Shown here: one piece after another, positions 1 through 64,000 of the stretch
Layout of the letters: every line of letters begins with the position of its first letter
Position numbering within the stretch: position 1 is the first letter of the stretch
The notes under the pieces: model-generated
What the model was told of the DNA's origin: nothing
Seen by the model: only the letters and a program-made list of their open reading frames with translations
Databases searched by the model: none
Translations under genes and position numbers: made by a program
Source: Ignavibacteriales bacterium
GTDB taxonomy: Bacteria; Bacteroidota; Ignavibacteria; Ignavibacteriales; Melioribacteraceae
Direction of reading: 5' to 3'
Assembly (NCBI GenBank): GCA_020061355.1
Contig: JAGUYK010000032.1
Span: forward strand, 1-64,000
DNA length: 64,000 bases

Positions 1-635
1 AAATGACAATTGTTTATACAAATAAATCTTATCATTCAAAGAAGATTAATCAAAAAAACTGGATTGAAATTCTGCTCGATAAAAAAGTAAGAATCGGTCG
101 TGCTGATCCCGATTCCGATCCATGCGGTTACAGAACTGTAATTTCGATGAAGCTTGCAGAAATTTATTATAATGAAAAAGGCTTGACGGAAAAAATTCTT
201 AAAAAGAATAATGAATATATCCGTCCCAAAGAAGTTGATTTGCTTGCTCTGCTTGAAACTGGAGAACTTGATTACATTTTCCTTTACCGATCGGTTGCCG
301 AGCAACATGGTCTTAAATATTTAACTCTCCCTGATAAAATTAATTTGAAGAGTGCGGATCTGGAAGATCACTATAAAAAAATAAGTGTTGAACTGAGCGG
401 TAAAAAACCCGGCGAAAAAATGATGCAGTTCGGCTCTTCAATGGTTTATAGCGTTACAATACCTAAAAATGCAGAGAATCCGGAATTAGCAAAGAAATTT
501 TTAATCTATTTATTGCATCAGAATAAAGGATTAAAAGTAATGCAGGAAATGGGTCAGCCGGTTGTTGTACCTTCGGTCTGCGATCAATATGAAAAATTAC
601 CCAATGAGCTAAAACAGTTTGCAAAAAAGAAATGA
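1..635 (+). CDS. wtpA: Molybdate/tungstate ABC transporter substrate-binding protein (5' truncated)
   Basis: Periplasmic binding protein that delivers molybdate or tungstate to the permease encoded next. The frame is open to the left edge, and the first ATG at 3 lies inside the mature protein, so the signal peptide and N-terminal lobe are missing. The visible 210 residues contain the WtpA-type segment ADPDSDPCGYRT (around residue 34) and a typical C-terminal lobe. This segment favours the WtpA/tungstate-type group over classical ModA. The stop overlaps the permease start by 4 bases (ATGA), which indicates translational coupling. Substrate preference (Mo versus W) cannot be read from the sequence, but the downstream cofactor genes fit either oxyanion. 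Confidence 0.9.
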   Translation, partial: MTIVYTNKSYHSKKINQKNWIEILLDKKVRIGRADPDSDPCGYRTVISMKLAEIYYNEKGLTEKILKKNNEYIRPKEVDLLALLETGELDYIFLYRSVAEQHGLKYLTLPDKINLKSADLEDHYKKISVELSGKKPGEKMMQFGSSMVYSVTIPKNAENPELAKKFLIYLLHQNKGLKVMQEMGQPVVVPSVCDQYEKLPNELKQFAKKK

Positions 636-1414
636 TCAAACTGAATAATATTTCATGGATGATGTTAGTATTTACATTTCTTGGCGGAATTGTTTTACTA
701 TTCATTCTTGCACCGATTATAGGTATGTATTTAAATACCTCCTTCGATTCATTTTCTGAAGCAATTGCAGAGGAGGAAGTTCGTGATAGTGTTTGGCTCA
801 GTTTGTGGACCTCGATGGCTGGAACGATAATTTTTTCTTTCTTTGCAGTTCCGCTCGCTTTTATTCTTGCAAGGAAAAATTTTCCTCTCAAGAATTTGGT
901 AAATGGAATAATTGATTTGCCGATTATTATTCCTCACTCTGCAGCTGGTATTGCTGTTCTGGGAATTTTAACACGGGATAGTTTCCTTGGAAAAGGCGCA
1001 GAGCTATTCGGGATAAAATTTATCGGCAATCCAGCCGGAATAATTATGGCTATGGCATTTGTAAGCATTCCATTTCTTATAAATGCTTCACGAGATGGTT
1101 TTGCTGCAGTTCCTGAGAGATTGGAAAAAATTGCTCTCACTTTAGGTGCTTCGCCAATACGTGTATTTTTTACTGTATCGCTTCCACTTGCGTGGCGTTC
1201 GGTTCTTTCTGGCTTTATATTAATGTGGGCTCGTGGATTAAGCGAGTTTGGTGCGGTAATTATTATTGCGTACAATCCTAAAACAGCACCGGTTTTAATT
1301 TTTGAAAGGTTCACATCATACGGATTAAAATACGCTGTTCCGGTTTCAGCTGTGTTTGTTGCTGTTTGCCTTGTAATTTTTGTTTTTCTAAGATTAATTA
1401 AAAAGAAAGGTTGA
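632..1414 (+). CDS. wtpB: Molybdate/tungstate ABC transporter permease
   Basis: Inner-membrane permease of 260 residues with about six hydrophobic segments. The cytoplasmic EAA-type loop is visible around residues 165-185 (LGASPIRVFFTVSLP), the docking site for the ATPase. The ATG overlaps the end of the binding-protein gene, and its own stop (TGA at 1412-1414) overlaps the ATG of the ATPase gene, so the three subunits form a tightly coupled operon. The family is the CysTW/ModB/WtpB permease group; the assignment to molybdate/tungstate rests on the neighbours. Confidence 0.9.
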   Translation: MIKLNNISWMMLVFTFLGGIVLLFILAPIIGMYLNTSFDSFSEAIAEEEVRDSVWLSLWTSMAGTIIFSFFAVPLAFILARKNFPLKNLVNGIIDLPIIIPHSAAGIAVLGILTRDSFLGKGAELFGIKFIGNPAGIIMAMAFVSIPFLINASRDGFAAVPERLEKIALTLGASPIRVFFTVSLPLAWRSVLSGFILMWARGLSEFGAVIIIAYNPKTAPVLIFERFTSYGLKYAVPVSAVFVAVCLVIFVFLRLIKKKG

Positions 1415-2460
1415 TGCTGAAATTAGAAAATATATCGTTGACAGTTGGTAATTTTGAATTAAAGGAGATCAGCTTTGAAGTTAAGCGTGGCGACTACTTT
1501 GTAATCCTCGGTTTATCAGGTGTTGGTAAAAGTCTTCTTCTCGAATCTATTGCCGGATTAATAAAACCGACTGGCGGGAGAATATTTTTACATGGTGAAG
1601 AAATTACAAATAAAAATATTCAGGATAGAAACATGAGTATTGTTTACCAGGATACTGATCTCTTTCCGCATATGGATGTATTTGAAAACATTGCCTATCC
1701 ATTAAAAAGTCGTGGTGAGGAAAAAATAAAGGAAAAAATAGATCCGATTACCGAAGTATTGGGGATAATGGGAATCTTGAAACGTAAGCCGGTAACACTA
1801 TCCGGCGGCGAATATCAGCGGGTCTCACTTGCAAGAAGCATGGCTGCCGGGAATGATCTTTTTTTGCTTGATGAACCACTTGCGTCACTCGATTCAAAAT
1901 CCAAAAGCGAATTGCGGGCATTACTGCGCAAACTTAACCGGAGCGGAATAACAATTATCCATGTTACTCATGATTATGAAGAAGCGATTTCACTTGCGAA
2001 TATAATTGGTATAATGGAAAACAACCGGCTTGTTCATGTTGCTCCACCTGAAGAAATATTTAAGCATCCCAAATCTGAATTTGTTGCTCATTTTATCGGT
2101 ACAAAGAATTTTTTCAGTGGAAAACTTAAGTCTATAAATAACACCGACCTTAAGGAATTTTCGTCAAGCGGAATTAAAATATTTTGCTTAACAGACATCA
2201 CTGACGGTGAAGCTTTTTTGACTATTCAGCCGGAGGAGATTACCATCTCTACAGTTTCTGAAAGCGGAAGCAGCAGAAATCATTTTGCTGGAAAGATAAT
2301 TGATATTGCCCCGGCAAAGCAAGGAATGGAAATTACTGTTAATATTGGTGTCGATATTATTGTAATAATATCTAAAGAATCGATGATCAGATTGAATTTG
2401 GGAATCGGAAAAGAAGCATGGATCAATTTCAAAGCATCTTCATGCAAAATTTATAATTAG
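1414..2460 (+). CDS. wtpC: Molybdate/tungstate ABC transporter ATP-binding protein
   Basis: ATPase that powers the transporter, 348 residues. Walker A GLSGVGKS is at about 33-40, the signature LSGGE at 129-133, and Walker B LFLLDE at 149-154, followed by the H-loop. A C-terminal extension of about 120 residues fits the TOBE/Mop-type domain that regulates ModC/WtpC by oxyanion binding. I chose ATG 1414, which overlaps the permease stop; a TTG three bases upstream is possible but less likely. It closes the transporter part of the operon and is followed after 12 bases by a secreted protein gene. Confidence 0.93.
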   Translation: MLKLENISLTVGNFELKEISFEVKRGDYFVILGLSGVGKSLLLESIAGLIKPTGGRIFLHGEEITNKNIQDRNMSIVYQDTDLFPHMDVFENIAYPLKSRGEEKIKEKIDPITEVLGIMGILKRKPVTLSGGEYQRVSLARSMAAGNDLFLLDEPLASLDSKSKSELRALLRKLNRSGITIIHVTHDYEEAISLANIIGIMENNRLVHVAPPEEIFKHPKSEFVAHFIGTKNFFSGKLKSINNTDLKEFSSSGIKIFCLTDITDGEAFLTIQPEEITISTVSESGSSRNHFAGKIIDIAPAKQGMEITVNIGVDIIVIISKESMIRLNLGIGKEAWINFKASSCKIYN

Positions 2461-2472
2461 TTATAGGATGAA

Positions 2473-3471
2473 GTGAGAAGAATAATTCTTTTATTTGTAA
2501 TTGCTGGATCGCTAACAATCGCTCAGGATACTAAGAGTAGTTTTTTCGACGAATCCCCGTCCAAGGAATATTTGATTTCAAATATTCTTGTGGAAGGAGA
2601 AGTTGAAAATCCCGGAATGGTTGATTTGACCTCGCTTCCCTTAAACGGTTTCCCGGTTAAAAATATTTCTTATGGTAAGGATAAGAATAGATTTCTTGGC
2701 GCATATTTTTTTAGCGGCTTCTCTTTATTCGATATTCTAAAACAGAAAAAAATTAAGAAAGCCAATGAAGGCGAATTCAGGCCGTTTGTTGACCTATACA
2801 TTATCATCGAAAATGCTAAAGGTGAGAAAGCAGTTTTCAGCTGGGGCGAAATTTTTTATTCGAAAGATAATTTCAAAGTAATAATTGCAAAATCGGTCCG
2901 TGCAATTAATCCTCCCAATATGAAAATGAAATGGCAGTTACCTGATGAAACCCAATTGGTCTGCGGAAACGATGCATTTAATTTTCGAAACATTGTGAAT
3001 CCTACAAAAATTATTATCAAGTCTTTCGCCGGTAAATATTCACAAGAACGGGTCAAGGATTTATATACTGCCGAGTTCGAAATGGTTAATTTAGATAGGA
3101 GTTTTGTTGTTAAAGAAATTGTAAATGTAGAAAAAAGAAATTTCCGTGGAATCGGATACGGACACGGTATGGGGTGGAAGGGGATAGAAAATATTGAAGG
3201 TTTTGTATTTAAGGATGTATTAAAATCATATATTCTATTTGATAAGCAGCTAATTGGAAATACCATTCTATGTGTATCAGCAAAGGATGGTTACAGGGTA
3301 ACATTCAGTTTGAGTGAAATCCTTAATAGAAATGATATGAATGATGTTCTGCTGATAGAAATAACAAATTCTTCAGTGGAGGGAAAATATAATCTCTTTG
3401 CAACGCCAGATTTTTTTGTTGATAGGAATGTCCGCTCGGTTGAAAAAATAGAAATACTAACAGTTAATTAA
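2473..3471 (+). CDS. Exported protein with two molybdopterin-oxidoreductase-like modules
   Basis: The product has 332 residues with a short signal peptide (RIILLFVIAGSLTIAQ). The mature part looks like two copies of the small oxidoreductase molybdopterin-binding fold. Module one (about 35-180) starts VEGEVENPGMVDLTSLP and ends in a conserved-looking R.IVNPTKIII strand. Module two (about 205-332) ends RNVRSVEKIEI. No cysteine sits where sulfite-oxidase-fold enzymes normally bind Mo, so an enzymatic role is doubtful. The start is GTG, because the nearby ATG at 2468 is in another frame and closes at once. Its place between the oxyanion transporter and the cofactor genes suggests handling of Mo/W or of the cofactor in the periplasm. 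The fold call is from pattern recognition only. Confidence 0.55.
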   Translation: MRRIILLFVIAGSLTIAQDTKSSFFDESPSKEYLISNILVEGEVENPGMVDLTSLPLNGFPVKNISYGKDKNRFLGAYFFSGFSLFDILKQKKIKKANEGEFRPFVDLYIIIENAKGEKAVFSWGEIFYSKDNFKVIIAKSVRAINPPNMKMKWQLPDETQLVCGNDAFNFRNIVNPTKIIIKSFAGKYSQERVKDLYTAEFEMVNLDRSFVVKEIVNVEKRNFRGIGYGHGMGWKGIENIEGFVFKDVLKSYILFDKQLIGNTILCVSAKDGYRVTFSLSEILNRNDMNDVLLIEITNSSVEGKYNLFATPDFFVDRNVRSVEKIEILTVN

Positions 3472-3512
3472 TAATTTCGGGAAGGAAATATTCATCTTAA
3501 ATATTGTGTTTT

Positions 3513-4688
3513 ATGATAACCTACGAACAAGCCATTGAAATTGTTAAAGCGAATATTTATTCGCTCGGAGTCGAGAATGTTGAGCTGATAAAAAGCCTCA
3601 ATAGAGTATTGCGGGAAGATGTATTCTCGGATATTAACATGCCGCCGTTCAATAAATCTGCAATGGATGGTTATGCTTGCAGAAGGAAAGATATTGCCAG
3701 CGAGCTTGAAGTTATTGAAACTATTCAAGCCGGATGCAAACCTCAAAAGAGGATTGGTAAAAATCAGTGTGCAAAAATTATGACCGGCGCAGTTATTCCC
3801 GAAGGTGCTGATTGTGTTATAATTATTGAAGATGTTGATCATTTCACTCCGGATAAAATAAAATTTAGAAAAGAGAAAACACCGGATAATATCTGCTATA
3901 AAGGAGAAGATGTTGTTGAAGGACAAAAATTAGTTTCTTTAGGAACAAGGATTACAGAGAAAGAAATCGCCTCGCTCGCTTTAACCGGGTGTATGAAACC
4001 GCTTGTCAGCATTCAGCCCAAAGTTGGAATTATTACGACCGGTGATGAAATTGTTGAACCGCAATATGTTCCGAATGAAGCCCAAATCAGGAATACGAAT
4101 GCATATCAGCTTATTGCACAATCAGAAAATTTCGGAGCTATTGCAAACTACTCCGGGATTGTTAAAGATAGGGAAGATGAGATAGCTCAAGTGATAATTA
4201 AAGTAAAAAATGAAAATGATCTTATTTTAATTACCGGCGGTGTTTCAATGGGCGAGTTTGATCTTGTTCCGGAAGTATTGAAGAAAACGGGATTCGAATT
4301 ACTATTTGAGAAAGTATCAACCCAGCCCGGCAAGCCAACAGTATTTGGTAAATCGGGAAATGTATTTGTTTTTGGTATGCCCGGTAACCCGGTCTCATCA
4401 TTTATAGTGTTTGAATTTTTTGTAAAAGAATTTCTCGCAGGATTGATGGGACTAAAAAATTATTTTAAGTCTATCCCCCTCGAAATGGGTTTTGATTACA
4501 ATCGGAAAAGATCAGAACGGCTTGCCCGTGTACCAATAAAAATTAACAGCGAAAGTAAAATTGAACCTGTTGAATATCATGGCTCGGCACATATTAATGC
4601 GCTGGTTTTTGCTGATGGAATAATTTCTATTCCGATCGGAATTAGTGAAATAAAGAAAGGTACTGTTGTTGATGTTAGACAGATTTGA
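3513..4688 (+). CDS. moeA: Molybdopterin molybdenumtransferase MoeA
   Basis: Inserts molybdate into adenylylated molybdopterin, the last common step of Mo cofactor synthesis. The 391 residues match the usual MoeA length. The N-terminal part carries INMPPFNKSAMDGYA and the central MoCF-biosynthesis domain carries GIITTGDEIVEP and ITGGVSMGEFD, followed by the C-terminal beta domain. ATG 3513 gives the standard N-terminus MITYEQA; a TTG at 3504 would add three residues. The gene ends inside the start of moaA (17-base overlap), so the two are probably translated together. Confidence 0.95.
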   Translation: MITYEQAIEIVKANIYSLGVENVELIKSLNRVLREDVFSDINMPPFNKSAMDGYACRRKDIASELEVIETIQAGCKPQKRIGKNQCAKIMTGAVIPEGADCVIIIEDVDHFTPDKIKFRKEKTPDNICYKGEDVVEGQKLVSLGTRITEKEIASLALTGCMKPLVSIQPKVGIITTGDEIVEPQYVPNEAQIRNTNAYQLIAQSENFGAIANYSGIVKDREDEIAQVIIKVKNENDLILITGGVSMGEFDLVPEVLKKTGFELLFEKVSTQPGKPTVFGKSGNVFVFGMPGNPVSSFIVFEFFVKEFLAGLMGLKNYFKSIPLEMGFDYNRKRSERLARVPIKINSESKIEPVEYHGSAHINALVFADGIISIPIGISEIKKGTVVDVRQI

Positions 4689-5472
4689 GCGCCGAATCAA
4701 TTATTTACGGATAAGTGTAACAGACCGCTGCAATTTACGTTGCATTTACTGTATGCCCGAGCAACGGATTAAACTGATTGATCATAATTCGGTTCTTTCG
4801 TTTGAAGAAATTACAGAATTTACAAAGTACGCTGTGGAATTGGGAATAAACAAAGTCCGGCTTACCGGCGGCGAACCGCTAGTAAGAAAAGGAATTTTAT
4901 ATCTTGTTGAAATGATCTCCGCGATAAAAGGTATTGATGATTTCTCGATGACCACCAATGGTATATTACTTTCTAAATATGCCGAAGGACTTAAGAATGC
5001 AGGACTGCATAGAATAAATATCAGTCTTGATACAATTGATCCGGAAAAGTTTAGAGAGATGACACGCGGCGGGAATATTGATGAGGTTTTAAATGGTATT
5101 CACGCTGCAGTAGATGCCGGATTGAAACCGATTAAAATTAATTGTGTGGTAAAGAAAAGTATTGAAGAGTTAGATGCTATTGAAGTTAATAAGTTCTGTA
5201 ATGAAAATGGACTTGAAGCACGTTTCATTTTCGAAATGGATATTGAAAAAGGAGAGTTCGGCGTTGTTCACGGTGGAATTGGTGGTGATTGTGATAACTG
5301 CAACCGTCTTCGCTTAACAAGCGATGGATTTCTGAAACCGTGTCTCCTCAATGATATTTCAGTTAATATTAGGACAATGGATTATAGTGAAGCGATCCGG
5401 ATGGCAATTGAGCAGAAACCGGCTTGCGGGGATTCAAGCACCACACACAAATTTTATAATATCGGAGGATGA
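4672..5472 (+). CDS. moaA: GTP 3',8-cyclase MoaA (short form)
   Basis: Radical SAM enzyme that starts molybdopterin synthesis from GTP with MoaC. The radical SAM triad is Cys20, Cys24, Cys27 (CNLRCIYC). The second cluster motif is Cys207, Cys210 and Cys224 with the NRLRLT arginines, and the C-terminal Gly-Gly tail is present. At 266 residues it is about 60 shorter than usual. The missing part is the stretch between the RFIFEMD strand and the second cysteine pair, normally about 65 residues and here about 15. All catalytic motifs remain, so I expect it to be functional. ATG 4672 overlaps moeA; upstream TTG codons at 4666 and 4669 are in frame. moaC follows immediately. Confidence 0.9.
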   Translation: MLDRFERRINYLRISVTDRCNLRCIYCMPEQRIKLIDHNSVLSFEEITEFTKYAVELGINKVRLTGGEPLVRKGILYLVEMISAIKGIDDFSMTTNGILLSKYAEGLKNAGLHRINISLDTIDPEKFREMTRGGNIDEVLNGIHAAVDAGLKPIKINCVVKKSIEELDAIEVNKFCNENGLEARFIFEMDIEKGEFGVVHGGIGGDCDNCNRLRLTSDGFLKPCLLNDISVNIRTMDYSEAIRMAIEQKPACGDSSTTHKFYNIGG

Positions 5473-5934
5473 ATGGAAAAACTTTCTCATGTTGATGATG
5501 AAGGTTGTGCAAACATGGTTGATATAAGTGAAAAGAGAATTCAATTCCGCTCCGCTTGCGCAGAGGGATTCATTCATCTTCAACCTGAAACTATCCGGCT
5601 GGTGAAAGAGAATAAAATGAAGAAGGGAGATGTGATTTCAGTTGCTAAGATAGCCGGAATTCAAGCTTGTAAAAAAACCTCTGAACTAATTCCTCTCTGT
5701 CATCCGCTACAGATAACTAAAGTTGATCTAAAAACTGAAATACTAGAAGATCGGATTCGAGTAATAAGCTTTGTAAAATGCTGCGGTCAAACCGGTATTG
5801 AAATGGAAGCACTTACTGCTGTTTCGATAACTCTGCTTACTATCTATGATATGTCCAAAGCAGTTGATAAGCAAATGGTAATCGGCAATATTAAACTGAT
5901 TGAAAAAAAGAAAAGTGATCAGGAAATAAACTAA
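5473..5934 (+). CDS. moaC: Cyclic pyranopterin monophosphate synthase MoaC
   Basis: Converts the MoaA product to cyclic pyranopterin monophosphate. The 153-residue length is standard. The conserved stretch KTSELIPLCHPL is around residues 67-78, and GIEMEALTAVS around 110-120 holds acidic and Met residues of the active site, followed by YDM.KA. The ATG directly abuts the moaA stop codon at 5470-5472, and the moaA 3' end (GGAGGATGA) supplies a strong ribosome-binding site, so expression is coupled to moaA. Confidence 0.96.
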   Translation: MEKLSHVDDEGCANMVDISEKRIQFRSACAEGFIHLQPETIRLVKENKMKKGDVISVAKIAGIQACKKTSELIPLCHPLQITKVDLKTEILEDRIRVISFVKCCGQTGIEMEALTAVSITLLTIYDMSKAVDKQMVIGNIKLIEKKKSDQEIN

Positions 5935-5945
5935 AAGAACTTATT

Positions 5946-6899
5946 ATGACTAAGGAATTCAATAAAAAAAATAGATATATAATTTCAATCAATATCTCGA
6001 AAGAGAAAGGAACAATAAAACACCCAATTGAAAAAGCCGAAATAAATTCTTTAGGAATTGTCGGAGACGCACATTCCGGAAATTGGCACAGACAAATAAG
6101 TATGCTTGCGCAGGAAGATGTGGATCGGTTCTCTTTATTGGATGCGGATAACAGAAAATTCTTACCAGGGGAATTTGCAGAAAATTTTACAACAAGAGGG
6201 ATTGATTATAAAAAAGTCGCTCTACTAGATAGTTTCAGGATTGGAGACGTTGAGTTAGAAGTAACGCAAATCGGAAAAAAGTGTCACGATGATGGGTGCG
6301 CAATTTACGTCGAAGTAGGAAAATGTGTGATGCCGAAAGCCGGAATATTTACTAGAGTGATCAAAGGCGGAGTAATTAAAAATGGAGACATAATAAATTA
6401 TATTGCCCGTCCTTTGAAAGTAAAAATCATTACACTTAGTGACCGCGCTTCTGCCGGTGAGTATGAAGATAGAAGCGGTCTGGTGATTCAAGAGATTCTA
6501 AAAGAATACTTTTCTGATAAACGCTGGCATGTTGAATATTTATATTCTTTAATTCCCGATGATGCAGAGAAACTTAATAAAGAATTAGAACAAAGTTTGA
6601 GTGAGCAGGTTGATATTATATTCACCACCGGAGGAACTGGAATCGGTCCTCGTGATATTACACCGGAAGTAGTTGAAAAATTTGCCGATAAATTGATTCC
6701 GGGAATTATGGATCATATCCGCTTAAAATATTTTGAGAATCTTCCATCAGCTATATTAAGCAGATCGGTTGCTGCTGTAAAAAGTAAAACATTAATTTTT
6801 TCTTTGCCCGGAAGCGTAAAAGCAGTAGAAGATTATACCGGAGAGATATTAAAAATTCTGGAACACTCTCTATTAATGGTGCATGGGTTAGGGCATTAA
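5946..6899 (+). CDS. MOSC domain - MogA/MoaB molybdopterin adenylyltransferase fusion
   Basis: The 317 residues join two domains. Residues about 1-155 are a MOSC domain with GIVGDAHSGNWHR, a PGEFAENF motif and a cysteine-bearing segment KKCHDDGCAIYVEVGKC. Residues about 157-317 are a MogA/MoaB domain with LSDRASAGEYEDRSG, TTGGTGIGPRDITPE and SLPGS. The second domain adenylylates molybdopterin before MoeA inserts the metal. The MOSC part is of the small stand-alone type found beside Mo genes in anaerobes, with a proposed role in sulfur or cofactor handling. The fusion would place cofactor activation and MOSC function in one chain. It is the last gene of the operon and converges with the symporter gene 23 bases away. 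Confidence 0.9.
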   Translation: MTKEFNKKNRYIISINISKEKGTIKHPIEKAEINSLGIVGDAHSGNWHRQISMLAQEDVDRFSLLDADNRKFLPGEFAENFTTRGIDYKKVALLDSFRIGDVELEVTQIGKKCHDDGCAIYVEVGKCVMPKAGIFTRVIKGGVIKNGDIINYIARPLKVKIITLSDRASAGEYEDRSGLVIQEILKEYFSDKRWHVEYLYSLIPDDAEKLNKELEQSLSEQVDIIFTTGGTGIGPRDITPEVVEKFADKLIPGIMDHIRLKYFENLPSAILSRSVAAVKSKTLIFSLPGSVKAVEDYTGEILKILEHSLLMVHGLGH

Positions 6900-6922
6900 A
6901 CGGAACAATAAAAACTAATGAT

Positions 6923-8392
6923 CTAAAAATTCACATTCTCCGACCCGGTAATTGACTTCTTTTCTGGAAATATCAGTGAAAAAATTACAGCGCACAAAAA
7001 TGCAAATACAAAACTCCCGAGTCTTTCTGAAACACCAGTTGGTACTAGTAAAAATGTTTTCCATATAATTGTGCCGACTGTTCCGGCTAGTAGAGATGCA
7101 ATTACTCCCGCACCGGAAAACCTTTTCCAGAATAATAACAAGAGCAGAGCCGGACCAAATGAAGAACCGATTCCCGACCAGGCATATGAAACCAATCCAT
7201 AAACAGTATCTTTCACAGTAACCGCAAGCATAAAAGCGACCGCACCAACAACCAATGTTAACATTTTATTTAACTTTAGTGTTTGAGCCATCGATAGTTT
7301 TCGTTTCGAATGATTTCTGTAAATATCCTCGGCAATGGAAGAAGAGCTTAATATTATTTCCGAAGAAGCAGTGGACATCATTGCAGAAATTATTCCCGAA
7401 AGTAAAAAACCAGCAAGAATTGGAGTGACAAACGCCTGTATCATGACAGGTAATATTTTCTCAAAATCATTTGCAAGCTTTTCTTCATTACCCGTTAGTA
7501 ATCCGTTGTTCAGAAAAGCATATCCGGCAAGCCCGATAATCATAGCGCCGGTGTAAGCAAGCACCGTCCATATAATTGCAACCCATTTTGCCGTAATAAT
7601 ATCCTTCGCATTTTTAACTGCCATCATCCTAGTCAAAAGCTGTGGTTGACCGGTGTATCCAAAAGCCCAGCTCATTCCGCTTAAAATAAGTAGAAACGCA
7701 CCGATCCCGGACTTCCCGGCTGTGAGTGAATTGTATTTTTCCCCAGCATTTGCAATTGAATCCACTATCTGAACATTTGAAGAAGCAGCAACAGATAAAA
7801 TAATTATTGGAAGAACAATCAGTGTAAATATCATCAGAATAGCCTGGAATACATCAGTAGCAACAACGGACATAAAGCCGCCCATCATGCAATAGAATGT
7901 AATGATTGCTGCTCCAATGACAATTCCCCAGAAGGGTTCAATTCCGAAAGCATCATGTAAAATTATTCCGCCGCCTGCAAATTGAGCAGAAATATAAAAC
8001 GTGAAAAAGAAAACGACTATTGATGCAGAAAGAGTACCGATTATTTTTTGTAAATCCGGAAATTTTTTTGAAATTAAACTCGGAATAGTAAGTGCCCCGC
8101 TCTTTTCTGTTTCTTCCCTTAACCTGTTGCCCATTACAAACCAGATGAATCCGATTCCGAATACACATCCTAATGCAATCCATATTGCTTGTATTCCAAT
8201 TAAAAATGCTTCTCCGGTTAATCCTAATAAAAGCCATGCAGATTCTCCGGTTGCTCTTTCGGAAAGAGCCAGAGAGAAGCCAGAAATTTTTTTATCACCC
8301 AGTACAAAAGATGATGCTGTTTTTGCCCGTTTAGCTGAAATGAATGCGATTGAAAGTGTAATAATGAGGTAAAGTATAAGAACGATTATCAT
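6923..8392 (-). CDS. putP: Na+/solute symporter, PutP-like (proline or hydroxyproline)
   Basis: Inner-membrane transporter of the SSS family, 489 residues with about 12-13 hydrophobic segments. Segment two reads ALSERATGESAWLLLGL, which resembles PutP. However, where E. coli PutP has Asp55, this sequence seems to carry Gly followed by Glu, so the Na+ site may differ. The position downstream of P5C dehydrogenase in the imino-acid island supports proline or hydroxyproline as substrate. A terminator lies between it and P5C dehydrogenase (8471-8498), so it probably has its own promoter in 8393-8470 or is reached by read-through. Other SSS substrates cannot be excluded. Confidence 0.82.
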   Translation of the reverse strand: MIIVLILYLIITLSIAFISAKRAKTASSFVLGDKKISGFSLALSERATGESAWLLLGLTGEAFLIGIQAIWIALGCVFGIGFIWFVMGNRLREETEKSGALTIPSLISKKFPDLQKIIGTLSASIVVFFFTFYISAQFAGGGIILHDAFGIEPFWGIVIGAAIITFYCMMGGFMSVVATDVFQAILMIFTLIVLPIIILSVAASSNVQIVDSIANAGEKYNSLTAGKSGIGAFLLILSGMSWAFGYTGQPQLLTRMMAVKNAKDIITAKWVAIIWTVLAYTGAMIIGLAGYAFLNNGLLTGNEEKLANDFEKILPVMIQAFVTPILAGFLLSGIISAMMSTASSEIILSSSSIAEDIYRNHSKRKLSMAQTLKLNKMLTLVVGAVAFMLAVTVKDTVYGLVSYAWSGIGSSFGPALLLLLFWKRFSGAGVIASLLAGTVGTIIWKTFLLVPTGVSERLGSFVFAFLCAVIFSLIFPEKKSITGSENVNF

Positions 8393-8466
8393 ATCTTTTC
8401 ACGTTTTTATGATAAGGCAAAATGGCAAAGTGAAATCTATTTTTCAATAAAAAATGATAGGTATTA

Positions 8467-8498
8467 AAGAAAAAGGTCACTCTATTGAATGACCTTTT
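8467..8498 (-). terminator. Rho-independent terminator after P5C dehydrogenase
   Basis: The 9-base arms AAAAGGTCA (8471-8479) and TGACCTTTT (8490-8498) are perfectly complementary around a 10-base loop. Read on the minus strand, the hairpin is followed by a T-rich run (TTTTTCTTT). It lies 20 bases beyond the P5C dehydrogenase stop, so it separates that gene from the symporter. Confidence 0.75.
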
Positions 8499-8517
8499 AA
8501 ATTGGCTTAATAAGGAA

Positions 8518-10155
8518 TTATTTTTCTGACATGAAAGGATAACGGAAATCTTTTCTTGTTACAAAGTTTTCCTTTATAGTTCTTGGAGAAACCCAGCGTA
8601 CAAGGTTTAAAAAGCTTCCGGCTTTATCATTAGTCCCGCTTCCTCTTGCACCGCCGAATGGTTGTTGACCCACTACTGCGCCGGTCGGTTTATCATTGAT
8701 ATAAAAATTACCTGCCGCATGTTTCAATATCCGATCTGCAGTTACAATAGCAGTTCTGTCCTGTCCAAATATTGCACCGGTTAAGGCGTAGGGAGAAGTT
8801 TCATCACAAAGATGAAGCGTTTCTTCATATTTCTCGTCATCATAAACGTAAACTGTTAATACCGGTCCGAATATTTCTTCTTCCATCGTTTTGAATTTTG
8901 GATCTGTTGTAACAATTATTGTGGGATTGATAAAATACCCGACTTTATCATCGTAATCGCCACCAACGATGATCTCGGCATCTTTATTGTTACGTGCGTA
9001 TTCGATATAGCTTACAATTGTATCGAATGCAGCCTTATCAATTACAGCATTGTTATAGTTCGAAAAATCAGCAACATCACCGGTTTTTAGTTTTTTAAGT
9101 TCAGTTACTAAATAATGTTTTACTTCAGGCCAAAGAGATTTTGGAATGTATGTTCTGGAAGCTGCAGAACATTTTTGTCCCTGGTATTCAAACGCACCTT
9201 GAATTAGTGAAACTCCAACACCTCTTGCATCGGCACTCTTATGAACAAAGACAAAATCTTTCCCGCCCGTTTCACCGACGATTCTAGGATATGTTTTATA
9301 CTTCGGAAGATTGTTCGAAATAGTTTTCCACATCTGCTGAAAAACCGGAGTGCTTCCTGTAAAATGGAGTCCTGCAAAATTTCTGTTTTCAAAAATAATA
9401 TTGCTTATAGTTGGACCCGAACCGGGCAAAAAATTAATTACGCCCGGCGGCAATCCTGCAGCTTCAAGCAATTTAACAATGAAATAAGCTGAATAAACAC
9501 TTGTTCCAGCCGGTTTTAAGATTGAAACATTTCCCATTATTGCAGGAGCACCGGGAAGATTTGCATTGAAAGTTGTAAAATTGAACGGAGCTATAGCATA
9601 AACAAAACCTTCAAGCGGTCTGTATTCCATTCTATTCCACATTCCGTGAGGTGAATGAGGGGGCTGTTCCTGATAAATCTTGTTTGCATAAAATATGTTG
9701 AAACGGAAAAAGTCTGCAGTTTCGCAAACAGCATCAATTTCTGCCTGATGAACATTTTTACTTTGACACAACATTGTTGAGGCATTTAAAATATAGCGCC
9801 AATCGGTTAATGTTATCATATCGGCTGCTCGTGAAAAAATAGCTGCTCTGTCATGCCATTCCATAACCGACCAGATTTTGTATGCTTCCATTGCAGCTTC
9901 AATTGCCATATTAACTTCTTTTTCTCCGGCTTTGTGATATTTGCCAAGCACATGTTTGTGATTGTGGGGCATTACTATATTTGCTGTGTTGCCGGTTCTT
10001 ATTTCTTTTCCGCCTATAATAAGTGGAATATCAATCTGTTGACTCTGCATTTCTTTCAGTTTGGACTTTAATGCTTCTCTCTCGGGTGTTCCGGGTGCAT
10101 ATGATTTTACCTCTTCATTTGCGGGTAAAGAGAAGTTAAAAATTGCATTTACCAT
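8518..10155 (-). CDS. pruA: L-glutamate gamma-semialdehyde (P5C) dehydrogenase
   Basis: NAD-dependent oxidation of glutamate semialdehyde/P5C to glutamate. The mammalian enzyme also oxidises the 3-hydroxy analogue to 4-hydroxyglutamate. The 545 residues correspond to the monofunctional ALDH4A1-type enzyme, not to the C-terminal half of a PutA fusion. The catalytic Cys is at about 329 (EYQGQKCSA) and the general-base Glu at about 295 (VGETGGKD). FTGSTPVF and PFGGARGSGTNDKAG are also present. It can take P5C from both proline dehydrogenase and the HypD dehydratase of this island. It is separated by 289 bases from the aminotransferase gene upstream, so it may have its own promoter. Confidence 0.96.
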   Translation of the reverse strand: MVNAIFNFSLPANEEVKSYAPGTPEREALKSKLKEMQSQQIDIPLIIGGKEIRTGNTANIVMPHNHKHVLGKYHKAGEKEVNMAIEAAMEAYKIWSVMEWHDRAAIFSRAADMITLTDWRYILNASTMLCQSKNVHQAEIDAVCETADFFRFNIFYANKIYQEQPPHSPHGMWNRMEYRPLEGFVYAIAPFNFTTFNANLPGAPAIMGNVSILKPAGTSVYSAYFIVKLLEAAGLPPGVINFLPGSGPTISNIIFENRNFAGLHFTGSTPVFQQMWKTISNNLPKYKTYPRIVGETGGKDFVFVHKSADARGVGVSLIQGAFEYQGQKCSAASRTYIPKSLWPEVKHYLVTELKKLKTGDVADFSNYNNAVIDKAAFDTIVSYIEYARNNKDAEIIVGGDYDDKVGYFINPTIIVTTDPKFKTMEEEIFGPVLTVYVYDDEKYEETLHLCDETSPYALTGAIFGQDRTAIVTADRILKHAAGNFYINDKPTGAVVGQQPFGGARGSGTNDKAGSFLNLVRWVSPRTIKENFVTRKDFRYPFMSEK

Positions 10156-10444
10156 ATAAATAACCTGTTTCCTTTTAAAAAATTATTTTCTTGTTAACAA
10201 ATATATAACATCCGATTATTGAAAAAAATTCAAAAACTCCGATTTAATATTCAGCTTTATAATATTTGCTAATAATAGTACTGATTCTTATGAATCTTGA
10301 GATTTTTTGCAGAATACGCATTCTTTATGGTAGAACAAATAGTAATTGAATAGAGAAGTCCAAATTAAATGACATATCGAAAGATCATTTATCAATAAAT
10401 TTGAAATGAGAAATAGGAGTTTTATTATGCTTCAAAATTCGTAA
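10156..10444 (-). promoter_or_regulatory. Intergenic region upstream of P5C dehydrogenase
   Basis: This 289-base AT-rich gap between the aminotransferase and P5C dehydrogenase genes contains no credible ORF. It has only a weak 6-base-arm hairpin (10367-10390). It probably holds a second promoter for pruA. I see no clear box sequences. Confidence 0.35.
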
Positions 10445-11557
10445 TTATAGAACTTCCTTTAATGATTTGATAAAATAATCAATCATCCTCTCGTTGGAAT
10501 TATAACCCATCAAGCCGATTCTCCAAACTTTTCCAGCAAGCTCTCCAAGTCCCACACCAATTTCCAGATTGTGTTTATTTAATAAGTCCATTCTTACTTG
10601 AGCTTCGTCAACTCCATCAGGTACTTTAATTGTCAGCAAGTTTGGTATTCTTTCATTTTCAGGAACAAGCGGTTCCAAACCCAGTTCTTTTAATCGTGAA
10701 ATTAATTTTAAACTGTTCTCTTTATGTCTACTCCATGAGTTTTCTATTCCTTCTTCTTTTAGAAGAAGCAGTGCTTCATGTAAACCATAGAATTGATTAC
10801 TTGGTGCTGTGTGATGATATACTCTTTTCCCCGGTCCGCTCCAATAACTTAAAAGAAGATTCAAATCATTGAACCAGCTTTGCACCGGAATTTTCCTATT
10901 CTTAATATGATCAACTGCACGCTGGCTGAATGTAATAGGCGACATCCCGGCAACACACGATAATCCTTTCTGAGAACAGGAATAGGCGGCATCAATCTCC
11001 CATTTATCAATTTGGACTTCGACTGCGCCAAGCGATGTAACTGTATCAGCAATAACAAGGGCATTATATTTATGAACGATTTCTGAGAGTGTTTTAATAT
11101 CAGATAAAGCGCCGGTCGATGTCTCTGCATGAACAAACGCAACAACTTTTGAATCGGGATTCTGCTTAAGTGCATATTCGAGTTTATTAGGATCGATTGC
11201 TCGTCCCCATGTTTCTTTTACTACCACCACCTTTCCGCCAATTTTTTCTACGATCTGGGTCATTCGATTTGCGAAATATCCGCCTACACACACAACAACT
11301 TTATCACCAGGTTGAACTAGGTTGATCAAACAGGCTTCCATTCCAAGAGAGCCTGGACCCGAGAGAACAAATGTAGCATCGTTCTCTGTTTTAAATGTAT
11401 ATCTGAGTATATCTTTAATTTCATCCATCAACTCGATGAATTGAGGGTCGAGATGACCAAGTGCCGGTTTTGACAATGCCTTTAAAACTTTCGGATGAAC
11501 ATTAGATGGACCAGGTCCCATTAAAATTCTATTTATAGGCATGAAAGTGTTGATCAT
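10445..11557 (-). CDS. Alanine-glyoxylate aminotransferase-like PLP enzyme
   Basis: Class V aminotransferase, 370 residues. The N-terminal NRILMGPGPSNV and GHLDPQF, the ENSWSRH segment and the C-terminal KVWRIGLMG closely resemble human AGT as I remember it. The PLP lysine is about Lys197 in CSQKGLS. AGT transfers the amino group of alanine (or serine) to glyoxylate to give glycine. Its place right after a HOGA1-like aldolase, which would release glyoxylate, makes this role likely. Serine-glyoxylate or serine-pyruvate transaminase activity is the main alternative. ATG 11557 has a GGAG ribosome-binding site 5-6 bases upstream. Confidence 0.85.
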   Translation of the reverse strand: MINTFMPINRILMGPGPSNVHPKVLKALSKPALGHLDPQFIELMDEIKDILRYTFKTENDATFVLSGPGSLGMEACLINLVQPGDKVVVCVGGYFANRMTQIVEKIGGKVVVVKETWGRAIDPNKLEYALKQNPDSKVVAFVHAETSTGALSDIKTLSEIVHKYNALVIADTVTSLGAVEVQIDKWEIDAAYSCSQKGLSCVAGMSPITFSQRAVDHIKNRKIPVQSWFNDLNLLLSYWSGPGKRVYHHTAPSNQFYGLHEALLLLKEEGIENSWSRHKENSLKLISRLKELGLEPLVPENERIPNLLTIKVPDGVDEAQVRMDLLNKHNLEIGVGLGELAGKVWRIGLMGYNSNERMIDYFIKSLKEVL

Positions 11558-11607
11558 ATATACTCCAGCATAATTTTTTTGATTATGAATTATTATTCAT
11601 TCAACAG

Positions 11608-12495
11608 TTATTCTATTAATGAGGCAATTTTTAATATTTCCTTCAATTGTGATCTATCGTTTTCATTTATTGTTGATAGCGGTGCCCTTGGTTCGCCACC
11701 GAAATATCCCATCATATCCATCGCTGCTTTTAATCCTGCAACACCATACTTAGCAGTAACCGCTTTATTGACCGGAATCATTCTGTTTTGAAGAGTTAAA
11801 GCGTCTTTCAAATTTCCTTTCTCAATCAATTTCTGAATTTCCATACATTCACCGGGTGCAATATTAGCAAGTGCAAGAATTCCTCCGACAGCTCCTGAAG
11901 TAAAACCGGAATAGAGCATCGATGCGGTGCCAACAATAACTGCAAAGCCTTTGTCCGTATATGAAATGAATTCGTTGTTCTGTCTAACATTTTCAGAACT
12001 GTTTTTAATTCCTACTATGTTGGGGTGTTCTGATAATTTTGCAACAGTTTCTGCTTCAATATCAACGCCGGTAAATTTCGGAACGTTATATATTATCACT
12101 GGTATTTTTACAGCATCAGCAACTGCAGTAAAATATTTTATAAAAGCTTCGTGCTTCATTTCAGATTTGTAAAATGAAGGTGTGAGTATTAAAAGGAAAT
12201 CTGCGCCTCTAGCGACAGATTCATTCGAAAGGGAAATGGTTTCTTTTATAGAATCGCTCCCCGTTCCGGCAATAATGTGTTTATCAGGTGAAGCAAACTT
12301 TTTTGTTGCTTCAACAAGTTTTAATTTTTCCTCACGAGTAAGAAAAACGGATTCGCCGTTTGAACCCATTACAACATAGCCTGTCAAGTCGGTTTTATTC
12401 CACTTGTTTATGTTGAATTCAAGTTTATCAATTGCGAGTTCGCCGTTTACAAACGGTGTTGTAATCGGCGGCATTATTCCTTTTAATTGTTTCAT
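11608..12495 (-). CDS. 4-hydroxy-2-oxoglutarate aldolase-like (HOGA1 type, DapA superfamily)
   Basis: Schiff-base aldolase of 295 residues. It belongs to the DapA/NAL superfamily, but the motif is GSNGE (44-48), as in mammalian HOGA1, rather than the GTTGE of dihydrodipicolinate synthase. Schiff-base Lys164 (GIKNS) and Tyr136 (YNVP) keep exactly the HOGA1 spacing from Ser45 (constant offset of 32 from the human Ser77/Tyr168/Lys196 as I recall them). The C-terminal YGVAGLKAAMDMMGYFGG and RAPL also match HOGA1. The enzyme would split 4-hydroxy-2-oxoglutarate into pyruvate and glyoxylate. It lies 12 bases after proline dehydrogenase and 50 bases before the AGT-like gene, which fits that role. 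KDG/NAL-type activity is the fallback. Confidence 0.8.
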   Translation of the reverse strand: MKQLKGIMPPITTPFVNGELAIDKLEFNINKWNKTDLTGYVVMGSNGESVFLTREEKLKLVEATKKFASPDKHIIAGTGSDSIKETISLSNESVARGADFLLILTPSFYKSEMKHEAFIKYFTAVADAVKIPVIIYNVPKFTGVDIEAETVAKLSEHPNIVGIKNSSENVRQNNEFISYTDKGFAVIVGTASMLYSGFTSGAVGGILALANIAPGECMEIQKLIEKGNLKDALTLQNRMIPVNKAVTAKYGVAGLKAAMDMMGYFGGEPRAPLSTINENDRSQLKEILKIASLIE

Positions 12496-12507
12496 ATTTT
12501 ATTCTAA

Positions 12508-13440
12508 TCAGTTTTTAAAAATATTTTTTAGTACAAACCAAATATTGGCCGGACGTTCAGCAAGTCGGCGCATATACCATGGATACCACGATTCACCATA
12601 AGCTATAAGTACTCTGAAGCTATATCCATCTACTGCCAACTGTTTTTGCAAGGATGTTTTTATTCCATAGAGCATCTGGAATTCATACTTCGATTTGTGA
12701 ATATTTTGAATTTCGGCTTCACTTATGATTCGGTTTATCAATTTTTCATCATGAGTAGCAAAAACGAGTCGAATCTTTTTCTCTTTGGATCCGATTAATA
12801 AATTCCTGGCACAATTGAAAAAATTATCATCTGCCTGAGCTTTGTCTTTAAATACAAAATTATGCGGTTCTTTATACGCACCTTTTACCATCCTTATAGA
12901 TGGATTTGTGGCTTCTAAGTCTTCAATATCCTTTTCTGTTCTAAATAGATATGCCTGAAGACAGATGCCGACGTTTTCAAAATCCTTTTTACATCTCTTA
13001 TAAAAATCTATTGTCCTCTGAGTATAAATAGTGCTCTCCATGTCGATAAAAACTGTATTGTTCAGTTTTTCTTTAGCGCTTTTTACAATAGCATAAAAGT
13101 TTTTGAAAGTCTCTTCTTCAGAAAGATCGAATCCGAGTTGTGTCAACTTTACAGATATTTCAATGTCGAGTTTCCTTTCAGCAATTTTGTCAATTAGCTG
13201 AAGGTAATGATCACGTACTTCGGTGGCTTCTGAAAGATGAGAGATGTTTTCACCAAGCTTAGTGAAAACCGATGGGATACCAAAAGTTAAGAACTCCTTA
13301 GAAGCCTCAAGTGCAGCATCTTCCGTCTCACCCGGCATGAATTTCTTAACGGCTTTTCGAACGAATCCCAATTTCGAAATCCGTTCTTTCATCAATTTAT
13401 TTTCAGACATCCATAGGAGGATGTTTCTAGTGATGCTCAT
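12508..13440 (-). CDS. Proline dehydrogenase (monofunctional), possibly acting on hydroxyproline
   Basis: FAD-dependent oxidation of proline to P5C, passing electrons to the quinone pool; 310 residues forming a TIM barrel without a P5CDH domain. Key motifs are ISVKLTQLG, MVKGAYKEP and the substrate-binding tail RRLAERPAN near the C terminus. I chose ATG 13440 because GGAAG lies five bases upstream. An in-frame ATG at 13461 would start inside a palindromic repeat. The adjacent HOGA1-like and AGT-like genes make a hydroxyproline dehydrogenase (PRODH2-like) function conceivable, but the sequence alone does not separate the two substrates. Confidence 0.88.
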   Translation of the reverse strand: MSITRNILLWMSENKLMKERISKLGFVRKAVKKFMPGETEDAALEASKEFLTFGIPSVFTKLGENISHLSEATEVRDHYLQLIDKIAERKLDIEISVKLTQLGFDLSEEETFKNFYAIVKSAKEKLNNTVFIDMESTIYTQRTIDFYKRCKKDFENVGICLQAYLFRTEKDIEDLEATNPSIRMVKGAYKEPHNFVFKDKAQADDNFFNCARNLLIGSKEKKIRLVFATHDEKLINRIISEAEIQNIHKSKYEFQMLYGIKTSLQKQLAVDGYSFRVLIAYGESWYPWYMRRLAERPANIWFVLKNIFKN

Positions 13441-13456
13441 TACACTTCCATCACAA

Positions 13457-13506
13457 GTCATGCTTCGACTATCCCTCGCTTCGCTCGGGATTGCTCAGCA
13501 TGACGA
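13457..13506. repeat. 50-bp palindromic repeat, copy 1
   Basis: Identical at all 50 positions, and in the same orientation, to 13938-13987. The ends are 8-base inverted repeats (GTCATGCT / AGCATGAC) and the centre is an imperfect GC-rich palindrome (CCCTCGCTTCGCTCGGG). It encodes the last 14 codons and the stop of the GIY-YIG gene, and ends 17 bases before the chosen proline dehydrogenase start. Confidence 0.9.
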
Positions 13507-13799
13507 CGTTTTGTATTTCTTCTTTTTGATAGGATTTTAAGTTTATCAAAATCCCGAATTTTTAATGCTTCCTTTTTGGCTCGGCTCCAGCCTTTAATCT
13601 GTTTTTCCCGTTCGATGGCAATTGACGGGCTGTTAAATTCTTCGTAATAAAAAAGTTCAAAAGGTAATCTTGCTGATACATAACTATCATGACTGCTAGA
13701 ATTATGCTCTTGCAGTCGTCGTTCAATATTATTTGTAACGCCAGTATAGTAACTACCATCAGAACATTTTAAAATGTAAACGTACATCCGTTTCTTCAT
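13458..13799 (-). CDS. GIY-YIG nuclease-superfamily protein
   Basis: Small single-domain GIY-YIG protein of 113 residues. The fold motif is YVYILKCSDGSYYTG at about 6-20, then the Arg segment ERRLQEHN (about 26-33) and the Glu-bearing AIEREKQIKGWS (about 61-72). The last 14 residues (HAEQSRAKRGIVEA) are encoded by the palindromic repeat at 13457-13506, so the tail is not part of the ancestral protein. The gene interrupts an otherwise metabolic gene string and is flanked by two identical 50-bp repeats. It looks like an inserted, selfish or housekeeping repeat-associated gene; its target is unknown. Confidence 0.85.
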   Translation of the reverse strand: MKKRMYVYILKCSDGSYYTGVTNNIERRLQEHNSSSHDSYVSARLPFELFYYEEFNSPSIAIEREKQIKGWSRAKKEALKIRDFDKLKILSKRRNTKRRHAEQSRAKRGIVEA

Positions 13800-13852
13800 G
13801 TTATCATCTAATCTATCTAACAGATCTTTACAAAAATAGTGTATATACCGAA

Positions 13853-13898
13853 GTCAGACTGAGCCACACGACGTTAGTCGTGTGAGTCGAAGTCTGAC
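13853..13898. repeat. Nested palindrome between GIY-YIG gene and repeat copy 2
   Basis: The outer arms GTCAGACT (13853-13860) and AGTCTGAC (13891-13898) enclose a perfect inner hairpin, CACACGAC (13865-13872), loop GTTA, GTCGTGTG (13877-13884). The architecture (8-base outer arms around an inner palindrome, about 46 bases) resembles that of the flanking 50-bp repeats but the sequence differs. Confidence 0.8.
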
Positions 13899-13937
13899 GG
13901 GTGACAACTTAATATTCTGGTTTTGTTTACTTCTCCG

Positions 13938-13987
13938 GTCATGCTTCGACTATCCCTCGCTTCGCTCGGGATTGCTCAGCATGACGA
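13938..13987. repeat. 50-bp palindromic repeat, copy 2
   Basis: Direct second copy of 13457-13506, start-to-start distance 481 bases, with no mismatch. It ends 9 bases before the stop of the Xaa-Pro aminopeptidase gene and may also act as a 3' hairpin for that transcript. Confidence 0.9.
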
Positions 13988-13996
13988 ATGCATTAT

Positions 13997-15391
13997 TTAT
14001 ATTTTATCTGAAGCTACTGCTTCTACTTCATCAACAGTTTTTGGAATTGGTTTTCCAAGAACACGGCATCCATTATTTGTTACTACAATATCATCTTCAA
14101 TCCGGACACCGCTGAATTTCCTAAATTGATTAACCTTAGCATAGTTAATGAATTCGGAAAATTTCTTCTCACTCTGCCATTTATCAATTAGCTCTGGTAT
14201 AAAATAAATTCCCGGCTCAACTGTTAATACAACTCCCGGAACGAGAGGTCTTGCATAACGGAGCGATTTTAAACCAAACTGAGTGCTTCGTTTGGTCTTT
14301 TCATCATAACCGAAATTATTTTCACCATAGTTTTCCATATCGTGAACATCAAGACCCATAAGATGGCCTAATCCGTGAGGGAAGAAGAGTGCATGTGCGC
14401 CAGCTTCAACGGCATCTTTTGTGTTTCCTTTCATCACTCCGAGCGCTTTCAATCCGTCAGTAATTACTTCCGCAGCTTTAAGATGAATCGATTTATAGTT
14501 CTGTTTCGGTTTAATTTCGTTTATAGCTGTCATGTTTGCAGCTAGAACAATTTCGTAAATAAATTTCTGGACCGGGGTAAATTTACCATTAACAGGAAAA
14601 GTTCTTGTAATATCACTTGAATAATGTGAAACCGCTTCAACACCCGAATCATTTACAACTAGATCTCCGTCCTTTAATTTATTACCGTAATAATGGTTGT
14701 GAAGAGTTTGAACATTACGCGAAAAGATTGGCGGAAATGCAAGCCCGTTTCCGAGCGATAGTGCAAGACCCTCGATAAAACCGGCAACCTCGCGTTCGTA
14801 CATCCCCGGTTTTGTAAATCGCATAGCTGCAGTGTGCATCTCGTAAGCAATGTTTACGGCTTTTTCAATTTCAGCAATTTCCTCTTTTGATTTTACTAAT
14901 CTCTGTTCTGCAGCAGCTTGTATTAATGCCATTGATGCATAATCATTAACTTTTTTAGGGGAAATTCCCAGTAGTCTCTGGATTGTTAATATATTATCGT
15001 AACGGTACTGAGGGATAAATTGAATTTTTCTTCCTTGCTTAACAGCATTGGTACATATTGTTTCAAGTTCACTAAGTGGTTTTGTGATTTTCACACCGCA
15101 TTTTGCAGCGTGTTGTTTGATTGTTGGTTGTGGTCCCATCCACACAATCATATCAATTGTAAAATCATTTCCGAAAACAATTTCTTTATCTTCGTCAACA
15201 TCAATTATGGCGGCAAGTTCAGCACGGTCTAAACCAAAGTAATAGAGGAATGTACTGTCCTGTCTGAAGTGATAAGTGTTATCGGTATAGTTCATCGGTG
15301 CTTCATTGTTGCCGAGAAATAAGATGAGACCATTTTTAATTTTCTTTTTTAATTCTGATCGGCGTTGAATATAGGTTTTTGCATTAAACAT
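13997..15391 (-). CDS. pepP: Xaa-Pro aminopeptidase (M24B)
   Basis: Dimetal aminopeptidase that removes an N-terminal residue preceding proline, and probably hydroxyproline; 464 residues with an N-terminal creatinase-like domain and a pita-bread catalytic domain. Metal ligands are visible in VVNDSGVEAVSHYSSDITR (two Asp), HGLGHLMGLDVHD (His), VEPGIYF (Glu) and GVRIEDDIVVT (Glu). The start has a GAGGTAAAA ribosome-binding site. It fits the island as the step that frees imino acids from peptides before catabolism. Confidence 0.93.
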   Translation of the reverse strand: MFNAKTYIQRRSELKKKIKNGLILFLGNNEAPMNYTDNTYHFRQDSTFLYYFGLDRAELAAIIDVDEDKEIVFGNDFTIDMIVWMGPQPTIKQHAAKCGVKITKPLSELETICTNAVKQGRKIQFIPQYRYDNILTIQRLLGISPKKVNDYASMALIQAAAEQRLVKSKEEIAEIEKAVNIAYEMHTAAMRFTKPGMYEREVAGFIEGLALSLGNGLAFPPIFSRNVQTLHNHYYGNKLKDGDLVVNDSGVEAVSHYSSDITRTFPVNGKFTPVQKFIYEIVLAANMTAINEIKPKQNYKSIHLKAAEVITDGLKALGVMKGNTKDAVEAGAHALFFPHGLGHLMGLDVHDMENYGENNFGYDEKTKRSTQFGLKSLRYARPLVPGVVLTVEPGIYFIPELIDKWQSEKKFSEFINYAKVNQFRKFSGVRIEDDIVVTNNGCRVLGKPIPKTVDEVEAVASDKI

Positions 15392-15463
15392 TTTTACCTC
15401 AAGTTATTAAGTTTTTATAAGTTCAAATCTGCTAAATCAGTTCTGCCTATGTGCTATTAAATA

Positions 15464-15504
15464 GAACGCTGATGACACGGATTTAACAGATGCTCGCGGA
15501 TTCT
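15464..15504. repeat. Dispersed repeat fragment of the ACGGATTTAACAGAT type
   Basis: The stretch carries CGCTGATGACACGGATTTAA and GCTCGCGGATT, a repetitive wording (GATnnCnCGGATT) that I recall as common between genes of Bacteroidota and Ignavibacteria. It runs up to the HypD stop codon. The recurring unit inside it is GATGACACGGATT / GATGCTCGCGGATT. Confidence 0.45.
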
Positions 15505-17867
15505 TAAAATACCGAATGCTCAGTTCTTCTAATAATTTCGTTTTGTAAGGCTTCACTTAAATCTACAAAATAATCGCTGTAACCGGCAACACGAACAATA
15601 AGATCGCGGTGCTTTTCGGGATGCTTCTGCGCTTTTCGCAAGATATCAGCGGTCACAACATTGAATTGAATGTGGTGCCCGTCGAGTTTGAAATAGGTTC
15701 TTATCAATTTAACAGCTTTATCTATTTCTTCTTCGGTCTCAAGAAGTTGTGGCGTAAATTTTTGATTAAGCAGTGTTCCGCCTGTTCGCAGATGGTCGAT
15801 CTTGGATGCCGATTTAATCACCGATGTCGGTCCGTGTATATCCGAACCTTGAACAGGCGATATTCCCTCGCTGAGTGGTTCGTAAGCTATGCGACCATCG
15901 GGTGTAGCACCTGTAACACTTCCAAAATATACGTGTGAAGTTGTCGGTAATAAATTTATTCTGAAATATCCGCCTTTAGTATTCGGTCTGCCATCAACTG
16001 CTTTAAAATAAATTTCGAAAATCTGCTTAGTTATATCGTCAGCATAATCGTCGTCATTACCATACTTAGGCGTTTCAAACAATAATTTATTCTGAAGTTC
16101 CTTTTCTTCGGTAAAATTATTTTGAAGGGCATTCAGCAATTTTTCCATAGAGAGTTTCTTTTTATCAAAGACATTATATTTAATTGAGGTTAGAGAATCG
16201 GTGATAGTTCCGAGTCCTACTCCCTGAACGTACGATGTGTTATATCTTGCACCTCCTGCATTGTAGTCGGTTCCTTTCTTGATGCAGTCGTCAATTAAAA
16301 TTGACATGAATGGAGCCGGCATATAATCGGCATAGATCCGTTCAATTATAATATTTCCTTTGATCTTGATATTGATGAAATGATTTAGCTGCTTCTCATA
16401 AGCATTTATCAACTCATCGAATGAAGCAAATGATTTTGGATCACCCGTTTTAATTCCGATTTGCTTTTTTATTCTGGGATCAAGCCCGTTATGCAATGTT
16501 ATTTCAAGAATTTTTACAAGATTGAAATACCCGGTTAGAATATAAGCTTCTTTGCCAAAAGCCCCTGTTTCAACACAACCGCTTGCACCACCGCATCTTG
16601 CATCAATTAATGATTTGCCGTGACGAAGCATTTCCTGAATTATCGCATCGGTGTTGAAAATACTTGGTTGACCGAATCCGGTTTTAACTATCTTCATGGC
16701 GCGCTTCAACAATCGATCAGGATTCTTTTTACTCACTTGAACCATCGAACTCGGTTGAAGTAATCTCATCTCTTCAATAACATCGAGTATGACGTAAGTT
16801 AAATCGTTTGTTGCATCTTCGCCATCGGGTGTAACACCACCCACATTTATCAAACAGAAATCTGTATATGTACCGCTCTCTGCTGCAGTAACACCAATCT
16901 TAGGAGGCGCCGGCTGATTGTTAAACTTAACCCAGAATGATTGTAATAATTCTTTTGCACTTTCTTTTGTTAGTAAGCCGCTTTCAATATCGCGTTTGTA
17001 GAACGGATAAAGGTGCTGATCCAATCTACCGGGATTAAATGAATCCCATGTGTTTAGTTCTGTAATAACTCCAAGATGGACAAACCAGTAATATTGCAGC
17101 GCTTCCCAGAATGTTCGAGGTGCATTTGCCGGAACTCTTTCACAAATGCCAGCGAGTGTTTCTAATTCATTTTTACGTATAATATCATTTTCACTTGCAG
17201 CAAGTTCATACAGCTTTTTACTGTAACGTTGTGCGAATGATATCAATGCATCGGTACAAATTTCCATTGCGCGGAGTTCTTCGCGTTTCTCGAAAGCATT
17301 AGGATCATTGTAGAAATCCAGATTTGTAATTGATTTCTGAATCTCTTTCTTAAAATCAACCATCCCTTTTTTATAAATCTTGTCATCAAGAACGGTGTGA
17401 CCCGGTGCGCGTTGTTCCATAAACTCTGTAAAAATTCCGGCAGTGTAGCAATCCTGCCATTCCTGATCAACCTCTTCAAAAATCTTATCGCGGATCGATC
17501 TGCCGTTCCAGAAAGGAATAATCTCTTTTTCGAAAACCGATTTTGTTTCATCACTTACTTTGAACCAGACTTTAGGACGTGTATCCAGAATTTCAAGATC
17601 CTTTATGCTATGTACGCAAAGTTCGGGGTAAGTTGGGGTTGCTTTCGGTTCAGGTCCGCGTTCCCCGACAATCAGTTCGCCGTCATTGATACATAATTCT
17701 TTATTCTCAAGTAGATATTTGAATGCAAGTGCACGTGCAATGGGTGTTGAAACTCTTTCAGCTTTTCCGAATTTATAAAATTGAGTTAACAATTGAGCAC
17801 GTTCATGCGAAAGACGCGGGATGGCATTTAATGTCTGCTCTCGTAATTTTTTTATTCTCTCGTTCAT
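15504..17867 (-). CDS. hypD: trans-4-hydroxy-L-proline dehydratase (glycyl radical enzyme HypD)
   Basis: Glycyl radical enzyme that dehydrates trans-4-hydroxy-L-proline to P5C; 787 residues. The radical glycine is Gly762 (RVAGYSDYF) and the catalytic pair is Cys431/Glu433 (GCVETG). His157, Asp275, Ser331, Asp336, Tyr447 and Thr642 all fall at a constant offset of three from the substrate-pocket residues I recall for Clostridioides difficile HypD. This argues against pyruvate formate-lyase, glycerol or choline lyase. GGAGG precedes the ATG, which overlaps the activase stop by one base. The product P5C can go to glutamate (P5C dehydrogenase at 8518-10155) or, with a reductase outside the window, to proline. 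The enzyme is expected to be oxygen sensitive. The symbol should not be confused with the hydrogenase maturation HypD. Confidence 0.93.
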   Translation of the reverse strand: MNERIKKLREQTLNAIPRLSHERAQLLTQFYKFGKAERVSTPIARALAFKYLLENKELCINDGELIVGERGPEPKATPTYPELCVHSIKDLEILDTRPKVWFKVSDETKSVFEKEIIPFWNGRSIRDKIFEEVDQEWQDCYTAGIFTEFMEQRAPGHTVLDDKIYKKGMVDFKKEIQKSITNLDFYNDPNAFEKREELRAMEICTDALISFAQRYSKKLYELAASENDIIRKNELETLAGICERVPANAPRTFWEALQYYWFVHLGVITELNTWDSFNPGRLDQHLYPFYKRDIESGLLTKESAKELLQSFWVKFNNQPAPPKIGVTAAESGTYTDFCLINVGGVTPDGEDATNDLTYVILDVIEEMRLLQPSSMVQVSKKNPDRLLKRAMKIVKTGFGQPSIFNTDAIIQEMLRHGKSLIDARCGGASGCVETGAFGKEAYILTGYFNLVKILEITLHNGLDPRIKKQIGIKTGDPKSFASFDELINAYEKQLNHFINIKIKGNIIIERIYADYMPAPFMSILIDDCIKKGTDYNAGGARYNTSYVQGVGLGTITDSLTSIKYNVFDKKKLSMEKLLNALQNNFTEEKELQNKLLFETPKYGNDDDYADDITKQIFEIYFKAVDGRPNTKGGYFRINLLPTTSHVYFGSVTGATPDGRIAYEPLSEGISPVQGSDIHGPTSVIKSASKIDHLRTGGTLLNQKFTPQLLETEEEIDKAVKLIRTYFKLDGHHIQFNVVTADILRKAQKHPEKHRDLIVRVAGYSDYFVDLSEALQNEIIRRTEHSVF

Positions 17868-18676
17868 TAATATCCTCCGATTTTCACATTGAAACCGGTC
17901 GATTCAAACTTACTTTTTATTGAATTCATTTCTTCGCTATTGGGTGGTTCAAGATCCGGAAGTTTGTTCTCTTTTTTCATCTTATTGTATTTTGATTCTG
18001 CACTTTTGTGATAGGGCAGGAGGTTAATCTCCCGAATATTTTTTAAAGACATAATAAATTTAATCATTTCATCAAGATTTTCTTCTGTATCTGTAATTGT
18101 AGGAACAACCGGGATTCTTAAAACTACTTTATTCCCGGAATCGGAAAGTCGTTTCAAATTAGCATGAATTATTTTGTTTGATACACCGGTATACTTAATA
18201 TGTAAATCGTCGTTCATCAGTTTGAGGTCGTAAAGGAAGAGATCGGTTGAATTATAAATCAGTTCAAGATTTTTAAAATCTGTATAGCCGGTTGTATCGA
18301 TGGCAGTGTGAATATTTTTCTCTTTACAACGAATTAAAAGATCATTTAAAAAATTGATCTGAAGAATCGGTTCGCCGCCAGAAAAAGTTGCACCGCCGTC
18401 TGACTCCTCGTAGAAGGGAACGTCCTTTTCGATTTCTATCATCACTTCTTCACTTGTAACTTCCGACCCGACTCTTTTTTTATTTTCGTAATCGTGCGAT
18501 AAATGCCAGCGGAATGTACACTCTTCAAACTCTTCCGGAAGTTTACGCTGACTTTCTGGATTATGGCACCACCAGCATTTGAGCGGGCAGCCCTTAAAAA
18601 AAACTGTCGTGCGGATACCGGGTCCGTCATTGATCGAATATTTTTTTATATCGAAAATATAACCTTTAATGCTCAT
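17867..18676 (-). CDS. Glycyl-radical enzyme activase for HypD
   Basis: Radical SAM enzyme that installs the glycyl radical on the dehydratase, 269 residues. The N-terminal FDIKKYSINDGPGIRTTVFF is the standard activase opening, with the cluster cysteines Cys30, Cys34 and Cys37 (CPLKCWWC) and the SAM-binding GGATFSGGEP. Between the cluster and that motif only a short insert with one Cys (EECTF) is present, so it lacks the two-cluster ferredoxin-like insert found in many activases. It is the first gene of the dehydratase unit, and stop/start overlap (TAATG) with hypD indicates strict coupling. The ribosome-binding site is weak. Confidence 0.93.
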   Translation of the reverse strand: MSIKGYIFDIKKYSINDGPGIRTTVFFKGCPLKCWWCHNPESQRKLPEEFEECTFRWHLSHDYENKKRVGSEVTSEEVMIEIEKDVPFYEESDGGATFSGGEPILQINFLNDLLIRCKEKNIHTAIDTTGYTDFKNLELIYNSTDLFLYDLKLMNDDLHIKYTGVSNKIIHANLKRLSDSGNKVVLRIPVVPTITDTEENLDEMIKFIMSLKNIREINLLPYHKSAESKYNKMKKENKLPDLEPPNSEEMNSIKSKFESTGFNVKIGGY

Positions 18677-18808
18677 GCAATAATTGAGTCCAATAATTCC
18701 TGCTCAAAATATAGTATTTGTGTTGGAAATTAAATTACCGATTCAGGTTTTTTAACTTATTTTTTGAGGGATGAAAGAAGTATTTTGCCCGGGTAATAAT
18801 TAGAAAAT
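18677..18808. promoter_or_regulatory. Divergent promoter region (activase/hypD and DMT transporter)
   Basis: These 132 bases separate two divergent genes and must hold both promoters. The sequence is AT-rich with a GGGTAATAATTAG stretch near the transporter start. I see no confident operator or box sequence. Confidence 0.4.
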
Positions 18809-19696
18809 ATGACTAATAACAAGAAATCGATATTATACGCCTTGGGGGCTATTTTATTCTGGTCTACAGTAGCCACTGCATTTAAACTTACCTTAAAAGG
18901 GATGAGTAATTCGCAGATGCTTTTTTATTCATCACTTACAAGTGTTCTTGTTCTGTTCTTCATTGCTTACATCAACTCACCCAAAGAGTTGAAGCAATTT
19001 TTTTCAAAGCATCATTTGAAGAACAACATTGCACTTGGTTTAATTAATCCTTTTGTCTACTATTTAATTCTATTTGAAGCATACTCGGTTTTACCGGCAC
19101 AGGAAGCCCAGCCGATTAACTTAACGTGGCCTCTTATCATTTCAATTTTTTCAGCACTGTTCTTAAAACAGAAATTATCGGCGAGAACAATTTTTGGTTT
19201 AATTATTTCTTTTTTAGGTGTGGTTGTAATTGCAACAAGAGGAAATTTGTTCTCGCTCCACTTTCATAATTTATACGGTGTAGCGTTAGCATTGAGCAGT
19301 GCATTTATCTGGGCATCATTCTGGATTTTAAATCTAATTGATAAGAGGGAAGAATCGGTTAAGCTTTTCGGTTCATTCTTTTTCGGAACGATTTATACGG
19401 GACTATACATTTTCTTTTTCGGTTCATTCGGTCCGGTTGGATTCAATTATATGCTGGGTGCTATCTATATCGGACTATTCGAAATGGGAATCACATTCTT
19501 CCTGTGGCTAAAGGCACTTTCGTTAAGTGACAATAAAGCAAAAACCTCTACAATGGTTTATCTATTCCCGGTAATCTCTCTTTTCTTTATTGCACTTGTA
19601 TTGAAGGAAGCACTCTTTACATCTTCAATTATCGGACTTGTATTAATTGTAGGAGGAATATTAATTCAGCAGTTTGGTAAAAAAGAAGAGTTATGA
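18809..19696 (+). CDS. EamA/DMT-family transporter
   Basis: Inner-membrane protein of 295 residues with about ten hydrophobic segments forming two EamA repeats (about 1-140 and 150-290). The first starts YALGAILFWSTVATAFK and contains the motif EAYSVLPAQEAQPINLTWPL. Members export or import amino acids and other small metabolites. The substrate is unknown. The gene is divergent from the hydroxyproline dehydratase operon, so co-regulation and an amino-acid substrate are possible but unproven. Confidence 0.85.
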   Translation: MTNNKKSILYALGAILFWSTVATAFKLTLKGMSNSQMLFYSSLTSVLVLFFIAYINSPKELKQFFSKHHLKNNIALGLINPFVYYLILFEAYSVLPAQEAQPINLTWPLIISIFSALFLKQKLSARTIFGLIISFLGVVVIATRGNLFSLHFHNLYGVALALSSAFIWASFWILNLIDKREESVKLFGSFFFGTIYTGLYIFFFGSFGPVGFNYMLGAIYIGLFEMGITFFLWLKALSLSDNKAKTSTMVYLFPVISLFFIALVLKEALFTSSIIGLVLIVGGILIQQFGKKEEL

Positions 19697-19716
19697 AAAT
19701 ATATTCGAACTATTCT

Positions 19717-20652
19717 TTATAAAACAAACGTCTGCCCGATCTCTTCAAGACCGATTTCAATCGGAAAGTTTCCAGCAACCCGTTTCATCCAATTGATCGG
19801 TTCGTTAAAGGGTTCAGATCCCTGCTTAAATGTTTTTGTGTGGATAGGAATAAAATATTTTGCATTGATTTCACTTGCCATCTGTAGAGCTTCTTCGGGG
19901 TTACAGTGGTTTCTCCGCCACGGATTGTAAGCGCCGATCGGCATTATCGCTATATCAATATCTTCATTCTTAACAACATTGTATTTATCCGTCATAGCAG
20001 TATCGCCGCCGAATAATATTTTTGATCCGCCGTAATCAATTACATATGCATTATAACTTCTCCCGTCCTTCATATAACCGCGTGAACGGTCCTTCTCCCA
20101 CGGGAAACGCCACCCGAAATGTTTTACTTCCAACGCTTTGAACCGGATATCCTGTAAGAGCATCTCATCATTCCAGTCCATAACTGAAATTGATCTCCAA
20201 TCAAGACCTTCAATTACATCTTTTGTAAGGTAAGCCGTAATAACATCAATTTCATTCGGATATTTTTCTGCAAAATATTTTAGGGTTGGATAATCCATAT
20301 GATCCATATGGGCGTGCGAGAGAAGAATAATATCAGGTTTCGGAAACTCATCCATAGTTAATGCCGGCGGAGTTAAGCGCCTTGGACCGATTGTATTGCC
20401 AAGGAAATACAAACCGACATTATCAAGCAATACCGGGTCTGTTAGAATCCACTTGCCATATATATTTATTAATACAGTTGCATGTCCTATCCATGCAAGT
20501 GTCACGGTATCGTTTTCCCAGGTATGCGGTTCCGGTTTGAATTTTAATTTTGCATACGGACGGGCTTCTGTATCGGAATTAATAAATAACGGCGCTAATA
20601 GTGTCCCGGCAGTTGTAAGAGATATATTTTTAATGAATTTTCTTCGTTTCAT
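19717..20652 (-). CDS. Tat-exported metallo-beta-lactamase-fold hydrolase (NAPE-PLD/UlaG-like)
   Basis: 311 residues. The N-terminus KRRKFIKN followed by a hydrophobic stretch is a twin-arginine export signal. The metallo-beta-lactamase fold is shown by the first strand WIGHATVLINIYGKWILTDP, the metal motif SHAHMDHMD (around residues 110-118), GGDTAMTD and a late His in FIPIHTKTF. The GPRRLTPP and HFGWRFPWEKDRSRG segments resemble N-acyl-phosphatidylethanolamine phospholipase D-like proteins. It is probably a periplasmic hydrolase of a lipid-like or phosphoester substrate. It converges with the DMT transporter gene, 20 bases apart. Confidence 0.8.
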   Translation of the reverse strand: MKRRKFIKNISLTTAGTLLAPLFINSDTEARPYAKLKFKPEPHTWENDTVTLAWIGHATVLINIYGKWILTDPVLLDNVGLYFLGNTIGPRRLTPPALTMDEFPKPDIILLSHAHMDHMDYPTLKYFAEKYPNEIDVITAYLTKDVIEGLDWRSISVMDWNDEMLLQDIRFKALEVKHFGWRFPWEKDRSRGYMKDGRSYNAYVIDYGGSKILFGGDTAMTDKYNVVKNEDIDIAIMPIGAYNPWRRNHCNPEEALQMASEINAKYFIPIHTKTFKQGSEPFNEPINWMKRVAGNFPIEIGLEEIGQTFVL

Positions 20653-20738
20653 GAAAATATTAACACCAAATTTGTGAAAAAAGTTTAATATGTTTTTAAT
20701 GAATAAGCAAACTTTTTATACTCACAATAATTTTTTAG

Positions 20739-20776
20739 TTGCAATTTAATTTTTTTTTTTTTTTCTATATTATAAT
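20739..20776 (+). promoter_or_regulatory. T15 homopolymer and -10-like TATAAT upstream of lipoprotein gene
   Basis: A run of 15 T (20750-20764) lies between TTGCAA (20739-20744) and TATAAT (20771-20776), about 105 bases before the lipoprotein start. The 26-base spacing is too long for a normal sigma-70 pair. A tract of this length is prone to slippage, so spacing and expression could vary between cells. Confidence 0.35.
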
Positions 20777-20882
20777 TAGAAATAAAAGTAATAAGCCACG
20801 CCCTCAGCTTTTTACTTTGTATTCTCTTTAGAAAACAGTTAAAATTCACTGCGATAATTTTTAACTGTTATTATGATAAATA

Positions 20883-21989
20883 ATGAGAAAGAATACAATG
20901 AAGAAAAAAACTTTGGATGGCTTGATAATATTTTTAATTGTTGTATCTAACTCCTGTAACTCACCAAATGAACCCCCTGTGCAATATAAGCACCCGCGAG
21001 AGATGACCTGGGTAACTGATACAATAGCTTATCCGGGTAGTGGTCAAACAATGATGACTTCCCTTTGGGCATCTTCACCTAATGATGTTTGGATTGCAGG
21101 TCACAACGATCGAAGCCAGGGAGACTTGTGGCATTATAACGGCACTAAGTGGGAGGAGGTTGATGTATTTAAAGACATTGAAAGGAGTCCTAAATCATTC
21201 AGTAAAATTTTTGGAGTCTCATCAAATAACATTTGGGCTGTTGGTGATAGACTTTATAGTGACCCACTTAATTCTGATAATAGAGAAATCGGTACTTTAA
21301 TAATACAATATAATGGAACAAAATGGTTTGAACACAAACAACCAAATAAGGTTAGAGTTTTAGGTCTTTATTGCAGAAATTCAAACGAAATCTGGGCGTG
21401 CGGTGATAGCGGTATGGTTTTCAAGTACAACGGAAACACATGGCAATCGGATAAAATAAAAATACCTTTTTTATCAGGCGCTCAATACTCTTTGGTTAGT
21501 ATAGCACTACACAATAATAAAACATTTGTATTGGCATCAATCTGGGATTCAGGAAGAAGGAAGAATTCATATTATTTCATTCACGGCAGTCTGAATAATT
21601 GGACGGTTGCCGATTCTATGATTCTCGACGGAAGCAGCAACAGCTTAAAATGGGGGATATATGGATTGTATGCCGCTTCCTTTGGGAAGTTATATTCTTA
21701 TGGACCCGGAGGAATATGGGAGTGGAATGAAAGTAATTGGGTTCAGGTATTAAACCTGAATACTACTTTCAAAGGATTTTATGCATTTAGAGAGAATTAT
21801 GCTTTTGCGCTGGGTGACTTCAATTACGTTTATTTCTATGACGGTAGTTCCTGGACACAATTAATGAACTTCGCACAAACAGAAGAAATCATATATACAG
21901 ATGCCTGGTCAAATGGAAAAGAAGCATTTATTCTCGGTCATACGTTTGAAGGCTGGCCTCAGAAAACAGTTATATGGAGAGGTAAATGA
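20883..21989 (+). CDS. Lipoprotein with beta-propeller-like repeats
   Basis: The product has 368 residues. A Lys-rich start, a hydrophobic run and VSNSC (Cys25) indicate a lipoprotein signal. The mature part repeats a pattern of about 45-50 residues, such as SPNDVWIAGHN....WHYNGTKWEE, SSNNIWAVGD....IQYNGTKWFE and NSNEIWACGDSGMVFKYNGNTW. These look like blades of a beta-propeller of the kind common in secreted Ignavibacteria proteins. No catalytic motif is visible. A second ATG at 20898 would give a shorter signal. It is probably surface or periplasmic, with a binding or structural role. Confidence 0.65.
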   Translation: MRKNTMKKKTLDGLIIFLIVVSNSCNSPNEPPVQYKHPREMTWVTDTIAYPGSGQTMMTSLWASSPNDVWIAGHNDRSQGDLWHYNGTKWEEVDVFKDIERSPKSFSKIFGVSSNNIWAVGDRLYSDPLNSDNREIGTLIIQYNGTKWFEHKQPNKVRVLGLYCRNSNEIWACGDSGMVFKYNGNTWQSDKIKIPFLSGAQYSLVSIALHNNKTFVLASIWDSGRRKNSYYFIHGSLNNWTVADSMILDGSSNSLKWGIYGLYAASFGKLYSYGPGGIWEWNESNWVQVLNLNTTFKGFYAFRENYAFALGDFNYVYFYDGSSWTQLMNFAQTEEIIYTDAWSNGKEAFILGHTFEGWPQKTVIWRGK

Positions 21990-22030
21990 GAAATTAATGT
22001 AGGAGGTATCTGGCATAAATAAATTTAAAT

Positions 22031-22056
22031 GAGAGCAGTGTTAGGGCACTGCTCTC
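22031..22056. terminator. Hairpin after lipoprotein gene
   Basis: Perfect 10-base arms GAGAGCAGTG (22031-22040) and CACTGCTCTC (22047-22056) enclose a 6-base loop. No T-run follows, so it is a transcript-end or stability hairpin rather than a classical terminator. Confidence 0.5.
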
Positions 22057-22092
22057 TATTCGCAAATAATTAATCAGGCTTGCCACCTAACT

Positions 22093-22111
22093 AAGGGAAA
22101 TATCCCTTTTT
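22093..22111 (+). terminator. Putative rho-independent terminator
   Basis: AAGGGA (93-98 of this hundred) and TCCCTT (103-108) form a short stem with loop AATA, followed by TTT and an AT-rich run. It lies between the lipoprotein and matrixin genes and may end the former transcript. Confidence 0.5.
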
Positions 22112-22164
22112 ATTTGCGCAACTAAAATAACTTTTTTAATTAAATAATTAAACCGGAGTGTAAA

Positions 22165-23868
22165 ATGAAAAAATTTATATTTCTAATAATTCTTTTAATC
22201 ACAGGGAAAATACAATTTGCACAAGATTGTCCTGGCACAATAACCAAATCTCTATCAGATGGTGTACATAGGTGGTATTGGGACGGTCAATTAAACTATA
22301 TTCAGATAAAAAGAATATTAGGTGGTCAAAATCTTGATAATGCAACTGCATCCGATATAATTAGATCTGCGATATCTAGTGCAGCATATGCTTGGGCAAG
22401 TGCAACTCAGGGAGCGATACAAATTCAGGAAGGGACACTTTCCAACCACGATATACCAATTCAGATTACTGATTTGTCTGAACCCGGAAATTCCTCTGCC
22501 GGTATAATTCAAATAAGTAATCAATATATATGGACAGATAACCTTAATCTTGTTTACCCCGGTGCATATGGTGATATTTATACCGTACTATTACACGAAA
22601 TGGGTCATATCTTTGGAGCTACCCACTCAACCTCTTATAGTGTTATGAACTATGTTTTTTATCAAGCTAAAAGAGCTTTAACTAATTGTGATCAAAGCTC
22701 TCTTGTTGCTGTTTATAATCCAATGTATTATGTAAAAGTAAAGAATGATTTTGCAGGAGGTCAGATACAAGTAGATTATACTACGTACACCAATGTTCCC
22801 GATACAGGTTTATCGCCATTTAACTGGCGGAGAACTGCTTTTCCTAAAGATTTAATCGCGATAAATAATCAATTTCCATCCGATGGATATAAAAGGGTTT
22901 GGAAACAATGGAATGATGCTACTCTAAATATAACCAAAACTTTATCTGCTGGCAGTGGTACATATGAGGCTCAATTTAGGCGAGAGTTCAATGTAGTTTT
23001 TCAGAATAATTTTATAAATGTTGGCAATGGAGGCACGATAAATGTAAATGGGCAGTCTTATTCTTCACCAACCGCTCAGTTCAATGTATTAGAAAACTTC
23101 GCAATAACAGCTTCTGCACAGTCTCAAACAATCAATGGAATATCTTATTCTTTTAATAATTGGAGCGATGGTAGTAGTTCTTCTTCAAAAACTTTTTATC
23201 CAGATAATCATAAAACTTACACTGCAAATTTCATTGGAAAGCCAAGCAACTACGGAGAAAGCGTCAATTTCGGCCCGAATGTAGGGCAACCGATTGTAAT
23301 AAACTGGACAGATAATAATAATATCAATGTAACTCAATATCAAATTTGGAGAAGGGTTAAGCACAACGGAGTTGTAGGACCGGATACACATATAGGTACT
23401 GTAAGCAGCGGAGTACAAACATTTTCGGATTATGATTATTTATTAACATCAACCTACTCCGATGATCTTCTCTGGTATGATGTAAGAGCCTATTATTCAA
23501 CAGAGGGGACATATTCAGATCCACAATGGTCGGCAGTATATGGAGAAATAAGTCTCTCAGAGGAAAGCGAACCTATTATTGCACTTGAAATAACCAATGA
23601 ACTACCAGCTCAATACAAAATCGATAACTATCCTAATCCTTTCAATCCAACAACAACAATAAATTATCAATTACCTGAAAGCGGATTTGTAACAATAAAA
23701 GTATTTGATATCCTCGGGAAAGAAGTAGCTCTGTTAGTTAATGAGAACAAATCAGCGGGATATTACAAATTAAATTTTGATGGAAGCTATCTAACAAGCG
23801 GAGTCTACATTTATACAATTCAAGTAAACGGAGTTATGCAGTCGAAGAAAATGCTCCTTGCAAAGTAA
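22165..23868 (+). CDS. Secreted matrixin-type (M10) metalloprotease with T9SS sorting domain
   Basis: 567 residues with a signal peptide (about 1-19). The zinc motif HEMGHIFGATH is at 144-154, followed by the Met-turn SVMNY (Met161), which is the metzincin/matrixin signature. A middle region of beta-rich modules includes a fibronectin-like segment (about 365-460). The last about 80 residues are a type A T9SS sorting domain with NYPNPFNPTT and a final SKKMLLAK. The protease should be exported by the type IX system and released or bound at the surface. A collagen-like substrate is attractive because of the nearby hydroxyproline genes, but this is inference. No long propeptide with a cysteine switch is visible. 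Confidence 0.88.
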   Translation: MKKFIFLIILLITGKIQFAQDCPGTITKSLSDGVHRWYWDGQLNYIQIKRILGGQNLDNATASDIIRSAISSAAYAWASATQGAIQIQEGTLSNHDIPIQITDLSEPGNSSAGIIQISNQYIWTDNLNLVYPGAYGDIYTVLLHEMGHIFGATHSTSYSVMNYVFYQAKRALTNCDQSSLVAVYNPMYYVKVKNDFAGGQIQVDYTTYTNVPDTGLSPFNWRRTAFPKDLIAINNQFPSDGYKRVWKQWNDATLNITKTLSAGSGTYEAQFRREFNVVFQNNFINVGNGGTINVNGQSYSSPTAQFNVLENFAITASAQSQTINGISYSFNNWSDGSSSSSKTFYPDNHKTYTANFIGKPSNYGESVNFGPNVGQPIVINWTDNNNINVTQYQIWRRVKHNGVVGPDTHIGTVSSGVQTFSDYDYLLTSTYSDDLLWYDVRAYYSTEGTYSDPQWSAVYGEISLSEESEPIIALEITNELPAQYKIDNYPNPFNPTTTINYQLPESGFVTIKVFDILGKEVALLVNENKSAGYYKLNFDGSYLTSGVYIYTIQVNGVMQSKKMLLAK

Positions 23869-23875
23869 AATTTGG

Positions 23876-23903
23876 GTAGGGATGTTCAATTGAACATCCC
23901 TAC
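23876..23903. terminator. 28-bp perfect palindrome acting as bidirectional terminator
   Basis: The arms GTAGGGATGTTCAA (23876-23889) and TTGAACATCCCTAC (23890-23903) are exactly complementary with no spacer. It lies between the convergent matrixin and alanine racemase genes and includes the alr stop codon. It may end both transcripts, although T-runs are weak on both sides. Confidence 0.6.
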
Positions 23904-25015
23904 TTATAAATCCTTGGTACACGTGTGTTGATGTTCGTCAAAATTTCATAAGGGATGGTTCCCGCCCAGTTTGCGAGTTCTTCACACGTTACAGAATTTT
24001 TGCCGTCACATCCTATAAGAATAACCTCGTCACCATTAAAAGCAGAGTCGTTTTCAATATTCACTACAATCTGGTCCATTGTAATTGTACCAATAACCGG
24101 ATAGCGCTTGCCGTGTATGAGCACTTCTGCTTTATGGGACATGCTTCTAAAATAACCATCACCGTATCCGACCGGAACAGTTACTGCTCTAATCAAATGA
24201 TCGGGCGTGAAGGTAGAGTTGTAACTAACCGGGTGACCCGGCTTTATTGCCTTAAAGTATACAATATGCGATTTCCACGATAGTGTCGGTTTAACAGTTA
24301 TTGTTCTTTTAACTTCGTTCGAAGGGTAAACCCCATAGAGTAAAATTCCCGGCCTAACCAGATCCAAATTTGCTTCGGGCATTTGCAAAATTCCTCCGGA
24401 ATTCGATATGTGTCTGATCGGAGGTTCAATGGAATTTTTAGAATAAAAATCCAATACTTCTTGAAATCGTTCGAGCTGAAGTTTTGAAAAAGTTAAATCT
24501 GATGAATCTGAACTTGCAAAGTGAGAATAAATACCTTCAACAAATATGTTCTTGCATCTTACCGAAGCTTCAAGAAATTTTTCCGCATTATAGAAATGGA
24601 CACCAATCCTTTCCATTCCTGTGTCAATTTTAAGATGCACCTTTGCTTTCATTTTCATTGCAGCGGCGGCTTCATCAATCTGGTTAAGTTTATCAATTGA
24701 TGATGCAGTTATGGTTAAATCATATTTCAGAAATACCGGTATCTGGTTGCCGAGCATTCCGCCCATTACAAGTATTGGAAGTGTTATACCCGACTGCCTC
24801 AATAGAATTCCTTCTTCAAGAACTGCAACACCTAAATAATCAGCTTTCAATTCCTGCATTAACTGCGCTACGCGGATAAGTCCATTGCCGTACGCATTTG
24901 CTTTCAATACTGCCATTACTTTGGAAGGAGTACTATGATGTTTAATCAAACGGAAATTTTCTACAAGCTGCTTGAGGTCAACTTCTACTCTTGTAGGACG
25001 GACTATTTCGTCCAT
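23900..25015 (-). CDS. alr: Alanine racemase
   Basis: PLP enzyme making D-alanine for peptidoglycan; 371 residues from ATG 25015. The PLP lysine is Lys38 in AVLKANAYG. The second catalytic base lies in VSYNSTF, and the C-terminal domain carries VGYGDGYFR and TMDQIVV. A TTG at 25048 would extend the N-terminus by 11 residues and would follow the TPM gene after one base; neither start has a strong ribosome-binding site. The stop lies inside a perfect palindrome shared with the opposite gene. Confidence 0.94.
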   Translation of the reverse strand: MDEIVRPTRVEVDLKQLVENFRLIKHHSTPSKVMAVLKANAYGNGLIRVAQLMQELKADYLGVAVLEEGILLRQSGITLPILVMGGMLGNQIPVFLKYDLTITASSIDKLNQIDEAAAAMKMKAKVHLKIDTGMERIGVHFYNAEKFLEASVRCKNIFVEGIYSHFASSDSSDLTFSKLQLERFQEVLDFYSKNSIEPPIRHISNSGGILQMPEANLDLVRPGILLYGVYPSNEVKRTITVKPTLSWKSHIVYFKAIKPGHPVSYNSTFTPDHLIRAVTVPVGYGDGYFRSMSHKAEVLIHGKRYPVIGTITMDQIVVNIENDSAFNGDEVILIGCDGKNSVTCEELANWAGTIPYEILTNINTRVPRIYK

Positions 25016-25049
25016 GCTTATTACCGGGTGGTTTACAGAAGCGTTCAAA

Positions 25050-25508
25050 TTATTTTAAAATCACTTTGTTGGAGAGCTCGTTTTTATCGTCAGCTTTAAT
25101 CGGAAAGTGTTCGGAAAGAATTTTTCCGACCTTTTCAATACCGTGAATTAAACCGGAAGAAAATTTACCTTCTCTAAACTGATTCTGAATTTCGTCTCTT
25201 AGCTCATACCAGGTTTCTTTAGATACTTTCCGGTTTATTCCTTCATCGGCAAGAATATAGAATTGTCTTTCACCCAATAATAGGAAAAGAAGAATTCCGG
25301 TTTTATCCTTTGTACTGTTCATTCCAAGGCGGTAGAATTCCTTTTCTGCGAGTCTGGTGATATCTTTTTTTAGTTCAAATAGGGATCTTTTTTCTTTTAT
25401 TGAAATCCGGATTTCACCGGATGTAGTTTGTTCGGACTTTTTGATTTGATTCGAAATTCTTAAAAAGTCGTCGTCTGTAAAAAAATTATATATCAATCTG
25501 TTTTTCAT
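25050..25508 (-). CDS. TPM-domain protein
   Basis: 152 residues from ATG 25508, which has GGGTGG just upstream; a longer frame to 25586 has no support and would run into the opposite promoter. The sequence is TPM-like (the fold of YgcG and thylakoid lumen proteins): KKSEQTTSGEIRISI, a middle KTGILLFLLLGERQFYILADEGI, and a C-terminal FSSGLIHGIEKVGKIL. No signal peptide or membrane helix follows, so it is probably cytoplasmic. The role is unknown; some relatives are phosphatases or assembly factors. It probably shares a transcript with alr. Confidence 0.75.
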   Translation of the reverse strand: MKNRLIYNFFTDDDFLRISNQIKKSEQTTSGEIRISIKEKRSLFELKKDITRLAEKEFYRLGMNSTKDKTGILLFLLLGERQFYILADEGINRKVSKETWYELRDEIQNQFREGKFSSGLIHGIEKVGKILSEHFPIKADDKNELSNKVILK

Positions 25509-25618
25509 TTTCCACCCTACGCAAAGATAAAAGAAGGCACAATTAAATGAAATAAACGAAAGCTCTAATTTTCTTATATTTGCCATATCATTTTATAACA
25601 AATAATGGTGATATTGAA

Positions 25619-26365
25619 ATGTACACGGTAGTTTTATTAAGACATGGGGAAAGCGAGTGGAATAAGTCGAACCTTTTTACAGGCTGGACAGATGTTGATC
25701 TATCCGAAAAAGGAATAAGCGAAGCACATCAGGCAGGAAAGACTCTTAAAGCAGAAGGTTATAAATTTGACATTGCATTCACTTCCGTTCTTAAAAGAGC
25801 AATAAGAACACTTGATATTACTTTAGATGAAATGGATTTGATATGGCTCCCGGTTGTTAAGTCGTGGCGGCTAAACGAAAGACATTATGGCGCATTGCAG
25901 GGATTGAATAAAGCAGAAACCGCAGAAAAATATGGAATAGATCAGGTAAAGCTCTGGAGAAGAAGCTACGATGTTCCGCCCCCGGCACTTGATGAAAAGG
26001 ATGAACGCTACCCAGGGAAAGATCCGCGGTATGCTGACCTCAATAAGGAAGATATTCCTCTTACAGAAAGTTTGAAATTAACGGTTGATCGATTCTTACC
26101 ATACTGGCACGAATCGATTGTTCCGGTTATAAAAAGTGGTAAAAGAATTATTATCGTTGCACATGGAAATAGCTTACGCTCTCTTGTTAAGTACCTTGAT
26201 GATATTTCTGAGCAGGAAATAGTTGAGTTGAACATTCCGACGGGAATTCCTCTGGTATATGAACTTGATGAAAAGTTAAATCCTATTAAACATTATTATC
26301 TTGGTGATCAGGAAGCTATTAATGCTGCAATAAACGCAGTAGCAAAACAGACTGAAAAAAAATAA
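25619..26365 (+). CDS. gpmA: 2,3-bisphosphoglycerate-dependent phosphoglycerate mutase
   Basis: Interconverts 3- and 2-phosphoglycerate in glycolysis. The 248 residues are standard for dPGM. The phosphohistidine is His9 in [36 protein letters not shown] and the second His in [14 protein letters not shown] are present. ATG 25619 is preceded by GGTGAT; an upstream in-frame ATG-like extension to 25580 would overlap the opposite promoter and is not typical. Confidence 0.96.
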
Positions 26366-26370
26366 GAAAC

Positions 26371-26419
26371 CTCTCCCTTTAATTCCCCTTCCTTTTTATG
26401 GAGGGGGATATGGGGGTGG
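26371..26419. repeat. C/G-rich imperfect inverted repeat
   Basis: CTCTCCC and TTCCCCTTCC are mirrored by GGAGGGGGATATGGGGGTGG around a short T-rich loop. I recall this wording (TCCCTTTAATTCCCC...GGGGG) as a dispersed intergenic element in related genomes. It sits just after gpmA and could end that transcript. Confidence 0.5.
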
Positions 26420-26522
26420 TCAATGGTCTTGCAAAACAATCAGATTAAATTTAATATTGCACACACGAAAGGAGAAAGTAGATAGTTATTTCTACAATAA
26501 CTGAAACAAAAGGAATCATTTT

Positions 26523-27563
26523 ATGAAACGATTAATCCTTGTTTTCTCCTTTTTCATTTTTACTTTCACGAGTATTCAATCCCAGACAGTAATTGGTAAA
26601 TATGCCGGTGAATTTTTAGCTATTGGCGTGGGCGGACGTGCGCTTGCAATGGGAAGTGCTCATACTGCCGTTGTAAATGATGTAACTGCAGGATACTGGA
26701 ACCCAGCTGGCTTGGCGCGTATCAATTACCCTCAATTCTCATTAATGCACGAAGAACATTTCGGCAGTCTTATAAATTATAACTACGGGGCGGTTGCCAT
26801 TCCTTACGGAACCGACATGAGCTTCGGATTAAGTATTGTCCGGCTGAGCATAGACGGCATTCCCGATACTCGCGATGCAGGATTAGATGTTAACGGAGTT
26901 CCAATATCAAGGGATAATTATCAAAACTTTGCCCGACTCGATTATTCCAGAATTTCCGAATTCAGTAATACCGATTGGGCGCTCTACTTAACATTTGCCA
27001 AACGTCATACTGATAATTTCTATTGGGGTGCTAATGTAAAAATTATCAGAAGGGATCTGGCGGAATACGGTGCAACAGGAATCGGGTTTGACGTAGGAGC
27101 GTTTTATATGCCGTTCGACGATTTATATCTCGGCGCAAACATTCAGGATGTTACTACAACATTGGTTGCTTGGAGCACCGGAAGAAATGAATTGATAACT
27201 CCCACTGCAAAGATAGGTGCCGCTTATCAGTTCAATTTTTTAGGCGGCAGAATTATGCCGGCGCTAGATCTCGACCTTAGGTTTGAGAACCGGAAGTTTG
27301 CTTCGATGTTTAATGTCGGACCTGTAAGTTTTGATCTTCATGCAGGATTTGAATATAACTATAAAAATATTTTTGCTGTGCGAGCCGGATATAATGATGT
27401 TAAACAATTTACAGTAGGTGCAGGAATTTATTTGCCGAAACTTCAGATCGATTATTCATTTGCAAGATTCAGTCAATCCGAAGCAGATCGGCTGCCCGAT
27501 TCGCACCGTATATCATTAATACTCACTCTTGAAGAACCCAAATTTATGAGAGATGGTAATTAA
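26523..27563 (+). CDS. PorV/PorQ-family outer-membrane protein
   Basis: The product has 346 residues with a signal peptide (about 1-20). The mature start has the PorV/PorQ-like signature FLAIGVGGRALAMGSAHTA, then TAGYWNPAGLA (around 60-70), followed by alternating strands of a FadL-like barrel. Proteins of this family act as T9SS shuttle or anchoring components (PorV) or as accessory proteins (PorQ). With two T9SS substrates in the window, a secretion role is plausible, but many paralogues exist. It overlaps the start region of the next lipoprotein frame only if an early start is used. Confidence 0.75.
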   Translation: MKRLILVFSFFIFTFTSIQSQTVIGKYAGEFLAIGVGGRALAMGSAHTAVVNDVTAGYWNPAGLARINYPQFSLMHEEHFGSLINYNYGAVAIPYGTDMSFGLSIVRLSIDGIPDTRDAGLDVNGVPISRDNYQNFARLDYSRISEFSNTDWALYLTFAKRHTDNFYWGANVKIIRRDLAEYGATGIGFDVGAFYMPFDDLYLGANIQDVTTTLVAWSTGRNELITPTAKIGAAYQFNFLGGRIMPALDLDLRFENRKFASMFNVGPVSFDLHAGFEYNYKNIFAVRAGYNDVKQFTVGAGIYLPKLQIDYSFARFSQSEADRLPDSHRISLILTLEEPKFMRDGN

Positions 27564-27579
27564 ACCGTCTCAACATCTT

Positions 27580-28125
27580 ATGAAGAGATTACTCTTTATA
27601 GTTTTTGTATTACTTCTGCATTCTTGTTCTGCTGTAGTTAAATCAATTTATGATTTTGATTACCCGCTTAAATCAGAAACTGCTTATTCTAATAATTCAA
27701 ATATATCCGTTAAGATCCCGGAAGGCTGGTTCACTGCAGTTGATAATGAGTGTAATTGTATCGATCTGTGGCTGATAAAAGATGATTATACTCAGTCATT
27801 GAATTTCACTCTGATTAATCTTGATGAAGTAACAAGAAATGAAGTAAAAACATCGGGCATAAAAAGGGTAGCGGACTACTGTAAAATTTTCGTTCGTGTC
27901 AAACTCGGTAATTCATTTAAAGGTTTTTCCGGTGAGGAATCATTCGAATTAAACGGTAATCTGTTTTTTGCATATCAATATTTAGATAAAGATGATAAAC
28001 CGGTTCGGGTTGTTGTTTTTGAACATCAGAAAAGATTTTATGAATTAACAGCTATTTCTAAAGAATCCGGAAATTTTGAACAATTGTTCAGTATTCAAAA
28101 TTCTGTCCTTACCTCAATGGATTGA
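27580..28125 (+). CDS. Putative lipoprotein
   Basis: 181 residues from ATG 27580 (MKRLLFIVFVLLLHSCSA), with a lipobox cysteine at about 16. An upstream frame from 27553 would overlap the previous gene and mask the signal. The mature domain starts with a PLKSETAYSNNSNISVKIPEGW segment (here split by natural variation) that resembles small PsbP/MOG1-like folds. No enzyme motif is present. It follows the PorV-like gene by 16 bases and is probably co-transcribed. Confidence 0.6.
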   Translation: MKRLLFIVFVLLLHSCSAVVKSIYDFDYPLKSETAYSNNSNISVKIPEGWFTAVDNECNCIDLWLIKDDYTQSLNFTLINLDEVTRNEVKTSGIKRVADYCKIFVRVKLGNSFKGFSGEESFELNGNLFFAYQYLDKDDKPVRVVVFEHQKRFYELTAISKESGNFEQLFSIQNSVLTSMD

Positions 28126-28135
28126 GAAAGAAATC

Positions 28136-28172
28136 CTTCCCTTTGGGAAGAGTAAGGGATGGGCTTTCCCTT
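28136..28172 (+). terminator. Double hairpin between lipoprotein and sigma factor genes
   Basis: The first stem is CTTCCC (28136-28141) with GGGAAG (28145-28150). The second is AAGGGA (28154-28159) with TCCCTT (28167-28172). The pair likely marks the 3' end of the preceding transcript or a degenerate repeat of the type seen at 26371-26419. Confidence 0.4.
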
Positions 28173-28223
28173 AGCAACATTTCGATAACTAAAGCATCTT
28201 TTAGATAAAGCGGAAATAATTTT

Positions 28224-28751
28224 TTGGGTGCACCACTCGAAAATATTATTGATTTCACACTTACTTATAACCAATATAAGCGTCAGCTCTTTAATTATAC
28301 GCTTAAAATGGTTAATGACCGGCTAACGTGTGAAGACATTATTCAGAATGTATTTCTAAAGTTATTTGAAAATTTGAAGAGAATTAGAAACAGCGAGAGT
28401 ATTCAATTCTGGTTGTTCAGCACTGTCCGGAACGAAGTCTATTCGTATTACAGGCGCAAGAAAGTCAGATTAGACCAATTTGGTGCAGAAGACAGCGATG
28501 AGATTGAAATTGATTCCGGCGAACGGTTGGCTCTCACAATTGAACAGAATGAAATGAGGGAATTGGTAAATAAGGAGTTGAATAGAATTCCGATTGAACA
28601 GAGGGAATTATTTATTCTTAGAGAATATGGCGGACTCAGTTATAAAGAAATTGCAGATGTTATGAATATCGATGAAGAACTTGTTAAAAGCCGGTTATTC
28701 AAAACAAGGCAGAAGTTAATAAAAAGATTATCAAAAATTGTAACGGAGTAA
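28224..28751 (+). CDS. ECF-type RNA polymerase sigma factor
   Basis: 175 residues. Region 2 spans about 10-80 (CEDIIQNVFLKLFENLKRIRN ending in the FWLFSTVRNEVYSYYRR stretch). Region 4 spans about 115-170 with IPIEQRELFILREYGGLSYKEIA and a helix-turn-helix. No ATG exists near the start; TTG 28224 follows GCGGAAA by seven bases and gives a full-length region 2. The anti-sigma-like gene follows after two bases, so the pair is a standard regulator unit. Confidence 0.88.
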   Translation: MGAPLENIIDFTLTYNQYKRQLFNYTLKMVNDRLTCEDIIQNVFLKLFENLKRIRNSESIQFWLFSTVRNEVYSYYRRKKVRLDQFGAEDSDEIEIDSGERLALTIEQNEMRELVNKELNRIPIEQRELFILREYGGLSYKEIADVMNIDEELVKSRLFKTRQKLIKRLSKIVTE

Positions 28752-28753
28752 TT

Positions 28754-29212
28754 ATGCTAAGTGACGAACTTAAACTGCAAGTCGATCAGTACTTTGATGG
28801 TGAATTGATTAAAAGCAATGAAGAATTTCTTTTTTCTGAACTTGCAAAGGATGAAAAGTGCAGGGAGTATTTTAAGCAAGCGAACAGGATGAAAAATATT
28901 CTACAGGAAACTGTTGAAGAATTTCCGATCGATTTAGAGAGAAAAATATTTTCTTCCATCCAGAACTATAAAGAGAAGTCATCATGGTATCAACAATTAT
29001 TCCCTGTATTATCATACTCCTTTGCTGTTGTTTTATTAATCATTGGTCTTTTCATGTTTCTTGAAATGAGGGAATACCGCAATGAAATTAAATTAACTTC
29101 GCAGCAGATGATCGAGCAGCAGAAAACAATAAATCTTTTAATAAATAGTTTACCAAGTGTTGAAGTTGAGTCGGAAATACAAAACGCAGTTATAATAAAA
29201 GCAAATTTGTGA
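28754..29212 (+). CDS. Putative anti-sigma factor
   Basis: The 152 residues form a short N-terminal cytoplasmic helical domain (about 1-70, containing LQVDQYFDGELIKSNEEFLF), one membrane segment (about 80-98, SYSFAVVLLIIGLFMFL) and a short outer coiled tail. The N-terminal pattern DGEL..... followed by a Cys-poor linker is typical of anti-sigma factors without a zinc motif. It would hold the adjacent ECF sigma factor at the membrane. Stop and the next reading frame overlap (GTGA at 29209-29212). Confidence 0.65.
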   Translation: MLSDELKLQVDQYFDGELIKSNEEFLFSELAKDEKCREYFKQANRMKNILQETVEEFPIDLERKIFSSIQNYKEKSSWYQQLFPVLSYSFAVVLLIIGLFMFLEMREYRNEIKLTSQQMIEQQKTINLLINSLPSVEVESEIQNAVIIKANL

Positions 29213-29220
29213 GGTGTAAA

Positions 29221-30069
29221 ATGAAAAAATTATTAGTCGTGATAAGTCTGCTTGTTGTACTCTTTGGTTGCGGAGAAAAGAAGAGCAGAATTGAATTAAT
29301 AGAAAACAATGATCTTATTTACTTTTCAATAGCCGAGTTGAAATTTAAACCTGCGCTAAAAAATGATTTAGATGAAATCAAGAAGCAAATCAAATCAGCC
29401 TTTCATGAAAAAATAACGGACCTTGAATCTCAATCATTCCCCATAATCGTGACATACGACTATTTTGTCGGGACCGATGGAATAATTGAAAAAATAATGC
29501 CGGCAACGAAGATTAATCGAAATAGAGAAGTAATAAGAAATAAAGGATCGAATCTGCCGGAGAATTATTTTAATGAAATTGAACCTGAAATCCTAAAAAT
29601 TTTAGAAAATGTAGAGTTCAGTTCCGATTCCACCTTTTCCAAATTCAAAGGATTTCTTTTTATAAGAATAATGAGAGAATTACAGGAATTAGTTGCAATG
29701 GTTTCATTTGGACTTGAGACTTCAGCTAATTTATTCGGTACAGATATAACTAATGATAATCTAGAAGATGTTTACTTTGTTGTGGTTGAAGAAGCACCCG
29801 GCCCTATTGGTGGAATGGCGGCAATTCAAAAAAAAATTACCTACCCGGAAATTGCTAAAAGAGCCGGTATTCAAGGCAAGGTCTTTGTTAAAGCATATGT
29901 TGATGAAAACGGGAATGTTGTTAAAGCAGAAATACTGAAAACAGCTCATCCTACACTCGATTCTGCCGCTGTTGATGCAGTTATGAAAACAAAATTTACT
30001 CCGGGAAGACAAAAAGGCAAACCGGTTAAAACACAGGTTTCAATACCAATTGTATTTGCACTTAAATAA
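29221..30069 (+). CDS. Lipoprotein with C-terminal TonB-CTD-like domain
   Basis: 282 residues from ATG 29221, preceded by GAGGTG. VVLFGC gives a lipobox (Cys at about 17), so it is a lipoprotein rather than an inner-membrane TonB with an N-terminal anchor. The C-terminal about 85 residues (GGMAAIQKKITYPEIAKRAG onward, GKVFVKAYVDENGNV, KFTPGRQKGKPV) form a TonB C-terminal domain. There is no proline-rich spacer. The middle part is unrecognised. It probably belongs to the sigma factor operon; an energy-transducer role is doubtful without an ExbB-contacting helix. Confidence 0.75.
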   Translation: MKKLLVVISLLVVLFGCGEKKSRIELIENNDLIYFSIAELKFKPALKNDLDEIKKQIKSAFHEKITDLESQSFPIIVTYDYFVGTDGIIEKIMPATKINRNREVIRNKGSNLPENYFNEIEPEILKILENVEFSSDSTFSKFKGFLFIRIMRELQELVAMVSFGLETSANLFGTDITNDNLEDVYFVVVEEAPGPIGGMAAIQKKITYPEIAKRAGIQGKVFVKAYVDENGNVVKAEILKTAHPTLDSAAVDAVMKTKFTPGRQKGKPVKTQVSIPIVFALK

Positions 30070-30094
30070 ATAATCACTAAATAATGGGGGAGTA

Positions 30095-30466
30095 ATGAAA
30101 AATCTAAAATTATTAATCGTTGTTGCAATTGTTTCCATCATGGTTTCGTCGAACATTATTAAAGCTCAAGAAAAAAATGAACTTGATAAAGTACCGATGC
30201 CCGTGGGCGGTATGGAAACAATATTGAAAAATGTTGTCTATCCTGAAGATGCCAAAAAAGACAAAATAGAAGGTAAAATTTTTGTCAAAGCAATAATTGA
30301 TGAAAAAGGAAATGTAATTGAGACAAAAATTGAAAAGGGTGAGAACAAATTATTATGTAGTGCAGCGGAAAAAGCAGTGAAGGCTACAAAGTTTACACCC
30401 GGTGAGAAAGATGGTAAGAAAGTGAAAGCAGAAGTTATTGTGCCCATCTTTTTCAAGTTAAGTTAG
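30095..30466 (+). CDS. Secreted TonB-CTD-like protein
   Basis: 123 residues: a signal peptide (about 1-25, ending IIKAQ) and a single TonB C-terminal domain (VGGMETILKNVVYPEDAKK, KIFVKAIIDEKGNV, KFTPGEKDGKKV). It is a shorter paralogue of the preceding gene, reduced to signal and CTD. It ends before a strong terminator, so it is the last gene of the sigma operon. Confidence 0.8.
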   Translation: MKNLKLLIVVAIVSIMVSSNIIKAQEKNELDKVPMPVGGMETILKNVVYPEDAKKDKIEGKIFVKAIIDEKGNVIETKIEKGENKLLCSAAEKAVKATKFTPGEKDGKKVKAEVIVPIFFKLS

Positions 30467-30499
30467 TCTACTAATCTGAAATGTGTTGGGGGGAGAATA

Positions 30500-30527
30500 G
30501 GGCGGTAGTTTACCGCCCTTTATTTTT
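30500..30527 (+). terminator. Rho-independent terminator
   Basis: GGGCGGTA (30500-30507) and TACCGCCC (30511-30518) form a perfect GC-rich stem with a 3-base loop, followed by TTTATTTTT. It ends the sigma/TonB-CTD operon and borders the rseP stop from the other strand. Confidence 0.88.
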
Positions 30528-31878
30528 ATAAACTTATAATGTCGCTGTAGATTATAAATGCCATCAATGCAAGTAGAAGAACAAACCCGGCGTTTTGAAT
30601 TGCAATCTTAACTTTAAGAGGCAACTCTTTTCTGAAAATTCCTTCGATCAAAATGATTATAAAATGTCCGCCATCGAGAGCAGGGAATGGAAGTATGTTG
30701 ATTATTGCAAGACTTAAACTGAGCATTGCAAGGAAAAATAAAAACGAGCTTATTCCCGTGTCGGCAGAACGTGCTGCGTATTGAGCAATTTTAACCGGTC
30801 CGCCAAATGCCTGGTTAAAAGCAATTTTTCCTGTAATCACATTTTTAAGCATTCCAAATGTTAAAACAGTGTACTGACCAATATTAGAAACGCTTTGTGT
30901 AAGTGCACCTATAAAACCGAAAGTTCTGTACTCAAATTCTCCTGTGTAAGCATCGGTAAAAACAATTCCTATTTTACCTTCAATTCCTGTATTAACAAAT
31001 GTCTTTAATGTATCTTCCCCTCTTAAGTAAACAAATTCAATGTCCTTTTCTTTGTTTGATGAAATTATTTCAACAACCTGATCACGGTCTTTTAAGGCAA
31101 TTCCATTAATCGAAAGAAAAACATCACCCGGTTTTATGCCGGCATCTTCAGCCGGTGAATTGCTCATTACATCCTGAATAATTGGTTGAGTCGGAAATGG
31201 AAAAAGGAAAAAACCTTTTTGCGAACCTTCCGTAATTAATTTTCTGGACACTTCAAAAGTTTTTTCAGAGCCGTCTCTTGCGACCGAAACTTTTACGTTA
31301 GTATTACTACTTACCAGCAGGTTCTCAACAATGTCGTCCCAATCATTAATTTGAACTCCGTTGACAGAAAGAATTTTGTCATACGATTGAAAACCGGCTT
31401 GTGAAGCAAAGCTACCTTTTTCAATTTTACTAATGGTTGTAGTTTTAAGAACTTGTTTACCCTGGAAGAAATTGATTCCCCAGAAAATGATCACCGTCAA
31501 TAATAAATTCATTATAACGCCGGCAGTAATAACGAAAAGTTTTTGGTATGTAGGTTTAGATCTAAATTCCCATGGCTGAGGCTCAGATGCTATAAATTTT
31601 GTATCCATACTTTCATCAACCATTCCGGCTACTTTAACATAGCCTCCAAGCGGAAAGATACATAACCGGTAATCAGTATGACCCTGCCCATCCCAGTCTT
31701 TCGGCTGGTCACCCCATGAAAACCCTTCTAACTTATTAAAACCGCAAATTCTCTTGCCAAATCCAATTGCAAATGCATCAACACGGATTTTACAAAGTTT
31801 GGCTGCAGCGAAATGACCAAATTCATGTACAAAAACCAGAATGCCGACTGTTATTATAAAATATATTATATAATCCAT
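30526..31878 (-). CDS. rseP: RIP-family site-2 metalloprotease RseP
   Basis: Intramembrane zinc protease that cleaves membrane anchors such as anti-sigma factors and signal peptides; 450 residues. The HEFGH motif is at 18-22 in the first helix, the third ligand is in LDGGH near residue 403, and two PDZ domains lie between (about 130-210 and 215-300, with KGSFASQAGFQSYDKILSVN and SNSPAEDAGIKPGDVFLSIN). It follows dxr by 12 bases, a common pairing. It could process the anti-sigma factor encoded nearby, which is only an inference. Confidence 0.95.
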   Translation of the reverse strand: MDYIIYFIITVGILVFVHEFGHFAAAKLCKIRVDAFAIGFGKRICGFNKLEGFSWGDQPKDWDGQGHTDYRLCIFPLGGYVKVAGMVDESMDTKFIASEPQPWEFRSKPTYQKLFVITAGVIMNLLLTVIIFWGINFFQGKQVLKTTTISKIEKGSFASQAGFQSYDKILSVNGVQINDWDDIVENLLVSSNTNVKVSVARDGSEKTFEVSRKLITEGSQKGFFLFPFPTQPIIQDVMSNSPAEDAGIKPGDVFLSINGIALKDRDQVVEIISSNKEKDIEFVYLRGEDTLKTFVNTGIEGKIGIVFTDAYTGEFEYRTFGFIGALTQSVSNIGQYTVLTFGMLKNVITGKIAFNQAFGGPVKIAQYAARSADTGISSFLFFLAMLSLSLAIINILPFPALDGGHFIIILIEGIFRKELPLKVKIAIQNAGFVLLLALMAFIIYSDIISL

Positions 31879-31890
31879 TTATTTTCCTGA

Positions 31891-33039
31891 TCAACTAAAT
31901 TTTTTATTGAGATACTCTCTTGTTAATAAATCACATTCGTAAACTGATTCAATTGTTATCTGTCTAATAGTTTTAATATTATCCAAGGCGTCTTTAACCA
32001 ATTCCGGAATCTGAAAAAATTTAATTTTTCCGGAAAGGAATTTTTCCACTGCAATTTCATTAGCTGCATTTAGAATGCAGGGTGCAGTGCCGCCTTCATC
32101 AATTACGTCATATGCTAATTTAAGGCTTACAAATTTATCAAAATTCGGTTCAAAAAACGTCATCTGTCCGATTTTTTTAAAATCTGTAATAACACCTTCA
32201 AATCCTAATCTTTGAGGATATGTAAGTGCATAAAGGATCGGTAATTTCATGTCCGGTCTGCTTAATTGTGCTTTTATTGAGCCGTCAATAAATTCTACCA
32301 TTGAGTGAATGATCGATTGCGGATGAACTACGATTTCAATTTTTTCTTTGGGAAGGTTAAACAACCAGTATGCTTCTATCACTTCAAGCCCTTTATTCAT
32401 CATAGTTGCAGAGTCGATAGTTATTTTGCTTCCCATTTTCCAATTAGGATGATTTAACGATTCAGAAACAGTAACGTTTTCAAGTTCGCTTAATGTTTTA
32501 TTGAGGAATGGACCACCGGAGGCAGTTAAAATCAATTTGTTGATGTAGGATTTATCCTCACCTGTTAAGCATTGAAAAATAGCGCTATGCTCGGAATCGA
32601 CCGGGATTAGTTCGGCGCCATATTCTTTACACAGATTTATGATTATTTCTCCGGCAACAACTAAAGTCTCTTTATTGGCAAGTGCTATTCTCTTTTGTTG
32701 CTTGATAGCTTCAATAGTCGGCTCCAATCCTGCAAAACCTACTATTGCAGAAAGCAGAATATCGTATTCATCGCCTCGCTTTGTAATCTCTGTCAGGCTG
32801 CCTTCTCCCGATATAACTTCGCAACTCGAACCAATCTTCTTTTTCAGTTCAACAGCTTTTGATTGATCTGTAACAACAACGAACTTTGGGCTGAATTCTC
32901 TAATCTGTTTTTCGAGCTCCTCAATATTTTTGTTAACAGTTAAACCGACAATCCGGAATTTATCCGGGAATGCTCTGACTAATTCAAGGGTATTTAAACC
33001 AATTGAACCTGTAGAGCCTAACAACAGTATTTTCTTCAT
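31891..33039 (-). CDS. dxr: 1-deoxy-D-xylulose 5-phosphate reductoisomerase
   Basis: Second step of the non-mevalonate isoprenoid pathway; 382 residues. The NADPH-binding LLGSTGSIGLNTL is at about 5-17, and substrate or metal motifs include ANKETLVVAGE, PVDSEHSAIFQCL, LTASGGPF and HPNWKMGSKITIDSATMMNK (continuing GLEVIEA). It sits between a small membrane protein gene and rseP on the same strand. Confidence 0.97.
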   Translation of the reverse strand: MKKILLLGSTGSIGLNTLELVRAFPDKFRIVGLTVNKNIEELEKQIREFSPKFVVVTDQSKAVELKKKIGSSCEVISGEGSLTEITKRGDEYDILLSAIVGFAGLEPTIEAIKQQKRIALANKETLVVAGEIIINLCKEYGAELIPVDSEHSAIFQCLTGEDKSYINKLILTASGGPFLNKTLSELENVTVSESLNHPNWKMGSKITIDSATMMNKGLEVIEAYWLFNLPKEKIEIVVHPQSIIHSMVEFIDGSIKAQLSRPDMKLPILYALTYPQRLGFEGVITDFKKIGQMTFFEPNFDKFVSLKLAYDVIDEGGTAPCILNAANEIAVEKFLSGKIKFFQIPELVKDALDNIKTIRQITIESVYECDLLTREYLNKKFS

Positions 33040-33065
33040 TAAGATTTAAACCTTATAGTTAAGTG

Positions 33066-33557
33066 TTATCCTAAAAACCGGTGTGTAATTGCGAATAAAA
33101 AGTTTATCAGGACAATAACATTAATAATAATATTCAATCTATATGCTCTGCTTAAATTTTTATAAGCTTCATCACCAAGACTTTCTTGCTTACTTATTTC
33201 ATCATTAATACTTTTTCTTAATTTTTTAGCATTTGGAATTACAAAAACAAAAATAACAATAAGCAGTACAACCGTCAGTATTTGTTTTGTAGTTAACCAA
33301 TGATTTGCTGTCATTTGAAAGAATCCGTATCCCGGATTCATTATAACCATAATGATTCCGGTTAATAGAATTCCAATTGAACCGATTATTCCAATAAGAT
33401 TTGAAAAATTCAGGTAAAGACTAATTAGTGTTTTTTCTTCGGGTAATCCTTTTCTTCTTGAAATGAACTGTTTAAGAAATGAATCTGTTACCAGACTTAT
33501 AATCCACCCGCCGGCAAATATTATATGTAATGTTATTAATGTTGGGTAATATTCCAT
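33066..33557 (-). CDS. Four-helix membrane protein (CopD/DUF2269-like)
   Basis: 163 residues with four predicted membrane segments (about 5-25, 50-72, 88-110, 140-160). HIIFAGGWIISL resembles the first helix of CopD or DUF2269-type membrane proteins, where a His in helix one is typical. No enzyme motif is seen. It is 26 bases upstream of dxr, so it shares its transcript, though a functional link is not obvious. Confidence 0.6.
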   Translation of the reverse strand: MEYYPTLITLHIIFAGGWIISLVTDSFLKQFISRRKGLPEEKTLISLYLNFSNLIGIIGSIGILLTGIIMVIMNPGYGFFQMTANHWLTTKQILTVVLLIVIFVFVIPNAKKLRKSINDEISKQESLGDEAYKNLSRAYRLNIIINVIVLINFLFAITHRFLG

Positions 33558-33697
33558 GATTAAGTCCTTTATCTATTTTTAGAAATAAATATAGTAAAAA
33601 GAGGAGGAGAATATATAAGTGGATAATATATCCTCCTTTTATTATTTTAAAACTAATGAATCTGTTTCCAAGTTCATTAATCGAAAAAGAGGTTAAA

Positions 33698-34366
33698 ATG
33701 AAAAAGGTATTACCATATATATTGCTTTTTGGTGTAGTATTGGCGTCTACTGTGGTTATTTCACAGAGCTTTAGAGTTAGCCAGATTCCGAATGGAGGAA
33801 TTAACTCATGCCAGAACTGCCATGTAAGTGCATTGGGTGGCGGCACAAGAAATAGTTTTGGTCAAGCAGTAGAAAACGGATTTCTGAATTTTCAAGGAAA
33901 TGTTCAGTGGGGTCCTCAGCTTGCGGCTCTTGATTCTGATGGCGACGGATTTTCAAACGGGTTGGAACTTCAAGATCCAAACGGTACCTGGACGGGCGGA
34001 TCTATCGGTGATCCAAGTAAAGTAACTAACCCGGGTGATCCGAATAGTCGACCCAACACAACATCTGTTGCTGAAGAATCAATTCCTCAGCAATACAAAC
34101 TCCACAATAATTATCCGAATCCATTTAATCCATCTACAAAAATTGCTTTCGAAATACCTCAAGCTGAAAATGTAACTCTAAAAATATTTAACATAAGCGG
34201 CGAACTGATTAGAACATTGACCGATGAGAGTTTAGGAGCCGGAAAATATGAAAAGATTTGGGATGGCAGGGATAATACTGGAAATGTAGTTTCGTCAGGA
34301 ATTTACATCTATCGTTTGAATGCCGGATTTTATGACCGTTCTGCAAGGATGATTTTATTAAAGTAG
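33698..34366 (+). CDS. Secreted protein with c-heme motif and T9SS sorting domain
   Basis: 222 residues from ATG 33698 with RAGG-type spacing (AGAGGTT upstream). A signal peptide is followed by CQNCH (38-42), a single c-type heme site, then a DSDGDGFSNGLEL calcium-binding loop (about 77-89). The C-terminal about 85 residues are a type A T9SS sorting domain with NNYPNPFNPST. It should therefore be an extracellular or surface-bound cytochrome-like protein. It is paired with the next gene, which carries a similar motif (CISCHINPTGG). Confidence 0.78.
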   Translation: MKKVLPYILLFGVVLASTVVISQSFRVSQIPNGGINSCQNCHVSALGGGTRNSFGQAVENGFLNFQGNVQWGPQLAALDSDGDGFSNGLELQDPNGTWTGGSIGDPSKVTNPGDPNSRPNTTSVAEESIPQQYKLHNNYPNPFNPSTKIAFEIPQAENVTLKIFNISGELIRTLTDESLGAGKYEKIWDGRDNTGNVVSSGIYIYRLNAGFYDRSARMILLK

Positions 34367-34417
34367 TTTCTATATGATTTAAAAATTGTAATCAATCTTA
34401 AAATCTGGAAGGGAATC

Positions 34418-35527
34418 ATGAAAACCACCAGTTTTGTTACTCTACTATTTTTCATTTTTATTTTCTCCAACATATCCGGCTTACCCCGTTTTGCATTGCA
34501 GCAGAAAGACAAATGTATCAGCTGCCACATTAACCCTACCGGAGGAGTGATGAGGAATGAAAACGGATTCTACTTTGGAAAAAATGTTGTAAGTATGAGT
34601 TCTCCTCGTGATAAAGATTTGATCCTTTCTCCGAAACTCACTGAAAATATCTCGTTAGGATTTGACTACCGTTCTCAATTTATATACTCTCAGGAAAAGG
34701 ATAGGGCGGACTTTCAAGACATGACCGGCTCAATCTATCTCAATGCATCGATATCAAGAAGCATTGATGTATTGGCCAGATATGATTTTATAAATTCAAT
34801 CTGGGAAGCCTACGGTGTTGCAAGAATTCTTCCAAATGATAGTTATATCAAAGTCGGTTCATTTGTCCCATACTTCGGAATTAGAATTGATGACCACACT
34901 TCTTATACAAAAGGAGGGGATTTTGGGCTTCTATTTTCTATTGGTACACTACAGGGATTGATTTATAATCCTCTTTATACTGAAGCCGGAATTGAACTGG
35001 GGGCGAATATTTCTGATTGGGGATTGATAACTGCCAGTGTGGGTAAGAGTAAATTCAATGCCTCGCTTACAACCGATCCGACTTTCACATCGCGGTTGGA
35101 AGTTAATTCTGCAATTGATAATATAAGTTATTTCATTGGCGGTTCGTTTGCCTCCACTAAAGTTAGAGCGGCTGGTAAGAGGTTAAATACAATTTTGTAC
35201 AGCGGATTTGTAGGAATAGGTACACAGGATTTTTCTCTGATGGGAGAATATGATGTTGCAAATGATTTACTTGCTCAGGATATTAAATCAAATGCAATGA
35301 TGATTGAAGCCTCATATTTATTAACGGTTGGGCTTGAAGCAATTTTACGTTATGATAAGTTTGACCCTAATAAGGATATTGAAAATGATGAACTGGCTCA
35401 TCTCGTATTTGGTTTTGAGTTTTTCCCTTATACATTTATTGAACTCCGTCCTCAATACAGAATTAATCTGGAAGAGCCATCCAGAAATAATAATGCATTT
35501 GTATTGCAGTTTCATTTCTGGTATTAA
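34418..35527 (+). CDS. Outer-membrane beta-barrel with N-terminal c-heme motif
   Basis: 369 residues with a signal peptide (about 1-22), CISCH at 33-37 followed by NPTGGVMRNENG, and then about 310 residues of alternating strands ending FHFWY, the usual terminal aromatic of an outer-membrane barrel. The layout suggests a porin-like barrel with a single heme attached at its periplasmic or surface end. It lies 51 bases after a secreted protein with the same heme motif, so the two probably work together. Heme attachment depends on cytochrome c maturation, which is not visible here. Confidence 0.7.
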   Translation: MKTTSFVTLLFFIFIFSNISGLPRFALQQKDKCISCHINPTGGVMRNENGFYFGKNVVSMSSPRDKDLILSPKLTENISLGFDYRSQFIYSQEKDRADFQDMTGSIYLNASISRSIDVLARYDFINSIWEAYGVARILPNDSYIKVGSFVPYFGIRIDDHTSYTKGGDFGLLFSIGTLQGLIYNPLYTEAGIELGANISDWGLITASVGKSKFNASLTTDPTFTSRLEVNSAIDNISYFIGGSFASTKVRAAGKRLNTILYSGFVGIGTQDFSLMGEYDVANDLLAQDIKSNAMMIEASYLLTVGLEAILRYDKFDPNKDIENDELAHLVFGFEFFPYTFIELRPQYRINLEEPSRNNNAFVLQFHFWY

Positions 35528-35877
35528 GATTTAATAAATAATTGGAAGTGTCGGTATTTTAAAAGGAAATTTTTGAAGTGCAATTGGAGTTTAGAGGATA
35601 AATGAAAGGCTGCTTTAAAAGTTTTTGTCTCCCCTCATTACTTTTTTTACTAATGCTCTTCTAATTATTTTTGTCATCAGTTGATAAAAGCAATACGACA
35701 ACGAACTCTCAAAACAGCCTTCTGCCCTCCCACGGCATAGGATCCTGCCGTAGAAATCAATAAAAGGAGTTGCGAATGTATCGTACAAATGAAGGTTTGT
35801 CAATAGGAGAGCACACGGATTTTCCTACGTGTGCACACGGATTTTCCTACGTGTGTATAGTTTAACAGACAGTTTTA
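35528..35877. other. Gene-free stretch with tandem repeat and two mini-ORFs
   Basis: The only gap above 300 bases. It holds a 22-bp unit repeated in tandem at 35811-35854, a possible 20-codon ORF at 35602-35664 (after AGAGGATAA) with a hydrophobic product, and a 29-codon ORF at 35776-35865 (after AAAGGAG, six-base spacing) that reads through the tandem repeat. Neither ORF has recognisable relatives, and both may be chance. Confidence 0.4.
35811..35854. repeat. 22-bp tandem duplication
   Basis: Two exact copies of a 22-base unit beginning GCACACGGATTTTCC, each with ends CACACG... CGTGT that can pair. It resembles the dispersed ACGGATT elements near 15464. It lies just before the 3' end of the LuxR-type gene on the other strand. 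Confidence 0.8.
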
Positions 35878-36705
35878 TTATGTGGCGGGTTCAATGTGCT
35901 CGGACTTTTTGACAAAATCGCGTAATTCTGTCATGCTCTCAAAGCCTAACTTGGTTTTTATGTTTTTGAGATGACTTTCCACGGTTCGCTTTTCAATACT
36001 AAATTTTTCGGCAATATTCTTATTTGAATAACCTTGTCTAATGAGTTGATAGATTTGAATCTCTCTATGTGAGAATCCTTTGTCTAAAAGTTGATCATAT
36101 TCATCAACGTGAATTTGTAATTCACTTACAATCTTTGCTTTAATGGTGGGATCGTAACCGAATGTAAAATTTATTTTTTTGTTCGGACCGAATACTGCTA
36201 TCAAAATATTTAGACAAGAATAAAAAACAAGTTTGGGAATAAACGTAAGTGTAACAATATATATATTAGCATAATATAAGTAAGCCAGTATTATCGCAAA
36301 AAAGTATAAGACACTTAATGGAATTAGGAAAAGAACAAGTTTTCCTTCTATTCTGACATTTTGAATAAGTCTATACGCAAAGTTTATCAAAAGGAAAAGC
36401 ATAATAAAGATTGCGGATACAAGCGTAGTGACCTCACTCCTATCTATCAAAGAATAAAAAGCAATAAATAGAATTAACCCGACTTTGTATTTTAGCGCTA
36501 CTTTAGGCAAGGTTAAGGCCAATAATAGATTTCCGATTATATAAAATTGCATAACTGAGCTTGGTATGCCAATTAGTTTTGCAGATAAAACTACCATTGG
36601 ATCAATGATTGCGGCAATTAAAAAATAATAAAAATATTCATTCTTGTAGAATCGAATCAAGGGGCCAAGCGAAGTTAAGAGATAAATTGCAACGAATGTT
36701 CTCAT
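35878..36705 (-). CDS. Membrane-anchored LuxR-type transcription factor
   Basis: 275 residues. The first about 190 form a hydrophobic multi-helix domain (about six helices). The C-terminus (about 208-265) is a LuxR/GerE helix-turn-helix with GFSHREIQIYQLIRQGYSNK and RTVESHLKNIKTKLG. No receiver domain is present, so the membrane part is the likely sensor, possibly of a lipophilic or envelope signal. The helical part shares a pattern with the 192-residue protein at 43724-44302 (YF..FLI.A.IDP... FYI..N.LL), which points to a common sensory module. Confidence 0.78.
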   Translation of the reverse strand: MRTFVAIYLLTSLGPLIRFYKNEYFYYFLIAAIIDPMVVLSAKLIGIPSSVMQFYIIGNLLLALTLPKVALKYKVGLILFIAFYSLIDRSEVTTLVSAIFIMLFLLINFAYRLIQNVRIEGKLVLFLIPLSVLYFFAIILAYLYYANIYIVTLTFIPKLVFYSCLNILIAVFGPNKKINFTFGYDPTIKAKIVSELQIHVDEYDQLLDKGFSHREIQIYQLIRQGYSNKNIAEKFSIEKRTVESHLKNIKTKLGFESMTELRDFVKKSEHIEPAT

Positions 36706-36821
36706 GTTTTCTAAAAATTTATATTATTAATTTACTTGAAAAAAACAATATTCTTTAAAGGTTTTCCCAGAGTAATGACACTTCTCAATTCTTTACAAAG
36801 ATAAATATTTCTTCTAAACAG

Positions 36822-37538
36822 TCAATCGCCCAGCCATTCTTTAAACAAAGATTCTATATGTGAAAGCTCGTCTTCATCGAGATCGATGGTAACCAAGTTA
36901 GCAAAATTATCCAATATTACAACTGCATTTATGCCGGTATCCATTTTTTCAACATTTGCAATTCGCTGTGCAAGCGATTTGTTTATTTCTCTAATATCAC
37001 TATAAACCTTTTTGAGTTCGTTTAACTCCCAGTCGGGGTTTAATCCGCGCCTTTTTCGTAAATACTGTGCTAACAAAAACATTGATATCACTCTGAATTC
37101 GGTTTCCTCTATCAATGCAAAAGGAAGGTGATAGCGCACCATTGGTTTTAATTTTGAAAGCACAGGACATCCGCTTGATACCATAATTATTCCCATCAGA
37201 CTTCCCACGCCGTCCTGAAGTGATGTTTCTTTTATGTATGTTCTACTGTTAACCTCAACAAATATTTTAACATTTTCGAATGAAGAATGGTCGCTAAAGC
37301 TATCTATTAGTTCCTCAATATTGACCATAATGGGGCAATGCTTGTCAATAAATCCACACAGGCTATTGCATTTCAAACCTTCGCATTTTGTCCATTCGGG
37401 AGGTTCTTTTTTAGAGTTTCTTATGTAGGTTAACAAATCCGGTTCAAGATTAATTTCGAATATTTTTTCTGCACCGGAATCAAAAACAAATTTATATTTG
37501 TATGTGATAACATCATTAATGGCATTCATTTTTCTCAC
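36822..37538 (-). CDS. Conserved-looking protein of unknown function with Cys motif
   Basis: 238 residues, no membrane segment, no signal. A cysteine cluster C-x4-C-x3-C-x6-C (about 52, 57, 61, 68; KCEGLKCNSLCGFIDKHC) may bind metal, and a further Cys lies in VSSGCPVLSKLKPM. I do not recognise the family. The GTG start overlaps the stop of the nitronate monooxygenase gene by four bases (GTGA); ATG 37529 is the alternative. The coupling suggests it works with, or is regulated with, that flavoprotein. Confidence 0.65.
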   Translation of the reverse strand: MRKMNAINDVITYKYKFVFDSGAEKIFEINLEPDLLTYIRNSKKEPPEWTKCEGLKCNSLCGFIDKHCPIMVNIEELIDSFSDHSSFENVKIFVEVNSRTYIKETSLQDGVGSLMGIIMVSSGCPVLSKLKPMVRYHLPFALIEETEFRVISMFLLAQYLRKRRGLNPDWELNELKKVYSDIREINKSLAQRIANVEKMDTGINAVVILDNFANLVTIDLDEDELSHIESLFKEWLGD

Positions 37539-38482
37539 TCTTTCTTAAAATTATTAATTGCAGAATCGTACTCATTAATAAGCTTATTCATCAACAAGTT
37601 AACTGGTAAAATATTATTTATCAACCCTGAAGATTGTCCAGCTTCAAGCATACCCTCCTTTTCATTTCCTTCAAAAATCCCGAGCCGTTCGCGTTTTTCC
37701 CCAAGCATATTTTTCAATTCTACTAACGAAGCTCCATCATATTCAGCATTATAAACTCTATTGGAGAATTCGTTTTTAATCATTCGAGCCATTCCAATCT
37801 TTTTTAGAACTAGAATAGTATCAGTGTCTTTTGCTTCGGTTATTTTCCTTTTATAATTCTCATGAGCCGATGATTCTATAGTTGCAGCAAAACGTGTTCC
37901 TATTTGCACACCTTCGGCACCAAGTGCGAGGGCAGCAAGAATCCCTTTACCATTGGCAATTCCGCCGGCGGCAATTACAGGAATTTTTAAAATATCTACC
38001 AACTGCGGGATCAGTACAAAAGTTGTTATTTCATCTATACCATTATGACCGCCGGCTTCAACTCCTTCACCAACAACTGCATCGCACCCGGCACTTTCAG
38101 CTTTTTTTCCGTACTTAACGGAGGGCACAACATGTACGACAATCATATTATTTTTCTTAAAATTCTCTATATACTTACCGGGATGACCGGCAGATGAAAA
38201 AACAATTCTGATCTTTTCTTCTATTATAACATTAATTAATTCTTCAACATCCTTTCTAAGCAGAGGTATATTAACACCAAAAGGTTTATTGGTTGCGACT
38301 CTGCATTTTTTAATATGCTCGCGTAAAAGATCAGGCTTCATCGATCCGGCACCAATCAATCCAAGTCCTCCGCAATTCGATACTGCGCTTGCAAGCTTCC
38401 AACCGCTAACCCAGACCATACCCGCCTGAATGATTGGATATTGGATTCCTAATAACTCTGTTATTCTGTTTCTAATTTCCAT
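37535..38482 (-). CDS. Nitronate monooxygenase-family flavoprotein
   Basis: FMN-dependent TIM-barrel enzyme, 315 residues from ATG 38482 (MEIRNRITELLGIQYPIIQAGM). Motifs are SNCGGLGLIGAGS, a GEGVEAGGHNG segment, IPVIAAGGIANGKG and LALGAEGVQIGTRFAAT. The family includes nitronate monooxygenases and enoyl-ACP reductase FabK; the segment HNG is shared by both. An upstream extension to 38614 would overlap the divergent nucleotidyltransferase gene and is not supported. Confidence 0.82.
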   Translation of the reverse strand: MEIRNRITELLGIQYPIIQAGMVWVSGWKLASAVSNCGGLGLIGAGSMKPDLLREHIKKCRVATNKPFGVNIPLLRKDVEELINVIIEEKIRIVFSSAGHPGKYIENFKKNNMIVVHVVPSVKYGKKAESAGCDAVVGEGVEAGGHNGIDEITTFVLIPQLVDILKIPVIAAGGIANGKGILAALALGAEGVQIGTRFAATIESSAHENYKRKITEAKDTDTILVLKKIGMARMIKNEFSNRVYNAEYDGASLVELKNMLGEKRERLGIFEGNEKEGMLEAGQSSGLINNILPVNLLMNKLINEYDSAINNFKKE

Positions 38483-38579
38483 TACAATTTCATTAAGTGT
38501 ATTATAAATATAATCCAATTTGATAAACGATACCCTATTAATTAAATTGGCTTCGTAAAAATTTAAAATTAGGTATTTA

Positions 38580-39557
38580 TTGAGAGCAGTAATACCCGCT
38601 GCCGGATTTGGCACTAGACTTAAACCTCACACTTTTTCTCTTCCAAAGGTATTGTTAAACGTTGGGAGTAAACCAATCCTTGGGCACATAATAGATAAAC
38701 TTTTAGAAGAAAAGATTAACAAAGCTACTTTTGTTATAGGCTACCTTGGTGAGAAAATTGTTGAGTATGTGGGTAAACATTATTCCGAATTGAAAGCGGA
38801 TTATATCGAACAAAAAGAAATGCTTGGTTTAGGACATGCAATTTTTCTTACCACACCGACATTTGATGACGAAGAAATATTTATAATTTTAGGTGATACT
38901 GTATTTGATGTTAAACTCGATGATGTATTTAAAAATAAAACAACGTCACTCGGTGTTAAAGAAGTTGATGACCCGGGTAGATTTGGAGTTGCTGTCTGTG
39001 AAAAAGGTAGAATTATAAAATTGGTTGAGAAACCCAAAGATCCAATTTCTAAACTGGCTCTTGTCGGATTGTACTATGTTAATAATTCGAAACTTCTGCA
39101 TCAGTGTCTGGAAGAACTTATCCAGAGTAATATTAGAACTCGAAACGAATTCCAATTAACCGATGCATTTCAATTAATGATTGATAAAGGCGAAACAATT
39201 ACTACATTTCCTGTTGAAGGCTGGTATGATTGCGGTAAGCCTGAAACACTTCTTTCAACAAACAAATTCTTATTGACTAAAAGCGGTACCAATCGCATTC
39301 CGGAAGGTGTTGTAATTAATGATCCGGTCTATATTTCGGAAAAAGCAACTGTAAAAAATTCTGTTATCGGACCGTTTACTACAATAGCTTCTAATTGTGT
39401 AGTTTCAAATTCGATAATAGTTAATTCTATAATAAGTCCCGGTGCACTTGTAGATAAAGCAATGCTTGAGAGTTCTATAATAGGAAGCGATGCTGTTATT
39501 AAGGGCAATTATAAAAAACTCAATACCGGGGATTCATCTGAAATTGAATATTATTAA
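38580..39557 (+). CDS. Sugar-phosphate nucleotidyltransferase (RmlA-like, with hexapeptide tail)
   Basis: 325 residues. The nucleotide-binding AAGFGTRLKP is at about 7-16 with PKVLLNVGSKPILGH. GLGHAI and VEGWYDCGKPE match glucose-1-phosphate thymidylyl- or uridylyltransferases. The C-terminal about 90 residues show left-handed helix repeats (SVIGPFTTIAS, SIIVNSIISPGALV). The start is TTG 38580, because no ATG lies nearby; AGG is about seven bases upstream. It makes an activated sugar for polysaccharide or glycan synthesis; the exact nucleotide cannot be told. Confidence 0.82.
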   Translation: MRAVIPAAGFGTRLKPHTFSLPKVLLNVGSKPILGHIIDKLLEEKINKATFVIGYLGEKIVEYVGKHYSELKADYIEQKEMLGLGHAIFLTTPTFDDEEIFIILGDTVFDVKLDDVFKNKTTSLGVKEVDDPGRFGVAVCEKGRIIKLVEKPKDPISKLALVGLYYVNNSKLLHQCLEELIQSNIRTRNEFQLTDAFQLMIDKGETITTFPVEGWYDCGKPETLLSTNKFLLTKSGTNRIPEGVVINDPVYISEKATVKNSVIGPFTTIASNCVVSNSIIVNSIISPGALVDKAMLESSIIGSDAVIKGNYKKLNTGDSSEIEYY

Positions 39558-39574
39558 TTAATTGCGAGGAATAA

Positions 39575-40717
39575 ATGTCATACCTATTTACTTCTGAATC
39601 TGTTTCAGAAGGTCATCCGGATAAAGTCTGTGATGCAATATCCGACTCAATTCTTGATGCGATTTTAGCTAAAGATCCCAAAGCAAGAGTTGCATGCGAA
39701 ACTCTTGTTACTACCGGTCTTGTTGTTGTCGGGGGTGAAATTACAACGAATTCTTATATTGATGTACAGGATGTAGTGCGCGCTACAATCAGAAAAATCG
39801 GTTACACCAAAGCTGAATATAAATTCGATGCTGATAGCTGTGGAATATTAAATGCTATTCATTCTCAATCACCTGATATTGCGATGGGCGTTGATAAAGG
39901 AGGTGCGGGAGATCAGGGACTAATGTTCGGTTATGCTTGCGATCAGACCCCCGAATTAATGCCGATGCCAATTGTCTATGCTCATAAACTGGTAAAGAAA
40001 CTTGCCGATATCCGGAAAAAAAATAATGGCTTGATGCCTTATCTCAGACCCGATGCAAAATCCCAGGTTACTATTGAGTATGATGATAATAATAATCCAA
40101 TACGTGTTGATACAATTGTTATTTCAACACAGCATGATGCTAATGTTAATCAGAAGAAAATAAAAGAAGATGTTATAAAATATGTTGTTAATGACGTTAT
40201 TCCGAAAAAGTATCTTGATAAAAGGACGAAATATTTTGTTAATCCTACAGGTAGATTTGAAATAGGCGGTCCACATGGAGATAGCGGTGTGACCGGACGT
40301 AAAATTATTGTTGATACATATGGCGGATGGGCGCCGCATGGCGGTGGTGCTTTCTCCGGAAAAGATCCTTCTAAAGTCGATCGCAGTGCAACATATGCTG
40401 CTCGCCATATTGCAAAGAATGTTGTTGCTGCAGGTTTAGCAAAGGAATGTCTTGTTCAGGTTGCTTATGCTATTGGAGTTGCAGAACCGGTTTCGGTTTA
40501 TGTTAACACAAGTGGAACAGGAGTTATTTCCGATAAGAAATTAGGAAACCTAATTAAAAAAGAGATTGATCTAACACCTAAAGGAATTATTGAAAGACTT
40601 AAGCTGCGGAGACCAATTTATCAAAAAACTTCTGCATACGGTCATTTTGGTAGAAATGAAAAAGAATTTACATGGGAGAAATTAGATCTCGTTTCAATAT
40701 TTAAAAAGTTTATTTAA
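39575..40717 (+). CDS. metK: S-adenosylmethionine synthase
   Basis: Makes SAM from methionine and ATP; 380 residues, standard length. [19 protein letters not shown] (about 7-25), [13 protein letters not shown] and [17 protein letters not shown] are present. It lies 17 bases after the nucleotidyltransferase gene, so no SAM riboswitch can fit directly upstream. ahcY follows, giving a compact SAM-cycle unit. Confidence 0.98.
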
Positions 40718-40738
40718 AAAAAGGAGAAATAGAATAGT

Positions 40739-42016
40739 ATGGACTATAAGCCAGGAAGTTATAAAGTAAAAGATCTTAAGTTGGCCATCGAAGGCAGAAA
40801 AAAAATTGAATGGGCAGAGTCAAGAATGCCTGTTCTTATGTCCCTTAGAGAGAAGTATTCCAAAACAAAACCGTTAAAAGGTTACAAGATTGCCGGCTGT
40901 CTTCATGTTACAAAAGAAACTGCCGTTCTTGTTGAAACATTAAAAGCTGCCGGAGCAAAAGTAGCATGGAGCGGCTGTAATCCACTCTCAACTCAGGACG
41001 AAATCGCAGCAGCATTAGCTAAAAACGGAATTGAAGTTTATGCATGGCACGGTCAGAACGTTAAAGAATTCTATTGGTCAATCGAACAAACACTTAAAAT
41101 GAAACCGAACCTGACACTTGATGACGGTGCGGATTTAATTTTTACTGTTCACAACAGATTTCCGCAATTAGTAAAGAATATTATCGGAGGTACTGAAGAA
41201 ACTACAACAGGTGTTCAAAGATTAAGAGCAATGTCTGCAGCAAAAAAATTACTTTATCCTGTTGTTGCTGTCAATGATGCAGAAACTAAATGGGATTTTG
41301 ATAATGTTTACGGCACCGGACAATCTTCAATTGACGGTATATTACGCGCAACCTCGGTTTTACTTGCCGGTAAAAATTTTGTAGTTGCCGGTTATGGTCA
41401 TTGCGGCAAAGGATGCGCTATGCGTGCTTCCGGAATGGGCGCTAATGTAATTGTAACTGAAGTGAAACCAACGGCGGCTTTAAAAGCAACGCTTGATGGA
41501 TTTGTTGTTATGCCGATGGAGGAAGCTGCAAAGATCGGCGATATTTTTATAACTGCAACCGGTGTTAAAGATGTGATAATTGAGCAACACTTTAAGTCTC
41601 TTAAAGACGGTGCTATTATCTGTAATACAGGTCATTATGATTGTGAGATTAACATTCCTCAACTTGCAAAACTTAGTAAAGCAAAGAGGACTGTAAGACC
41701 AAACAACGAAGAGTACACATTAAAGAACGGGAGAAAAGTATACCTGCTTGCACAGGGTAGATTGGTTAACCTTGCTGCTGCCGAAGGGCATCCATCGGAA
41801 GTTATGGATATGTCTTTTGCTAATCAATTTATGTCACAGATCCGATTGGTAGATTTGCATAAGCGAAAAGTTAAATTAGATCCGCAAATTCTTGAAATTC
41901 CTGAAGTCCAGGATCAGGAAATTGCAAAAATTAAATTGAAGACTATGGGTTATAAAATTGATAAGCTTACAAAAGAACAGGTCACTTATATGAATGATTA
42001 CAGTGCCGGAACTTAA
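40739..42016 (+). CDS. ahcY: S-adenosylhomocysteinase
   Basis: Hydrolyses S-adenosylhomocysteine to adenosine and homocysteine; 425 residues. The NAD-binding GYGHCGKGCAMRASGMGANV is at about 221-240, and substrate motifs include CLHVTKETAVL and WSGCNPLSTQDEIAAAL. The C-terminus DYSAGT replaces the long K-x-x-x-YRY tail of eukaryotic forms. It is 21 bases after metK. Confidence 0.97.
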   Translation: MDYKPGSYKVKDLKLAIEGRKKIEWAESRMPVLMSLREKYSKTKPLKGYKIAGCLHVTKETAVLVETLKAAGAKVAWSGCNPLSTQDEIAAALAKNGIEVYAWHGQNVKEFYWSIEQTLKMKPNLTLDDGADLIFTVHNRFPQLVKNIIGGTEETTTGVQRLRAMSAAKKLLYPVVAVNDAETKWDFDNVYGTGQSSIDGILRATSVLLAGKNFVVAGYGHCGKGCAMRASGMGANVIVTEVKPTAALKATLDGFVVMPMEEAAKIGDIFITATGVKDVIIEQHFKSLKDGAIICNTGHYDCEINIPQLAKLSKAKRTVRPNNEEYTLKNGRKVYLLAQGRLVNLAAAEGHPSEVMDMSFANQFMSQIRLVDLHKRKVKLDPQILEIPEVQDQEIAKIKLKTMGYKIDKLTKEQVTYMNDYSAGT

Positions 42017-42040
42017 TCTATATTTGTATTAAAATTGGTA

Positions 42041-42074
42041 AAAAAGTCCCGACATTAAGTCGGGACTTTTTTTT
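42041..42074. terminator. Bidirectional rho-independent terminator
   Basis: GTCCCGAC (42046-42053) and GTCGGGAC (42059-42066) form a perfect stem with a 5-base loop, flanked by A5 on the left and T8 on the right. It serves ahcY on the plus strand and the receiver gene on the minus strand. Confidence 0.92.
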
Positions 42075-42079
42075 ATAAC

Positions 42080-42544
42080 TTAAGCGTTTGCAAAAGTAAA
42101 TTGAGGTAAAGGATAATCGAATGTAAACTCTTTCTTGGTTCTTTTAAGCATTTCAATAAGTGAACCAAGCAGGGTTCTAATATCCGAAGGTTTACTTAAG
42201 TAAGCATCGCAACCGGCATTAAGCGCATTCACTCTGTCACGATTAAATGCATGTGCAGTGTAACAGACTATCGGGATAGATGAATAATCCGGATTGCTTT
42301 TGAGTTCAGATGTAAGCTCGAGTCCATTCTTCTTTCCTCTAATCGAAATGTCCATTAGAATAATATCGTAGCTTTTGTTTTCGATAAAATTATAGAACGT
42401 ATCCGATGAATCACAAACGTCTACTTCAAAATATCTTTTTAAGAACAACTCGAGAAACTTCTGGTTTTCGAAATCGTCTTCTGTAATTAACAGCTTGGGT
42501 TTAACCCCGTTCTTAACGGAGTTAATTATTTCTGGATTCCCCAT
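42080..42544 (-). CDS. Single-domain response regulator (CheY-like)
   Basis: 154 residues with one receiver domain: acidic pair ITEDDF (about 19-24), phospho-acceptor Asp in IILMDI (about 70), Thr in CYTAH and Lys in LSKPS. No output domain, so it works by protein contact or as a phosphorelay step. It overlaps the 3' end of the histidine kinase gene by 19 bases and is the last gene of the signalling operon. Confidence 0.9.
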   Translation of the reverse strand: MGNPEIINSVKNGVKPKLLITEDDFENQKFLELFLKRYFEVDVCDSSDTFYNFIENKSYDIILMDISIRGKKNGLELTSELKSNPDYSSIPIVCYTAHAFNRDRVNALNAGCDAYLSKPSDIRTLLGSLIEMLKRTKKEFTFDYPLPQFTFANA

Positions 42545-43827
42545 TTTTTATTATCCCCTTTTAGAATAACGGTGAACGTGGTACCATTCCCAGGTTCACT
42601 AGTGACTTTTATTTTAGCTCTATTTAAATCAATAAATATTTTAACGAGTGCAAGACCCAGTCCGGTACCTTCATAAGGTCTTGTGTAACTCATATCAGCT
42701 TGAGAAAACGGAGTAAATAATTTTCCCTGATATTCTTTCGCTATGCCGATTCCTGTATCCTGTACATCTACACAAAGGTTGTTATTGTCCCAGTATAAAA
42801 TTACATCAACTCTGCCTTGAGGAGTGTACTTAATCGCATTATCAATAAGATTAACAAATATTTGGGCAATAGAATAATGATCGGCTGTTATTGTATGATC
42901 TGCTTCAAGTTTATTTGTTAAACCGAACTTAATGTTTTTCTCGTCCGCAAAAGTTCTAAATTCATTTACAATAGTGTTCATTAGAGCAAGTATATCAATT
43001 TTCTCAAATCTGGTTTCATATTTCCCGGTTTGCAGTTGGGACATATTTAACATCAAATCAAAAGTTCTGTATAACCGCTTGCCGTTATTAATAATTGACC
43101 TGAGAATATCATTGTACTCGCTCGATTTGTCATGAAGTTCCTGCATTAAAAGATCGCTATAACCCGAAATTACATTAAGCGGCGATCGTATCTCGTGTGA
43201 AATCTGTGCCAGGAAAAACTCCTTTAATTTCTTAGATTCCTCTGCTTTTTCTAATGCAAGCTTTAAATCCTTTTCCGTCTTTTTCAAATCGGAAATATCA
43301 CGTCCGTAAACTTGGCAGAATTTGAATTTCGGAACTCCGGCAATAATAAACTGGAAATAATTTTCGCCCAACAAAGTTGTATAGCTAACGGTTCTATGAT
43401 TCGTAATTATGTCGTGAATATCAAAACTCTTCATAAATGGAAAAACCTTTTCCACATCTTCTCCGACAAGAATTTTATGCGGGAAAACGTGGTGGGCGGA
43501 ATTATTTGCCAAAACAATTTTACCCTTTTCATCAAATCTGAAAATGGGGTCTGGAGAAAGTTCGGCAAAAAGAGCCATCAGCTCTGCCTGCTGAAGCTTT
43601 AAATTTTCCTGCTCCTGTAAATGCTTCTTACGCATAGGAATGATAACATAACGGTAATAGATATACGTTACCACCATAATAATCGCGATAAGTATTAGAG
43701 AAAATACAAGCGGGTTCTCTAAACTAAAGAACGATCTTGGGCTTATCTTCTCTAACGATTGAAAAGTAGAGTCCAAATATGACTTGCGCGATTGAAGTAA
43801 TAATAAAGAAAGCAATTGCATCGGCAA
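42526..43827 (-). CDS. Membrane PAS-type sensor histidine kinase
   Basis: 433 residues. One clear membrane helix (about 40-62, PLVFSLILIAIIMVVTYIYY), a short coiled link, a PAS domain (about 85-200, SPDPIFRFDEKGKIVLANNS), the H-box QISHEIRSPLNVISGYSD (His about 214) and a catalytic domain with N-box VNLIDNAIKY, DVQDTGIGIA and GTGLGLAL. With ATG 43827 it overlaps the upstream membrane-protein gene by 104 bases in another frame; TTG 43776 would shorten the overlap. It probably phosphorylates the receiver encoded next. Confidence 0.88.
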   Translation of the reverse strand: MPMQLLSLLLLQSRKSYLDSTFQSLEKISPRSFFSLENPLVFSLILIAIIMVVTYIYYRYVIIPMRKKHLQEQENLKLQQAELMALFAELSPDPIFRFDEKGKIVLANNSAHHVFPHKILVGEDVEKVFPFMKSFDIHDIITNHRTVSYTTLLGENYFQFIIAGVPKFKFCQVYGRDISDLKKTEKDLKLALEKAEESKKLKEFFLAQISHEIRSPLNVISGYSDLLMQELHDKSSEYNDILRSIINNGKRLYRTFDLMLNMSQLQTGKYETRFEKIDILALMNTIVNEFRTFADEKNIKFGLTNKLEADHTITADHYSIAQIFVNLIDNAIKYTPQGRVDVILYWDNNNLCVDVQDTGIGIAKEYQGKLFTPFSQADMSYTRPYEGTGLGLALVKIFIDLNRAKIKVTSEPGNGTTFTVILKGDNKKWGIQK

Positions 43828-44302
43828 AACCAGTTAACAAATTGAAGAATTTTGTTATGATAGTTAGAAAATAAAAGATCAGTATAAGATTAAATACATT
43901 TACCCTCTTTTCAAATGCATAATTAACGATAAACCTTTTTAAAATAGTAGCTAACATTAAAAACTGAAATGCCAAAAGAAAAATCAAGCTTTGGTTGTTA
44001 GTGAAATTAGCGAAGATAATAATACCAATTAACGTTAAGCCAGTTACAATAAACAGAAAACCATTTTTCTTAATTGTTGTACTTTCTAATAAACTAATTA
44101 GCAGTAAATAATTTGCAAATATGTAAAATTCGAATGGTATCGTTTTGATTATTATATAACGATAAATAAACGAAATTGGATCAATCAAAGCAAGTATTAG
44201 GAAAAAAATAAAATATTTAGTCTGGAATTGCCTCCAAGGAGGAATTAACCAAATCACAATACTGATATAAAGTAATATCTTCGAAAAGAGTATAAAACTC
44301 AT
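43724..44302 (-). CDS. Multi-helix membrane protein, putative sensory module
   Basis: 192 residues, about six membrane helices, no catalytic motif. The segment YFIFFLILALIDPISFIY...FYIFANYLLLISL mirrors the helical part of the LuxR-type regulator at 35878-36705. Here the module is a separate protein encoded just before the histidine kinase, so it may deliver the signal to that kinase. Its 3' end is overlapped by the kinase start region. Confidence 0.7.
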   Translation of the reverse strand: MSFILFSKILLYISIVIWLIPPWRQFQTKYFIFFLILALIDPISFIYRYIIIKTIPFEFYIFANYLLLISLLESTTIKKNGFLFIVTGLTLIGIIIFANFTNNQSLIFLLAFQFLMLATILKRFIVNYAFEKRVNVFNLILIFYFLTIITKFFNLLTGFADAIAFFIITSIAQVIFGLYFSIVREDKPKIVL

Positions 44303-44304
44303 TT

Positions 44305-44823
44305 CTATTCACACATAGGTGGACAAGGTAAGGACATTTCTAAAGTTTCCTCATCACCGCTAATTGTAAAAACAGTTGAACTTGATCCATCTGATGTTGT
44401 AGATAACAGCCCGCTTTTATTTATTACAGATACAGGTGCGCTAGATCTTAACTCAAAAGTAAGTATTCTGCTCTTTGTGTTATTAATAAAATCTTCAACA
44501 ACAGATTTGCTTAAAAGGTAGGCAACCGTTCCTTTTTCCCATGTGAAGCTGGTTTCATTTAACGGCATTCTTCTGTCACTTAGAACAACTACCCGGTTGT
44601 TTTTTATTGTGAAGTAAACATACTCTTTAGCTCTGGCAACTGCCGATTCAATCTCTGCTTTGGATACTTGTATCGAAGCTGTGACTTTACCAAATAAGAC
44701 GTTTGCATCGTTTCTGGTAAATTTTTTGCCGACCACGCCTAAATTTGTCTGGGCAACTGTAACAGATGATGCTATTACAAGTAATACAGACACCATCAAG
44801 CAAAAAGAAAATAACTTTTTCAT
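44305..44823 (-). CDS. Secreted protein of unknown function with C-terminal CPPMCE
   Basis: 172 residues from ATG 44823, with GAGGGG upstream; the longer frame to 44982 has no support. A signal peptide (about 1-25, ending VTVAQ) is followed by a beta-rich domain with no recognised family. The last residues are CPPMCE, with two cysteines that could form a disulfide or bind a ligand. It precedes the membrane module by two bases, so it may be the secreted or periplasmic partner of this signalling unit. Confidence 0.65.
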   Translation of the reverse strand: MKKLFSFCLMVSVLLVIASSVTVAQTNLGVVGKKFTRNDANVLFGKVTASIQVSKAEIESAVARAKEYVYFTIKNNRVVVLSDRRMPLNETSFTWEKGTVAYLLSKSVVEDFINNTKSRILTFELRSSAPVSVINKSGLLSTTSDGSSSTVFTISGDEETLEMSLPCPPMCE

Positions 44824-44951
44824 TTTAACCCCTCTTGTATAATAGATGATTTGAAAGAATAAGGAGATAAGTAGAACAAAATAACCCCACTTCCCCGTAA
44901 CTAATATATTCAGAAAAAAGTAAAAATAACAGCAGATTTGTAATAAAAAGA

Positions 44952-45980
44952 TTAAAACCTTCCCGCAATTTTTTTCCCACAATTTTTACAACGCCCGGAA
45001 CTGATATTGTTTTCCAGCACCGAATGCCAATCCCGGGTAATTAATTTACTGTTACAATTGGGGCAGTAGGTTGTTTGTCCCTCTGCATCGTGAACATTTC
45101 CGATATAACAGAACTTAATTCCGATAGATTTAGATATTTGTCTTGCATTATGAAGTGTTAAATGAGGGGTTCTTGGTTTATCTCTCATTTTAAAGTCTGG
45201 ATGAAACGCCGTAAAGTGAATCGGTATTTCATCACCTAAATTTGATACAATCCATTCACACATTTGTTTAATCTCATCTTCATTATCATTTTCACCCGGA
45301 ATGATCAGGTTGGTAATCTCAAACCAGACATCGGTTTCATTCTTAAGCCAAACAAGTGTATCAAGTATATCTTTTAAGTGTGAGAATGTAAGTTTGTGAT
45401 AGAAAGTCTCAGTAAATGCCTTTAAATCAACATTAGCTGCATCGATAAACTTAAAGACATCTTTTCTTGCTTCTTTATCAATGTAACCGGCAGTAACCAT
45501 CACATTCCTTATTCCTTCTTCACGGGCAAGTTTCGACACATCAATTACGTATTCACCAAATATTACCGGGTCGTTATATGTATATGCAATGGAAGGAGTA
45601 TTATATCTGCGGGAAATTGCAACAACCTCTTCCGGGGTTGCATAAATAGAATTTGTGGAATCGAGTTTAGCTTTACTCGTTGACCAGTTTTGACAGAACT
45701 TGCAGCCGAGGTTGCATCCGGCTGTTCCAAAGCTTAAAATTTCAGTTCCGGGTAAAAAGTGGTTCAAAGGTTTTTTCTCAATCGGATCAATTGCAAATCC
45801 TGTTGGTCGGCCATATCCGGTAGAATAAAGCTTGCCTTCAATATTCTGACGGATAAAACAAAATCCTGCCTGCCCTTCACCAATTGTGCAATACCTGGGA
45901 CAGAGGGTGCAAAGCAGTTTTCCATTAGAAGCCGGTTCCCACCATTTTGCGAGATGATATTTATTTTTTGTTAAAGGCAT
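44952..45980 (-). CDS. amrS: AmmeMemoRadiSam-type radical SAM enzyme
   Basis: 342 residues. An N-terminal Cys-rich part (CTLCPRYCTIGEGQAGFC), the radical SAM triad Cys89, Cys93, Cys96 (CNLGCKFC), the family segment GTEILSFGTAGCN, and a C-terminal zinc ribbon with CPNC and CKNC pairs. AmrS proteins normally occur with Memo and AMMECR1-like partners, none of which is present here. The function is uncertain; proposals include protein or small-molecule modification. It lies 30 bases after pyruvate kinase on the same strand. Confidence 0.88.
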   Translation of the reverse strand: MPLTKNKYHLAKWWEPASNGKLLCTLCPRYCTIGEGQAGFCFIRQNIEGKLYSTGYGRPTGFAIDPIEKKPLNHFLPGTEILSFGTAGCNLGCKFCQNWSTSKAKLDSTNSIYATPEEVVAISRRYNTPSIAYTYNDPVIFGEYVIDVSKLAREEGIRNVMVTAGYIDKEARKDVFKFIDAANVDLKAFTETFYHKLTFSHLKDILDTLVWLKNETDVWFEITNLIIPGENDNEDEIKQMCEWIVSNLGDEIPIHFTAFHPDFKMRDKPRTPHLTLHNARQISKSIGIKFCYIGNVHDAEGQTTYCPNCNSKLITRDWHSVLENNISSGRCKNCGKKIAGRF

Positions 45981-46010
45981 AATGCTGTTTTGTAATGTTC
46001 GTTATTAACT

Positions 46011-47435
46011 TCATATTACTTCGAAGCGGATCCAGTTTTCTCTTATGTTTGAAATTTTTACTCCACCTTCGGTATAAATAACAACATCGCCTGGTTCAAC
46101 CAGATGTGAATCCAGTATAAGCTTACGCACTTCTAATGCTGCTTTATTACGATTGCTGATATCCTTACAATAAAGTGAAGTGACTCCCCACTTAAGATTT
46201 AAGTTGTTCATTGCATCGAAGCTATCCGTAATTGCAATTATTTTTGCATTTGGTCTGAACTTAGATAGACGTGTAGGTGTATTCCCTTTAGTGGTAAAAG
46301 CGACTATTGCTTTTGCATTTATTTGCCGGCTGATTGAACAAATTCCTTTATTCATTGAATCAAAAAGATTTTCTTGAATTTCGATTGGCACTTCAAAATT
46401 AATAGTACGGTTAAAGTCATAATAACTCTCTGCATTGGAAATTATTTCATTCATCATTTTAACAGTTTGATAAGGATATTTCCCTATTGATGTTTCTGCG
46501 CTTAACATTACTACGTCTGTACCGTCCCAGACGGCATTTGCCACATCGGAAGCTTCGGCTCGTGTAGGTACGGGATTATTCACCATTGATTCAAGCATTT
46601 GAGTTGCAGTTATAACAAGTTTACCGGCTTCGTTGCATCGTTTAATAATTTTCTTCTGGATAATCGGCACTTCGTGGGGACGAAGTTCAACACCAAGATC
46701 ACCTCTCGCTACCATTATTCCATCCGATACGGATAGTATCTCTTCGAAATTTTCAACAGCTTCCTGCTTTTCAATCTTGGCGATGATCGGTTTATCAAAT
46801 CCCTTTGCTTCCATCCACTTGCGCAGACTGGTTATATCCGATGCCGCTCTTACAAAGGAAAGAGCTATATAATCCACTCTGTGCTTTAATGCGAATTCAA
46901 GATTGTCAAAATCTTTTTCTGTAACCGATTCAGTCGATAATTTCATTCCCGGAAGATTCATTCCTTTTTTAGGTCGAAGGATGCCACCTTCAACAACCCT
47001 GCAAATAACCGAATCTTTTTTCTTCTCTATTATATTTAATTTTATCAAACCATCATCAATCAAAATAATGTCACCCGGCTCTGCATCGTCAGCAAGTTTT
47101 TTATAGCTTGTTGAAATTCTTTGTTCGTCACCCAATATATCAGCCGCTGTAATTTCAATCAGGCTGCCTGATTGAAGATCAACTTCCGGTTTGCTCAACT
47201 GACCGATTCTGATTTTAGGCCCCTGCAGATCAATGAGAATAGGAATCGGTAATGATTTACTTACGCATATTAGGTTAATCAAATTAAAAACTTCCGTGAA
47301 GAAGTTTTGATCGCCATGCGAAAAATTTAACCTGATCCCATCAGCTCCGGCATCGATAATTGCTTCAAGTTTTTCCCTGGAGGAAGTTGCCGGTCCAATT
47401 GTGGCAAGAATTTTTGTTTTTGCAAATTTCTTCAT
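46011..47435 (-). CDS. pyk: Pyruvate kinase
   Basis: Final ATP-forming step of glycolysis; 474 residues. TKILATIGPATSSREKLEAI starts the barrel. The active-site stretch IAKIEKQEAVENFEEIL, metal and substrate motifs MVARGDLGVEL and TATQMLESM, and a C-terminal allosteric domain (about 350-474) are present. ATG 47435 overlaps the stop of the Lon-like gene (ATGA). Confidence 0.96.
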   Translation of the reverse strand: MKKFAKTKILATIGPATSSREKLEAIIDAGADGIRLNFSHGDQNFFTEVFNLINLICVSKSLPIPILIDLQGPKIRIGQLSKPEVDLQSGSLIEITAADILGDEQRISTSYKKLADDAEPGDIILIDDGLIKLNIIEKKKDSVICRVVEGGILRPKKGMNLPGMKLSTESVTEKDFDNLEFALKHRVDYIALSFVRAASDITSLRKWMEAKGFDKPIIAKIEKQEAVENFEEILSVSDGIMVARGDLGVELRPHEVPIIQKKIIKRCNEAGKLVITATQMLESMVNNPVPTRAEASDVANAVWDGTDVVMLSAETSIGKYPYQTVKMMNEIISNAESYYDFNRTINFEVPIEIQENLFDSMNKGICSISRQINAKAIVAFTTKGNTPTRLSKFRPNAKIIAITDSFDAMNNLNLKWGVTSLYCKDISNRNKAALEVRKLILDSHLVEPGDVVIYTEGGVKISNIRENWIRFEVI

Positions 47436-49921
47436 CGTTTAGATTTCTTTGATTTTAATTCACGGTTACTGTTCTTATTATTCTGCGTGGAATCGTTTTT
47501 CTTCTTTTCTGGTTTCGACTTTTTGTGCATAGCATTTAATTCTTTTTCAACTAAGCCGAAAACGGTGTTCTGTTCATGTTTGCCGGACTTCAATTTTTTC
47601 CCGGCTTTAATTCCTGTTAATATTTCGATTGCTTCTTCAACTTTACCAACAGAGTAGATATGAAACATATTCTTTTGAACGGCACGTACTATTTCGTTCT
47701 TTAGCATAAGATCTTTAACGTTTTGCATGGGAATAATTACTCCTTGCTTTCCATTCAATCCGCGGCTGGAGCATACATCAAAAAATCCTTCGATCTTTTC
47801 GTTTACACCACCGATTGGTTGAATTTCACCTTTCTGATTAACTGAACCCGTTATAGCAAAAGACTGCCTAATAGGTATTCCAGAAATTGCAGAGAGGAGA
47901 GCACATATTTCGGTAATAGATGCGCTGTCGCCATCTATCATTCCATAGCCCTGCTCAAAAACTAAACTCGCTGTAAAAGAAAGAGGAATGTTCTTTCCAA
48001 AATTTTCTCTGAAGTATCCTGAAATAATTAACACACCTTTATTATGCGAGTTTCCGCTTAAGCCGGCTTCCCTTTCAACATTAATGATATTTCCGTTTCC
48101 GAGTGATACCGAAGCAGTAATACGAGTAGGTTTTCCGAATCCGAACAGCCCGCTTTCATAAACCGCCAGCCCGTTAATTGTACCTGTTCTTTCTCCTTCT
48201 GTATCGATTAGAATTGTACCTTCCTTTATCATTTCCGAAAACTTGGATTCATATAATCCGTGCCGATCTTTCCATGCATTGAACGCTTCATCAACATGAT
48301 AATCCGAAACATTTTTTTCTCCGCTATCCTTAGCCCAGAAACATGCTTCTCTTGTTAAGTCTGCAATGTAGGCAAATCTTGTAGTAAGCTTATTTTTTTC
48401 GCCAGCATAACGGGCTCCGTATTCAACTATTTTTGCGATCGCGCTTCGATCAAATTCAAGCATATTTTCGGATTCAATAATTTTTTTAACTACCATTGAA
48501 TATTCTACTAAAGCCTGATCCGATTTTTTCATCTCGTAATCGAAATCGGCTTTTATTTTAAAAATTTTATTGAAGTCGTCTTCGTACCCGGAGAGGATTG
48601 AGTAGATATAGTTGTTGCCTATCAGTATAACTTTTGTATCTATATCAATTGGTTCCGGTTTCAAAACGCTCGGTGAAAACTGAAAAAGATTTGCAAGCTC
48701 TTGAATTTCGAGCTGACCGAAAAGGAGAACGCGTTTAAGAGTTTTCCAAACACCGGGCTCACTGAAAGCATCCATTGCATTAATGACAAGATAACCACCA
48801 TTGGCGCGTAATAATGAACCGGCTTTTATTTTTGTGAAGTCAGCAAACCAGCCGCCGCGACCATCGCTGTATTTTTCAATTGTACCGAATAAGTTACTAT
48901 AGGTTGGCGAAGTTTCAACAATAACCGGCTGATCTTTTGTTTCAGAATTATCAAGGATGATGTTTACTTCATATTCTTTTAAATAGTCAATTACGATTCC
49001 TGCAGTTGTTTCCTCCTGAACCGGTTTTTGACCTTTGAATACATCCAGGTTTTGAAGAATGTTAATTAATACCTGTCCGAGGTAATCATGCACTTTCTGA
49101 TATTTGTATTTCTTTTTCAGGTTTTCAATTGTAACGGAAGCAATGTCGCTTGCAAATTCACTTTCAAGTTGAAAAATTCTTTCCTGAAATTCCTGTGTAA
49201 GTTTTAAACTCTCCTTAAATAATTTTTGAAGTTCCTCCTGATACCCGGCATATTTTGTTGTTATTTCTTCCGATTGCACTTTTGTAATTTTATTACTCCG
49301 AACCAATTCATCAAGCTGATTTATAAAATATGGCTGGTTATCAATTAATGCTAATATTTCGGGTCTGGCAAGCTCGCCGACTTTGATTTGTCCTAAGGTA
49401 AAACCGTCCAGACGCAATTTATCTTCGAATTCAGACATTATTCTTTGCTGAGTTTTGCCGTACTCTCCGAGTAATTGTTTTTTCTTTGACGAGTATGGAT
49501 CGGTTGAAAGAACCTGCGGAATTTTATCCTGGAGAAACTTGATAGCACGATTCAAATCTTTTTTAAAGTGAATAGCTTTACCAGCATCGAAAACTAATAG
49601 TAATGGGCGGTCTTCATCTTTGAAATTATTTACATAAGCATAATCGTTTAGTTTTGTGTGGTTCGGGCTTATCGATTCCAGAACCATTTTAATTGTTGTA
49701 AACTTTCCTGTTCCTGATAGACCGGCAACAAAAATATTATAGCCGGGACTTTTCAAATCGACACCTACACGTAACGCCTTTAATGCTCTTTCCTGACCGA
49801 TAATTCCTTCAATTGGTTTAACAGTTTTAGTGGTATCGAAATCAAATATTTCAGGATCGCAAGTCCATCTCAAATCTTCTGTTTTTAGTTCTACAGGTTT
49901 GCGTGCTTTTAGAAGTGCCAT
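47432..49921 (-). CDS. Lon-family ATP-dependent protease (AAA_32/LonB-like type)
   Basis: 829 residues. Walker A GLSGTGKFT is at about 67-75. A long helical insert (about 140-290) replaces the usual Lon N-domain. The S16 protease domain (about 560-780) has the catalytic Ser in GDSASITEI and the Lys in GVNEKIEGF. The C-terminal tail is Lys/Ser-rich. This is the YcbZ-like or archaeal LonB-like group with an unusual AAA part, rather than canonical LonA. It overlaps pyk by four bases. Confidence 0.87.
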   Translation of the reverse strand: MALLKARKPVELKTEDLRWTCDPEIFDFDTTKTVKPIEGIIGQERALKALRVGVDLKSPGYNIFVAGLSGTGKFTTIKMVLESISPNHTKLNDYAYVNNFKDEDRPLLLVFDAGKAIHFKKDLNRAIKFLQDKIPQVLSTDPYSSKKKQLLGEYGKTQQRIMSEFEDKLRLDGFTLGQIKVGELARPEILALIDNQPYFINQLDELVRSNKITKVQSEEITTKYAGYQEELQKLFKESLKLTQEFQERIFQLESEFASDIASVTIENLKKKYKYQKVHDYLGQVLINILQNLDVFKGQKPVQEETTAGIVIDYLKEYEVNIILDNSETKDQPVIVETSPTYSNLFGTIEKYSDGRGGWFADFTKIKAGSLLRANGGYLVINAMDAFSEPGVWKTLKRVLLFGQLEIQELANLFQFSPSVLKPEPIDIDTKVILIGNNYIYSILSGYEDDFNKIFKIKADFDYEMKKSDQALVEYSMVVKKIIESENMLEFDRSAIAKIVEYGARYAGEKNKLTTRFAYIADLTREACFWAKDSGEKNVSDYHVDEAFNAWKDRHGLYESKFSEMIKEGTILIDTEGERTGTINGLAVYESGLFGFGKPTRITASVSLGNGNIINVEREAGLSGNSHNKGVLIISGYFRENFGKNIPLSFTASLVFEQGYGMIDGDSASITEICALLSAISGIPIRQSFAITGSVNQKGEIQPIGGVNEKIEGFFDVCSSRGLNGKQGVIIPMQNVKDLMLKNEIVRAVQKNMFHIYSVGKVEEAIEILTGIKAGKKLKSGKHEQNTVFGLVEKELNAMHKKSKPEKKKNDSTQNNKNSNRELKSKKSKR

Positions 49922-50157
49922 ATCCAGATTCCTAATTTGAATTGGGGTTATTTGATGTAAAAATAAGATAAAAATAGGGTTATTGAAACAGACAATTAAC
50001 TCTAACTTTTATTAAAGTAAATAAGAGGATGAAAAAAGAACATTATAACTTATGCGATGGTTTTGCCGAAATATTACGTCAAGGCATTGCACAGGGTAAT
50101 AGATCTATGTGATTGTTCTGTGCTTCTTCAATGTAAAATCCGATCAGAAGTTATTAT
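49922..50157. promoter_or_regulatory. Intergenic region between Lon-like gene and sucrose synthase
   Basis: 236 bases that should hold the promoter of the Lon-like/pyk transcript and the end of the sucrose operon. A 27-codon plus-strand ORF at 50029-50112 is preceded by GAGG with no spacer and is probably chance. I see no terminator hairpin. Confidence 0.3.
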
Positions 50158-52545
50158 TCATCTGCCTGCGTGCTCTTCAAAAAGCTTTTCCGCCCTTGGT
50201 TTGAAAAGTGTATGATAAATTATATCGAGATAGGCATCCATGTCTTTATGTTCTAAATTTGTAGAATATTTCCAGAAGCCGTACAACTTTGCAAGAGATA
50301 ATAATTTTTCAGTGTAGAGTCTCCAGTTATATTTTTCATTTACCCGTTTAATAGCATTTTTCGAAATTGAATCCCACACTTTTGAATTTCCGGCAGCTTC
50401 TTTTAAAAAACCAAGTAAAATATTTAGAACTTCCGTTTTATTAACCGGATCGATATGGAAACCATTTACTTTATTTTGAATGATTTCAAGCGGACCACCA
50501 TATTTTGTTGCAAATACGGGCAAACCGGATATCATGGCTTCAAGTACCGTCAATCCGAATCCTTCAAATAATGCCGGCTGCACAAATATTCCTTTTTTGT
50601 CGGCTATGATTCTGTATACTTCTCCCGCTTCGTCCTTTGGAAATAGTTTTCCAATCCATCTAATCTTATCATGTAATTGATATTTATTAATTAAATCATG
50701 CATTATTCTTATCTGTTCTTTTTCTTCGTTGTCTGTTGTGAGATCTTCATTAATTTTACCGGCTACAATAATTAAGTTGGATATATTCTGAAGTTCTTCG
50801 CTTTCTCCAAAACATTCAACAAGAAAAGTTATGTTTTTTATCCTATCTAAACGCGCCATAGAGAAAATTGGAATTTTATTCGGATTGCTGAGAGCTCCTA
50901 TAGAATTTTCATCATTGAAATTTCTGAATAGAAGATCCTGAAGAGCCAATGTTGTTTCCTTAATTCGCAGATTTTTCTTTGTATAAGGGAAAAAAATATT
51001 TTCATTAACACCGGGTGATACAATATTGAACTTGACATGGCGTGGATCAACTCCGTTGGTAACTCTGTATAAACCCGGCATTGTAAAATGTTCGTATGAT
51101 TCATACTGCCCGATTGATTTTTCTGTACCGGCAATTTCCTGGAATGAAGAGGTAATTAAAAAATCAGCAGAGTTAATCGCAATTAAATCGGCCGTGAATT
51201 GCATGGAGAAGTGATAATATTTTTCAAGATCGTACCAATATAATCCGCTGTAAAGGTATTTGCTTTTTTCAAGAGCATGGGCAATTCCACATTGAGTCAC
51301 TTTAAAACTTTTTGATAAGAGATAAGCCACTAGGTTTCCATCACTATAATTGCCTATAATTAAATCCGGTCTTCCGCTGAATTCAGCCATTAATGCAGTG
51401 TAAGAATCTTCGGCAAATTCTTCGAGGTATGGCCATATTTCAAAACGGGAAATCCAATTATCTGTTACTTTCTTATTATGATCCCTGAACGGAACCCGCA
51501 GTATCCATGAATTTTTTGTTCCGTAAATTTTTTCAAGTCTTTTGTTACAGTTTGTATTTTGTGCATTGGGTATTAATCTTGTTAGTACCACAATTTTAGG
51601 AAGTACATCCAGCCCCGAGTATTTTATTGAATCCAGCATCGCTTTTTCAAGCGCTTTAACCTGATCGAGTATATAAACAACTTGACCGCCCGTATCCGGC
51701 AAACCAAGAACCCCTTCCTGTGCAAAATATCCGTGAGGAGAAATTATTGCGATTTTAAATAACATTGGGATTGAAGAGATAAATTTCATTAGAACATTAT
51801 GATCAGGCGAATTTAATAATTGATCCAGAACGTTAAGGTTGTTTTTAATTTCTTTTGCATTTCTTCCCAAACCGTTTTCAAAACCGAGTTCCTGCAGTGA
51901 ATGTTTTAGCTGGTTATGAGGTGTTAATTCAGGCAAAATGGAAAGTTTTTTTATAGCGTTATCAATTTGTCTTTTGAGATGATCCGGATCTTTAATCCTG
52001 TCATTAAGTATTAATTGTTCTCCGTTATGTTTATGAAGCCGCATGAAATTTAAAAAAAGTTTTTTCCATTTTTCCGAATCTGTAAACATTTGACTTGATA
52101 GAAATCTGTTCAAATATTCAACGCCGGCACCGATATATTTTGTATCTTGAACTTTGGGAGATTTATCATAAAAAGGCTTAAAGTTCAGGTTAAGCATTAT
52201 ATTATGAATTGAAGAATTGGCGCAAATTTCTTTGTTGGCTAAATATTCTTTCGGCTCAATCTCTTCTAAAAAGAATTCTTCAAGATTTATTCTATAAAAA
52301 AGCGTAGATGCAATTCTTTCACGTATATCAAGAAAAATTGTATGATCGAAAGAAACAGTTTCCTGGATTTTTTCGATGAAAGAACGAAGCTCGTTGTTCT
52401 CCGAATTTTGCTGCTCATAATCATTGTAAAAATTTATAAGCTCGCCAGTGATTAACAATTTTTTATCATAATTAGCGACATGCTTCAAGAATCCGTAAAA
52501 CATGTTATGGTAATTTTCCGTTATGTAGGATAGATCGTGCCCCAT
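50158..52545 (-). CDS. sus: Sucrose synthase
   Basis: Retaining GT4 enzyme that interconverts sucrose plus NDP with NDP-glucose plus fructose. The 795 residues match the plant-like full-length form, with an N-terminal regulatory part (about 1-265) and the catalytic GT-B part. Diagnostic stretches are SPHGYFAQEGVLGLPDTGGQ, GQVVYILDQVKALE, VLTRLIPNAQNTNCNKRLE and a C-terminal FVQPALFEGFGLTVLEAM. It is the third gene of a sucrose operon. Bacterial sucrose synthases of this kind are known from Ignavibacteria such as Melioribacter, as I recall. Confidence 0.92.
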   Translation of the reverse strand: MGHDLSYITENYHNMFYGFLKHVANYDKKLLITGELINFYNDYEQQNSENNELRSFIEKIQETVSFDHTIFLDIRERIASTLFYRINLEEFFLEEIEPKEYLANKEICANSSIHNIMLNLNFKPFYDKSPKVQDTKYIGAGVEYLNRFLSSQMFTDSEKWKKLFLNFMRLHKHNGEQLILNDRIKDPDHLKRQIDNAIKKLSILPELTPHNQLKHSLQELGFENGLGRNAKEIKNNLNVLDQLLNSPDHNVLMKFISSIPMLFKIAIISPHGYFAQEGVLGLPDTGGQVVYILDQVKALEKAMLDSIKYSGLDVLPKIVVLTRLIPNAQNTNCNKRLEKIYGTKNSWILRVPFRDHNKKVTDNWISRFEIWPYLEEFAEDSYTALMAEFSGRPDLIIGNYSDGNLVAYLLSKSFKVTQCGIAHALEKSKYLYSGLYWYDLEKYYHFSMQFTADLIAINSADFLITSSFQEIAGTEKSIGQYESYEHFTMPGLYRVTNGVDPRHVKFNIVSPGVNENIFFPYTKKNLRIKETTLALQDLLFRNFNDENSIGALSNPNKIPIFSMARLDRIKNITFLVECFGESEELQNISNLIIVAGKINEDLTTDNEEKEQIRIMHDLINKYQLHDKIRWIGKLFPKDEAGEVYRIIADKKGIFVQPALFEGFGLTVLEAMISGLPVFATKYGGPLEIIQNKVNGFHIDPVNKTEVLNILLGFLKEAAGNSKVWDSISKNAIKRVNEKYNWRLYTEKLLSLAKLYGFWKYSTNLEHKDMDAYLDIIYHTLFKPRAEKLFEEHAGR

Positions 52546-54713
52546 TAAATATTCCTTAAGAATTGATAATGATTAATCCCGTCCATAATTCCTGCTGCGT
52601 AAGACTTATCGGAAAAATAAATTTTCCTTTTACCTTTAAGTTTTTCAAGTTCGTCAGTATGATTAGAAACAACAATGCCGAGCATTTCACCGGTAAGCAT
52701 ATCTTCATCATTGCCGGAATCTCCCGCAATAAGAATAGATTCATACGGAATATTCCATCGGTAACTGATGTAACGCACGGCTCTTCCTTTGCTTGCCCGT
52801 GAAGGAAGTATATCCAGATATGCATTGTGACTTACAATTAAGTTGGCTTTAATTTTATTTTGAATCAGAAGATTCCTGATTGAATCAATATCCATGTCGT
52901 CGGTTCTAATGTTGTAACTAACTTTATGTTTCCTTTGAGTGTTTTCTCCCTGATACTCTAAGAAATCGCACTCTCTCAGCAGTTCAACAATTTCGTCTCT
53001 TTTCCATTGACGAGAAATATGCACATCCCAGCCGGTTCCATAAATATATTCGTTCTCTTTTTTGTAATAGATCTCCGATCCTACGGAAGAAATTATTACA
53101 TCAGGCATAATAAAATCATGTTCTTGAAGAATTTGTTTTGCCGAATCGATTGTTCTACCTGTTGCAACACCAAAGCCTGTAGTATCATGAATATCCGAAA
53201 GCAGATTCTTGAATTGGTCAGCAGAATCTTTAGCGCCGAATAATGTTTCATCTATATCTACAATGATTAGTCTTTTACATTTGAAAAATTTCATGCCGGG
53301 ACTTAATAGTATGTTTGGATATTCTTTCTCTTCTGAAATTAGATTCTTAACTATTTCGATATATTTTTTGGTATGCGCTTCCCAAGAATAAAATTGCTTG
53401 ATGCGGTTGATTCCGTTTGCTGAATAAGAAAGCCACAAGTTTTCATCGTTCAAAATTTTAAGGATAGCTTCTGAAATGTTCCGTGGGTCATGAACGTCAA
53501 CAAGTTCTCCGTTCAGTAAATTGGAAATTATATCTCTCGGGCCGCCGTCATCGGTTGCTACAATTGGTAAGCCGGTTGAGGCTGCTTCAATCAATGTAAG
53601 CCCGAAAGGTTCGTTGAATGCAGAATTGACAAAGACTCCTCTTGTCTCTGCCGTAGTCCGGTAAAGTTCGGGCACTTCATATTCAAAATCATGCCGTTTT
53701 GGGATAGCCATTTTTCCGTAGAGATTATATTTATCCATAAGTAAAAGCATTTCGGTAAGCACTTCTCTTTCGATATCGGGCATTTGTGTTATGTCTTTTC
53801 TTATTCCGGCAAAAATTGCAAGATTAGCTTTTGATTGAAGTTCTTTATTTTCTCCATAAGCTTCTATTAAACCGGCAATATTCTTTCTTTTCTCTGGTCT
53901 GCATAAAGCGAGAATAATAGGTTTATGCATATTGATAAAAAATTTCCAAAGCTGATCACGTATGCGATCCCTTATTTTTTGAGATTCTTCTTCCCATTCT
54001 CTTCTCTCGTTGAACGGATAGAATTTTTCTATATCGATACTTGGAGGAATTACAACAAATTTATCAGGTGTAAAATTCTCGTATAAACCGTATTGATCAG
54101 TAACTTCTTGGTTGGTGCTGGTAATTATTTTATCTGAATTAAAAATGACTGATTCTTCCGCTTCTATGCGTCGTAAAATTTTATATCGTTTTTCAATGTC
54201 TTCATGCTTTAAGCCTTGTTTAAGAAGGTTATTCAATTTATTTTTTCCTAGTGAGTGGCCTGTGTGAATAAATGGGAGTCCGAAGAATTTTGTTAATTCT
54301 GTACATACAAATCCGGCATCGGCATAATGGCTGTGAATTATATCCGGCAGTCTGCCCTTGGATTTTATATACTTGATTGATTTATCCACAAATTCTTCGA
54401 GGTGATTCCAAAGGAGTTCTTTCCTAATATATTTACCGCCTCCACAGCTGATCCGAACAATTTTTAATTTGTTGTTAATTATTTCTTCTTTTTGTGAATA
54501 ATCAGGTGAGACTTCTTTATCGTTGATGTATCTTGTTACAATTTCAACGCTGTCAACTTCATCATTTTGACTTATGGATTTGGCGAGTTCGAGAACATAC
54601 TTGGTTTGACCACCAGTATCAGCGTCGCGTCCAAGTTCGAGGTTGTTGCCTCTTATTAAACCGTGTATGTTATATAACTGAATATAAATTCCTTGTTTAG
54701 CTGTCATTTTCAA
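52545..54713 (-). CDS. Bifunctional sucrose-phosphate synthase/phosphatase
   Basis: 722 residues in two parts. The N-terminal GT4 sucrose-phosphate synthase (about 1-460) has DTGGQTKYVLELAK, GLPFIHTGHSLG, LALCRPEKRKNI and NEPFGLTLIEAAS. The C-terminal HAD phosphatase (about 475-722) has DIDET as motif I and GDSGNDEDML as motif IV, so both nucleophile Asp and the metal Asp remain. The chain would make sucrose from UDP-glucose and fructose 6-phosphate. The last base of its stop is shared with the sucrose synthase start. Confidence 0.92.
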   Translation of the reverse strand: MKMTAKQGIYIQLYNIHGLIRGNNLELGRDADTGGQTKYVLELAKSISQNDEVDSVEIVTRYINDKEVSPDYSQKEEIINNKLKIVRISCGGGKYIRKELLWNHLEEFVDKSIKYIKSKGRLPDIIHSHYADAGFVCTELTKFFGLPFIHTGHSLGKNKLNNLLKQGLKHEDIEKRYKILRRIEAEESVIFNSDKIITSTNQEVTDQYGLYENFTPDKFVVIPPSIDIEKFYPFNERREWEEESQKIRDRIRDQLWKFFINMHKPIILALCRPEKRKNIAGLIEAYGENKELQSKANLAIFAGIRKDITQMPDIEREVLTEMLLLMDKYNLYGKMAIPKRHDFEYEVPELYRTTAETRGVFVNSAFNEPFGLTLIEAASTGLPIVATDDGGPRDIISNLLNGELVDVHDPRNISEAILKILNDENLWLSYSANGINRIKQFYSWEAHTKKYIEIVKNLISEEKEYPNILLSPGMKFFKCKRLIIVDIDETLFGAKDSADQFKNLLSDIHDTTGFGVATGRTIDSAKQILQEHDFIMPDVIISSVGSEIYYKKENEYIYGTGWDVHISRQWKRDEIVELLRECDFLEYQGENTQRKHKVSYNIRTDDMDIDSIRNLLIQNKIKANLIVSHNAYLDILPSRASKGRAVRYISYRWNIPYESILIAGDSGNDEDMLTGEMLGIVVSNHTDELEKLKGKRKIYFSDKSYAAGIMDGINHYQFLRNI

Positions 54714-55587
54714 ATTCTCTTATAAACTTGTGGTAAATATTTTCTTTTTCTGGAAGGGCACCCTCTATACCGCAAATTACTGCTGCAAAATCATTAGCTA
54801 GTTTATTAATTTTTTCGAGATTCCAATTCTTTAGAAAACCGATAGCTAAGATTGATGCGAATGCATCTCCGGCTCCAACTGTATCTATTACTTTTAAAGG
54901 AATACCTTTATACTCATTATATGATTTTCTGTCATGAATTAAAGCGCCCTCTTCTCCCATAGTTACACAACAAAGATCTATTTTAAATTCATGAATTAAT
55001 CTTTCAACAGCTTTTATGGGTGCGTCTGGCAGATTAAAATATGTTTTTAATGTTTCCAGCTCATTTATGTTGATTTTCATTACATTGCTGGCAAAAAGAG
55101 CTTTTTCAATCATTTCTTTAGTAAAGAAATCTTGCCTTAAGTTCAAGTCGCAAAAGAATTTGATATTCCGATTGAATAAAGATTCTATGGTGTTTCTAGT
55201 TGTTTTGCCTCTCTGAGATAGGGTTCCGAAGTAAAGCAGATCGGTTTCTTTTTCTATCAATTCAATAGTTCTTTCATTTAATTCAATAAAATCATAACTG
55301 CATTCTGGAGCAATTTTGAATTGCGGCGTTTTGTCTTCAAGCAATTTTACGATCACTGTACCGGTTGGGTGTTGTTCATCAATAGAAATATTATCGGTTT
55401 TAAAACCTGCAAATGTGAGATAATCAAGAATTTCTTTTCCGTTATCATCTTTGCCAAGAGAAGAAATAAAATTTCCTTTCCCGGTTATCTTCTTTATATG
55501 ATAAATAAAATTAAAAGGTGCGCCCCCCAATCTTTTCCGGTCAGGGTAAACATCGTATAAAATCTCTCCGATAGATGTTATTTTCAT
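54697..55587 (-). CDS. frk: PfkB-family fructokinase
   Basis: 296 residues. The N-terminal GEILYDVYPDRKRLGGAPFN is typical of fructokinases, and the C-terminal anion-hole motif DTVGAGDAFASI with catalytic Asp is at about 230-242. It would phosphorylate fructose released by sucrose synthase, feeding fructose 6-phosphate back to sucrose-phosphate synthase. It is the first gene of the sucrose operon and overlaps the next by 17 bases. Confidence 0.9.
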   Translation of the reverse strand: MKITSIGEILYDVYPDRKRLGGAPFNFIYHIKKITGKGNFISSLGKDDNGKEILDYLTFAGFKTDNISIDEQHPTGTVIVKLLEDKTPQFKIAPECSYDFIELNERTIELIEKETDLLYFGTLSQRGKTTRNTIESLFNRNIKFFCDLNLRQDFFTKEMIEKALFASNVMKININELETLKTYFNLPDAPIKAVERLIHEFKIDLCCVTMGEEGALIHDRKSYNEYKGIPLKVIDTVGAGDAFASILAIGFLKNWNLEKINKLANDFAAVICGIEGALPEKENIYHKFIREFENDS

Positions 55588-55664
55588 AATTAATTCTTCT
55601 TAATTTTAACCGGATTACTATACAGGGTAATAAATTATTTTATAAAATTCAACAAAATATAAAA

Positions 55665-55695
55665 ATAAGAAATTTGCTTCGTTCAAATTTCTTAT
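55665..55695. promoter_or_regulatory. 12-base-arm inverted repeat in divergent intergenic region
   Basis: ATAAGAAATTTG (55665-55676) and CAAATTTCTTAT (55684-55695) are exactly complementary with a 7-base loop. It lies 78 bases upstream of the fructokinase start and 191 bases upstream of mfd, in a 299-base region that holds both promoters. It could be an operator for a sucrose or stress regulator, or an RNA hairpin. Confidence 0.5.
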
Positions 55696-55886
55696 CTATC
55701 AAATATGAGCTGTTTAATTGTTGTTTGTTTTTTCTAATTTTATTTTGAAATTAAGCTGCAAGTATTCTTAATGTAAATTAAGAAGTTTAAGAAATAACAT
55801 GTTAACTTGAGGTGTCGGTTTTCCGGAATTTTATACTTCAATGCGGTGCATTGGGGTATTGTTATATTTTAAAGAAGAGTCTATGC

Positions 55887-58800
55887 ATGCAATCATTCGA
55901 GAAAAAAATAATTGAGAAATTAGAGACACTTCAAAAGTTAGCTGAAACCATTAAACATTCTGAAGTCAGCGGCAATAAAATTTTTGTATCACCATTTCAC
56001 GGTTCGTCCAGACAGTTATTTATTTCTACTCTTACCGAAACCGAGAAACAGATTTTGATTTTTTGCCCAACACTTCAAGAAGTAAATGAAATAAAAGTTG
56101 AACTGAGTATTTTAGGTCTGGAGGAAATAGTTATTTCTGCTGACGAATTTATACCTGAAACTTTACAGGAGCGATTAACTGAGCTAACAAAAAAGGAAAA
56201 ATTTATTTTTGTATCCACTTATGAAATACTTACTTGGAAGCTTCCTTCAAAACATGCGATTGACAAAAACACAACGCACATTGAAATAGGCGGCAACCTT
56301 ACTTATAATGAGCTTATCGAATATCTCAACTCGATTAATTACAATAGTGATAAGTATGTCGATTCGCCGGGAATGTTTTCGGTGCGCGGTTCGATCATTG
56401 ATTTCTGGTCTTATAGCGAAAGACAGCCGGTTCGTCTGGAATTTGACGGAGACTTTTTAGAATCGATACGCCATTTCGATCCGGAAAATCAACGCTCATT
56501 AGATAAGATAACTTCTGTTTCACTTGCTTCGGCAATTGAAAGCAATAACGGTGAGTTGAACGGCTCAATTTTCGATTATCTCGATAATCCGTTAATCTTT
56601 GGAGAAAATTATGAACTGGAAAATCTTTTTTCTGATAAGATTCTTGAAGTTGAAGAAAGATTTAATAAAAGCGACCTGAATGATGATCTGAAAGAAGAAT
56701 TTTATGATGAGCAAGAACATTTTCATAGTCACGAACATGAACTTGATAAAGAAGTAAATAATGACATAACACTTTCAAAAATTTATGAACAAAGCGTCCG
56801 ATGGATTTTAGAAGACCCGCTTAAACAGAATGATGAAAGAATTAATTTAGACCTGGTAGATGCACCGATAATCAATTCCAATTTTGAATTATTATCAAAC
56901 CTGCTTAAGGACTACTCGGCAAAACAATTTCATATCATTATCGCTGTTGAAAACGAACTACAGAGCAGACGTTTATTAGATTTACTTTCGGAGTTTAATG
57001 AAAATCTATTCGAACTGATTGAGAAGGGATCGCTAAAAATAATTGTGCTTCCGATAAAATCAGGTTTTATTTCAAAAGGGAATAAACTTCTTCTGCTTAC
57101 CGACTATCAGATCTTCAACAAGCCTTACCGGACAAAACTTAGCAAGACATACAAACACAAAAAATCCCGTGTTAAAGATTTTGCTTCCATCAAAAAAGGT
57201 GACTATGTAGTTCATGAAAATTTTGGAATTGGGCAATATGCCGGTCTCGAAACAATTAAAATCGGTTCCATTGAGCAGGAATCGATAAAAATTTTATATG
57301 CCGAAGGCGGTGTTGTTTATGTTAATCTTAATTATCTCTCCCTTGTAAAAAAATTCTCATCAAAGGAAAATGCTCAACCGAGACTTTCTGTACTTGGAAG
57401 CGGTGACTGGAAATCAACGAAGAAAAAAGTAAAATCCAAGATAAAAGATGCAGCTCGCGAACTTATTACTCTCTATGCAAAACGTAAAGCGTCAGATGGT
57501 ATTTCATTCAGTCCCGATTCGATCTGGCAGCGCGAACTTGAAGCATCATTCTTTTATGAGGATACTCCCGATCAAACCAAAGTAACCGAAGAAGTAAAAC
57601 GTGATATGGAAAGCGATAATCCGATGGACCGGCTTGTGTGCGGCGATGTTGGATTCGGTAAAACTGAAATTGCTGTGCGTGCAGCTTTCAAAGCCATTAA
57701 CGACAGCAAGCAGGTTGCGATGCTTGTACCAACAACAATTCTGGCTGAACAGCATTACAATACATTTAAGGACCGTTTAACACAATATCCAGTTCGGCTC
57801 GAAGCACTTTCTAGGTTTCAAACAAAATCGGAACAGACTGAAATATTAAATAAACTTGAGAGTGGTGAAATTGATCTTGTAATAGGAACTCATCGATTGC
57901 TTTCTAAAGATGTTAAGTTCAAAGATCTTGGCTTGTTGATAATTGATGAAGAACACCGTTTTGGTGTAATGGCAAAAGAAAAACTCCGTTCACTAAGAGC
58001 AAATGTTGATACGCTTACACTAACCGCAACTCCTATCCCCCGCACACTTAATCTTTCATTGCTGGGAGCGCGCGATCTCTCGATCATTGCAACTCCTCCG
58101 CCCAACCGTCAGCCTATTTATACTAAAGTTGATACGTTTGATATTTTTAAAATGCGTGAATGGATTTTAAATGAAGTGAAAAGAAACGGACAGATTTATT
58201 TTGTTCACGACAGAGTTCAATCGATAGATAAAATCGCATCATATATTCAAAAACATATTCCTGAAATAAATATTTGTGTCGCGCACGGACAAATGAAACC
58301 GTCGCAGCTTGAAAAAGTTATATATGATTTTCTGAACAAAAAATATAATATGCTTATCTCAACCAAAATTATTGAATCAGGCATTGATATTCCTAATGTG
58401 AATACGATAATTGTCAATCGCGCAGATCGTTTCGGATTGGCAGAGCTACATCAATTAAGGGGGAGGGTTGGAAGAAGCGACCGTCAGGCGTATGCTTATT
58501 TTCTTGTTCCGTCGTTAAATTCAGTTACCAAAAAAGCAGTCCGGCGGCTTCAGGCAATCGAAGAATATACTGAACTTGGAGAGGGTTTCAATATTTCCAT
58601 GCGGGATCTGGAAATTAGAGGTGCCGGAAATTTATTAGGAACCGAGCAGAGCGGGTTTATTGATTCGGTCGGGTTTGAACTCTATATGAAACTGCTTGAC
58701 GAGGCAGTTGAGGAACTGAAACAGGAAGAATTCAAGGAGGTATTCAGGGATTTTCCCAAAGCTGCAGATAGATCCGAACCGACAATCGATACTTTTTTTG

Positions 58801-59249
58801 AAATTGGAATTCCCAAAAGTTACATGCCGGATCAATCCGACAGGTTAAGTTTCTACACAGCGCTATTCTCAATGATAAAAATTGATGAAGTGAATGAAAT
58901 AATTGAAGAGCTTCGGGATCGTTTCGGTAAACCGCCTGTCATTGTTGAACGGTTAATCTCTGCAGCAATTTTACGGCTTCATGCTTCATATGCCTTGTTC
59001 GAAAGGATTGTTATTCATAAAGAAAAAGTTACAATTGTATTGCCGAAAGGAGATCGGGAAGATTTTTACAAAAACAAATTTGCTTTTTTACTCGATTTTA
59101 TAAATACAAATCATGCTAAAGAGATAAAATTTGTTCAGAATAAACAAGTTCTTAAGCTGGAAATATCAAGGAAATTTGAATCGCCCGAGCAAATAATTAT
59201 TTTCTTAATTAACTTCTGTGTAGGCACAAACAAAATTATTAACAACTGA
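55887..59249 (+). CDS. mfd: Transcription-repair coupling factor Mfd
   Basis: Removes stalled RNA polymerase and recruits nucleotide excision repair; 1120 residues from ATG 55887 (MQSFEKK). UvrB-like N-terminal domains (about 25-330), the RNA polymerase interaction domain (KKGDYVVHENFGIGQYAGLE, around 450-470), a translocase with GDVGFGKTE and DEEHRFGV, GRVGRSDRQAYAYF, and the C-terminal TRCF domain are all present. A longer frame to 55812 starts with GTG and lacks a good ribosome-binding site. Confidence 0.96.
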   Translation: MQSFEKKIIEKLETLQKLAETIKHSEVSGNKIFVSPFHGSSRQLFISTLTETEKQILIFCPTLQEVNEIKVELSILGLEEIVISADEFIPETLQERLTELTKKEKFIFVSTYEILTWKLPSKHAIDKNTTHIEIGGNLTYNELIEYLNSINYNSDKYVDSPGMFSVRGSIIDFWSYSERQPVRLEFDGDFLESIRHFDPENQRSLDKITSVSLASAIESNNGELNGSIFDYLDNPLIFGENYELENLFSDKILEVEERFNKSDLNDDLKEEFYDEQEHFHSHEHELDKEVNNDITLSKIYEQSVRWILEDPLKQNDERINLDLVDAPIINSNFELLSNLLKDYSAKQFHIIIAVENELQSRRLLDLLSEFNENLFELIEKGSLKIIVLPIKSGFISKGNKLLLLTDYQIFNKPYRTKLSKTYKHKKSRVKDFASIKKGDYVVHENFGIGQYAGLETIKIGSIEQESIKILYAEGGVVYVNLNYLSLVKKFSSKENAQPRLSVLGSGDWKSTKKKVKSKIKDAARELITLYAKRKASDGISFSPDSIWQRELEASFFYEDTPDQTKVTEEVKRDMESDNPMDRLVCGDVGFGKTEIAVRAAFKAINDSKQVAMLVPTTILAEQHYNTFKDRLTQYPVRLEALSRFQTKSEQTEILNKLESGEIDLVIGTHRLLSKDVKFKDLGLLIIDEEHRFGVMAKEKLRSLRANVDTLTLTATPIPRTLNLSLLGARDLSIIATPPPNRQPIYTKVDTFDIFKMREWILNEVKRNGQIYFVHDRVQSIDKIASYIQKHIPEINICVAHGQMKPSQLEKVIYDFLNKKYNMLISTKIIESGIDIPNVNTIIVNRADRFGLAELHQLRGRVGRSDRQAYAYFLVPSLNSVTKKAVRRLQAIEEYTELGEGFNISMRDLEIRGAGNLLGTEQSGFIDSVGFELYMKLLDEAVEELKQEEFKEVFRDFPKAADRSEPTIDTFFEIGIPKSYMPDQSDRLSFYTALFSMIKIDEVNEIIEELRDRFGKPPVIVERLISAAILRLHASYALFERIVIHKEKVTIVLPKGDREDFYKNKFAFLLDFINTNHAKEIKFVQNKQVLKLEISRKFESPEQIIIFLINFCVGTNKIINN

Positions 59250-59253
59250 ATCT

Positions 59254-60531
59254 ATGTTAGAAATATTTATCATTTTATTTTTAGTATTATTGAACGGCTT
59301 TTTTGCCATGTCGGAAATTGCTATTGTCTCTTCCAATAAAGCAAGACTTGAGGATCTTGCACAAAAAGGAAAGAGGGGAGCCAAAATTGCTTTATCACTT
59401 ATTATAGAACCAGAAAAATTTCTTTCCACTGTCCAGGTCGGCATTACTCTAATAGGAATTGTTGCAGGAGCCTATGGAGGAATAGCTATCGCAGAGGACT
59501 TAACACCGTTAATCCAAAAGTTTGATTTCTTTAGAGGAGCTGCCGAAGAGATATCCATTATTCTTGTGGTAGCTATTATTACATATCTTTCTCTGGTTAT
59601 TGGAGAACTTGTACCCAAAACAATTGCGTTTAACAATCCGGAGACTATTGCTGTTTTTGTGGCACCGATAATGAAACTTTTATCCGCTGCGGTTTCACCG
59701 GCAATATGGTTCCTTACTTTTTCAACAAGATTATTCCTAAGAATTCTTCTTATTAAGCAGAAAACTCAGCCGCCCATCACGGAGGAGGAATTAAAAATTC
59801 TATTAGAACAGGGTTCGAAATATGGAACCCTGGAGACTAAGGAAGCAGAAATGATCAAGAGTATCTTCCGATTCGGCGATAGGAAGGCAGATTCAATTAT
59901 GACAATCCGGCAAGATGTTGTCTGGATTAATGTGAGCGATTCCTCAGAAAAAATAAAAGAAATTATTATGAAGTATAAATTTTCTAAATACCCGGTTTGT
60001 GATGGTTCACTTGATAAATTGCTTGGTGTTATTAGCATCCGAGACTTTCTGGAAAATTATTTCTCTAATGATGAAGTTGACGTTCGTTCTATACTTATTC
60101 AACCTGTTATTGTTACAGAGTTTTCCAGTTCATTAAAGATTTTAGAAAAATTCCGCGAAACAAAAAATTATACAGCTGTTGTTATCGACGAATATGGTGC
60201 GGTACAGGGTTTAATAACGTTGCATGATCTGGTTGAAAATATATTTGGAGATCTTCCGGAGATTTTCGAACAACATGAAGAGGATATCTACTATGAAAAA
60301 GACGGATCAATGCTGATTGAAGGATCTTATCTTGTTGATGAGCTTAAAGATAAACTGAAAATCCAAATGGAAGATAAAGACAAATACAATACACTGGGCG
60401 GACTGATGATGTATCGTTTAAATAGAATTCCAACTACCGGGGATAGTATTGAGCTAGAGCACTATCTATTCAAAGTTGTTGATATGGATGGTAAAAGAGT
60501 TGATAAAGTACTTGTGAAAAAGATAAATTAA
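59254..60531 (+). CDS. CNNM/CorC-family membrane protein (hemolysin-like)
   Basis: 425 residues. An N-terminal DUF21/CNNM membrane domain (about 1-190) with LNGFFAMSEIAIVSSNKARL, two CBS domains (about 205-330, MTIRQDVVWI and VVIDEYGAVQGLITLHDLVE) and a C-terminal CorC_HlyC domain (about 345-425). Such proteins take part in magnesium or cobalt efflux. It starts four bases after mfd stops. Confidence 0.93.
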   Translation: MLEIFIILFLVLLNGFFAMSEIAIVSSNKARLEDLAQKGKRGAKIALSLIIEPEKFLSTVQVGITLIGIVAGAYGGIAIAEDLTPLIQKFDFFRGAAEEISIILVVAIITYLSLVIGELVPKTIAFNNPETIAVFVAPIMKLLSAAVSPAIWFLTFSTRLFLRILLIKQKTQPPITEEELKILLEQGSKYGTLETKEAEMIKSIFRFGDRKADSIMTIRQDVVWINVSDSSEKIKEIIMKYKFSKYPVCDGSLDKLLGVISIRDFLENYFSNDEVDVRSILIQPVIVTEFSSSLKILEKFRETKNYTAVVIDEYGAVQGLITLHDLVENIFGDLPEIFEQHEEDIYYEKDGSMLIEGSYLVDELKDKLKIQMEDKDKYNTLGGLMMYRLNRIPTTGDSIELEHYLFKVVDMDGKRVDKVLVKKIN

Positions 60532-60569
60532 ACTTAGTTAACAAAATATTTTTATTAACCGGAGAGCAA

Positions 60570-61007
60570 ATGGGCAGAATATTCAAAATCTTTTTCATTT
60601 TAATTTTTCTTGCATTAATCGGTATACAGTTTATTGAAGTTGAACGGACAAATCCACCCGTCATAGGGGATCTTCAGGCTCCCGGTCAGGTAAAGGAATT
60701 ATTTAAAAAATCCTGTTACGATTGTCACTCAAACGAAACCGAATGGCCATGGTACAGTCATGTTGCACCGATTTCATGGCTTGTGATAAATGATGTGAAA
60801 GACGGGAGGAAGAATTTAAACTTTTCAGAATGGGAAAAACTATCTTCCCGTAATAAAGCTGATGCAAAAAAAGAAATCTGGGAAGAAGTTCGCAACGATA
60901 ATATGCCGATGGCAATTTATACTTACACTCATCCCGGTGCTAAACTTGATATTACCCAGAAGAACATAATTAAACAATGGGCTACCGGAGGAGCAATCTG
61001 GGACTAA
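60570..61007 (+). CDS. Membrane-anchored heme-binding-domain protein
   Basis: 145 residues with one N-terminal membrane helix (about 5-23) and a c-heme motif CYDCH at 49-53. The surrounding ELFKKSCYDCHSNET, WPWYSHVAPISWLV and MPMAIYTYTHP are typical of the Haem_bd domain, a small periplasmic c-type cytochrome. It may carry electrons from the periplasm to a partner not seen here. Confidence 0.88.
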   Translation: MGRIFKIFFILIFLALIGIQFIEVERTNPPVIGDLQAPGQVKELFKKSCYDCHSNETEWPWYSHVAPISWLVINDVKDGRKNLNFSEWEKLSSRNKADAKKEIWEEVRNDNMPMAIYTYTHPGAKLDITQKNIIKQWATGGAIWD

Positions 61008-61189
61008 AATTTTATCTGTTTATTACAATTTGAAGATTAAGTTAATTTGTCCAAGCTAGTCCAGATAAACTTTTAACAATTAATAATTTTGTGGAAAGTT
61101 TTTAACCCCCTTCTTATGTTTGTGCGTCGCATTTAGATTGTTGCCTTATATAAAAAAATTCACTTACTTTCCTATCAGCGAGGTAATCC

Positions 61190-62107
61190 ATGCTGAAACT
61201 ATTTAAGATCGTTGACAACAAAATAATTCCAGCGGAAAATGGCGAAGGAAATATTTTTATTTATATAAACCCGGATGATACTGAGAGAAAATATCTTGTT
61301 GATGAATTCAAAGTGGATGAACATACTCTCAATTCTGCATTGGATCCTGACGAACTTTCACGCCTCGAATATGAACCCGATCATGTTGCGTTAATCTTTA
61401 AAAGTCCTAGAAATTATGCCGCTAAAGAACACACCTTATTATTTAAGGTTAATTCGATTGGAGCGTTCTTATTTAAGGAAAAACTTGTTTTTGTAACAAG
61501 CGAGGAGATCCCTTTTTTCCCGGTTAAACAGTTTGCAAAAATGGGAGCATTAAATAATGTACTGTTAAAAATAATTTACAGCTCCACATTTCATTTTCTT
61601 GAACATTTGAAAGTAATCAATTCAATTTCCGATGAGATTGAAAGGAAAATAAGTACTGCCATGGAAAACAAGTACCTTCTTAACCAGTTTACACTGGGAA
61701 AGAGTCTTGTCTTTTATCAAAATGCAATAAATGCTAATAGTGTTCTTTTGGAAAAAATGAAGTTAAATTCAGCCAAATTAAATTTTTCAGTTGAAGATAT
61801 AGAACTACTTGATGATTTGATTATCGAGAATAATCAGTGCTATCGTCAAACGGAAATTTATTCCAACATTCTCGCAAGTCTGATGGATGCAAAAGCTTCT
61901 ATTATCAGTAATAATCTAAACGTCCTGATGAAAACTCTTAACATAATTACAATTATGATAATGGTTCCTACCTTTGTAGTAAGTGCTTTTTCGATGAATG
62001 TTGATATTCCATTACAAAATAATCCTCAAGCTTTTATTCTGATAATGTCATTTGCGTTGATTTCGGTTATCAGCTTTTTAGTTTTTTGGAAATGGAAGAA
62101 GTGGTAA
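61190..62107 (+). CDS. CorA-like divalent cation transporter with variant selectivity motif
   Basis: 305 residues. A large cytoplasmic domain (about 1-240) rich in helices and two C-terminal membrane helices (about 245-268 and 280-300). The conserved YGMN loop of CorA appears here as FSMN, followed by VDIPLQNNP in the outer loop. Mg2+ or Co2+ transport is likely, but with altered selectivity. The C-terminus KWKKW is basic as in other family members. Confidence 0.85.
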   Translation: MLKLFKIVDNKIIPAENGEGNIFIYINPDDTERKYLVDEFKVDEHTLNSALDPDELSRLEYEPDHVALIFKSPRNYAAKEHTLLFKVNSIGAFLFKEKLVFVTSEEIPFFPVKQFAKMGALNNVLLKIIYSSTFHFLEHLKVINSISDEIERKISTAMENKYLLNQFTLGKSLVFYQNAINANSVLLEKMKLNSAKLNFSVEDIELLDDLIIENNQCYRQTEIYSNILASLMDAKASIISNNLNVLMKTLNIITIMIMVPTFVVSAFSMNVDIPLQNNPQAFILIMSFALISVISFLVFWKWKKW

Positions 62108-62383
62108 AATTTCTCAATTGAATTGGTAGTCAACTTTTGAAGATACACTCCTTATTAAGTCTTTATTAAATGGTCTTTAAATCTTCTGCTCATCAGGAGT
62201 TTCTTGCCGTTCTTCAAAATGACTATATAATCAAATTAGTTTTGAACCATTCCAACCAAGACCTCGTTATCCTTCATAAAACAAGACTTAATAGAAATAG
62301 GTTATTATAATTCTTAAATTTGCTTCTGCTTTTTGTCAATTTCGTAAATATTTGAATGGCTAAAGAATTACAAAGGATAAAAA

Positions 62384-64000
62384 ATGAATGACAATAATAA
62401 GAACCATTTTTCGGAAATAGATGAATTAGAGTTAAGAGAATGGTTAGAATCCCTTGAGTATGTTCTGCAATCGGGCGGACCGGAAAAAGTTAAAGAACTT
62501 TTACACAACTTAAGTGTTTATTCGCATGAAGCCGGTGTTGAGCTTCCGTTTACAGCAAACACCCCATATATAAATTCCATACCTAAAAATTTGCAGCCCC
62601 CATTTCCAGGCGGAAGGGAAATCGAGCGCCGTATTAAAAGTTTAATCCGCTGGAATGCTATGGCAATGGTTGTTCGTGCTAATAAAGAGGAATCGGGTAT
62701 CGGCGGTCATATTTCTACTTATGCATCAGCAGCAACATTGTACGAGATTGGTTTCAACCATTTCTTCAGAGGTAAAGACGGTAATCAACCGGGTGATATA
62801 ATTTATTTTCAGGGACATGCCGCCCCGGGATTTTATGCACGGGCATTTCTAGAAGGAAGAATTTCAAAAGAGCAGTTAGAAAATTTCAGAAGGGAATTAA
62901 AACCGGGCGGCGGACTTTCATCATACCCTCATCCATGGCTGATGCCAGACTTCTGGGAATTTCCAACTGTATCAATGGGACTTGGTCCTATCCAGGCAAT
63001 TTATCAGGCAAGATTTTTAAGGTATCTTGAAGACCGGGGATTAAAGCAGCCGAGTGATCAAAAAGTTTGGGCATTCCTTGGTGACGGAGAAACTGATGAA
63101 CCGGAGGCACTCGGTGCAATCTCTCTTGCAGCACGTGAAAAACTGGATAACCTGATATTTGTTATCAACTGTAATCTGCAGAGGCTTGATGGACCTGTTC
63201 GTGGAAACGCAAAAATAATTCAGGAACTTGAAGCTAATTTCCGTGGTGCTGGATGGAATGTTATTAAAGTTATATGGGGAAGTGATTGGGATCCGCTAAT
63301 AGAAGAAGATAAAACCGGGCTGCTGATAAAGAGGATGAATGAAATTATTGACGGTGAATCACAGAATTATATTGTACGCGGCGGAAAATATATCCGCGAG
63401 CATTTCTTTTCTAAGTATCCTGAACTTCTGAAACTTGTTGAAAAATATTCCGATGAGACTCTTGAGAAAATGAAACGCGGCGGACACGATCCGGAAAAAG
63501 TTTATGCCGCCTTCAAAGCTGCTGTTGAACATAAAGATGCTCCAACTGTTATTCTTGCCAAAACTGTTAAAGGTTATGGATTAGGCGAAGCAGGAGAAGG
63601 AAAAAATATTACACATCAGCAGAAAAAATTAAATGAAGATGAATTAAAAGAATTCAGAACACGTTTCGGAATTCCGATTAGTGATGAAGATGTTATTAAA
63701 GCTCCGTTCTACCGTCCGGCAGAAGATAGCCCGGAGATTACTTATTTAAAAGAGAGAAGAAAAGTCCTTGGCGGTTATATTCCTAAAAGAGTTGTTAAAT
63801 CATCACCGATCAAAACTCCATCGGAGGAATTATTTGAGGAGTTTTATCAGGGAACCGAAGGACGTGAAGTATCGACAACCATGGTATTTGTTCGAATACT
63901 TTCAAAACTATTGCGTGATAAAGAACTTGGTCATCTTGTAGTACCAATTGTCCCAGATGAAGCTCGAACATTCGGTATGGAATCGTTGTTCCGTCAGATT
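62384..64000 (+). CDS. aceE: Pyruvate dehydrogenase E1 component, homodimeric (3' truncated)
   Basis: Decarboxylates pyruvate in the PDH complex. The frame runs open from ATG 62384 to the right edge (539 codons), so the C-terminal about 40% is missing. SGIGGHISTYASAATLYEIG, the thiamine-diphosphate motif GDGETDEPEALG with NCN about 30 residues later, and RLDGPVRGN are typical of AceE rather than the two-subunit E1 or transketolase. An AAGGA ribosome-binding site lies eight bases upstream. The partner subunits must lie outside the window. Confidence 0.93.
   Translation, partial: MNDNNKNHFSEIDELELREWLESLEYVLQSGGPEKVKELLHNLSVYSHEAGVELPFTANTPYINSIPKNLQPPFPGGREIERRIKSLIRWNAMAMVVRANKEESGIGGHISTYASAATLYEIGFNHFFRGKDGNQPGDIIYFQGHAAPGFYARAFLEGRISKEQLENFRRELKPGGGLSSYPHPWLMPDFWEFPTVSMGLGPIQAIYQARFLRYLEDRGLKQPSDQKVWAFLGDGETDEPEALGAISLAAREKLDNLIFVINCNLQRLDGPVRGNAKIIQELEANFRGAGWNVIKVIWGSDWDPLIEEDKTGLLIKRMNEIIDGESQNYIVRGGKYIREHFFSKYPELLKLVEKYSDETLEKMKRGGHDPEKVYAAFKAAVEHKDAPTVILAKTVKGYGLGEAGEGKNITHQQKKLNEDELKEFRTRFGIPISDEDVIKAPFYRPAEDSPEITYLKERRKVLGGYIPKRVVKSSPIKTPSEELFEEFYQGTEGREVSTTMVFVRILSKLLRDKELGHLVVPIVPDEARTFGMESLFRQI

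Follow-up and report, generated by a model that had tools for sequence, protein, structure and literature searches.

A gene string in an Ignavibacteriales genome with a predicted anaerobic and a predicted animal-like route for hydroxyproline

Introduction

Can one bacterial locus hold two different fates for trans-4-hydroxy-L-proline? Mammals take hydroxyproline to pyruvate plus glyoxylate, and "a number of bacteria" take it to 2-oxoglutarate, per the available portion of a published account (PMC5144071). The question is raised by a 64,000-nucleotide stretch of Ignavibacteriales DNA, hereafter the window, which opens contig C47 of a 3.69 Mb genome that is 99.9% complete. A first-pass annotation had found in it eight genes in which the glycyl radical hydroxyproline dehydratase HypD lies beside homologs of the aldolase and aminotransferase of mammalian hydroxyproline oxidation, and had read these as two alternative routes, perhaps switched by oxygen. 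To our knowledge, the animal-type oxidative hydroxyproline pathway is not generally credited to bacteria, and among the matches listed in a search of open-access literature, no such bacterial cluster is described in the titles and abstract openings. We consider it likely that this one locus serves imino-acid and peptide catabolism and carries two routes for trans-4-hydroxy-L-proline, a reading that is well supported by the comparative evidence below and is biochemically unproven.

Results

Gene content of the locus

An ORF check placed all eight genes on the minus strand between positions 6923 and 18676, exactly where the first-pass annotation had them, and both the gene string and its family names were borne out by the ORFs and profile searches. 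The eight-gene island is confirmed as an observation. Its features, with one further ORF, are as follows:

17867..18676, minus strand: HypD activase of the radical-SAM type in a compact form of 269 aa (best match NF043069)
15504..17867, minus strand: HypD, trans-4-hydroxy-L-proline dehydratase, a glycyl radical enzyme (NF043068)
13997..15391, minus strand: peptidase of the Xaa-Pro aminopeptidase type, M24/AMP_N (Peptidase_M24 and AMP_N profiles)
13458..13799, minus strand: GIY-YIG nuclease ORF, probably a mobile insertion outside the pathway (profile and flanking repeats)
12508..13440, minus strand: Leu-type PRODH-family enzyme, proposed hydroxyproline dehydrogenase (Pro_dh)
11608..12495, minus strand: HOGA1-like aldolase, predicted to act on 4-hydroxy-2-oxoglutarate (DHDPS family, PDB match, residues)
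10445..11557, minus strand: AGT-like class-V aminotransferase (PDB matches)
8518..10155, minus strand: L-glutamate-gamma-semialdehyde (P5C) dehydrogenase, P5CDH (TIGR01236)
6923..8392, minus strand: PutP-like sodium:solute symporter, SSF (TIGR02121)

The GIY-YIG ORF, which was absent from the first-pass list, breaks into the string, with the aminopeptidase on one side of it and PRODH on the other. It is flanked by 61-nt direct repeats (13446-13506 and 13927-13987) that are 92% identical, and a third copy of the repeat core was not found within the window. The gene stands at the same place in some relatives and is missing in others, and therefore resembles a small mobile cassette; it is probably a mobile insertion with no part in the pathway. 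The neighboring PRODH gene probably starts at 13440 (Met8), not at 13461 where the ORF opens, because relatives start there.

A scan for promoters and terminators came out at chance level (41 vs 38.4 and 12 vs 9.2) and therefore supports no operon claim. The case that the gene string is more than a chance arrangement is made by the co-occurrence and linkage counts given below. The closest aldolase loci in named records come from Melioribacter, Ignavibacteriales and Stygiobacter electus. A molybdenum-cofactor string (moeA, moaA, moaC and a MOSC-MoaB fusion) occupies positions 3504-6899 of the window, convergent with the island, and is also found near the island in the relatives' loci L081, L101, L165, L166 and L167.

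HypD and its activase

HypD scored 1332.2 bits against NF043068 (cut-off 1100), making it a member of that curated family, and 1070 bits against PDB 6vxc. When the 6vxc alignment was read by eye, with a 20-residue tag offset in the numbering, C. difficile HypD Gly765, Cys434, Glu436, His160, Asp278, Asp339, Phe340, Ser334, Tyr450 and Thr645 were all found to be identical here. Per the available part of the structural report (PMC7077986), these ten residues bind hydroxyproline, take part in radical transfer or act in acid-base chemistry. The activase, whose ORF overlaps that of HypD by 1 base, has NF043069 as its best match at 325 bits, below the cut-off of 425. No cysteine-rich ferredoxin-like insert is present in this activase or in those of the loci read from its family and order, and four more distant loci with HypD (L079, L080, L088 and L089) encode activases that keep extra cysteine motifs.

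The aldolase resembles human HOGA1

Among PDB entries the aldolase is nearest to human HOGA1 (218 bits; best DapA 146). Its Ser45-Asn46, Tyr136, Lys164 and Ser166 correspond to Ser77-Asn78, Tyr168, Lys196 and Ser198 of human HOGA, and it has Ser-Asn in place of the DapA Thr-Thr motif and Phe in place of DapA Arg138. Equivalents of the Schiff-base Lys196, of Tyr168 and of Ser77 are present in the window sequence and in all 52 PRODH-linked aldolases (46 distinct). The Asn78 equivalent was found in 52/52 of the linked aldolases vs 0/16 DapA-like controls from the same phylum, and the Ser198 equivalent in 52/52 vs 2/16. Arg at DapA position 138, which we take to be a functional DapA residue, showed the reverse distribution (0/52 vs 16/16). 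At the position of human Tyr140, a column aligned for the linked set only, 47 of the 52 have Tyr and 5 have Phe. Asn78 and Ser198 are substrate-binding residues of the human enzyme, and their counterparts in E. coli DHDPS are Thr45 and Ala163, according to the available part of the HOGA study (PMC3188589).

One alternative is that the aldolase acts as the DapA of this organism, or as the deaminase in the epimerase route known from bacteria. Membership in the DHDPS family speaks for this, as does the dapA NCBIfam model, which scores the protein at 197.8 bits, just below its cut-off of 206. The idea is already contradicted, and we regard it as vanishingly improbable: DapB had no match in the own genome by a search that was positive in 11/14 control genomes, DapA Arg138 is replaced, and the aldehyde dehydrogenase of the string is a P5CDH. 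The proline-racemase family PF05544 likewise had no match in the own genome at E 0.001 (3/14 controls positive), and the genome therefore has no epimerase of that family. DapA was accordingly rejected on the absence of DapB and the replaced DapA residues, and the Lhp epimerase route was rejected for this genome on the missing racemase-family match.

DapB also went without a match in 6/8 relatives tested beside the own genome, so that the genomes lacking a DapB match are seven of nine (the own genome G000, G035, G176, G188, G066, G116 and G377). The genome's two other DHDPS-family genes do not have the HOGA Asn. The first-pass assignment of the gene as HOGA1-like thus agrees with both the active-site residues and the lack of a DapB match, and these findings support an enzyme that is HOGA-like rather than DapA, with cleavage of 4-hydroxy-2-oxoglutarate as its predicted reaction. 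A second HOGA-like group, with 41-48% identity to the window's aldolase, comprises 16 loci (L099, L242-L250, L252-L256 and L260); the HOGA Asn and Ser are kept in the 13 of its sequences that were read.

A Leu-type PRODH beside an ordinary one

The cluster enzyme was found to belong to the PRODH family and to have its fold; among NCBIfam models it comes nearest to Thermus-type PRODH, with a score under that model's cut-off. In E. coli PutA, a tyrosine in the pocket enforces proline over hydroxyproline. All 49 HOGA-linked PRODHs, the window's included, have Leu at that site, and Tyr is found there in 19/19 ordinary PRODHs, plus one further sequence (G240b) outside the 19. The pocket of the Leu-type enzyme appears, as aligned, to be altered at two tyrosine positions, to Leu and to Trp. 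Human PRODH2 has Ser at the proline-enforcing site; that it retains the second tyrosine counts against the hydroxyproline reading. The second PRODH in the own genome, on C17, is of the ordinary type with its Tyr retained, and this bears on a worry voiced in the first-pass annotation, that the cluster PRODH may use proline only: a specialised copy standing beside an ordinary one answers that worry, although activity on hydroxyproline is unproven.

The same Leu and Trp were also seen in 22/22 readable subfamily PRODHs away from HOGA (a 23rd ends before the site), and Leu alone therefore does not mean hydroxyproline; the change from Tyr to Leu as sole proof of hydroxyproline use was dropped for this reason. 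In a tree of 68 subfamily sequences (L212, L214, L216 and the short L261 left out; the L203 copy of genome G240 represented by L121), the HOGA-linked PRODHs share one clade, of which they make up 48 of the 50 members, and 18 of the 22 non-HOGA Leu PRODHs form its sister clade. Six of the non-HOGA enzymes lie in rhamnose-type sugar clusters (L188, L193, L196, L198, L204 and L213). Near these six sister-clade genes there is a fusion of a class-II aldolase and a short-chain dehydrogenase, presumably of the rhamnulose-aldolase type, along with a DUF6786 protein in 5/6 loci and sugar ABC transporter parts in 4/6.

Aminotransferase, P5CDH and peptide genes

The aminotransferase is nearest in the PDB to alanine-glyoxylate aminotransferases (1vjo at 388 bits, human AGT entries at about 246), and none of the best 25 of its 39 matched NCBIfam families passes its cut-off. 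It could convert glyoxylate to glycine, or could itself be the 4-hydroxyglutamate transaminase. The latter enzyme had been noted as missing from the window in the first-pass annotation, and the string does hold no dedicated gene for it, but a candidate exists elsewhere in the genome: an aspartate-aminotransferase-like gene on C46 (463 bits to PRK06107, cut-off 617). Transamination of 4-hydroxyglutamate may thus fall to the C46 gene product or to the AGT. P5CDH scored 792 bits against TIGR01236 (cut-off 614), and its two other matches in the own genome reach only 27% and 25% identity; as the single close homolog, it would serve all routes.

The symporter is closest to PutP (TIGR02121 at 380 bits, below the cut-off of 515) and the M24/AMP_N peptidase is closest to Xaa-Pro aminopeptidase (209 bits, below the cut-off of 465). 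A POT peptide transporter and an S37 peptidase also belong to the peptide context of the loci. Five loci carry a proline-racemase-family gene with Thr for the second catalytic Cys (L012 at 7989, L013 at 7995, L081 at 14314, L093 at 4064 and L096 at 6339), close either to the PRODH-HOGA block or to the peptide genes that accompany it. We take this Thr to be the motif of trans-3-hydroxyproline dehydratase, which is what these genes likely encode.

This context bears on whether the Leu-type PRODH might use another imino acid, such as cis-4-hydroxyproline or a ring-substituted proline, with HOGA clearing the product. A pocket changed at both tyrosine positions would fit such a substrate, and a sister clade found partly in sugar clusters indicates that the subfamily is not bound to one substrate. 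The linkage to HypD, to an M24 peptidase and sometimes to a trans-3-hydroxyproline-dehydratase-like gene points instead to collagen-type peptides, and we hold the other-imino-acid explanation to be quite unlikely.

Conservation and linkage in relatives

Two samples were searched, one of 247 genomes from the phylum and one of 392 genomes from the class. In the phylum sample, HypD was above its cut-off in 15 genomes and a HOGA orthologue was present in 14 (at least 248 bits; next match 134). PRODH adjoins HOGA in 11 of these 14 unselected genomes, sometimes with a small ORF between them (exceptions: G051, G224 and G004), and AGT is near HOGA in 8/14, with one of the other 6 ending at a contig edge.

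In the class sample (HOGA at E <=1e-55, HypD at E <=1e-200), HOGA was found in 66 genomes, HypD in 50 (45 above its cut-off and 5 below) and both in 25. HypD is thus present in 25/66 genomes with HOGA vs 25/326 without (Fisher p 3.5e-9, with relatedness ignored and genomes of uneven completeness). When the sample was collapsed to genera (n=190), HOGA was found in 33, HypD in 28 and both in 14 (Fisher p 1.3e-5, relatedness again ignored); this association holds within the window's family (p 0.001) and is weak outside it (p 0.04). A lack of co-occurrence between HypD and the other genes in relatives, which the first-pass annotation had named as counting against its reading, is thereby excluded.

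The same sample also shows the PRODH-HOGA-AGT block to be independent of HypD: 41/66 HOGA genomes have no HypD match, and the block therefore stands as expected of a self-sufficient second route. The Stygiobacter electus 09-Me locus, L013, is on the same contig as G467, a genome in which HypD had no match. In the genome G047, all that is left of HypD is a short C-terminal piece (L100, 3342-3470) beside a metallo-beta-lactamase-like gene, with aminopeptidase, PRODH and HOGA intact nearby, and HypD has probably been lost.

Linkage was counted over distinct loci with HOGA identity of at least 48%, with the window left out and 6 repeat fetches of the same contigs dropped. By tblastn, PRODH lies within 2.5 kb of HOGA on the same strand in 44/50 loci with at least 1.2 kb upstream, a count biased upward as many loci were fetched by PRODH; the unbiased figure is the 11/14 above. 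An AGT homolog is encoded close to HOGA, on the HOGA strand, in 35/48 loci with at least 2.5 kb downstream (that none was found there in the other 13 counts against the two-route reading), P5CDH is present in 20/41 loci with at least 5 kb downstream, and HypD lies within 9 kb in 13/40 loci with at least 7 kb upstream.

HOGA and the Leu PRODH each occur in 66/392 genomes, and 52 genomes share them. The 14/66 HOGA genomes without any Leu PRODH, among them G051 and G224, both with HypD, are what one might expect if the cluster PRODH were a plain proline dehydrogenase, with hydroxyproline entering only via HypD and with HOGA and AGT handling another 2-oxo acid. The 16 distant HOGA loci at 41-48% identity, none with PRODH within 2.5 kb, also fit that explanation. 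Against it stand the adjacency of PRODH and HOGA in the unselected genomes, the Tyr-type PRODH that the genome already has, and the near-exclusive clade of HOGA-linked PRODHs, and we judge it unlikely. A further proposal would have HOGA condense glyoxylate with pyruvate and AGT supply or remove the glyoxylate, with no oxidation of hydroxyproline. Related DHDPS enzymes do run in the condensing direction, per the available part of PMC3188589, but this proposal leaves both the PRODH link and the separate PRODH clade unexplained and is highly improbable.

Discussion

The two-route interpretation put forward in the first-pass annotation is supported in part, by the HOGA1 identity of the aldolase, the independence of the block from HypD and the presence of a specialised PRODH. 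In the preferred two-route reading, the first route would run without oxygen, with the activase making the glycyl radical on HypD, HypD dehydrating hydroxyproline to P5C and P5CDH converting this to glutamate. The second, oxidative and animal-like, would start with the Leu-type PRODH oxidizing hydroxyproline to 3-hydroxy-P5C, which P5CDH would take to 4-hydroxyglutamate; a transaminase (AspAT-like or AGT) would then yield 4-hydroxy-2-oxoglutarate, the HOGA1-like aldolase would split this into pyruvate and glyoxylate, and AGT would make glycine from the glyoxylate. Both routes would draw on what the aminopeptidase and the PutP-like symporter deliver.

Substrates, flux and oxygen dependence are what we infer from this scheme. 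HypD is oxygen-sensitive as an enzyme class, and the gene string contains no regulator gene; an oxygen switch between the routes is reasonable to suppose, and no more. A fuller version, in which both complete pathways sit at one locus, oxygen chooses between them and AGT closes a nitrogen loop, is put forward tentatively and is on the doubtful side. In that loop, AGT would move the amino group of 4-hydroxyglutamate onto the glyoxylate released by HOGA, and hydroxyproline would become pyruvate plus glycine with no outside amino donor.

If the two-route reading is correct, the locus predicts bacteria with mammalian chemistry, a short-form hydroxyproline dehydrogenase and a bacterial HOGA, and the bacterial enzymes could be tractable models for the enzymes of primary hyperoxaluria. 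A further prediction is that collagen-type peptides form part of the diet of environmental Ignavibacteria. The locus would also be a naturally occurring example in which oxygen may decide which of two fates a single substrate meets.

Among known systems, bacterial proline utilisation (PutP, PRODH and P5CDH) shares the transporter and two enzyme families with this locus, which differs in having HOGA and AGT added and in its PRODH, which is an additional copy whose pocket is altered. The LhpA-F pathway to 2-oxoglutarate also employs a DHDPS-family enzyme and an aldehyde dehydrogenase; unlike it, the genome studied here has no racemase-family epimerase match, the string carries P5CDH, and the predicted products are pyruvate and glycine. 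Similar to the HypD pathway found in anaerobes such as C. difficile, the locus encodes HypD and its activase with the HypD residues conserved, but here they lie beside an apparent oxidative route and P5CDH, and the activase is without the ferredoxin-like insert. The mammalian pathway runs through PRODH2/HYPDH, ALDH4A1, GOT2, HOGA1 and AGXT. In contrast to it, the present genes are bacterial and form a single string with no dedicated GOT2-like gene, the PRODH resembles the short Thermus type, and the tyrosine is replaced by Leu. Nevertheless, the locus remains similar to the mammalian pathway in having the same order of enzyme families, a HOGA with its active-site residues kept and a specialised PRODH in which the proline-enforcing tyrosine has been replaced.
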